Shown piece after piece: positions 1 to 35,336 of a stretch of 35,336 bases of DNA; the first letter of the stretch is position 1, and each line of letters opens with the position of its first letter. The translations under genes and the position numbers were made by a program. This DNA comes from Spirochaetales bacterium. GTDB lineage: Bacteria > Spirochaetota > Spirochaetia > DSM-27196 > SLST01. The stretch lies in NCBI GenBank assembly GCA_019038705.1, contig JAHOYX010000174.1, positions 1-35,336 of the forward strand, in the 5' to 3' direction. The notes under the pieces are model-generated. The model did not search any database. It saw only the letters and a list, made by a program, of their open reading frames with translations, and had not been told where the DNA came from.

Positions 1-2280
1 CACCGGTGGTCCGTCCAGCTCGTCAAAGGCAATCTGGCTCACGTTGCCGGCAATCGTGTAGAGGTAACTGCCACGCTCACAGGCGTCTGATGCCAGCACG
101 AGCTTCCCGGTTTTGGCAAGGCTATCCACAATCGGTCCCAGATTGAGCGGGGCGATGAACCGAGCGTCAATCACCTCCGCCGACACACCGTACTGTTCCT
201 CCAGTACCCTGGCGGCTTCGAGAGCGACGTACAAAGTCGCGCCAACGGTAACGATGGTCAGGTCGGTGCCGTTCCGGCGGACAGCCGGTTCACCTTCGGG
301 CACTTCGTAGTAACCCTCCGGTACGCCACCCGGTTCAAACTCTTCGCCTCGATCGTAGAGTCGCTGACTCTCGAAGAACACAACCGGATCGGTTCCGTTG
401 AGGGCCAGGTTGAGCATTCCCTTCGCATCGTACGGCGTGGCCGGGAACATTGCCTTCAATCCGGGGATGTGGGCGACGATGCTCGACCAGTCCTGACTGT
501 GCTGCGCGCCGTACTTGCTGCCAACCGAGACGCGAAGCACCAGCGGCATCTTCAGCACCCCGGCGCTCATGCTCTGCCACTTGGACATCTGGTTGAATAT
601 CTCGTCGCCGGATCGACCCATGAAATCGCAGTACATGAGTTCAACGACGGCTCGCCCGCCGGACAGGGCGTACCCGACGCCGGCCCCGACGATTGCGCCT
701 TCGGAGATGGAGGAGTTGAACAACCGGTGGTAGGGGAGAGCCTCAGTGAGACCCCGGTACACCGCGAACGCGCCGCCCCAATCGCGATTCTCTTCGCCCC
801 AGGCGGCAAGAGTCGGATCGGTGTAGAATCGATGGGCAACCGCCTCAAACAGGGCATCCCGGTAGGCGACAACCTTCATCTTTGACAAGGGCTCGCCGTT
901 CTCGTCAAACGCGCTGCGGCTCTTTCGTGCTATCTGTTTGGACCGTGGACTCTCCTCCAGAGGGATCAGCACCTCGGGCTCTCGATCATCGAACTTCTCC
1001 ACCTTCCCATTGCTGAACATCACGGTGTCAATGAAGGTCCCGGAGAGCCGTGGCGAGATATCCAGATCCGAGGCGAGTCGGCACGCCCGTTCAATCTTGG
1101 TGATGACCTTCTCCTGCATCGCTCCGACTTCGCTCGTGCTCATCACCTTGTTCTGAACGAGGTAGTCCGTGTAGCTCCCCAGTGCGTCGGCATCTTGCCA
1201 CAGCTGGACTTCTTCCTTGGTTCGATACGAGGAGGCATCGGAGGGCGAGTGGCCGCTCAGGCGGTAGGTGATGGTGTCCAGGAGAACGGGCCCCCTGCCT
1301 TCAGTGAGGATCTGCTTCTTCCGTTCCATTGCATCCGCAACGGCCAGCGGGTTGTATCCGTCCACCCGCTCTGCATGCATGTTGTCCGGATTCACGCCGG
1401 CACCCGCCCGGGCGAGAATTCCGTACCCCATCGTCTCGCCGTGGGTCTGACCTCCCATTCCGTAGAAGTTGTTGATGAAGCTGAACAGGATGGGAGGTGC
1501 CCCCCCCACATCCTTGTCCCAGAGCGTCGTGTACTGGTCCATGGCGCTCATCATCATCGCTTCCCAGACGGGGCCACACCCCATGGAAGCATCCCCGATG
1601 TTGGCCACCACGATGCCCGGTTTCCTGTTGATGCGCTTGAAGAGAGCGGAACCGAGCGCAATGTCGGCGCTTCCCCCCACAATTGCGTTGTTGGGCATAC
1701 TGCCGAACGGTGCGAAGAAGGCGTGCATGGAGCCGCCAAGCCCACGGTTGAGACCCGCCTTTCGAGCGAATATCTCGGCAAGGGTTCCGTAGAGTATGAA
1801 GTTCTCCGCGAGATCTCTGGCGTCATCGTACGGTTCGTTCTCGATCACGGCGAGGGTGTCGCCGCCGAGGTAGTCGTTCATGACCTGCTGCAGGGTGGAG
1901 TCGTCCAGCTTGTTGATTGCCGAGTAGCACTTTGCCAGGATGTCCCCGTGGCTGCGATGGCTCCCGAACACGAAGTCATCGATATCCAGATTGAGACACA
2001 TCCCGACTGCGGTGGACTCCTGCCCGATGGAGAGGTGAGCCGGGCCCCGGTGATTGTACTCGATGCCGCGGTACGAGCCCGTGAGCTTTATCTCATTCAG
2101 CATTGTCTCGAACTCGCGAATGGTGAGCATGTCGTACAGCACCCGTGAGAGCGTCCCCTTGCCGTACTTCTTGATCTCGGCCTTGGGATCAGATCGATAT
2201 GAGTTCACCGGTATCTCGTTCACGACGATTGTACCGGCCTGCCGGACGGCAGCTGGATCAACTATCTGGGACTGTGGCAT
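1..2280 (-). CDS. 2-oxoacid dehydrogenase E1, fused alpha and beta subunits (partial, 3' end outside window)
   Basis: TPP-dependent E1 of a 2-oxoacid dehydrogenase complex: it decarboxylates a 2-oxoacid and passes the acyl group to lipoyl-E2. The frame starts at ATG 2280 behind an AGGAAGG Shine-Dalgarno and stays open for 760 residues to the window edge. Residues about 45-420 are the alpha half, with a TPP-type segment GDASMGCGP near 229-237 and the loop [10 protein letters not shown] near 339-348. A linker covers about 421-465. The beta half follows, with [15 protein letters not shown] near 525-539, GAQHSQDW near 591-598 and [16 protein letters not shown] near 606-621. In many bacteria the halves are separate genes; here they are one chain, as in some spirochaete and Bacteroidetes homologues, which I recall as about 800 residues or more. 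It lies 11 bases downstream of the E2 gene. Whether the substrate is pyruvate, a branched-chain acid, acetoin or a sugar-derived acid cannot be read from sequence. Confidence 0.9.
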
Positions 2281-2291
2281 GTCGTTCCTTC

Positions 2292-3473
2292 CTATTGTGC
2301 AAGTGTGAGATCGATATCAGCAATCGCTTCCGCGAGACCCCTCAGGAACCGTGCCGCGGGGGCGCCGTCAACAACCTGGTGGTTGATTGTCAGCGACAGA
2401 CCGAGAGTCGGCACGAAGGTTGGTTCCCCGTCCACCATGACCGGCTTGGGCTCTATGGCGCCTACTCCGAGGATCCCAACCTGAGGAGCGTCAAGCACCG
2501 GCGTGAAGCTCTGAATGCCGAAGGCTCCGAGGTTGGTAACAGTGAACGTCCCGCCGGAGAGATCTTCCGGCCCGGCCTTCATGGTCATACATGCCTCGGC
2601 GAGCCGGTGGGCGTCTCCGGCGAGTTGCGCCAGCGTCAGACGATCCGCCCCTTTGATGACCGGTACCATCAGGCCGCGCTCAGTATCAACGGCAAAGCCA
2701 AGATCAACCGAACGGTAGCGTCGGATCACGCCGTCACTGAAGGTCGCGTTCATCTCATCAAAGCCGGTCAGGGCCCGGCTCACGGCAAACATCACGAGAT
2801 CATTGATCGAGATCGATTGAAGCTCGCTCCTTTCACTGATCTTCAGGTGAGCCCGATACTCCAGAAGCCTGCGTGCGTCGGCCCCAGCGTTCATGGTGAG
2901 CTGGGCGGTTGAGGTCAGCGATTCGTGCATGCGCCTGGCGATGACCTTGCGGATTCCCGTGACCGGGACCTCGTCGTAGGGGGCGTCCTCGGCAGGCCGG
3001 GCGGCGGGTGCCTGCTGCGGGGCGCCGGCCACTCCCGATTGCAGGTCCCGAACCATGATGCGGCCGTTCGGCCCACTTCCGGTCAATTCTGTATAATCGA
3101 TGCCGTTCTGATCGGCCAACCGACGGGCTCGGGGGCTGATCGCCGGGCGTCGGCCTCCGCCCGATGATTGGGCCTGCGTTACCGGACTCGCGGCTTCGGA
3201 CACGGCAGGCGCCGCGGTGGGTGCCGGCTTCTCGCCCGGTTCTCCGATGACCGCGATTGGTGAAAGCACCGGGACATCGTCTCCTTCACCGACGAGCCTT
3301 GACAGCAACACGCCGTCAGCGGTGGACTCCACGTCAAATGTGGCCTTGTCGGTCTCCACTTCAACGATAGGCTCTCCGGAGGTGACCAGATCACCCTCGG
3401 TCTTCTTCCACTCGAGGATGATGCAGCTTTCAACGCTGTTCCCCTGCTTCGGCAGAAGCACTTCAGTAGCCAT
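2292..3473 (-). CDS. Dihydrolipoamide acyltransferase (E2) of a 2-oxoacid dehydrogenase complex
   Basis: Core acyltransferase that accepts the acyl group from E1 on its lipoyl arm and transfers it to CoA. 393 residues in the classical order: one lipoyl domain (about 1-78) with the lipoylation motif ETDKA at Lys43; a Pro/Ala linker; a peripheral subunit-binding domain (about 111-144, ISPRARRLA through [11 protein letters not shown]); a second linker; and the catalytic domain (about 168-390). The active-site motif is NHQVVDG, with His365 and Asp369, a variant of the usual DHRVVDG. The ATG at 3473 follows GGGGAG at good spacing. It begins 9 bases after the DeoR-type regulator ends and is followed by the fused E1, so E2 and E1 are surely co-expressed. 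An E3 gene is not in the window. Acyl specificity is undetermined. Confidence 0.92.
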
Positions 3474-3482
3474 TGTTCTCCC

Positions 3483-4241
3483 CTATTCTGCGATCTGCAG
3501 TTGCACGCCGGTCTCAACAATCGCCTGTCGTGCATCGTTGCTGATCTCTCCGTCCGTGATGATGAGCGAGACCTCCGAGAGGTCCAAAACGTGGGTGAAT
3601 CCGATCTTTCCGTACTTGGAACTGTCCGCCAGCAGCACCGTCGTTCCGGCACAAGCGGACATCTTACGAACTATTTCCGCACCCTCTATGAGATTGGTGG
3701 TCGCGCCGTTGGCAACGGTGAACCCGTCTGTTCCCACAAACGCAACGTTCACGTGGAACTGATCCAGTTCCTGCAGAGCGATTGGCCCCACGTTTGACTC
3801 GGTGGCCGCCTGAAAGTTCCCACCGATCACCGTGATTTGGAGGGCGGGATTGGATCGACCGTACGGTACAAAGAGCATGCTGTTGGTGACGACATGGACA
3901 TCCTGCTTGCCGAAGAGGAACCTCCCCACCATTGCAGTGGTCGTCCCGGCCTCAATCATGACCGTGTCACCGTCCGACACCAGTTCCGCGGCGGCCCGGG
4001 CGATCCTGGATTTCACCGCATTGCGCGCCCTCTGGCGTTCCAGTATCTCGGTATGAAAGGCAGGGGTTGCCCCGCCCCACGTTCGAACGATAATGCCCTT
4101 GTCCGCCAGTACGTTGAGAGTGGAACGCACGGTGACCGCGGATACCCCGAGCCGGGTGCCCATCTCAGTCACCGAGATGCCATGCTCGTCCATGAGAAGA
4201 TCGAGCACTTGCTTTTCTCTTTCATTTAGGTGCTGTAGCAC
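3483..4241 (-). CDS. DeoR-family transcriptional regulator
   Basis: Sugar-metabolism repressor of the DeoR/GlpR class, 252 residues, the usual size. Residues about 5-57 form the winged helix-turn-helix (EREKQVLDLL, then VSAVTVRSTLNVLADKGIIVRTWGG). Residues about 75-232 are the sugar-phosphate-binding, isomerase-like domain, with DGDTVMIEAGTTT near 89-101 and FVGTDGF near 169-175. The recognition helix reads SAVTVRSTLN where most family members have S..TIRRDL. The best start is GTG at 4241; no ATG in frame is plausible and the Shine-Dalgarno is weak. It lies between fucI and the E2/E1 genes on the same strand, so it most likely controls this cluster in response to a phosphorylated sugar intermediate. 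That role is inferred from position. Confidence 0.88.
   Translation of the reverse strand: MLQHLNEREKQVLDLLMDEHGISVTEMGTRLGVSAVTVRSTLNVLADKGIIVRTWGGATPAFHTEILERQRARNAVKSRIARAAAELVSDGDTVMIEAGTTTAMVGRFLFGKQDVHVVTNSMLFVPYGRSNPALQITVIGGNFQAATESNVGPIALQELDQFHVNVAFVGTDGFTVANGATTNLIEGAEIVRKMSACAGTTVLLADSSKYGKIGFTHVLDLSEVSLIITDGEISNDARQAIVETGVQLQIAE
4230..4241. promoter_or_regulatory. 12-base palindrome over the regulator start codon
   Basis: GTGCT-GT-AGCAC is a perfect inverted repeat that includes the GTG start of the DeoR-type gene. It could be an autoregulatory operator, but the arms are short and no second copy was found nearby. Confidence 0.25.
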
Positions 4242-4267
4242 TTATATGTATCCCGTAATCATCCTTG

Positions 4268-4296
4268 AGTATCGGGTAAACGAAAGAAAAATGCAA
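4268..4296 (-). promoter_or_regulatory. Candidate sigma70 promoter for deoR-E2-E1
   Basis: Read on the minus strand: TTGCAT (4296-4291), 17-base spacer, GATACT (4273-4268). The predicted start point is near 4261, about 20 bases before the GTG of the regulator. It sits in the 75-base gap after fucI, so the regulator and dehydrogenase genes may be transcribed both from here and by read-through from fucI. Confidence 0.4.
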
Positions 4297-4316
4297 GTAA
4301 TTTGAAAAGAATCGAT

Positions 4317-6125
4317 CTAATAGAGCGGACCGAAGTTGGCGCAGGCCCTGAAGTCGCTCCCCTCGAGATCCATGCCGAACGCCGCCCACGCACTCGGCCG
4401 ATAGACCGACTCCTCGTCGACATTGTGCATGTGCACCGGGATTCGGAGGATGCTCGCGAGGGTGATGAGGTCGGCGCCAAAGTGTCCGTAGCCGATCGCC
4501 CCGTGATTGGCGCCCCAGTTCGCCATGACGGTGTAGACGTCGCGGAAGCGTGGGTTGTCGGCGAGGCGTGGCACGAACCAGGTGGTGGGCCAGGTGAAGC
4601 TGGTTCGCCTGTCCAACACGTCGTGGATCTCGGGGTCCAGTTCGACTGTCCATCCCTCGGCTATCTGCAGGACCGGGCCAAGCCCGTCCACGATATTGAT
4701 TCTGCTCATCGTTACCGGCATGCCGCCCCGTGACGTGAAACGGGTGGAGTAGCCGCCGCCTCGGAAGTAACCGAGATCGGAGGTGCACCAGACCGTTGCA
4801 TCCAGACACTTGCCGGCCTCTTCCGGGCTAATATCCCAGAACGGTTTCATGGCAGGTTGCCCGTCAACGCTCTGCTCTCCGGTGCCGTCCAGGGCGGCGG
4901 GACCGGAATTGATCAAGTGGATGATTCCGTTCGACGCCGGCCCGGTGAGCTTCTTGCCTGTGACGCGTTCAACCGCCTCCGGGCTCCAGAAGGTTCTGAC
5001 GTCGGCAAAGATCTGCGCCGTGCCGGTGAGCAGATGCCCAAACACCATGCTCATCGCGTTCAGGTTGTCGTTCTCGGTCGCGAGGATGTACGGCTGCCTG
5101 ATCCCGTTCCAGTCAAAGCTGGAGTTGAGAATCGCCTCCATGAAGTCCCCGTTGGGCATGAAATCGGTCCACTGGCGCTGGCCCTGGAACCCCGCCGCGA
5201 TCGCGTTGTGGCCGAGGGCCTCTTCACCGTAGCCGAGTTCCGCGAGCCGAGGGTTACCCACCATGAGATCTCTCGCGATCAGCGCCATCTTCACAACCGA
5301 CTCCCAATCGGCATCCAGCTGTTCTCTGCTGCGTCGAGCCTCCGGGGCATTCGGGTCGGGCCCTTCGGGACAGTTCACTCTGGTCCAGGCCAGCGCCTTC
5401 TTGTACTCTTCCGGGTCGTAGATCTCGAGGTTCATGCGACGGATGAACTCGCTCATGTCCACGTATTCGTTTCTCATGCCGAGATACTTCTTGTAGAACG
5501 ATTCATCCACGTAGCATCCGGCTATTCCCATGGAGACGGCGCCGAGCGAGAGGTAGCTCTTCCCCCGCATCGTTGCCGCCGCGAGGCCGGCACGCGCAAA
5601 GCGAAGCAGCTTCTCGGCCACGTCCGACGGAATTGACTCGTCATCGGAATCCTGTACGTCACGACCGTAGATGCTGAACGCCGGCAGACCCTTCTGGTTG
5701 TGTCCGGCCAACACCGCCGCGAGGTAGACAGCGCCCGGGCGCTCGGTCCCGTTGAAGCCCCACACGGCCCTGGGTATCTGCGGCGTCATATCCATGGTTT
5801 CTGATCCATAGCACCAGGCCGGCGTAACGGTAATGGAAACGCCAACCCCTTCAGCCTCGAATTTCGCCTGGCACCTGGCCGCTTCAGCGACGCCGCCAAT
5901 TGTCGTATCTGCAATGACGCACTTCACGGGCAACCCGTTTGAGTGTTTCAGGTTTGCTTCAAGGAACGCCGCGCACCGTCTGGCCATCCCCATGGTCTGG
6001 TCTTCCAGACTCTCACGCACGCCGCCCAGGCGACCATCAATCGTTGGTCTGATTCCGATATTGGGAAGCCTGCCGAGCAGGCGCTGTTTTGGTGGGATCA
6101 CCTTCATGGTCGAGACATCTGCCAT
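4317..6125 (-). CDS. fucI: L-fucose isomerase (also acts on D-arabinose in known homologues)
   Basis: Converts L-fucose to L-fuculose; characterised homologues also isomerise D-arabinose to D-ribulose. The protein is cytosolic and Mn-dependent in the family. 602 residues, close to E. coli FucI (591), and colinear with it throughout: [10 protein letters not shown] near 23-32, [16 protein letters not shown] near 98-113, [16 protein letters not shown] near 122-137, [19 protein letters not shown] near 335-353. The metal and catalytic residues correspond to Glu351 (ATEND), Asp375 (FADVRT) and His541 (GANHG). The C-terminus ends at GPLY, two residues shorter than the E. coli form. The ATG at 6125 follows GGGAGGA at good spacing. 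Upstream, pgl ends 44 bases away; downstream is a DeoR-type regulator. No fuculokinase, aldolase or permease gene is in the window, so the downstream route is not visible. Confidence 0.96.
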
Positions 6126-6169
6126 CTATTCCTCCCGTGGCGGTGCAATCGGCGTCAGTATACCGAGCG

Positions 6170-6886
6170 TCAGTGGTCGTCGCTACCGTTCGCAGCGTGA
6201 TCGGCCAGCACCAGGAGATTTGTCGCCGAAGCGGCCAGCTTTGCCGGGCAGGACGCCACCGGTGTGCGATCATCACGGAACGAGTCAAACGCGCCACGTT
6301 TCCCGCTTCCGAAGAAGAGAACACAGGCAGCGGCCACCGATGCGATGAGACCCGGCGACATGGTGATTCTTTCCGCCGGCGGTTTTGGCGACCCGCGGAC
6401 AGCGAGCATGCCGGGCACGTCAACCGCAAGTTCGTTTCGGCCGGGAAAGAGCGATGCAATGTGACCGTCCTCACCCGCGCCGAAGAGGGCCACATCAACA
6501 GTCCCGCCGAAACGCTTGAGTTCATCCCAGTAGTCGCGCGCCGATTCCTGGAGGTGCCCCGGCAGATGGGGAGCCCGATGGATCTGAGCTTCCCGGAGTC
6601 TCCCGTGCCTCACGAGTTCCGATGTGAACAGTTCGTCCACCACCGTGTCGTTCCGATCGACACTGCCGAGCGGCAGATGCCGTTCATCGACGAAGAAGAT
6701 CTCAATGCGCTGCCAGTCGATCAACTCGTTCGCCAACGCGGCGAGAGGTCGGGCAATGGATCTGCCCCCCGGGAGTGCGAAGACGACCCGGTCTTTGGTG
6801 TCGGCGGCGTCTCGAAGTGCTGCTGCCATCCACTGTGCAGCCGATAGCGACACTTCTTCCAGCGAACCGACACTTGTCTCACGCAT
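6170..6886 (-). CDS. pgl: 6-phosphogluconolactonase
   Basis: Hydrolyses 6-phosphogluconolactone to 6-phosphogluconate in the oxidative pentose phosphate pathway. 238 residues, the normal length of the DevB/SOL type. Family motifs in order: ALPGGRS near 38-43 (the substrate-phosphate loop, usually SGGSTP), FFVDERHLP near 64-72, FGAGEDGHIASLFPG near 135-149, and PPAERITMS near 169-177. The start is ATG 6886; it has no recognisable Shine-Dalgarno, and a good minus-strand promoter places transcription initiation at or next to this ATG. It is the first gene of the minus-strand cluster leading into fucI. zwf and gnd are not in the window. The C-terminus is poorly conserved in the family, so its last 15 residues carry no diagnostic information. 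Confidence 0.93.
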   Translation of the reverse strand: MRETSVGSLEEVSLSAAQWMAAALRDAADTKDRVVFALPGGRSIARPLAALANELIDWQRIEIFFVDERHLPLGSVDRNDTVVDELFTSELVRHGRLREAQIHRAPHLPGHLQESARDYWDELKRFGGTVDVALFGAGEDGHIASLFPGRNELAVDVPGMLAVRGSPKPPAERITMSPGLIASVAAACVLFFGSGKRGAFDSFRDDRTPVASCPAKLAASATNLLVLADHAANGSDDH

Positions 6887-6902
6887 CGTTCGACCATATC
6901 AT
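6874..6902 (+). promoter_or_regulatory. Candidate promoter for the carboxylesterase gene
   Basis: TTGTCT (6874-6879), 17-base spacer, TATCAT (6897-6902). The predicted start is near 6909, giving a leader of about 48 bases before ATG 6958. The -35 box lies inside the pgl coding region, and the -10 box shares bases 6897-6898 with the divergent pgl -10 box. Confidence 0.5.
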
Positions 6903-6921
6903 CCGTGCCAACGGCTGTCAC
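6893..6921 (-). promoter_or_regulatory. Candidate promoter for pgl-fucI
   Basis: Minus strand: GTGACA (6921-6916), 17-base spacer, TATGGT (6898-6893). Counting seven bases on from the -10 box puts +1 at 6886, which is the A of the pgl ATG. Its -10 box overlaps that of the plus-strand promoter at 6874-6902. Confidence 0.45.
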
Positions 6922-6957
6922 ACGATGGCTGGGTCATCGTATGAGATTGGAGGCACA

Positions 6958-7650
6958 ATGCTCGAGTCAGTTCATGTTGGAGATGCCGACCGCCAAACAC
7001 CCGGACCGACGATCGTGCTCTGCCACGGTTTCGGTGCCGATGCCCAGGATCTGGCGCCGCTTGCCCACGAGATTCCGCTGCCGGGGAACGTCCGGTGGCT
7101 TTTTCCGCAGGCTCCATATCGATTTCAGATGGCGTGGAGCGCCGGCCGGGCCTGGTTCCCGCGGGATTCAGAGGGCATTGAGTCATTTCTTACGGGAGAG
7201 GGTTTTGGGTCGCTTGCCGAAATCGATCCGCCCGGGCTCAACGATTCGTCGCGTGAGCTCATTGAGTTCATGGACCACATGGGATGCGATCCGGCTCGGA
7301 CTGTTGTCGGCGGGTTCAGCCAGGGAGCCATGGTAGCCGCAGACGCGACCCTGCGGCTTCCACGACTTCCGGCCGGTCTGCTGCTGTGCTCCGGTAGTAT
7401 TATTGCCGCCGATCGGCTGCGCCGCTCGGCAGAGGATCGTGCGGTGGAGCTTCGCGGTCTCCAGGTTGCCCAGTATCACGGGCAGCAGGACCCGGTGTTG
7501 CCGTTTGGATCCGGACAGGCGTTGGCAGCGCTCTTTGAATCCGCGGGTGCGGCAGTCCAATTTACCGCGTTCCCGGGAGGACACGGTATTCCGCAGGGAA
7601 TCTTTCCTTCCATCGCGGAACAACTGGGCAAAATGCTGGAACTTGATTGA
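6958..7650 (+). CDS. Carboxylesterase / lysophospholipase, alpha/beta hydrolase
   Basis: Serine hydrolase of the phospholipase/carboxylesterase family (the YpfH / acyl-protein thioesterase group), probably cytosolic because no signal peptide is present. 230 residues from ATG 6958, which follows GGAGG at seven bases; the frame is open further upstream but has no better start. The oxyanion segment is VLCHGFGADAQD near 20-31, the nucleophile elbow is GGFSQG with Ser121, the acid is Asp178 in HGQQDPVLP, and the base is His209 in GGHGIP. This is the full catalytic triad in the expected order and spacing. It is transcribed divergently from pgl and is followed 72 bases later by a flavodoxin gene. 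The physiological ester is unknown. Confidence 0.88.
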   Translation: MLESVHVGDADRQTPGPTIVLCHGFGADAQDLAPLAHEIPLPGNVRWLFPQAPYRFQMAWSAGRAWFPRDSEGIESFLTGEGFGSLAEIDPPGLNDSSRELIEFMDHMGCDPARTVVGGFSQGAMVAADATLRLPRLPAGLLLCSGSIIAADRLRRSAEDRAVELRGLQVAQYHGQQDPVLPFGSGQALAALFESAGAAVQFTAFPGGHGIPQGIFPSIAEQLGKMLELD

Positions 7651-7722
7651 CGAGAACGACCGTCCACCGATAGGATGGCGCAGCCGCGCTCCATGCGAGC
7701 GCGAATATCCAGGAGGCTATGT

Positions 7723-8220
7723 ATGGCAAAAATAGGTGTATTCTTCGGATCGTCCACCGGCAACACGGAGGACGCGGCAAAACAGATTGCGGAGGCTCTC
7801 GGAGTCGAGGCAACTGAGATCTCCTCTGCCTCTGATGACGAGGTCATCGGGTGTGATTACATCGTATTCGGTCTCTCAACATGGGGCGCGGGTGATGTAC
7901 AGGACGACTTTGACGACTTCATGGACACGCTCGAAAGCATGGACTTCAGCGGCAAGAAAGTCGCGATTTTCGGCCTGGGCGATCAGGAGAGTTACCCGGA
8001 CACCTTCGTGGACGGCATGGGAATCGTGGGACGAGCCGTGAAGGCGGCCGGAGGGGAACTCGTTGGCGCAGTTGCGACGGACGGCTATGAGTATGATGCG
8101 TCCGAGGCCGAGGAGGGCGGCAAATTCATCGGATTGCCGCTGGATGAGGATAACCAGTCGGACCAGAGCGCGGGCCGGATTGCCGCATGGGTCGCTGAGC
8201 TGAAGAAAAGCTTCACGTGA
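7723..8220 (+). CDS. Flavodoxin, long-chain type
   Basis: Small FMN-binding electron carrier, 165 residues, acidic, cytosolic. The phosphate-binding loop FGSSTGNTE is at residues 8-16, right after the first beta strand. The isoalloxazine-stacking loops are LSTWGAGDVQDD near 55-66 and GLGDQESYPD near 86-95; the insertion around 110-140 marks the long-chain class. The start is ATG 7723 with AGGAGG six bases before it; an ATG at 7719 is out of frame. Long-chain flavodoxins typically serve pyruvate:flavodoxin oxidoreductase, nitrogenase or anabolic radical enzymes, and may replace ferredoxin under iron limitation. Nothing adjacent shows which partner is used here. Confidence 0.93.
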   Translation: MAKIGVFFGSSTGNTEDAAKQIAEALGVEATEISSASDDEVIGCDYIVFGLSTWGAGDVQDDFDDFMDTLESMDFSGKKVAIFGLGDQESYPDTFVDGMGIVGRAVKAAGGELVGAVATDGYEYDASEAEEGGKFIGLPLDEDNQSDQSAGRIAAWVAELKKSFT

Positions 8221-8226
8221 CGATGG

Positions 8227-8270
8227 GCAGCGGGTCGCCGGCAGCGAGCACGACTGCAACGACCTGCTGC
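8227..8270. other. Stem-loop just after the flavodoxin gene
   Basis: An 11-base arm at 8227-8237 (GCAGCGGGTCG) pairs with 8260-8270 with one G-T wobble, around a 22-base loop that has a small internal stem. It starts seven bases after the flavodoxin stop, in the gap between convergent genes. It has no T-run, so a role as terminator or 3'-end stabiliser is only suggested. Confidence 0.35.
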
Positions 8271-8352
8271 GCCGCACCAGACGCATTGTCGAATAGACGT
8301 AACAGGCGCCTGCGCGGAGTAAGGCGGTGGTCGTCAGGTTGTTTCTGCCGGT

Positions 8353-8661
8353 CTACTCCGTTTCCTGCTCCGTGGCCGGCGTTTCGGATGGCGGCTCGCC
8401 AATTCGAACAATCTGGATCCGGATATCCGTTGCGAACGTGACAAGGGCTCCGAGGGCTGCCAAGCCAGGTGCGAGGAAGGCCAGAAGACCGCCCACGGCC
8501 ATACCTTGTGTGAGAGTGAACTCCTTCAGAACACTCCCGTCTCCCTTTCGTACAACGATCTTGCGGACGTTCCCCTCACGAATCAGTTCCTTGATTCGGT
8601 CCACCACGCGGTTCCCCGCGATGCGAATCTCCTCGGTCCACTCTTTCCCGGTTTCTGCCAT
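8353..8661 (-). CDS. DUF4342-like small protein
   Basis: 102-residue protein resembling the DUF4342 family, which has no established function. Residues about 8-48 are a charged helical and beta part (EEIRIAGNRVVDRIKELI, then NVRKIVVRKGDGSVLKEFTL). Residues about 53-78 are a glycine/alanine-rich hydrophobic segment (GMAVGGLLAFLAPGLAALGA) that could be one membrane helix. The tail is acidic. ATG 8661 follows AAGGAG at good spacing. In some other proteins this domain sits beside a UBA-like domain, but none is present here. The gene is convergent with the flavodoxin gene and divergent from the tRNA-Thr promoter, so it appears to be a single-gene unit. Confidence 0.7.
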   Translation of the reverse strand: MAETGKEWTEEIRIAGNRVVDRIKELIREGNVRKIVVRKGDGSVLKEFTLTQGMAVGGLLAFLAPGLAALGALVTFATDIRIQIVRIGEPPSETPATEQETE

Positions 8662-8769
8662 GATGGGCTCCTTCTCATCCTGTCTCGTCTCAGATGCAAG
8701 GTCTTCAGTACCGTATCATCATATATGTGGTTGAACCATACATCAGCTATCTTCTTGCAGCGCACAATC

Positions 8770-8798
8770 TTGACAGCCATATAGAGAGTTAGTACCTT
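8770..8798 (+). promoter_or_regulatory. Promoter for tRNA-Thr
   Basis: Consensus TTGACA (8770-8775), 17-base spacer, TACCTT (8793-8798). The predicted start is about eight bases before the tRNA 5' end. The -35 box is perfect and the -10 box is weak. Confidence 0.6.
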
Positions 8799-8812
8799 TC
8801 GGACCTATCTAT

Positions 8813-8885
8813 GCCCCTGTAGCTCAGTTGGCAGAGCACATCCATGGTAAGGATGGGGTCATCGGTTCAAATCCGATCGGGGGCT
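8813..8885 (+). tRNA. tRNA-Thr(GGT)
   Basis: The full cloverleaf folds: acceptor GCCCCTG / CGGGGGC with one G-T pair, D arm GCTC/GAGC, anticodon stem CATCC/GGATG with loop ATGGTAA (anticodon GGT at 8846-8848), and T arm ATCGG/CCGAT with loop TTCAAAT. The length is 73 bases. The following bases are CTC, so CCA is not encoded. Placement before rpmG, tRNA-Trp and secE matches a conserved bacterial arrangement. Confidence 0.96.
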
Positions 8886-8986
8886 CTCCATCGGGGTGCC
8901 TGAAGTGGGCCGGTGAACCCGCGTTCGAGGCCGGAATCAGGGCCGCGGGGCTACGTTGCGGGAAGACGCTGCAAGAAGCGTACCTA

Positions 8987-9015
8987 TTGACAGTGAGTGA
9001 TGCCGGAATTAGAGT
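8987..9015 (+). promoter_or_regulatory. Promoter for rpmG-tRNA-Trp-secE-nusG
   Basis: TTGACA (8987-8992), 17-base spacer, TAGAGT (9010-9015). The predicted start is near 9022, about 25 bases before rpmG. It is one of the best promoter matches in the window. Confidence 0.65.
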
Positions 9016-9046
9016 ACTATCCGGGGTATGACAGAGGGGATCGGGA

Positions 9047-9223
9047 ATGGCGAAGACGAAGAAGGGCGCGATTGAGACCATCGCGCTCCAGTGTACGGAA
9101 TGCGACAGGCGCAACTACACGACGACGAAGAATCGGCGCAACATGCAGGGCAAACTCGAACTGAAGAAGTACTGCCCGCACGATCGGAAGCACACCCTCC
9201 ATCGCGAGGCCAAGGTCAAGTAG
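9047..9223 (+). CDS. rpmG: 50S ribosomal protein L33
   Basis: Small, basic large-subunit protein near the E site, 58 residues. The L33 signature is clear: [20 protein letters not shown] near 13-32, followed by [19 protein letters not shown] near 36-54. Cys16 and Cys19 form the first CxxC pair. The second pair is incomplete: Cys43 is present but the fourth position is Asp46, so only three of the four potential zinc ligands are cysteines. It lies between tRNA-Thr and tRNA-Trp, the conserved position. The start is ATG 9047, which gives the normal L33 N-terminus; GGGGAT upstream is a modest Shine-Dalgarno. Confidence 0.96.
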
Positions 9224-9235
9224 GCACAGCGACAT

Positions 9236-9309
9236 AGGCCAGTAGCTCCAATTGGTAGAGCGTCGGTCTCCAAAACCGAATGTTGTAGGTTCGAATCCTA
9301 CCTGGCCTG
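9236..9309 (+). tRNA. tRNA-Trp(CCA)
   Basis: Acceptor AGGCCAG / CTGGCCT, D arm GCTC/GAGC, anticodon stem TCGGT/ACCGA with loop CTCCAAA (anticodon CCA at 9270-9272), T arm GTAGG/CCTAC, and discriminator G at 9309, as usual for Trp. The 3' terminal CCA is not encoded. It sits 12 bases after rpmG and 58 bases before secE, so it is probably processed from the same transcript. Confidence 0.97.
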
Positions 9310-9367
9310 ATTCCTCTTGTGGCCCGCCGGGCGGCACGAGGGGCGATTTGTACGGAGTAAAAAACGC

Positions 9368-9547
9368 ATGAAGAAGATCATCCAGTTCTTCAAAGACAGT
9401 TTCGCCGAACTCAAGAAGGTCCAGTGGCCGTCCCGAGAGGAAGTCGGATCAAATACCAAGGTCGTACTTGTTTCGGTGCTCATCTTTGCCGTGGTTTTTG
9501 GCGTCGTGGACTTCCTGCTCCTGCAGGCCGTCGAACTGGTCTTCTAA
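9368..9547 (+). CDS. secE: Preprotein translocase subunit SecE
   Basis: Membrane subunit that clamps SecY in the Sec translocon. 59 residues, the short single-spanning form. The N-terminal amphipathic part contains the hallmark FAELKKVQWPSREEV near 12-26, followed by one transmembrane helix about 32-56 (VVLVSVLIFAVVFGVVDFLL). ATG 9368 is preceded by CGGAG at about ten bases. It is followed 30 bases later by nusG, the near-universal bacterial pair, and its partner secY is at 32727. Confidence 0.97.
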   Translation: MKKIIQFFKDSFAELKKVQWPSREEVGSNTKVVLVSVLIFAVVFGVVDFLLLQAVELVF

Positions 9548-9577
9548 CCACGGATCAAAGGGGTAGAAGGCAACAAT

Positions 9578-10132
9578 ATGGCCAAGGGCTGGTACGTAGT
9601 TCACACCTACACAGGGTATGAAAATAAGATAGAGCGCACCATTCGCTTCATGATGGATGGCGGAGAGTTTGGTGAAGCTGTCACGGATATCAAGGTTCCG
9701 GCCGAGCAAGTCGTTGAAGTCAAGGATGGGAAGAAGAAGATTTCCACCAAGAAGTTTCTTCCCGGGTACATCCTCGTTGAGATGGATCTCCCCGACCTGG
9801 GCTGGAAGACGGCATGCTCCTCCATTCGGCGCATCAACGGTGTGACCGGGTTTGTCGGGTCCAGTCCCGGCACCAAGCCTCAGCCCATCAGTCAGGAAGA
9901 GGCCCGGGCTATCTTCCAGAAGACAGGCGAAATCAAGGGCGAAAAGGTGCTGAGGCCCAAAGAGAGTTTCAGTATCGGAGAGAGCGTACGGATCATTGAG
10001 GGTCCGTTCGATTCGTTCACCGGACAGGTGGAGGATGTGAACATGGAGAAGGGGAAGCTGCGCGTGATGGTCGGCATATTCGGCCGCGCCACGCCGGTGG
10101 AGGTGGACTTCCTCCAAGTTGAGAAAGTGTAG
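9578..10132 (+). CDS. nusG: Transcription termination/antitermination protein NusG
   Basis: Binds the RNA polymerase clamp through its NGN domain and contacts Rho or ribosomal protein S10 through its KOW domain. 184 residues, normal length. NGN domain about 1-115: WYVVHTYTGYENKIE at 5-19, FLPGYILVEMDL near 64-75, NGVTGFVGS near 87-95. KOW domain about 130-184: VRIIEGPFDSFTGQVEDVN, then LRVMVGIFGRATPVEVDF. It follows secE and precedes the L11 operon after a 240-base structured gap. Its expected partner S10 is also encoded in the window (23280). Confidence 0.97.
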   Translation: MAKGWYVVHTYTGYENKIERTIRFMMDGGEFGEAVTDIKVPAEQVVEVKDGKKKISTKKFLPGYILVEMDLPDLGWKTACSSIRRINGVTGFVGSSPGTKPQPISQEEARAIFQKTGEIKGEKVLRPKESFSIGESVRIIEGPFDSFTGQVEDVNMEKGKLRVMVGIFGRATPVEVDFLQVEKV

Positions 10133-10265
10133 GTTCTTCGCCTGAGCACGATTCGGTGTGCAGCCAGCGCGTCAATTGCTGACGTGCCGTTGCGTGCCCC
10201 TCGGCGCCGTTGGTTTGGGTGAAGTGGAGACTGTATTGAGGGGATTTTTTGTGGGAATGGATCAA

Positions 10266-10312
10266 ATTGGCAGGGCCAATCTGATCCTGGAGTTCTGCAC
10301 AGCAGAACTCCA
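10266..10312 (+). other. Two tandem hairpins in the rplK leader
   Basis: Hairpin 1: ATTGGC (10266-10271) pairs with GCCAAT (10275-10280) around AGG. Hairpin 2: TGGAGTTCTG (10288-10297) pairs perfectly with CAGAACTCCA (10303-10312) around a five-base loop. Neither has a T-run. They lie about 60 bases before rplK in the 240-base nusG-rplK gap and may be a translational control site, for example for L1, or a processing site. Confidence 0.5.
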
Positions 10313-10372
10313 CGTGGCGGTTATCCAAAGCCGAGCGCCGTCCACGATGTCTGCACCACATAGGAGATGCGT

Positions 10373-10810
10373 ATGGCTAAGAAAAGGGTAACTGCGATGA
10401 TCAAGCTGCAGGTGCCGGCGGGGAAGGCAACACCGGCGCCGCCGGTCGGACCGGCCCTCGGTCCGCACGGTGTCAGCGCGCCGCAGTTTGTTCAACAGTT
10501 CAACGATGTTACGAAAAACATTGAACCGGGCTTGATCATTCCCGTGGTGATAACTGTCTATCATGATCGGACCTTTTCGTTCATCACCAAGACGCCGCCC
10601 GCGGCGGTGCTCATCAAGAAGGCCGTGAAGCTGGACAAGGGAAGCCCGGAAAGTAACAAGGAGAAGGTCGGGACCATTACCCGCGCTCAACTCCGCGACA
10701 TTGCAGAGCGGAAGATGCCGGATCTGAACGCGAATGATGTTGAAGCTGCAATGCAGATCATCGCGGGAACCGCTCGCAGTATGGGCGTAGAGGTGGAGGC
10801 GCAAGGATGA
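10373..10810 (+). CDS. rplK: 50S ribosomal protein L11
   Basis: Component of the GTPase-associated centre; binds 23S rRNA helices 43-44 and supports EF-Tu, EF-G and stringent-response functions. 145 residues from ATG 10373. An in-frame ATG at 10367 abuts the TAGGAG Shine-Dalgarno too closely to be used. The N-terminal domain carries [20 protein letters not shown] with the proline-rich thiostrepton-binding segment; the C-terminal RNA-binding domain includes [20 protein letters not shown] and [14 protein letters not shown]. Its stop overlaps the rplA start (ATGA), which implies translational coupling of L11 and L1, the classic autoregulated pair. Confidence 0.97.
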
Positions 10811-11484
10811 GAGGCGGCAAGAAGTACCGAAGCGCAATAGCCACATACGACAGGCAGCAGATGTACTCTACGGAAGAGGCGGTAGGAATGGTCAAGCAGC
10901 TTGCATTTGCCAAGTTTGACGAGACCGTGGAACTGTCAATGAATCTCAATCTGAAGAAGAGTGCGACAGTGAGAGACACGCTTGTACTGCCCAACCAGTT
11001 CAGCGCGGAGAAGAAGATTCTTGTCTTTGCCAAGGGTGAGAAAGCGGATGAAGCCCGGGATGCCGGCGCCACCTACGTTGGGGATGACGATCTCATTGAG
11101 AAGATCAAGGGCGGTTGGCTGGATTTTGACGTCGCCGTCGCGACGCCCGACATGATGAAGGATGTGGGTCGGCTCGGACCCATCCTCGGCCGCCGCGGCC
11201 TGATGCCGAATCCCAAGACTCAAACAGTCACCTTCAATATCAAGGCCGCGCTCGACGAACTGCGAAAGGGCCGGGTGGAATTCCGATCGGACAAGACAGG
11301 TGTAGTGCATCTCGCGGTCGGCAAGGTCTCCATGGAACCCGCCTCGATTGCTGAGAACATCGACATTGTGATTTCCGAGGTGGAGAAACGTCGACCGGCG
11401 GACACTAAGGGGGATTTCATCAGGACCATCGCGGTCTCATCGACGATGGGCCCCGGAGTCAAAGTTGCCACGGAGAGCGAGTAG
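10807..11484 (+). CDS. rplA: 50S ribosomal protein L1
   Basis: L1-stalk protein that binds 23S rRNA helices 76-78 and, in well-studied bacteria, represses its own mRNA. 225 residues, slightly shorter than the common 230-235. Motifs: [13 protein letters not shown] near 38-50, [21 protein letters not shown] near 62-82, [21 protein letters not shown] near 121-141, [17 protein letters not shown] near 157-173. The start ATG lies four bases inside the end of rplK. Nine bases separate it from rplJ. Confidence 0.97.
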
Positions 11485-11493
11485 GAGACCACC

Positions 11494-12033
11494 ATGACAG
11501 ACCACGTAGCCAAGGTGCAACAGCACAAGACAGATTCGCTCGACGCAATCAAGAGCATGTTCAGCGAGAGTAAGGACTTCATCTTCACGGACTACCGAGG
11601 GCTTACAGTCCGGCAGATCACCGCTCTTCGCGGGAAGCTCCGGGAAAAGGAAGCTGAGTATCGTGTTGTGAAGAACCGGTACGCCAAGTTGGCGTTCCAG
11701 CAGCTTGAGCTGCCGGATGTCTCGGAATTGCTCGTCGGGCCGACTGCTCTGGCGCTGCTGAAAGATGATGTGAGTGCGATTGCGAAGATCCTCTTTGAGT
11801 TTGCCAGGGATACGTCAATCACCGTGAAGGGCGCGATTGTTGATGGCCGCGTCTTCAGTGAGACCGAGGCGGAAGCGCTGAGCAGGCTGCCGTCCAGAGA
11901 CCAGTTGCTTGCGCAGCTGATGGGTACCATGCAGGCACCGGTGCAGAACCTGGTGTACGCGATGAATGGGACCATTCAGAAACTGGCTCGAGTGCTGCAG
12001 GCAGTTGCCGACAAGAAGCAGGAAGAGGGCTGA
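11494..12033 (+). CDS. rplJ: 50S ribosomal protein L10
   Basis: Base of the L7/L12 stalk: the N-terminal domain binds 23S rRNA near L11 and the C-terminal helix holds L12 dimers. 179 residues, normal. DFIFTDYRGLTVRQITALRG near 29-48 and YRVVKNRYAKLAF near 56-68 are the conserved rRNA-binding part. The C-terminal stretch LVYAMNGTIQKLARVLQAVADKK is the stalk helix. It starts at ATG 11494 behind TAGGAG and is followed by a 108-base gap before rplL. Confidence 0.96.
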   Translation: MTDHVAKVQQHKTDSLDAIKSMFSESKDFIFTDYRGLTVRQITALRGKLREKEAEYRVVKNRYAKLAFQQLELPDVSELLVGPTALALLKDDVSAIAKILFEFARDTSITVKGAIVDGRVFSETEAEALSRLPSRDQLLAQLMGTMQAPVQNLVYAMNGTIQKLARVLQAVADKKQEEG

Positions 12034-12141
12034 TAAACAGTCGATACGCCCTCCGTTGTGGGGGCACAAGAGGCGGCGTTAGTCTTCGGAAGAAGTGTTG
12101 CGTGCTATCGTCGCCCAATACACATGAAAGGAGAAGGTAAT

Positions 12142-12534
12142 ATGGCGACACTTACGAAAGACGACATTCTGGAGGCAATCGCTTCGATGAGCGTGCTCGA
12201 TGTATCCGAGCTCGTGAAGGCGATGGAGGACAAGTTTGGCGTGACCGCAGCTGCTCCTGTTGCAGTAGCCATGGCAGGTGCTGCACCGGCTGGGGGCGAT
12301 GGGGCCGCAGCGGAAGAGCAGATTGAGTTCGACGTCATCCTCAAGGGATTCGAAGATGGGAAGAAGATTCCTGTCATTAAGGAGATCCGCGCAATTACGG
12401 GCCTTGGCCTGAAGGAAGCAAAGGATCTCGTTGAAGCCGGAGGAAAGACTGTCAAGGAAGCCGTATCAAAGGACGAGGCCGCCTCAATCAAGGAAAAGCT
12501 CGAGACAGCTGGCGGTCAGGTCGACATCCAGTAG
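12142..12534 (+). CDS. rplL: 50S ribosomal protein L7/L12
   Basis: Multicopy stalk protein that recruits translational GTPases. 130 residues. N-terminal dimerisation domain about 1-34 ([20 protein letters not shown]), a flexible Ala/Gly/Pro hinge about 35-58, and a C-terminal factor-binding domain about 60-130 with [20 protein letters not shown] near 74-93 and the closing part [16 protein letters not shown] 12142 is preceded by AAGGAGAAGG, a strong ribosome-binding site as expected for the most highly made ribosomal protein. It is separated from rpoB by 143 bases containing a 15-base-pair hairpin. Confidence 0.97.
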
Positions 12535-12574
12535 ACGTTCAATTCGGACGTTTGCTTCATACTTATCTCAATTC

Positions 12575-12609
12575 GCCATTGGGGACAGAGGGTATCTGTC
12601 TCCAATGGC
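12575..12609 (+). other. Strong hairpin between rplL and rpoB
   Basis: GCCATTGGGGACAGA (12575-12589) pairs along all 15 bases, with one G-T wobble, with 12595-12609 around the loop GGGTA. There is no T-run after it. In E. coli this same junction holds an RNase III site and a partial attenuator that lower rpoBC expression relative to rplJL, so an equivalent role is likely. Confidence 0.7.
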
Positions 12610-12613
12610 CTGT

Positions 12614-12634
12614 CGCGCCAGGACCTGTGGCGCG
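12614..12634 (+). other. Second hairpin before rpoB
   Basis: CGCGCCA (12614-12620) pairs with TGGCGCG (12628-12634) around a seven-base loop, five bases after the 15-base-pair hairpin. It ends about 43 bases before the rpoB ATG. It has no T-run and is probably part of the same regulatory leader. Confidence 0.45.
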
Positions 12635-12677
12635 TCGCGTGGCGTGGTGGCCGGTAGAAGCTGCTTGGGAGGTTCGC

Positions 12678-15600
12678 ATGCTTGATAGGAACACAAAGAT
12701 TGAACGCGTAGTGGTCGGGCAACAGACGCGATCGGTCATGGAGGTGCCTGATCTCGTTGATATACAGATTGCGTCATTCGAGAAGTTCCTGCAGCGAGAG
12801 CATTTGTCCGCCGGAAACCCTATCAATCTGCAGGGTTTGGAAGAGGTGTACCAGGCGGCTTTCCCGATAGAAAGCCAGAATGGCGAAATGCGGCTCGAGT
12901 ACAGCCACTATATCCTCAACGAAGAGAACATCAAGCTGACCGAAGCTGAATGCAAGCAGAAGGGACACACCTATGCTATCTCGGTCAAGGCCCGGATTAA
13001 TCTCGTGTTCCTGGAGACCGGTGAGATCCGGCAGAAAGACATATACATGGGCGACGTTCCGTTGATGACTGATCGTGGAACGTTCATCATCAACGGTGCC
13101 GAGCGAGTCGTCGTAAGTCAGATTCATCGATCTCCAGGCGTGATCTTCTCTAACGACAAGGGCGTCCATAGTTCCCGGATCATCCCCTATCGCGGCAGTT
13201 GGCTGGAATTTGAGATTGACCAGAAGAAAGAGCTGGTCTACGCCAAGATTGATCGCAAGAAACGGATCCTTGGGACGCTGTTTCTGAGAGCACTTGGATT
13301 TGATACCCGAGAGAAGATAATTGATCTCTTCTATCGCACAGTTTCCATGAAGGTCAGCGACAAGCGCGAGGAGATGGAGAGGCTGAACGGCCAGGTGCTT
13401 GCCCGCGCCGTCCATATTAGTGAGAAAGGCGCAGACGGCGAGAAGACCTCACGCAAGCTCTACAAGGCCGGCGAGAAGATCCATCCGCACGACATTGACG
13501 AGCTCGTTCACTCGGGGGTGAAGGCAGTCGATGTGATCGACATGTCGAATGAGGAGAGTCTCCATTCCGAGATCATCCTGAATTGTTTCGAGCGCGAGGA
13601 GAGCAAATTCACCCGCGAGGGTGCTGACGTTGATGAGCCCAATCGGGAAGACGCCCTCGCAGCGGTATACGCGGTCCTCCTCCCCGGCGAACCGATCACG
13701 GTGGAGAGTGCGGAGAAGGACTTCAATAGCATGTTCTTCACCTCTCGCCGGTATGACCTCGGTCGCGTTGGGCGCTACAAGCTGAACAAGAAGTTTGACT
13801 ATCCGGAGCCTACGGACAGTCATCTGCTCACCAAGGATGACATTGTCAATACTATGGGCTTTCTGATCCGGGTCTACATAGGCGAATCCAATGTTGATGA
13901 CATAGATCACCTGGGGAATCGGAGAATCAGAAGCGTCGGAGAGCTGTTGGCAAACGCGCTCAAGACTGCGTTCAGCAGAATGGAGCGGATTGCCAAGGAG
14001 CGCATGAGTCTCAAAGAGACTGACACGATCAAGCCTCAGGACCTCATTTCAATCAAGCCGGTCGTGGCTGCGATCAAGGAGTTCTTCGGTTCGTCCCAGC
14101 TCTCCCAGTTCATGGACCAGGTCAACCCTCTCTCTGAGTTGACTCATAAGCGGCGCCTGAATGCTCTTGGCCCGGGTGGTCTGTCACGCGATCGCGCAGG
14201 ATTCGAGGTGCGGGACGTTCACTACACCCACTACGGCCGGATGTGCCCAATTGAGACGCCTGAAGGTCCAAACATCGGGTTGATCGTGAGTCTGGCCAAC
14301 TACACGCGCGTCAATGACTACGGGTTTCTCGAGGCACCGTATCGGAAAGTTGTGAAAGGCAAGGCCACGACCGAGATCGAGTATCTGTCGGCCATGGACG
14401 AGGAGAAATACTTCATTGCCCAGGCAAATGCCAAAATCGACAAGGCCGGCAAGTTCCTGACCCCACTCGTCTCTGTTCGCAAGAGCGGAGACTACACAAC
14501 CAGGGCTCCGGATCAGATTCAATACATGGACGTATCGCCAAAACAGGTCATCTCTGTTTCGGCTTCCCTTATTCCGTTCCTGGAACACGACGATGCGAAC
14601 CGGGCGCTGATGGGCAGTAACATGCAACGTCAGGCAGTTCCGCTGGTCTTTCCGGAACCCCCTCGAGTCGGCACAGGTATGGAGAAGAAGTGTGCGTACG
14701 ATTCCGGCGTGCTGGTCAAGGCGCGGCGTGCTGGAGAGGTGGTGTACGTGACCTCCCGTGCGGTTCAGATCAAGCCGGATGACGCCAAGAACGCAAAGGA
14801 CATCGATACCTATTACCTCATCAAGTACCAGCGGACCAATCAGGATACCTGTTTCATTCAGAAGCCGATCGTCAAGCTTGGTCAGCAGGTTGCCGTCGGT
14901 GAGGTGGTTGCCGATGGTCCCGCCACTCACAATGGTGAACTCGCGCTCGGGCGCAATATTCTGGTCGGATTCGTGCCGTGGAATGGCTACAACTACGAAG
15001 ACGCCATCCTGATTTCTGAGAAGGTGGTGAAAGAGGACATTTTCACCAGTGTTCACATCAAAGAATTCGCCATTGACGTCCGAGAGACCAAACTTGGTCC
15101 GGAGAAGATTACTCGCGACATCCCGAACACCAGCGAGAAGACCCTTGACCAGCTCGACGAGGAAGGTATCGTCCAGGTGGGCGCCAAGATCGGAAGCGGG
15201 TACATCCTCGTAGGAAAGGTCACGCCGAAGAGTGAGACGGAGACAACTCCCGAGTTCAAGCTTCTGAATTCCATCTTCGGGGAGAAAGCCAAGGAGGTGC
15301 GGGACACCTCCCTTCGGGTGCCGCACGGGGTAGAAGGAACGGTCATTGACGTTCAGCGACTGAAACGCAGTGAGGGCGACGACCTGTCGCCGGGCGTTGA
15401 TGAGGTCGTGAAGGTGCTGATAGCCACCAAACGGAAATTGCGGGAAGGCGACAAGATGGCAGGCCGCCACGGCAACAAGGGCGTCATCGCTCGCGTGCTG
15501 GCAGAGGAAGACATGCCGTACATGGCCGACGGCACGCCGCTGGATATCTGTCTGAACCCGCTTGGCGTTCCCAGCCGAATGAACCTTGGTCAGATCCTTG

Positions 15601-16193
15601 AGACCGAACTTGGTTGGGCCGCCGCCGTGCTTGACGAGTGGTATGCGACACCGGTGTTCGAGTCCGCAACGAACGAAGAGATTGTCGGCAAGCTGGAGGC
15701 CGCGGGATTGCCCGAGGGATCCAAGATCTGTCTCCACGATGGTCGAACCGGTGAGCCGTTCGAGAATGATGTAATGGTCGGTTACATGTACATGCTGAAG
15801 CTCCACCATCTTGTGGATGACAAGATGCACGCCCGGTCGACCGGTCCCTATTCTCTCGTCACTCAGCAGCCGCTCGGTGGCAAGGCGCAGTTCGGCGGTC
15901 AGCGACTCGGTGAGATGGAAGTGTGGGCGCTCGAGGCGTATGGCGCCGCGAATACTCTTCAGGAACTCCTGACCATCAAGAGCGATGACATGAACGGCCG
16001 GGCGAAGATATATGAGAGCATCGTGAAGGGAGAACCTTCCACGCGTGCCGGAGTGCCGGAGAGCTTCAATGTTCTCGTGCAGGAACTCCGTGGTCTGGCT
16101 CTGGACATCTCAATTTGGGACGGGAAGGGCAAGCAGATACCACTGACCGAGCGAGACGAGGAATTGATCAATCGGCAGGGGAGCAATTTCTAG
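12678..16193 (+). CDS. rpoB: RNA polymerase beta subunit
   Basis: Catalytic beta subunit, 1171 residues from ATG 12678, which follows GGGAGG; longer in-frame starts lie inside the hairpin leader. Landmarks: N-terminal [32 protein letters not shown]; fork and rifampicin region [20 protein letters not shown] followed by [54 protein letters not shown]; and the C-terminal clamp segment [20 protein letters not shown]. The residue equivalent to E. coli Ser531 is Asn495 (AAT at 14160-14162), while the counterparts of Asp516 and His526 are unchanged. Asn here is the known spirochaete residue linked to natural rifampicin resistance. rpoC follows after 82 bases. Confidence 0.98.
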
Positions 16194-16275
16194 AACGCGT
16201 GGCCTGGAATCCGCTTCGCGATGAAATACCCCGACACGGCGTGGCCGGACATGGAATGTTCGCCAGGAGGATCGG

Positions 16276-19200
16276 ATGAGAGACATTCAGGACTTCGACA
16301 GTATCATGATCAAGCTGGCTTCACCCGATCAGGTTCGGGCGTGGAGCTATGGTGAGGTCAAGAAGCCTGAGACCATAAACTATCGAACTCTGCGACCTGA
16401 GAAGGATGGACTGTTCTGCGAGCGCATTTTCGGCACGACCAAGGAATGGGAGTGCTACTGCGGGAAGTTCAAGAGCATTCGCTACAAAGGCGTCATCTGC
16501 GACCGCTGCGGCGTTGAAGTGACTCACTTCAAGGTTCGGCGCGAACGGATGGGGCACATCGAGCTTGCAAGTCCTGTGTCGCACATCTGGTACTATCGGT
16601 CGGTCCCCAGTCGAATGGGCCTGCTCCTGGACCTGACGATCGCGGCTCTCAGATCCATTCTGTACTACGAGAAGTACATCGTCATTGATCCGGGTGACAC
16701 CGATCTCAAACCCATGGAGCTCCTCTCTGAGGAAGATTATGCGGAGGCCAAGGAACGGTATGGAATGAGCTTCTCTGCCGGAATCGGCGCTGAAGCAATC
16801 CGCACATTGCTCGAAAATCTCAACCTGGATGAGCTCAGCACGGCCCTGAGGGAGAAGATGATTGAGAAGGGGGCAAAGGCCGACAAGCGCCTCCTCAAGC
16901 GAATAGAAATCGTCGAAAATTTCCGCGACTCCGGGAACAAGGCAGATTGGATGATCCTTGACGTAATCCCGGTGATTCCGCCCGAGCTTCGACCAATGGT
17001 CCAGCTGGATGGGGGTCGATTTGCCACAAGTGATCTGAACGATCTCTACCGGCGGGTCATCAATCGGAACAATCGACTCAAGCGCCTCATGGCGCTCAAC
17101 GCCCCCGACATCATTATCCGCAACGAAAAACGCATGCTTCAGGAAGCGGTAGACGCGCTCTTTGACAACTCCAAGAAGAAGCGGGTCGTCAAGGGTGCGA
17201 GCAACCGTCCGCTGAAGAGCCTCTCCGACATGCTCAAGGGTAAGCAGGGGCGTTTTCGGCAGAATCTACTCGGTAAGCGGGTTGACTACTCGGGTCGTTC
17301 GGTCATTGTCGTCGGCCCGGAGCTGCAGCTTCACCAGTGCGGTCTTCCGACCAAGATGGCGTTGGAGCTGTTCAAACCGTTCATCATGAAGAAACTCGTC
17401 GAGAAAGATGTGGTCTACAACATCAAAAAGGCGAAGACCCTGGTTGAGCAGGAGACGCCGGAAGTATGGTCGGTGCTTGACGATGTCGTGAAGGAGCATC
17501 CGGTACTTCTGAATCGGGCGCCGACACTCCACAGACTTGGCATCCAGGCATTCGAGCCGGTACTCGTCGGTGGGAAGGCAATCAGACTGCATCCACTCGT
17601 CTGCCATGCATTCAATGCAGACTTTGACGGGGACCAGATGGCGGTCCACGTCCCTCTCACACAGGCGGCTCAGATTGAATGCTGGACGCTCATGCTCAGT
17701 TCACGAAATCTTCTGAATCCGGCAAATGGCAAGCCTATCGTCTTTCCGAGTCAGGACATGGTTCTCGGTATCAATTACCTGACCCGTCATCGATCGGGGG
17801 CGAAGGGAGAGGGGCGATACTACTCGAGCCCCGATGAGGTCCTTCTTGCGCTGGAGGCCAAAGCCGTTGATTACGCGGCAATGATCAAGGTGCCGTACAA
17901 CGGAGAGAGTCTGGAGACGACCCCGGGCAGGCTCATTCTCAATCAGGAGTTGCCTGACGAGATCGAGTATGTGAACGAGCCGATGGGTGACAAGGAGCTC
18001 CGAAATCTGATTGCGGTCGTCTACGCGGAGAAAGGTCCCCACGTCACGGTTGGTTTGTTGGACGCGATCAAGAGTCTGGGCTTCCAGTACGCGACCATCT
18101 TCGGAGCGACGATCGGCATGGAAGACATTCTGGTACCGGAAGAGAAGAAGGAGATGATCGGCTCCGCCAACGACGAGGTCAGCGCCATACAGAAACAGTA
18201 TCTGCAAGGGCACATCACCAACGAGGAGCGGTACAACCGTGTCGTCGAGGTGTGGAGTAATACCAATGAGGACCTCACCAACGTCATGATGGCCAAGCTG
18301 AAGTCGGACAAATCCGGATTCAACCCGGTTTACATGATGGCCAATTCCGGCGCACGAGGCAGCCGGAGCCAGATCCGTCAGCTCGCGGGCATGCGTGGCC
18401 TCATGGCCAAGCCTTCCGGAGACATCATTGAGTTGCCCATCCGGAGCAACTTCAAGGAGGGCCTCTCGGTTATTGAGTTCTTCATTTCGACCAATGGCGC
18501 CCGGAAAGGTCTTGCCGATACGGCGCTGAAAACCGCCGACGCCGGCTACCTGACACGAAGACTGGTTGATATTGCGCAGGACGTGGTGATCACCGAAGAC
18601 GACTGCGGAACGATCAACGGAATCGGGATGACCGCTCTGAAGGATGGAGAAGAAATCGTTGAGAGTCTTTCCGACCGTATTGCCGGTCGATTTACCCTGG
18701 AACGGGTCAAGCATCCGATTACCAGCGACCTCATCGTAGACGTAAATGAGGAAATCACCGATGAAAAGGCAGAGATCATCGAAAACGCCGGCATTGAAGA
18801 GGTCCGAATCCGAACGGTGCTCACATGCGAAGCGCGCCACGGAGTGTGTCGCAAGTGCTACGGCCGGAACCTCGCAAACAATCAGCAGGTGAATATCGGC
18901 GAGGCCGTTGGGATCATTGCAGCCCAGAGCATCGGTCAGCCGGGTACCCAGCTGACCATGAGAACCTTCCACATTGGGGGGGCCGCGACGAAGATGAGCG
19001 AAGAGAACCGGACCTATCTTCGGTATCCGGTGCTCGTCAAGGAAATCAAAGGAAACGTTGTCGAACTCGATCGTGGTGTGCGCCTGCTGACCCGGAAGGG
19101 CACCGCTACGGTCGCCCGCATCCTGCAGACTGTTGAAACTCAGAAACGAGATCGAATCCAGGTGGAAGACGGAGAGAAGGTGGCCAAAGGCCAGGTGGTC

Positions 19201-20508
19201 CTGAAACGTACCGGAGAGACCATTGAGGCTGAGGCGAATGCGTACGTCGTCGTCAGAAAGAAGGATAGTGTAATTCTTCTGATAGCCCAGGATCAGCACA
19301 TTGAGATGCGAAATGGGGCAGAAGTGGTTGTCCTCGTCGGCGACATCGTCCCGGCTGAGGAGCCGATAGCGCTCTTTGATCCGTTTAGCGAACCGATTAT
19401 TTGCGAGTACGATGGAACAGTTGAGTTCAAGGACATTGTGCAGGGAACCACTCTGAAAGAGGAGATCAATGAGGATACGGGGAACGTGGAGAAGAAGATC
19501 ACCGAGTTCACTCTCGAGAGCCTTCAACCGCGCATTGTCATCAAGGACAAGGATGACCAGGAACTCGCCAACTACTATCTGCCCGGATCTGCCTACCTCA
19601 ATGTAGCGGACGGTGCGGAGGTAAGCGCCGGGCGCACTCTGGCGAAACTTCTCAAGGAAAGCGTGAAGACTCGTGATATCACCGGTGGTCTGCCGCGCGT
19701 CGGTGAGCTCTTCGAGGCCCGTCGGCCGAAGACCGCCGCAGTGCTCTCCCAGGTGAGCGGGACAGTGCGATTCAACCCCATCGTCAAAGGCAAGCGAGTC
19801 ATAATGGTGGAGGACGAGTACGAACTGGAGTTGAAGCACCTCGTTCCGATGGGGAAGCACCTCCTGGTGCGCGAAGGTGACCATGTTGAAGCGGGTGAGA
19901 TGCTCTGTGACGGCGCAATCGATCCACACGATGTTCTTCAGATACTCGGTGAGAACGCACTGCAGACGTTCCTGGTGAATGAAGTGCAGGAAGTCTATCG
20001 ACTGCAGGGTGTCAATATAAATGACAAGCACATCGGTGTGATAATCCGTCAGATGATGCGCAAGGTTGAGATTGCCCAGGTGGGTGACACCAACTTCATC
20101 TTCGCACAGCAGGTGGACAAGTACCGGTTCCATGAAGAGAACCGGAAGGTGATGCGTGAGGGTGGTCAGCCGGCAGTAGCCAAGCCTCTGCTCCTTGGTA
20201 TCACCCGGGCCAGTCTCAATATTGACAGCTTCATATCTGCTGCGAGTTTCCAGGAGACAACCAGGGTCCTGACGAATGCCGCAATCGCCGGTTCCACCGA
20301 CCTGCTGCGGGGTCTGAAAGAGAACGTCATCATCGGACACCTGATCCCGGCAGGAACGGGCATCAGGGACTACAAGCAGATCCGGTTGTTTGACGACCAG
20401 CGCGATGACCTGGATGCTCACATGCAGCAGATTATTGAACAACGGACCCGGGAGCGGGAGTTGGCCGAGCAGGAGGAACGGGAAACTGCGGAGATTCCGG
20501 AACACTAG
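16276..20508 (+). CDS. rpoC: RNA polymerase beta' subunit
   Basis: Largest polymerase subunit, 1410 residues. The N-terminal zinc ribbon has Cys60, Cys62, Cys75 and Cys78. The active-site Mg motif NADFDGDQM holds Asp449, Asp451 and Asp453. [20 protein letters not shown] near 325-345 precedes it. The second zinc site is Cys777, Cys851, Cys858 and Cys861. The trigger-loop region is [19 protein letters not shown] near 748-766, and [12 protein letters not shown] near 1140 is the conserved C-terminal part. The start ATG 16276 follows AGGAGG. The last 25 residues are Glu/Arg-rich. rpsL follows after 129 bases with its own promoter. Confidence 0.98.
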
Positions 20509-20569
20509 TTCCGATAGCTCCGATGGAGAGTGCCGCCGCGATTTGAGCACAAAAGCGCGCGCTTCGTTC

Positions 20570-20599
20570 TTGACATCCGTATTGGGCTATTGGTACATT
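20570..20599 (+). promoter_or_regulatory. Promoter for rpsL-rpsG
   Basis: TTGACA (20570-20575), 18-base spacer, TACATT (20594-20599) with a TG one base upstream of the -10 box (extended -10). The predicted start is near 20606, giving about 32 bases of leader before rpsL. It is the strongest sign that rpsLG can be transcribed separately from rpoBC. Confidence 0.6.
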
Positions 20600-20637
20600 C
20601 ATGGCTCACGTTTGATGAAGGGAGTAACGAGAAAAGT

Positions 20638-21012
20638 ATGCCAACTATCAATCAGTTGGTCCGTAAGGGTCGCAAGAAGTCTAAGAAGAAAACAAAGTCT
20701 CCTGCGCTGCAGGCATGTCCGCAGAAGCGGGGTGTGTGCACGAGGGTTATGACGATCACGCCGAGGAAGCCGAACTCCGCGCTTCGCAAGGTTGCCCGGG
20801 TGCGCCTGGTGAACGGATATGAGGTGACAGCCTATATCCCGGGGATTGGACACAATCTGCAGGAGCACAGCGTCGTGCTTCTCCGAGGCGGCCGGGTGAA
20901 GGATCTTGCAGGTGTACGGTATCACATCGTGCGTGGCGCCAAGGATACCCTCGGGGTCGAGGATCGGCGCAAGGCTCGGTCCAAGTACGGGACCAAGCGG
21001 CCGAAGGCGTAG
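20638..21012 (+). CDS. rpsL: 30S ribosomal protein S12
   Basis: Decoding-centre protein, 124 residues. It matches the family from [11 protein letters not shown] through [32 protein letters not shown] and [12 protein letters not shown]. Two streptomycin-associated sites differ from most bacteria: the PKKPNS motif reads PRKPNS, with Arg43 (AGG at 20764-20766; E. coli Lys42 without the initiator Met), and KDLPGV reads KDLAGV, with Ala91 (E. coli Pro90). Lys88 and Asp89, the latter the beta-methylthiolation site in E. coli, are conserved. The start ATG 20638 has GGGAG about 13 bases upstream; the longer open frame upstream overlaps the promoter. rpsG follows after nine bases. Confidence 0.97.
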
Positions 21013-21021
21013 GGGGAATCA

Positions 21022-21492
21022 GTGCCAAGACGAAGGGTAGTTCCACGAAAGCCGACGATTCCTGATCCGCGTTTCGGTAACACCGTTGTTGCCAAGTTCG
21101 TCGTCCGAATGATGTTCGGCGGAAAGAAGTCCGTTGCACAGAATGTGTTTTACGGCGCTATGGACACCATTGAACAGAAGGGTGAGAAGCTTCCACTGGA
21201 AGTCTTCCTGAAAGCAATCGAAAATGTGAAGCCGGTCGTCGAGGTGAAATCTCGCCGTGTCGGTGGGTCCACCTATCAGGTGCCGGTTGAGGTCAGGGAG
21301 AGTAGACGCGAGGCGCTTGCCATGCGATGGATCATTCAAGCGGCCCGGTCACGCGCAGGGCGCAGCATGAGTCAGAAGCTCAGCGCCGAATTGATGGATG
21401 CAGCAAGCCAGGCTGGGACAGCCTTCAAGAAGAAGGAAGACACCCACCGAATGGCGGAGGCCAACAAGGCCTTTTCTCACTACAGATGGTAG
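21022..21492 (+). CDS. rpsG: 30S ribosomal protein S7
   Basis: Assembly-initiating protein of the 30S head, contacting E-site tRNA and mRNA. 156 residues, normal. It starts at GTG 21022 behind AGGGGGA. Conserved parts: [38 protein letters not shown] near 74-92, [12 protein letters not shown] near 100-111, [21 protein letters not shown] at the C-terminus. The stop codon lies inside an 11-base-pair hairpin. In most bacteria fusA follows rpsG; here there is none, but 532 bases of structured noncoding sequence and then tuf. Confidence 0.97.
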
Positions 21493-21540
21493 CCGAAGGC
21501 TCCCATCTGGACGTGGGCGTCTTCGCCCACCCTACAGATG
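21483..21540 (+). other. Overlapping hairpins at the rpsG stop codon with alternative pairing
   Basis: Form A: CAGATGG (21483-21489) with CCATCTG (21503-21509), continued by AGCC/GGCT around GAA, enclosing the rpsG stop. Form B: the same CATCTG (21504-21509) pairs instead with a second CAGATG (21535-21540), enclosing GTGGGCG/CGCCCAC (21513-21519 with 21524-21530, loop TCTT). The two forms exclude each other. No T-run follows either form. Confidence 0.55.
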
Positions 21541-21544
21541 ATGG

Positions 21545-21579
21545 AATAGAGGCCGCGACCTTTGGTCACGCCCTCTATT
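21545..21579 (+). repeat. Imperfect 16-base inverted repeat
   Basis: AATAGAGGCCGCGACC (21545-21560) against 21564-21579 pairs at 14 of 16 positions around the loop TTT. It stands in line with the other hairpins of the rpsG-tuf gap. It has no T-run. Confidence 0.55.
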
Positions 21580-21582
21580 GCC

Positions 21583-21609
21583 GAAGAAATCGCAAAAGGC
21601 GATTTCTTC
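21583..21609 (+). repeat. Perfect 11-base inverted repeat
   Basis: GAAGAAATCGC (21583-21593) pairs perfectly with GCGATTTCTTC (21599-21609) around AAAAG. The sequence after it is GC-rich, so it does not look like a standard intrinsic terminator. Confidence 0.6.
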
Positions 21610-21685
21610 ATGGGCCGCAAACCCGGTCGCTAACGGCCCGGTGAATGGCGGCGGCCGGGGTCTCTCGGCACTTGTTCTTTTACAT

Positions 21686-21704
21686 TCCCGCCGCTTGGGC
21701 GGGA
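21686..21704 (+). repeat. GC-rich inverted repeat in the rpsG-tuf gap
   Basis: TCCCGCC (21686-21692) pairs with GGCGGGA (21698-21704) around a five-base loop. The remainder of 21493-22024 holds no credible gene; reading frames there show no recognisable family, and I found no clear promoter. Confidence 0.5.
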
Positions 21705-21817
21705 GGCCAAACCGGTCATCTCTACGAGATTGCTGGTGAGTGTGGGCGTGTGTGGCACGCATGTCCGCTTCATGGGTACGTAGTGCCCCAGGATTGATGG
21801 CAAGGTGGTCGTGCAGG

Positions 21818-21907
21818 CTCCTCACTGATTGTTCTTCGGAGCAATAGAAGGTGAGGGGCGCTTCCAGGGTTTCGTGTCGGAGTATTCCGACACGGACAGC
21901 GCGAAAC
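21818..21907 (+). promoter_or_regulatory. Structured tuf leader: two compound stem-loops
   Basis: Element 1: outer stem CTCCTCAC (21818-21825) with GTGAGGGG (21851-21858), one wobble, enclosing ATTGTTC/GAGCAAT (21828-21834 with 21839-21845) capped by a TTCG tetraloop closed by C-G. Element 2: inner stem CGTGTCGGA/TCCGACACG (21873-21881 with 21886-21894, loop GTAT), with a possible outer stem GTTTCG/CGAAAC (21869-21874 with 21902-21907). Both end over 115 bases before the tuf ATG. The fold suggests a regulatory leader or stable RNA, but it matches no riboswitch class I recognise. Confidence 0.5.
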
Positions 21908-22024
21908 CACCTTTCAATCATATACACAAAGCGTTGGCGGTCAGATTGCAGGAATGCGTCTACCGGCAGAAATATGAAGTCGACCACGAACCTTGGGTTC
22001 GTCAGATTTCACAAGGAGGGCGTA

Positions 22025-23215
22025 ATGGCCAAGGAGAAGTTCAAGAGGACGAAGCCTCATATCAACGTCGGGACCATCGGTCACGTTGACCACGGCAAGA
22101 CGACGCTGACTGCTGCGATCACCATGCTCAGCAATGCCAAGTACGGCGGCAAAGTCATGAGCTATGAAGAGATCGACAATGCGCCAGAGGAAAAGGCGCG
22201 AGGAATCACGATCAACACCCGTCACGTCGAGTACGAGAGTGAAGAGCGGCACTATGCGCACGTTGACTGCCCCGGACACGCGGACTACATCAAGAATATG
22301 ATTACCGGCGCTGCACAGATGGATGGCGCAGTATTGGTTGTATCGGCTCCCGATTCCGTAATGCCGCAGACCCGTGAACACATCCTTCTTGCCCGACAGG
22401 TTGGTGTCCCTGCGATCATCGTTTATCTGAACAAGACCGATCAGGTTGATGACCCTGAGCTCATCGAGCTCGTTGAGGAAGAGGTTCGTGACGTTCTGAA
22501 CTACTATGAGTTCCCCGGTGACGAGATTCCTATCATCAAGGGCAGCGCATTTGAGGCGATGAACAATCCCACCGACGAAGAGAAGACCAAGTCGGTGATG
22601 GACCTCGTGGCGGCAATGGACAGCTACTTCCCGCTTCCGGAGCGTGCAGTAGACAAGGACTTCCTCTTGCCGATTGAGGACATCTTCTCCATTCAGGGAC
22701 GAGGCACAGTTGTGACCGGCCGAATCGAGCGGGGTGTTGTGCATGTTAACGACAAAGTGCAGATCATCGGCATCCGGGAAACCAGAGAGACCGTCGTGAC
22801 CGGCGTCGAGATGTTCAACAAGCTGCTTGATGACGGTCAGGCAGGTGACAATATCGGGGCGCTGCTTCGAGGCGTCGACAAGGATGCCGTGGAACGCGGC
22901 CAGGTTCTCGCGAAGCCGGGTTCAATCACCCCGCACACCAAGTTCAAGGGAGCGATATACGCTCTGAGCAAGGATGAGGGTGGACGTCACAGTCCGTTCT
23001 TCTCCGGGTATCGTCCTCAGTTCTACTTCAGGACGACGGACATCACCGGCACTGTTGACCTGCCGGAAGGCAAAGAGATGGTCATGCCTGGCGACAATAC
23101 TGAGATCATCGGCGAGCTCATTCACCCGATCGCCATGGAGAAGGGCCTCCGGTTTGCCATCCGTGAGGGTGGCCGGACTGTTGCGTCCGGCCAGGTTATC
23201 GAGGTTATAGAGTAA
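22025..23215 (+). CDS. tuf: Elongation factor Tu
   Basis: GTPase that brings aminoacyl-tRNA to the ribosome. 396 residues from ATG 22025, which has AAGGAGGG eight bases before it; upstream in-frame codons belong to the structured leader. G motifs: GHVDHGKT near 19-26 (P-loop), the switch I segment [21 protein letters not shown] near 81-88, and NKTD near 136-139, a variant of the common NKCD/NKVD. Domains 2 and 3 are intact: [13 protein letters not shown], then [18 protein letters not shown] and [18 protein letters not shown]. It lacks its usual neighbour fusA and is followed by rpsJ, as in treponemes. Confidence 0.98.
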
Positions 23216-23225
23216 GGGTGATGCG

Positions 23226-23270
23226 CAAAGCCTCGCCGGCCATTGGTCCGTGAGGCTTTGTCTTTCTTTT
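23226..23270 (+). terminator. Intrinsic terminator or attenuator between tuf and rpsJ
   Basis: CAAAGCCTC (23226-23234) pairs perfectly with GAGGCTTTG (23252-23260); the apical part can add CGGCC/GG-CCG pairs. The T-rich tail TCTTTCTTTT (23261-23270) follows directly. The tail abuts the GGAGG ribosome-binding site of rpsJ. It is the only hairpin in the window with a proper T-run. Confidence 0.8.
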
Positions 23271-23279
23271 GGAGGCAGC

Positions 23280-23588
23280 ATGGCGAGTGAGAGAATACGG
23301 GTTCGGCTTCGGGGTTTTGACACGGAGCTGGTGGACCAGAGCGCGAAGGCGATTGTCCAGACAGTTCAGAAGTCCGGCGCAGAAGTTGCCGGGCCAATTC
23401 CTTTGCCCACGCGTATTAACAAGTACACCGTATTGCGGTCTCCTCACGTGAACAAGAAGTCGCGCGAGCAGTTTGAAATGCGGACTCATAAGCGATTGAT
23501 TGACATCATTGAGCCGACTTCGGCCGTTATGGACGCTCTCATGAAACTTGAGCTTCCCGCGGGTGTAGACGTCGAGATCAAGCAGTAG
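23280..23588 (+). CDS. rpsJ: 30S ribosomal protein S10
   Basis: 30S head protein that also acts as NusE, the partner of NusB and of the NusG KOW domain. 102 residues, normal. Conserved: [20 protein letters not shown] near 5-24, [20 protein letters not shown] near 38-57, [18 protein letters not shown] near 59-76. The ATG at 23280 follows GGAGG, which overlaps the T-tail of the terminator upstream. It opens the S10 block. No separate rpsJ promoter fits in the 64-base tuf-rpsJ gap, so expression probably depends on read-through past the terminator or on a promoter inside tuf. Confidence 0.97.
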
Positions 23589-23634
23589 GCGGGGCGATAC
23601 CCCGCTGAAGTAGAGAGTAGGAACGGGTAGTTAC

Positions 23635-24261
23635 ATGTTTGGTTTGATAGGCAAGAAAGTCGGGATGACGCAGGTGTTCAATGATTTCGGAGAACTCGTG
23701 CCAGTGACGGTGATCAAGGTTGAGCCGAATTTGGTCGTGGAGCAGAGGACTCCGGACAGGAACGGCTACAGCGCCATCGTTCTCGGCGCATGCGAGATTA
23801 AGCCTGCGCGTATGTCAAAACCGCGGCTCGGGCAGTTTGAGAAGCACGGTATTGATGCAAAGCGGTATCTCGTCGAGATCCGGGACTTCGACAAGGAGTG
23901 TGCAATTGGTGATTCGCTCGGCGTTGAGCTTTTCACCGACACTGGTTTTGTGGACATCACCGGAACCTCGAAGGGGAAGGGCTTTCAGGGTGTCATGAAG
24001 CGCCACAACTTCAGTGGTGGGAACAAGAGCCACGGCAGCAAGTTCCACCGTGCGGGTGGATCCACCGGCATGGCGGCCTGGCCATCCAAGGTGCATAAGG
24101 GCACGAAGATGGCCGGTAGGATGGGTGGCGTTCAGCGCACTGTCCAGAATCTTCGGGTTGTCGGTGTCGATCAGGAACGCCAGATGCTTTTAGTCGGCGG
24201 CGCGGTGCCCGGCACAAATGAAGGGTACATCGTTGTGAAGACATCCAAGAAGAAGGGTTAG
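23635..24261 (+). CDS. rplC: 50S ribosomal protein L3
   Basis: Early-assembly protein whose long loop reaches toward the peptidyl transferase centre. 208 residues. The N-terminus MFGLIGKKVGMTQVF is diagnostic. The loop region VDITGTSKGKGFQGVMKRHN near 104-123 and HRAGGSTGMAAWPSKVHKGT near 138-157 are conserved, followed by MAGRMGGVQRTVQNLRVV. The start ATG 23635 is 46 bases after rpsJ. rplD follows after three bases. Confidence 0.97.
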   Translation: MFGLIGKKVGMTQVFNDFGELVPVTVIKVEPNLVVEQRTPDRNGYSAIVLGACEIKPARMSKPRLGQFEKHGIDAKRYLVEIRDFDKECAIGDSLGVELFTDTGFVDITGTSKGKGFQGVMKRHNFSGGNKSHGSKFHRAGGSTGMAAWPSKVHKGTKMAGRMGGVQRTVQNLRVVGVDQERQMLLVGGAVPGTNEGYIVVKTSKKKG

Positions 24262-24264
24262 CTC

Positions 24265-24927
24265 ATGGACAAGAAAGTCTTGTCGGTGAAAGGAAAGGAA
24301 GTTCGCAAAATCACGCTTGACGACACCGTGTTCGCCCGGGAAGTCAGTGACGGAGCAATCTATCACGCGGTACGAAACGAACTGGCAAATATGCGGGTCG
24401 GAACGGCTTCCACCAAGAGTCGAAGCGAGGTCGCCGGTAGTCATCGCAAGCCGTGGCGACAGAAGGGTACCGGACGCGCACGTGCCGGTACATTTCAAAG
24501 CCCCGTCAGGGTTGGCGGCGGCATAGCATTCGGGCCGAAGCCTCGAGACTATTCGTATCGTCTTCCAAAGAAGATGAAACGGGTTGCGATGAAATCTTTG
24601 CTCAGTCTCAAGAACGGCACCGATGACCTGATCGTCGTCGAGGACTTCACTGTTGAGTCAGGAAAGACCCGGGACTTGTCGGCGATACTCTCTGTCCTCA
24701 CTGGTCAGGAACGGACGGTGCTGATTCTTGGAGATGATGATTCCATGGTGAAGCGTGCCGGCAGAAACATCCCGTGGCTCAGGATGCTCTCATACAATCG
24801 GCTCCGTGCTCACGACCTCTTCTATGGTGGGAAGCTGGTGGTTACGGAGACTGCGGCGCAGCGACTCAATGAGTTCTACTCTGATGCGTCCGGCAAGGGG
24901 ACCGTGCCAGGCAAGGAGAAGCCGTAA
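24265..24927 (+). CDS. rplD: 50S ribosomal protein L4
   Basis: Exit-tunnel protein; in E. coli it also represses the S10 operon through the leader attenuator. 220 residues, a little longer than E. coli L4 (201). The tunnel loop SHRKPWRQKGTGRARAG near 60-76 and FGPKPRDYSYRLPKKMKRVA near 91-110 are typical. The C-terminal 14 residues (DASGKGTVPGKEKP) go beyond the usual end. A U-tailed attenuator-like hairpin lies just before rpsJ, so L4-linked attenuation is a possibility. The stop overlaps the rplW start by one base. Confidence 0.96.
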   Translation: MDKKVLSVKGKEVRKITLDDTVFAREVSDGAIYHAVRNELANMRVGTASTKSRSEVAGSHRKPWRQKGTGRARAGTFQSPVRVGGGIAFGPKPRDYSYRLPKKMKRVAMKSLLSLKNGTDDLIVVEDFTVESGKTRDLSAILSVLTGQERTVLILGDDDSMVKRAGRNIPWLRMLSYNRLRAHDLFYGGKLVVTETAAQRLNEFYSDASGKGTVPGKEKP

Positions 24928-25211
24928 TGGATGCGGACAAGATCATCATTAACCCGCTGCTTACAGAGAAGTCAAACAGACTGCGGGAAGTGCACAAGTA
25001 CGCGTTTCGTGTGGATCCGCGGGCTAACAAGATACAAATCAGGGCAGCAATTGAAGAGTTGTTCAACGTGCATCCAATTTCCTGCACGGTCCTGAATGTG
25101 AAACGGAAGCCAAAGCGTGTTCGCTATCGCAAGGGCTATACATCCAGTTGGAAGAAGGCAATTGTGACGCTTCCGCCGAATGAGACGATCGGCATTTTTG
25201 AAGGGGCCTGA
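24927..25211 (+). CDS. rplW: 50S ribosomal protein L23
   Basis: Tunnel-exit protein and docking site for trigger factor and SRP. 94 residues, normal. [23 protein letters not shown] shows the family N-terminus; [20 protein letters not shown] is the core, and the basic loop [21 protein letters not shown] lies in the middle. The ATG at 24927 shares its A with the TAA of rplD, so translation is probably coupled. Two bases separate it from rplB. Confidence 0.96.
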
Positions 25212-25213
25212 CG

Positions 25214-26038
25214 ATGGCATTGAAGAAGTACAATCCCATAACGCCCGGCCTGCGGTATCGAACGACCGTCGACTATAGCGACCTGGACAAGAAGGACGCT
25301 GAGAAACGATTGACCAAAGGTCGGGCATTCAAGGCTGGCCGTGACTCGGCGGGGCGAATCAGTGTTCGGCGGAAGGGCGGGCGTCACAAGCGACTCTACA
25401 GAGAGATCGATTTTCGGCGCGACAAGAACGGTGTGCCTGGTCGCGTCACAGCGATTGAATATGATCCGAACCGGAGCGCAAACGTTGCTCTGATTGTTTA
25501 CGCAGATGGCGAGAAGCGTTACATTCTGGCGCCAAAGGGTCTTGAGCGTGGTGTGACCATCCTTTCCGGTGACGCGGTTGCACCGACTGTCGGCAACTCG
25601 TTGCCGCTCGAGAGCATTCCGCTGGGAACGACCGTGCACAACGTCGAGCTTCAGCTCGGACGCGGTGGTCAGCTCGCTCGTTCGGCGGGGGTCGGGGCGG
25701 TCCTCGTTGCCAGGGATAAGGATTACGTCACGCTGAAGTTGCCATCGGGTGAAATGAGAATGGTATTTCGACGGTGCAAGGCTACGATCGGCATTGTCGG
25801 TAACGAAGATCACATGAACACGACGCTTGGCAAAGCAGGCAACGCTCGCCATCTGGGGCGTCGCCCGAAGGTCCGTGGTGTCGCAATGAACCCGGTTGAC
25901 CATCCGCTTGGCGGCGGTGAGGGTCGATCCTCCGGCGGTCGACATCCGGTGAGTCCCTGGGGACAGCCAACGAAAGGGTACAAGACTCGCAAGAAGCGGA
26001 AGTCGTCCAGCAAGTTCATCGTCAAGCGGCGGAAGTAG
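25214..26038 (+). CDS. rplB: 50S ribosomal protein L2
   Basis: One of the most conserved large-subunit proteins, important for peptidyl transferase activity and subunit joining. 274 residues. Landmarks: [40 protein letters not shown] near 48-67, [22 protein letters not shown] near 138-159, and the active-centre segment [19 protein letters not shown] near 221-239 with the conserved histidine of DHPLGGG. The tail is highly basic ([18 protein letters not shown]). The start ATG 25214 lies two bases after rplW. Confidence 0.97.
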
Positions 26039-26047
26039 GAGAGAGCA

Positions 26048-26326
26048 GTGTCACGTTCCATCAAGAAGGGACCGTTCATCGAGAAAAGCCTCTACTCGCG
26101 TGTGGTGGAGATGAACAGAAGCGGTGAGAAGAAGATGATCAAGACCTATTCACGCACCTCTACCATCATACCTGAGATGGTGGGACTCACGGTGAGTGTG
26201 TACAACGGAAAGACCTGGGTTCCGGTGTACGTCACGGAGAATCTTGTTGGTCACAAGCTCGGAGAGTTTGCACCGACTCGATTGTTCAGGGGTCATGCCG
26301 GAAGCGATCGAAAGGCGCGGAGGTAG
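26048..26326 (+). CDS. rpsS: 30S ribosomal protein S19
   Basis: 30S head protein near the A-site finger. 92 residues. The N-terminus [20 protein letters not shown] and the C-terminal [20 protein letters not shown] are diagnostic, with [21 protein letters not shown] between. It starts at GTG 26048 behind AGGAGAG. rplV starts two bases after its stop. Confidence 0.96.
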
Positions 26327-26328
26327 GC

Positions 26329-26691
26329 ATGGCAGACAAGACCGGGTACCGCGCCATCGCTCGTTTCCTTATGGTTTCTCCGTTCAAGGTTCGACCGGTA
26401 GCCGACGCCGTGCGCAAACGCCCGTATACCCAGGCTGTGGCAATCCTCGAGAACCTGCCGCAGAAGGGCGCCGGCCTCATAAAGAAAGTTCTCAAGTCTG
26501 CTGCATCCAACGCATTGGAGCAGAACAAAGATCTCGATGAAGGCATGCTCTACGTCAAGGAACTGCGAGTGGATGAAGGACCGCGGCTGCGACGGGTATG
26601 GTTCCGCGGTCGTGGACGGGCAGATATGTTGCACAAGCGAATGAGTCATATCACGGTAGTCGTTGACGAGATTGGACGAACGGGGGAATAG
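26329..26691 (+). CDS. rplV: 50S ribosomal protein L22
   Basis: Lines the exit tunnel with its beta-hairpin; changes in that hairpin alter macrolide sensitivity in other bacteria. 120 residues, slightly longer than E. coli (110). Family parts: RFLMVSPFKVRPVADAVRKR near 9-28, SAASNALEQNKDLDEGMLYV, and the hairpin RLRRVWFRGRGRADMLHKRM near 86-105 with SHITVVV. The hairpin reads VWFRGRGRAD where E. coli has IMPRAKGRAD. It overlaps no neighbour; rpsC begins one base after the stop. Confidence 0.96.
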   Translation: MADKTGYRAIARFLMVSPFKVRPVADAVRKRPYTQAVAILENLPQKGAGLIKKVLKSAASNALEQNKDLDEGMLYVKELRVDEGPRLRRVWFRGRGRADMLHKRMSHITVVVDEIGRTGE

Positions 26692-26692
26692 C

Positions 26693-27409
26693 GTGGGGCA
26701 GAAAGTACACCCATACGGGATTCGTATTGGCATCAACAAGGATTGGAAGTCAAAGTGGTATGTGGACCCACGTGAGTACGCGAAGACACTCCACGAAGAT
26801 CTGAAGCTGAGACGTATCCTGGAGAACATGCCGGAAACCAGGAACGCAGAGATTGCGGATGTGGAAATCATTCGCCACCCGCAGCGGATCACCCTCATGA
26901 TCCAAACATCTCGTCCGGGTGTGATAATCGGGACGAAGGGCTCAAATATCGAGAAGATCGGTGCGAAACTGCAACACGCGGCCGGCAGGAAGATCCAGAT
27001 AAAGATCAAGGAGATCAAGCGACCTGAGACCAATGCTCAGGTAATCGCGCTGAACGTTGCCAGGCAGCTGCGCACACGAAGCTCGTTTCGTCGCACGCTG
27101 AAGATGGCCATCGGGGGCGCCAACAAGGCCGGTGTCGCGGGAATCAAGATTCGCATTGCGGGCAGGCTCGGCGGCGGTGAAATGTCTCGAACCGAGACGC
27201 AGAAGGCCGGGCGTGTGCCACTACACACATTGCGCGCTGACATCGATTATGGATTTGCAGAATCCCGCACGACGTTCGGTACGATCGGTGTGAAGGTGTG
27301 GATATTCAACGGCGAAGTCCTCCGGAAGGATTCCAAGGAAGACGCCGGACTCCTTGTTCGGAAGCGGCGCGAACGGCCGGCTACTCGGAGTGAGGAGTCA
27401 TCGAGGTAA
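26693..27409 (+). CDS. rpsC: 30S ribosomal protein S3
   Basis: Forms part of the mRNA entry channel and its helicase activity together with S4 and S5. 238 residues from GTG 26693, which gives the canonical N-terminus MGQKVHPYGIRIG; the longer open frame would overlap rplV. The KH domain includes GVIIGTKGSNIEKIGAKL near 76-93, and the C-terminal domain contains GARK-like RIAGRLGGGEMSRTE near 157-171 and VPLHTLRADIDYG near 179-191. The final 25 residues are charged and variable. rplP follows after three bases. Confidence 0.97.
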   Translation: MGQKVHPYGIRIGINKDWKSKWYVDPREYAKTLHEDLKLRRILENMPETRNAEIADVEIIRHPQRITLMIQTSRPGVIIGTKGSNIEKIGAKLQHAAGRKIQIKIKEIKRPETNAQVIALNVARQLRTRSSFRRTLKMAIGGANKAGVAGIKIRIAGRLGGGEMSRTETQKAGRVPLHTLRADIDYGFAESRTTFGTIGVKVWIFNGEVLRKDSKEDAGLLVRKRRERPATRSEESSR

Positions 27410-27412
27410 GAC

Positions 27413-27838
27413 ATGCTGAGTCCAAAACGAACGAAGTACAGGAAGAAGCAGCGACGGGCGAAGCGGTCACTGCTCGGACGAGCTACCCGCTGCAATACCA
27501 TAGCGTTTGGTGAGCATGGGTTGGTTTCGTTGGGAAGCGGTTGGGTAACCGCTCGTCAGATAGAGGCCGCCCGAGTCGCCATGACCCGACACGTGAAGCG
27601 CGGTGGAAAGGTGTGGATTCGGATTTTTCCTGACGTCCCGTACACCAAGAAGCCGGCGGAGACTCGGATGGGCAAGGGCAAAGGCAGTCCTGAGGCTTGG
27701 GTGGCTCCGGTTCGGCCCGGGACGGTGATGTTCGAGATCGCCGGTGTCAGCACGGAACTGGCGACCGAGGCTATGACTCTTGCTGCAAGCAAGCTTCCGT
27801 TAAGGACGAAGTTTGTCTCGCGAAGGGGTGTGGCATAA
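27413..27838 (+). CDS. rplP: 50S ribosomal protein L16
   Basis: Binds near the A site and the central protuberance; organises 23S rRNA around the elbow of the A-site tRNA. 141 residues, normal. [18 protein letters not shown] and [20 protein letters not shown] near 44-63 are conserved, as are [20 protein letters not shown] near 69-88 and [17 protein letters not shown] near 89-105. The start is ATG 27413, three bases after rpsC; rpmC begins two bases after its stop. Confidence 0.97.
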
Positions 27839-27840
27839 CC

Positions 27841-28047
27841 ATGAGAAATTCATTCACAGAGTTGACGTTTGAAGAATTGCTAACGAAGAAGGAAGAGTTA
27901 AAGAAGAAGTATCGAGATTTGCGATTCAACATGGTGGTCGGGCATGTAGACAATCCGTTGGAGAAACGGACTCTGCGGCGCCAGATTGCCAGGGTGAACA
28001 CCCTCATCTACAACCATGCGGATGTAGAGAAGGTATTGGAGGAATAG
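27841..28047 (+). CDS. rpmC: 50S ribosomal protein L29
   Basis: Small helical-hairpin protein next to L23 at the tunnel exit. 68 residues. The segment [23 protein letters not shown] and then [20 protein letters not shown] show the two antiparallel helices of L29. The ATG at 27841 is two bases after the rplP stop; a longer frame upstream overlaps rplP. rpsQ starts three bases after its stop. Confidence 0.94.
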
Positions 28048-28050
28048 GCG

Positions 28051-28356
28051 ATGGAACCGACGAAAAACGGTGCCGTTGCGCCAGGAGCCGCACCAAAGGC
28101 GGCTCGGACCGCCGGAAAGGCGGTGCTCACTGGCACGGTCGTCAGCGACAAGATGGACAAGACCATCGTTGTTGCCATTGTGAACAGACGGCTGCACGGT
28201 CTGTACAAGAAATACGTGCAGGTTACCAAGAAGGTGAAGGCGCACGATGAGCAGAACGACGCCAACAAAGGTGACACGGTGCGAGTTGTGGAGTCGCGAC
28301 CGATCAGCAAGGAAAAGCGATGGCGATTGCTGGAGATCGTCGAGCGCGCACGCTAG
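28051..28356 (+). CDS. rpsQ: 30S ribosomal protein S17 with N-terminal extension
   Basis: 16S rRNA-binding OB-fold protein of the 30S body. 101 residues against about 84-90 in most bacteria. The family core begins near residue 24: [20 protein letters not shown], then [22 protein letters not shown] and the closing [12 protein letters not shown]. The first 23 residues are an Ala/Pro/Lys-rich extension ([20 protein letters not shown] and on). The start ATG 28051 follows GGAGGA at good spacing, which supports the long form; no internal ATG or GTG sits just before the core. Confidence 0.95.
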
Positions 28357-28371
28357 GGTGAGGGTAGATAC

Positions 28372-28740
28372 ATGATTCAGATGCAGAGCTACCTGAATGT
28401 CGCGGACAACAGCGGAGCCAAGCGGGCGCAGTGCATTAAGGTTCTTGGCGGTACAAGACGCAAGTATGCCGGTGTTGGTGACATCGTCGTCGTGGCCGTC
28501 AAGGATGCGTTGCCGGGCGCCCCTGTGAAGAAGGGAGACGTCGAGCGCGCCGTGATTGTACGAACCAGGAAGGAATACAGGCGCATAGACGGCACCTACA
28601 TTCGGTTTGACGACAATGCTTGTGTGATCATCGATGCCCAGGAGAATCCAAAGGGCAAGCGCATATTCGGGCCCGTCGCTCGAGAGTTGCGTGACGGCGA
28701 TTTCATGAAGATCATCTCGCTCGCACCGGAAGTGTTGTAA
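28372..28740 (+). CDS. rplN: 50S ribosomal protein L14
   Basis: Intersubunit-face protein that contributes to bridge B5/B8 and is the target of the silencing factor RsfS in other bacteria. 122 residues, the standard length. [20 protein letters not shown] is diagnostic, followed by [20 protein letters not shown] and [20 protein letters not shown] near 92-111. The start ATG 28372 lies 15 bases after rpsQ. rplX follows after 14 bases. Confidence 0.97.
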
Positions 28741-28754
28741 GGGGAACTGAACTG

Positions 28755-29066
28755 ATGCCAAAGTATCGGGTCAAGAAAGACGACCAGGTGAAGGTGATTT
28801 CCGGGAAAGACAAGGGCAAGACGGGCAGAGTGCTGCGTGTCGACCGAGACAAAGGTCGTGTTCTTGTCGAGGGAATCAATATTGTGAAGAAGGCAATGCG
28901 GAAGAAGCGTCAGGAGGATCGTGGCGGGATTGCAGAAATTGAGGCATCCATCCATTTATCAAACGTGATGCTTGTCACGCGCGGCGGCGAACAGACCAGG
29001 GTCAGTGTCCGAATGGACGGCGACACCAAGGTCCGTGTTGCAAAGAAGAACGGAGAGACCGTCTAG
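28755..29066 (+). CDS. rplX: 50S ribosomal protein L24
   Basis: Assembly-initiator protein of the large subunit with a KOW motif. 103 residues. KKDDQVKVISGKDKGKTGRV near 7-26 is the KOW segment; GINIVKKAMRKKRQEDRGGI near 40-59 and HLSNVMLV near 67-74 are family features. It lies between rplN and rplE in the standard spc order. rplE starts nine bases after the stop. Confidence 0.96.
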   Translation: MPKYRVKKDDQVKVISGKDKGKTGRVLRVDRDKGRVLVEGINIVKKAMRKKRQEDRGGIAEIEASIHLSNVMLVTRGGEQTRVSVRMDGDTKVRVAKKNGETV

Positions 29067-29075
29067 GTAAATCGC

Positions 29076-29633
29076 ATGGCAGAAACGAAGTACGTCCCGC
29101 AATTGAAAGTCCTCTATGGCGAAAAGGTCAGGGAGGAACTCACGGAAGAGTTTCAGTACAGGTCGTCGATGCAGTTGCCGCGGCTGGAGAAGGTCGTTGT
29201 GAGCATGGGTGTCGGCGAAGCGATTCAGAACAAGAAGCTGCTTGATGTTGCAGTTTCTGAGCTCTCATTGATAGCCGGTCAGAAAGCGGTGAAGACGAAG
29301 GCGAAGAAGTCGGTCGCGAACTTCAAAGTTCGTGAAGGTATGGAGGTTGGCGCTCGGGTAACACTGCGTGGCAATCGAATGTATGACTTCATGTACCGCC
29401 TTGTGAATGTTGCGCTGCCACGAGTCAAGGACTTCCGGGGTCTGAACCCGAACTCCTTCGACGGTCACGGCAACTATTCGCTCGGGGTGACGGAGCAGAT
29501 CATCTTCCCCGAGATCGACTATGACAAGATCGAACGGATCAGCGGTTTGAATATCGCTATCTGCACGACTGCGAAGACGGACCAAGAGGCGAAACGGTTG
29601 CTGGATAAACTCGGCATGCCGTTCCGCAAGTAG
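29076..29633 (+). CDS. rplE: 50S ribosomal protein L5
   Basis: 5S rRNA-binding protein of the central protuberance that contacts P-site tRNA. 185 residues. [20 protein letters not shown] near 36-55, the loop [20 protein letters not shown] near 79-98, [23 protein letters not shown], and [20 protein letters not shown] near 118-137 are all present. The C-terminal [20 protein letters not shown] closes the family domain. The start ATG 29076 is nine bases after rplX. Confidence 0.97.
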
Positions 29634-29648
29634 GAGGCGACAGGCGCA

Positions 29649-29834
29649 ATGGCTAAGAAGTCCATGATTATTAAGGCTCAGCGAACCCCCAAGTACAGTA
29701 CCCGGCTGGTTCGACGGTGCCGAGTCTGCGGACGACCCCGCGGATACATGCGGAAGTTCCAGATGTGTCGCGTCTGCTTCCGGAAGCTGGCGAGTGAAGG
29801 CATGATTCCCGGCGTTACGAAGTCGAGCTGGTAG
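29649..29834 (+). CDS. rpsN: 30S ribosomal protein S14, zinc-binding type
   Basis: 30S head protein in its short zinc-containing form (type Z). 61 residues. The zinc ligands are Cys24, Cys27, Cys40 and Cys43, in [14 protein letters not shown] followed by CRVC. The C-terminus ends [11 protein letters not shown], typical for the type. The longer, zinc-free form is not seen in the window. The gene lies between rplE and rpsH, and the ATG at 29649 follows AGGAGG. Confidence 0.97.
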
Positions 29835-29845
29835 GAGAGAGGTGT

Positions 29846-30244
29846 ATGAGCGTTTCTGATCCTGTAGCAGACATGCTAACGAAAATACGGAATGCCGCGA
29901 TGGCAAAGTTTGAGAAGGTGGACATTCCGACCTCCAAGCTCAAGCTGGAAATCGTGAAGATTCTGAAAAATGAAGGGTACATCAAGAACTTCAAGAAGGT
30001 GACGCGAGAGCCACTTACGGTGATTCGGGTCTTTCTGAAGTACGATGACGAGGCAAATCCGATAATCCATGGGTTGAAGAAGATTTCGACCCCGGGTCGC
30101 CGTGTCTACGCGGGCTACAAGAAGATGCCCCGAGTCTTCAACGGCTACGGCACTCTGATAGTCTCGACATCCGAAGGAGTCACCACCGGGCGAAAAGCGC
30201 TTGAGCGCAAGGTTGGTGGTGAATTGATTTGTACGGTCTGGTAG
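29846..30244 (+). CDS. rpsH: 30S ribosomal protein S8
   Basis: Central-domain 16S rRNA-binding protein; in E. coli it represses the spc operon at the rplE region. 132 residues. [16 protein letters not shown] near 2-17 is diagnostic. The C-terminal part contains [20 protein letters not shown] near 77-96 and [20 protein letters not shown], ending GGELICTVW. The start ATG 29846 follows AGGAGAG, 11 bases after rpsN. Confidence 0.97.
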
Positions 30245-30253
30245 GAGGGGAGC

Positions 30254-30793
30254 ATGTCACGAATAGGTAAACTGCCTGTTGCGATTCCCCAAGGGGTGAC
30301 CGTTGAAGTCAAAGGATCGACGGTATCAGTCAAGGGACCAAAGGGTGTGCTGACCCAGGACTATCAACCTGAGGTCAAGATCGCTGTTGCCGATGAAATG
30401 GTAGTTGTTGAGCGCGTGAACGACTCCAAGCGAGCGAAGAGCATGCACGGCCTCTACCGGAACCTCGTTAACAACATGGTTATCGGGGTTAGTGCCGGGT
30501 TCAGCAAGGTTCTAGTGATCAACGGTGTTGGTTATCGCGCCGAGGTGCAGGACAAGATTCTGGTGTTGAACCTTGGCTTCTCAAATCCGGTCGAGTATCC
30601 GATTCCGGACGATCTGTCGATCACCTGCGACGGTCCCACAAAGATCACGATCGAAGGCATCGACAAGCAACGTGTTGGTCAGAGTTCCGCGGAGATTCGC
30701 TCTGTACGACCCCCGGAGCCCTACAAGGGCAAGGGCGTTCGTTACGAGAACGAGCACGTCCGCAGGAAGGTCGGCAAAGCCGGCGTGAAATAG
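30254..30793 (+). CDS. rplF: 50S ribosomal protein L6
   Basis: Two-domain protein near the factor-binding site and the sarcin-ricin loop. 179 residues. MSRIGKLPVAIPQGV is the typical start, then VKGPKGVLTQDYQPEV near 24-39, VINGVGYRAEVQDKILVLNL near 89-108, and the C-terminal signature PPEPYKGKGVRYENEHVRRK near 153-172. The start ATG 30254 follows AGGAGGGGAG. rplR starts nine bases after its stop. Confidence 0.97.
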   Translation: MSRIGKLPVAIPQGVTVEVKGSTVSVKGPKGVLTQDYQPEVKIAVADEMVVVERVNDSKRAKSMHGLYRNLVNNMVIGVSAGFSKVLVINGVGYRAEVQDKILVLNLGFSNPVEYPIPDDLSITCDGPTKITIEGIDKQRVGQSSAEIRSVRPPEPYKGKGVRYENEHVRRKVGKAGVK

Positions 30794-30802
30794 GGTAGAT
30801 GC

Positions 30803-31162
30803 ATGAAACGACTGATAATGAAGAATGTGCGGCGCAGAAGGCGAAAACTCCATGTCCGGAAGAGAATCTCCGGTACGGTGGAGCGGCCGCGGATCAGCGT
30901 CTTCAAGAGTAATCGCCACCTGTACGTTCAGGTCATCGATGACCTTGAAGGAAAGACACTGCTTTCGGTATCGAGTCAAGGCGGTGAGACGAAAGGCTTG
31001 AAACCGAGTGTTGCGGATGGTGAGAAGCTTGGGATCTCGTTGGGCAAGAAGATGAAAGAAAAGAAAATCACCCGTGCGGTGTTTGATCGAAACGGCAATC
31101 TCTACCACGGGGTGGTGAAGGCCGTTGCGGATGGTGCTCGCAAAGCCGGGATTGAGTTCTAG
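30803..31162 (+). CDS. rplR: 50S ribosomal protein L18
   Basis: 5S rRNA-binding protein of the central protuberance. 119 residues. The basic N-terminus RRRRRKLHVRKRISGT is followed by the fold RPRISVFKSNRHLYVQVIDD near 29-48 and the end FDRNGNLYHGVVKAVADGAR with RKAGIEF. ATG 30803 is chosen because AGGGTAG precedes it; a second in-frame ATG five codons later is the alternative start and also fits the family. rpsE follows after nine bases. Confidence 0.95.
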   Translation: MKRLIMKNVRRRRRKLHVRKRISGTVERPRISVFKSNRHLYVQVIDDLEGKTLLSVSSQGGETKGLKPSVADGEKLGISLGKKMKEKKITRAVFDRNGNLYHGVVKAVADGARKAGIEF

Positions 31163-31171
31163 GAGGCTCTG

Positions 31172-31666
31172 GTGGATCAGGATCGAGATCGAGATTTTAC
31201 GGAGAAGCTGATCAAGCTCAACCGAGTTGCAAAAGTCGTCAAAGGTGGCCGACGCTTCTCATTCTCGGCGCTCATTGTAGTGGGTGACAAGAACGGGACG
31301 GTCGGATACGGATACGGCAAGGCAAATGATGTTGCCGAGGCAATCCGCAAGGGTGTTGAGAAGGCCAAGAAGAATGTGATCAAGGTGCCGATGAAGAACT
31401 CGACCATTCCGCATCGGATTCAGGGTGAGTTCAAGAGCGCCAAGGTGCTACTCAAGCCTGCGGCTCCCGGAACCGGAATCATTGCCGGTGGTCCGGTACG
31501 TGCTGTCATGGAAGTTGGCGGGATCAATGATATTCTGAGCAAGTCCCTCGGTAGTCAGAACGCTATCAACATTGTGAAGGCAGTATTTCAGGGCCTCACC
31601 GGTCTGATGGACGCTCGAAAAGTGGCGCGGGACCGCGGCAAGTCGGTCAAGGAAATGTGGGGGTAG
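31172..31666 (+). CDS. rpsE: 30S ribosomal protein S5
   Basis: Protein at the 30S neck affecting mRNA entry and accuracy; its loop 2 is the spectinomycin-related site. 164 residues from GTG 31172 behind [26 protein letters not shown] near 13-32 leads into [20 protein letters not shown] near 37-56; the C-terminal domain includes [19 protein letters not shown] near 100-118 and [12 protein letters not shown]. The stop TAG is two bases before rpmD. The spectinomycin loop (VKGGRRFSF) looks like the sensitive type. Confidence 0.96.
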
Positions 31667-31668
31667 AA

Positions 31669-31851
31669 ATGGCACGGCTCAAGATCACCCTTACGCGCAG
31701 CCCAATTGGCGCAAAGCCCGCGCACAGGAAGACTGTGCGTGCGTTGGGCCTGAGGAAGATGCATCAATCGGTCGTGAAGAACGACGACCCGGCGATTCGC
31801 GGGATGATTCGATCGATCACGCACATGGTTGAGTACGAGGAGATGAAGTAA
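31669..31851 (+). CDS. rpmD: 50S ribosomal protein L30
   Basis: Small large-subunit protein with a ferredoxin-like fold. 60 residues. [20 protein letters not shown] near 4-23 and [20 protein letters not shown] are the family signature, with [16 protein letters not shown] at the end. ATG 31669 directly follows the rpsE stop and uses the GGGGG at the end of rpsE as ribosome-binding site. Its TAA overlaps the ATG of rplO by one base. Confidence 0.95.
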
Positions 31852-32723
31852 TGGAGACGCTCAAGCCCCCCAAGGGAGCGACTCGACAGCGAAAACGACT
31901 CGGCCGGGGCAACGGAAGTGGGACCGGCACTACTGCGGGCAAAGGCACGAAGGGGCAGAACTCGCGGTCGGGCGGCGGTGTGCGTCCAGGATTCGAAGGC
32001 GGACAGATGCCGCTCTATCGTCGGGTCGCGCGTCGTGGATTCTCTAACTATCCGTTCAAGAAAGAGTACGTCGTCGTGAGTCTGGCTTCGATCGAGGCCC
32101 GTTTCAGCAGTGGCGACACGGTCAACATCGAGGCCCTGCGTGGTCACGGCCTGATCGGGAATCGGGATTCGCTCGTGAAGATCCTGGGCGATGGGGAAGT
32201 CAGCAAGAAGTTCACGGTTGTGGGCGTTCGTGTCTCCCGATCTGCAGCGGCTAAGATCGTGGCTGCAGGCGGAACCGTAGACAACATCGCCGGAAAGGAA
32301 ACCGCGGAGGCAAACCCGGAAGCAAGCCCGGAAGCAAGCCCGGAGCCCGAGGCAGAGCCGAAGAAGGCCGCGCCAAAGGCCGAAGTGAAGGCTGAGCCGA
32401 AGAAGGCTGCGGCAAAGACCGAGGTGAAGGCAGAGCCGGAGAAGGCAGCCCCTAAGGTCGAGGCAAAGCCAAAGCCCAAGAAGGCGGCGCCAAAGGCGGG
32501 AGAAGGGGAAGCGCCGGCCGTGAAGAAGGAGAAGGCAGCCGAGGCAAAAGCGCCCGCGAAAGCATCGGCTGAATCGAAGAAACCGGCCGCAGTGGAAGCG
32601 AAGGACCCAGATCAGGCCAAAGCCTCCGCTCCGAAAAAAAGCGCTCCAAAGAAGAGTGCGCCGAAAAAAGCTGAATCAGATGCTTCATCTGATTCGGACA
32701 CAGCTGAAAAGGACAGTAAGTAG
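31851..32723 (+). CDS. rplO: 50S ribosomal protein L15 with long Lys/Ala/Pro/Glu-rich C-terminal tail
   Basis: The L15 core (residues 1-148) binds 23S rRNA late in assembly: LKPPKGATRQRKRLGRGNGS, TTAGKGTKGQNSRSGGGVRP near 27-46, FEGGQMPLYRRVARRGF near 48-64. The core length matches ordinary L15 (about 145). Residues 149-290 are an added low-complexity tail rich in Lys, Ala, Pro and Glu, with a 13-residue repeat (AEPKKAAPKAEVK at 168-180, then 181-193 and 194-206, plus a partial copy), a SAPKK triplet near 259-273 and an acidic Ser/Asp end. The tail is in frame with the core and carries no stop. It resembles histone H1-like tails and is likely disordered. ATG 31851 overlaps the rpmD stop; secY follows after three bases. 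Confidence 0.95.
   Translation: METLKPPKGATRQRKRLGRGNGSGTGTTAGKGTKGQNSRSGGGVRPGFEGGQMPLYRRVARRGFSNYPFKKEYVVVSLASIEARFSSGDTVNIEALRGHGLIGNRDSLVKILGDGEVSKKFTVVGVRVSRSAAAKIVAAGGTVDNIAGKETAEANPEASPEASPEPEAEPKKAAPKAEVKAEPKKAAAKTEVKAEPEKAAPKVEAKPKPKKAAPKAGEGEAPAVKKEKAAEAKAPAKASAESKKPAAVEAKDPDQAKASAPKKSAPKKSAPKKAESDASSDSDTAEKDSK
32352..32507 (+). repeat. 39-base tandem repeat within rplO
   Basis: Three full units (32352-32390, 32391-32429, 32430-32468) and a partial fourth encode 13-residue repeats of the form AEPKKAAPKAEVK. Synonymous differences between units show they are not recent perfect copies. A 12-base unit encoding EASP repeats lies just upstream. Confidence 0.75.
32671..32697 (+). other. 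Hairpin in the 3' end of rplO, before secY
   Basis: GAATCAGATG (32673-32682) pairs perfectly with CATCTGATTC (32686-32695) around CTT, extended by two pairs including a G-T. It ends 29 bases before the secY ATG and encodes the acidic ESDASSDS part of the L15 tail. No T-run. Confidence 0.5.
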
Positions 32724-32726
32724 CGA

Positions 32727-34049
32727 ATGGCTGGCAATCCGCTGTCTGACATCTTCCGTATAAAAGATCTTCGGGACCGTATCCTCTTCACGATGGGTAT
32801 CCTGCTGATTCACAGGCTCGGCTCAACCCTGCCGATCCCCGGCATCAATCTCAGCGCCGTGCAGGCGTACTTCCTGACGCAGAGCGCATCCGGTGGTCTC
32901 ACGGTAACCGACTACCTTGACTTCTTCTCAGGTGGTGCATTCTCGAGATTCTCGGTATTCATGCTCGGGATCATGCCGTACATCAGCATGACCATCATCA
33001 TGCAGTTGCTCCTGCTGGTGTTTCCGAAGCTGAAGAAGATCTCCCAGGAAGAGGGTGGAAGAAAACGCATCCAGCGGTACAACCGATTTGGGACGGTCGC
33101 CATCTGTCTTGTCCAGGGTTTTGCCGTAACGGTTTATGCCGATAGCATCCCGAATGCGATCACCCTCTCGCGAGGGTTGTACACCTTCGTCTCACTGCTC
33201 ACTGTCACGTCGGGGACCATATTCCTCATGTGGTTGGGAGAGCAGATAAATCAGAGAGGGATCGGGAACGGCATTTCGCTGATTATCTTTGCCGGTATCG
33301 TGTCACGGATGCCGCAGGGGGTCTGGGTCCTGATCCAGACTGTGCAGCGCGGCGAGTTGAACCCGGTCTTCGTCATCGTGGTCTTTGGGATTTTTGTCGG
33401 CGTGGTTACCCTGGTCATTTATGAGCAGCGAGGCCAGAGGAAGATTCCCGTGCACTACGCGAAACGGGTTGTCGGCAGGCGCATGTATGGTGCCCAGAAC
33501 ACCTACGTGCCGTTCAAGATCAATCCGTCTGGTGTCATTCCGGTCATATTCGCGAGTTCTATCCTGGTGTTTCCGCTTCAGATCGCGCAGAGCCTCGGGC
33601 CGAGCATCCGCTGGCTCCAGACATTCTCATATTGGCTACGGCCCAGCGGTGCGGCGTACATAGTAACCTACACGCTCCTGATTATATTCTTCGCGTATTT
33701 CTACACCCAGGTCACGCTCAATCCAATGGAAATCGCCAAGAACATCCGTGAGAACGGCGGATCAATTCCGGGCATTCGGCCGGAGAAGATGGAGGAGTAC
33801 TTCACTCGGATTCTCAATCGGATTATCTTGCCTGGATCGTTGTTCCTGGCATTTATTGCGGTGATCCCCACGTTGCTCCAGCAACTCTTTGGGTTTCCGC
33901 GAGAGGTTGCGTTCCTGATGGGCGGGACATCACTGCTCATCATGGTCGGAGTTGACCTTGATCTGATGTCGCAGATCGAGGGCTCGCTGCGGATGCATCA
34001 CCATGACGGTCTGACGAAGCGTGGCAAGATTCGCAGTAGAAACCTTTAG
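32727..34049 (+). CDS. secY: Preprotein translocase subunit SecY
   Basis: Channel-forming subunit of the Sec translocon in the inner membrane, with SecE (9368) as partner. 440 residues with about ten transmembrane segments. Family landmarks: RILFTMGILLIHRLGSTLPIPG in the first helix and plug region, FMLGIMPYISMTIIMQLL near 78-95, EGGRKRIQRYNRFGT near 108-122, GIGNGISLIIFAGIVSR near 176-192, and NPSGVIPVIFASSILVFP in a central helix. The C-terminus HDGLTKRGKIRSRNL is cytosolic. It starts three bases after rplO. adk, map and infA, often found next, are absent. Confidence 0.97.
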   Translation: MAGNPLSDIFRIKDLRDRILFTMGILLIHRLGSTLPIPGINLSAVQAYFLTQSASGGLTVTDYLDFFSGGAFSRFSVFMLGIMPYISMTIIMQLLLLVFPKLKKISQEEGGRKRIQRYNRFGTVAICLVQGFAVTVYADSIPNAITLSRGLYTFVSLLTVTSGTIFLMWLGEQINQRGIGNGISLIIFAGIVSRMPQGVWVLIQTVQRGELNPVFVIVVFGIFVGVVTLVIYEQRGQRKIPVHYAKRVVGRRMYGAQNTYVPFKINPSGVIPVIFASSILVFPLQIAQSLGPSIRWLQTFSYWLRPSGAAYIVTYTLLIIFFAYFYTQVTLNPMEIAKNIRENGGSIPGIRPEKMEEYFTRILNRIILPGSLFLAFIAVIPTLLQQLFGFPREVAFLMGGTSLLIMVGVDLDLMSQIEGSLRMHHHDGLTKRGKIRSRNL

Positions 34050-34114
34050 GGTTCCTAGAGGGACCCTGAAGGTTCTCCATGGATCTGGAAGATTCCGGGG
34101 GCCCGTAGGGTCCC
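34049..34114 (+). promoter_or_regulatory. Alternative-pairing element between secY and rpmJ
   Basis: GGGACCC (34060-34066) can pair locally with GGGTTCC (34049-34055, one wobble, loop TAGA) or, extended by one base, with AGGGTCCC (34107-34114), eight perfect pairs closing a 39-base loop. The two folds exclude each other. The element ends 21 bases before the rpmJ ATG, at the head of the rpmJ-rpsM-rpsK-rpoA group. Confidence 0.45.
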
Positions 34115-34135
34115 ATATCTATAGGAAGGTGTAGT

Positions 34136-34249
34136 ATGAAGGTACGTGTTAGCGTCAAACCCATGTGCGACAAATGCAAGGTGATTCGTCGCCGAGGGGT
34201 TGTGCGGATAATCTGCAGCAATCCCAAACACAAGCAGCGGCAGCGATAG
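34136..34249 (+). CDS. rpmJ: 50S ribosomal protein L36
   Basis: Smallest large-subunit protein, zinc-binding. 37 residues, [20 protein letters not shown] and a basic end. The zinc ligands are Cys11, Cys14, Cys27 and His32, the C+ form. ATG 34136 has AGGAAGG upstream at about seven bases. It is followed by rpsM after nine bases, in the order secY, rpmJ, rpsM, rpsK, rpoA known from treponemes. Confidence 0.96.
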
Positions 34250-34258
34250 GAGGCTTAC

Positions 34259-34630
34259 GTGGCTCGCATTGCAGGAATTGACCTTCCGAACAAACCAGTT
34301 TCCATTGCGCTGACCTACATATTTGGGATTGGACGTTCCGGCGCCCAGGCCATTTGTGAGACAGCGGGTGTTGACGGGACCGCTCGGATGAATGACATCA
34401 CACCCGAAGATATCAACAAACTTCGGAATGTGATTGAGAACGATTACAAGGTTGAGGGGCGGCTTCGGACAGAGACCTCGCTCAACATCAAGCGTCTCAT
34501 GGACATCGGTTGCTACCGTGGCCTCCGCCACCGCCGAGGGTTGCCGCTCCGAGGTCAACGGACCCGAACCAACGCGCGGACTCGAAAGGGACGGAAGAAA
34601 ACTGTGGCCGGGAAGAAGAAGGCTGTCTAA
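34259..34630 (+). CDS. rpsM: 30S ribosomal protein S13
   Basis: 30S head protein at the intersubunit bridges B1a/B1b, touching P-site tRNA through its C-terminal tail. 123 residues from GTG 34259, which has AGGAGG upstream. [20 protein letters not shown] near 2-21 is diagnostic; [20 protein letters not shown] near 83-102 and the basic tail [20 protein letters not shown] follow. rpsK begins ten bases after its stop. Confidence 0.97.
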
Positions 34631-34640
34631 GGAGTAATCG

Positions 34641-35021
34641 GTGGCCAAAAGCAAGAAGAAGAAAGAGAAACGTTCAGTATTCGAGGGAAAAGTCTACATT
34701 CAGGCGACGTTCAACAATACGATCGTCACGGTGACCGATCTTAGCGGGAACGGTATTTCGTGGGCGAGCGCCGGGTCCCTCGGTTTCCGTGGAGCGAAGA
34801 AGTCTACACCATATGCGGCGCAGACGACCGCCGAGACCGCAGCCAAGAAGGCAATGGACGCAGGTTTGAAGGAAGTCCATGTCCTTGTCAAAGGACCCGG
34901 TATTGGTCGAGAGTCGGCGATCCGGAGCCTTGGAGCTCTTGGTCTGTGGGTGAAGAGCATCAAGGACATCACTCCGATTCCACACAACGGATGTCGCCCG
35001 CGCAAGAGTCGCCGCGTCTAG
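34641..35021 (+). CDS. rpsK: 30S ribosomal protein S11
   Basis: Platform protein lining the mRNA exit channel near the Shine-Dalgarno helix. 126 residues from GTG 34641, the only start that gives the basic N-terminus [30 protein letters not shown] near 18-37, [20 protein letters not shown] near 53-72, [20 protein letters not shown] near 82-101 and [13 protein letters not shown] at the end are conserved. rpsD, which in many bacteria sits next, is absent; rpoA follows after 19 bases. Confidence 0.97.
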
Positions 35022-35040
35022 TTCACAGCAAGGAGAGCAC

Positions 35041-35336
35041 ATGGCACGCAAGAATTTGCTGAAGGGATTCAAGCGACCGAAAGGAATCACTTTTGAGCAT
35101 TCCGAGGTCAACCCGACGTATGGCAAGTTCATTGCATATCCCTTTGAACGAGGATACGGAACAACGATTGGCAACAGCCTCCGCCGTGTTCTACTCTCGT
35201 CCATTCAGGGCTATGCCGTAAGCGCGGTGCGCATTACGAGTTATGACAGCGAGGGTGCGGCTCACGTGCTCTCGAGCGAGTATGAGGCCATTCCGGAAGT
35301 TGTCGAGGACACCCCGGACGTCATCAATCGATTGAA
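35041..35336 (+). CDS. rpoA: RNA polymerase alpha subunit (partial, 3' end outside window)
   Basis: Assembly platform and regulator-binding subunit of RNA polymerase. 98 complete codons are visible. The N-terminus [20 protein letters not shown] resembles spirochaete Rpo[21 protein letters not shown] near 27-46 followed by [20 protein letters not shown] near 47-66 is the conserved alpha-NTD dimerisation region, including the helix with [14 protein letters not shown] 35041 follows AAGGAGAG. The gene closes the visible alpha block; rplQ would be expected beyond the edge. Confidence 0.96.

Follow-up and report, generated by a model that had tools for sequence, protein, structure and literature searches.

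In E. coli, attenuation by ribosomal protein L4 depends on a long structured leader, an upstream hairpin and mimicry of the L4 site in 23S rRNA (PMC10931766, PMC10578931). Terminators located inside translation-related operons are known as well, and in the ribosomal protein-RNA polymerase operons of Methanococcus maripaludis such internal terminators have been measured to set the expression ratios (PMC10450193). A third system, the rimP-leader, has a terminator whose stem sequence is fixed but which lacks a sensor domain; it has been proposed to act as an autoregulatory element (PMC2965389).

Here we analyse the region between tuf and rpsJ in a window of 35,336 nucleotides, this being the whole stretch of DNA under study. 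It belongs to a metagenome-assembled spirochaete genome (G000) that is 64% complete. To our knowledge, the regulation of ribosomal protein genes has been little studied in this phylum. RpsJ comparison assigns it to Spirochaetales: among named records the best matches are Spirochaetales metagenome-assembled genomes (91-92% identity), and other genomes of the same genus and family match at 90-98%. The gene order in the window is rpsL-rpsG-[532 nt]-tuf-[64 nt]-rpsJ-rplC, followed by the spc and alpha genes. Further downstream (31851-32723) the L15 (rplO) frame encodes 290 amino acids and carries a long C-terminal tail rich in Ala, Lys, Glu and Pro, which is absent from typical L15. The features of the tuf-rpsJ region are as follows, the promoter-like site being a possible start of the transcript:

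20570..20599, + strand: promoter-like site TTGACA-18-TACATT with TG before the second hexamer, upstream of rpsL (consensus match only)
22025..23215, + strand: tuf (EF-Tu), directly upstream of rpsJ (open reading frame; single copy in relatives)
23216..23279, + strand: tuf-rpsJ spacer, 64 nt (sequence; spacers of relatives)
23225..23261, + strand: 16-pair hairpin of 12 + 4 pairs with a C.C mismatch and an AUU loop, stem core GCCTCG/TGAGGC (fold, conservation, covariation in 21 related hairpins)
23262..23270, + strand: U-rich tail CUUUCUUUU, predicted release zone (sequence; T enrichment and terminator scores in relatives)
23271..23275, + strand: rpsJ Shine-Dalgarno (SD) sequence GGAGG (sequence; GGAGG aligned in relatives)
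23280..23588, + strand: rpsJ (S10), ATG at 23280, heading the S10-spc-alpha block (open reading frame; relatives)

Both parts of an intrinsic terminator, a stable G+C-containing hairpin and a U-rich tract right after the stem, are present in the window, the tract being missing in some relatives (f3). The 64-nt spacer folds at -27.6 kcal/mol (z = -2.49), and 3 of 200 shuffles fold equally well. Between the tuf stop codon and the stem lie 9 nt, and between the stem and the rpsJ ATG 18 nt; the tail ends 9 nt before the ATG and directly abuts the SD sequence (23270/23271). The original prediction, made from the window alone, had placed a hairpin with a T-rich tail shortly before the rpsJ ATG, the tail reaching the ribosome-binding site, and its coordinates and geometry were right, as was its statement that no promoter fits into the 9-nt gap between terminator and rpsJ. 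Its count of nine pairs holds for the uninterrupted Watson-Crick run, but the full stem is longer. A d'Aubenton-Carafa-type score of +9.9 was obtained for the window hairpin; roughly 1% of shuffled spacers score in this range. A simple terminator scan of the window did not list the hairpin, apparently because it considered only loops of 3-8 nt and allowed no interrupted stems, and an Rfam search with the hairpin gave nothing credible. The same hairpin persisted and dominated its flanks in a fold extended by about 115 nt into tuf and 50 nt into rpsJ, with no alternative pairing to the 3' end of tuf.

The same prediction had suggested an L4 attenuator like that of E. coli. This was not borne out, since the stem starts so close behind the tuf stop codon, there is no long leader and Rfam has no match. 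The window shows neither a long, structured 5' leader nor an additional hairpin preceding that of the terminator, and L4 as a regulator of the E. coli type is not supported. Regulated read-through of some other type is possible.

For the comparison with relatives, rpsJ loci were collected from 80 named records and 30 further spirochaete genomes and the tuf-rpsJ spacers were extracted. The set compared comprises 85 distinct spacers of 40-100 nt, 81 of them from spirochaetes and four from other phyla (L104, L106, L109, L111), and the rpsJ-rplC spacers of the same loci served as controls. Such a comparison had been put forward in the original prediction as a check. Its outcome is a folding hairpin (z < -2) in 80 of the 85 spacers (median z -3.85), as against 9 of 55 control spacers, with a stem that covaries and a U tract that is not constant. 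Terminator scores above 0 were found for 29 of the 85 spacers, compared with 1.2% of shuffled spacers (core shuffled, SD end kept) and none of 53 rpsJ-rplC spacers; as the sequences are related, P-values are not to be taken literally, and spacer sequence differs greatly between families. T accounts for 60% of the six bases before the SD sequence; the figures are 28% over the entire spacer and 36% for the control position.

Covariation was assessed in 21 hairpins from families f1 and f4-f8 and their relatives, picked by the GCCTYR stem core, so that the fixed core is partly a selection artefact while the covariation of the outer and inner pairs is not. In this set 92.2% of the cells pair, compensatory changes occur at 9 of 15 pairs, and double changes are seen in 52 cells, compared with 19 in shuffles. 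Pairing falls to 35-53% when the partner strand is slid by one to three columns.

The constant part among relatives is the hairpin, and the U tract is variable. Strong U tracts occur in f8 (Alkalispirochaeta and kin), where terminator scores are 10-58, and in f7g8. The window and several Sphaerochaetaceae also have one, the sister genus g2 has a weak one, and f3 genomes with short spacers have none. Several families have stems of approximately -20 to -30 kcal/mol without a U tail (L023, L025, L028, L038), most of the longer spacers (L017, L034, L035, L037, L090, L091) have no terminator-like hairpin, and three loci with very short spacers (8-22 nt) have no hairpin. Among relatives, the median gap between stop codon and stem is 11 nt and that between stem and ATG 17 nt; half of the spacers have 15-22 nt between the end of the stem and the ATG. 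With ribosome footprints of the usual size, these distances should usually leave room for the hairpin between one ribosome finishing tuf and another beginning rpsJ. A hairpin is also present in the spacers of two Acidobacteria (L104, L106), in both with a common AACTGTTCTTTAAAGGCAAAA stretch after it, and a tuf-rpsJ hairpin may thus exist outside spirochaetes. As an intra-operon terminator the hairpin would be of an already known kind; its conservation across the phylum is unusual.

Wherever both genes were found in relatives, tuf lies directly upstream of rpsJ, and 31 of the 32 relatives with a tuf match have one tuf, the exception (G017) having two partial matches on different contigs; given the incompleteness of G000, its own tuf copy number is uncertain. 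EF-Tu is present at more than four copies per ribosome (PMC8530515), so here the upstream product is needed in excess from a single gene. The two genes are co-directional, and no promoter was seen between the terminator and rpsJ. In the window, no promoter match of at least 9/12 occurs between 22303 and rpsJ, and the final 700 nt ahead of rpsJ contain none either there or in the f8 lineages with strong terminators. A promoter in the 3' end of tuf had been named in the original prediction as evidence that would speak against it; in the window and the strong-terminator lineages the scan gave no consensus match inside tuf or the spacer. It is therefore probable that S10-operon mRNA is made by polymerases that have run through the hairpin, in support of the earlier proposal that the S10-spc-alpha block depends on read-through.

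From these sequence comparisons we consider it rather likely that the hairpin is a partial intrinsic terminator within a tuf-S10-spc-alpha superoperon, giving more tuf than S10-operon mRNA. RNA polymerase that has moved past tuf would make the 16-pair hairpin and the U-rich tail, and part of the complexes would stop near 23266-23270, leaving a tuf-only mRNA. The remaining polymerases would read on and produce mRNA for S10 and the ribosomal proteins that follow. Since there is a single tuf gene and several EF-Tu are needed per ribosome, the fraction terminating at the hairpin would set the ratio of EF-Tu to ribosomal proteins, and a terminator stopping most, not all, polymerases after tuf would deliver the EF-Tu excess. 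We infer termination at the hairpin, its efficiency, and stoichiometry as the reason for it.

Several observations stand against a partial terminator. Some groups (f3 and the sister genus g2) keep the hairpin with a weak or absent U tract, so termination may not be its only role; the strong terminator predicted in f8 would starve the S10 operon unless read-through were helped; and the three loci with very short spacers manage without a hairpin. At convergent gene ends of two relatives the median best terminator score is about -33 to -35, with crude gene calls, which suggests that E. coli-type intrinsic terminators are not dominant there and that the tuf-rpsJ site is not weak beside them; that it would be weaker than the full terminators of the same genomes finds no support in these scores. 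The main text of a Borrelia Term-seq paper (PMC10319736) does not mention tuf or rpsJ. If right, the partial terminator would give a testable answer to the question of how several EF-Tu per ribosome are made from one tuf tied to a ribosomal protein operon: terminator strength should match the EF-Tu ratio needed, and approximately 80 natural variants can be compared.

The hairpin could instead be a regulated attenuator, at which a factor (a ribosomal protein such as L4 or L3, NusA, NusG, or the ribosome trailing on tuf) shifts the fraction of read-through so that the output of the S10 operon follows a signal. The essential genes downstream have no promoter match before them, the predicted terminators are strong in f8 and f7g8, the stem starts approximately at the edge of a ribosome on the tuf stop codon, and the GCCTYR core stays fixed in f1 and f4-f8 although the outer and inner pairs covary, which resembles the rimP-leader terminator (PMC2965389). 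However, part of this fixity stems from the way the 21 hairpins were chosen, and there is no conserved sensor or alternative structure beside the hairpin, which is separated from the tuf stop codon by 9 nt, dominates its flanks and has no Rfam match. Moreover, the doxycycline-induced genes of Borrelia, whose hairpin is weak, include tuf and S10-operon genes together, at similar values (PMC9524633), and we regard regulated attenuation as fairly unlikely.

Two further roles may be considered for the hairpin. That it shields tuf mRNA against exonucleases at the 3' end, or is cut by a ribonuclease, with tuf mRNA exceeding S10 mRNA post-transcriptionally as a result, would agree with the hairpin being more widely conserved than the U tract and with the tail-less stems mentioned above, but T is enriched exactly between stem and SD sequence, well over the control, and pure stability would not need it; we find this role very unlikely. 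An element of translation that insulates or exposes the rpsJ ribosome-binding site, with no part in transcription, seems more improbable still. In its favour, the stem in half of the spacers ends just clear of where an initiating ribosome would sit, the tuf SD sequence of Sphaerochaetaceae is likewise adjoined by a hairpin, and the control spacers also have some T before the SD sequence. Against it, most rpsJ-rplC spacers of comparable length have no such hairpin, so that ribosome-binding sites in this operon do not carry one as a rule.

A conserved RNA element separate from the hairpin was found upstream of tuf as a by-product of the partial-terminator analysis:

21707..21808, + strand: conserved RNA ahead of tuf; CCAAACC...AAGGTGG core, apical part long and variable (pattern, comparison)

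In relatives across Spirochaetia the motif CCAAACC-R-(variable stem-loop)-A-GGTGG lies 110-400 nt before the tuf ATG. It was found in 43 of the 63 named spirochaete loci with enough sequence, compared with 3 of 637 control windows; the CCAAACC matches of L034, L035 and L058, by eye EF-G coding sequence and left out of the alignments, are still within this count if less than 450 nt from tuf. The motif also precedes tuf in L042, L067, L068, L074, L136-L165 and L167 (G096). Under strict filters, a covariance model of the motif matched 54 of 296 Spirochaetota genomes, with few exceptions at a single site in each. All 30 best matches fetched are on the tuf strand, 150-280 nt ahead of the gene, and the further matches checked also adjoin tuf; a second match in G300, antisense in a carA-like gene, was rejected. 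The leader in the window was found by pattern, the model giving no match in G000. The base pair flanking the core covaries (46 of 52 paired, 27 expected), and a search of Rfam 15 with the tuf leader returned no credible match.

Most Sphaerochaetaceae have a promoter match approximately 45-70 nt upstream of the leader motif. Their leader contains an invariant GACCTCTGGA able to pair with either an upstream GGTTCCAG or the tuf SD sequence, and a further hairpin abuts the latter. Within this invariant segment, ACCTCTGG occurs also in domain VI of 23S rRNA beside the sarcin-ricin loop, with AGGTGG nearby in G011 (L181); a stretch of this size may be shared by chance, and rRNA mimicry by the leader, although possible, was set aside. 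In parts of f2-f5, f7 and f8 a strong promoter match lies between the leader motif and tuf. Two promoter-like sites flank the leader RNA in f8 relatives (L120, L128, L129 and their kin L076), the strong one (12/12) being that between leader and tuf, so that some tuf transcripts would lack the leader. By eye, this second promoter follows terminator strength in a loose trend (f8 and f7g8 strong), but f3 contradicts it and no link is claimed.

The tuf leader RNA is a candidate for a new cis-regulatory RNA of the tuf-S10 superoperon, that is, of the main ribosomal protein operon in the phylum that includes the syphilis and Lyme spirochaetes. Judged by sequence, it would be a better candidate than the hairpin at 23225 for feedback control of the superoperon, and it is more surprising than the latter. 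The two RNA elements might even be linked, the leader sensing part of the translation machinery, for instance a ribosomal protein or EF-Tu (in some families a segment can pair with the tuf SD sequence) and terminator read-through depending on whether the transcript carries the leader; we hold this to be quite unlikely.

Returning to the described systems, the spirochaete site resembles the E. coli S10 leader attenuator in that a terminator hairpin upstream of rpsJ must be passed by polymerase for the S10 operon to be transcribed. Unlike its E. coli counterpart it has no long leader, upstream hairpin or mimicry of the 23S L4 site, and it follows tuf at 9 nt instead of lying in a 5' leader. With the internal terminators of M. 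maripaludis it shares the setting, a terminator-like site in a translation-related operon where more of the upstream product is needed. The genes are different, however, archaeal termination needs no hairpin of the E. coli type, and the effect was measured there whereas at tuf-rpsJ we infer it. The rimP-leader terminator is likewise short, has a stem of unusually fixed sequence and lacks a larger conserved sensor, and it serves an operon related to translation and transcription. Its core is GGGc...gCCC, whereas that of the tuf-rpsJ hairpin is GCCTYR...RRAGGC, and the rimP terminator lies in a 5' leader, whereas the tuf-rpsJ hairpin lies inside the operon.
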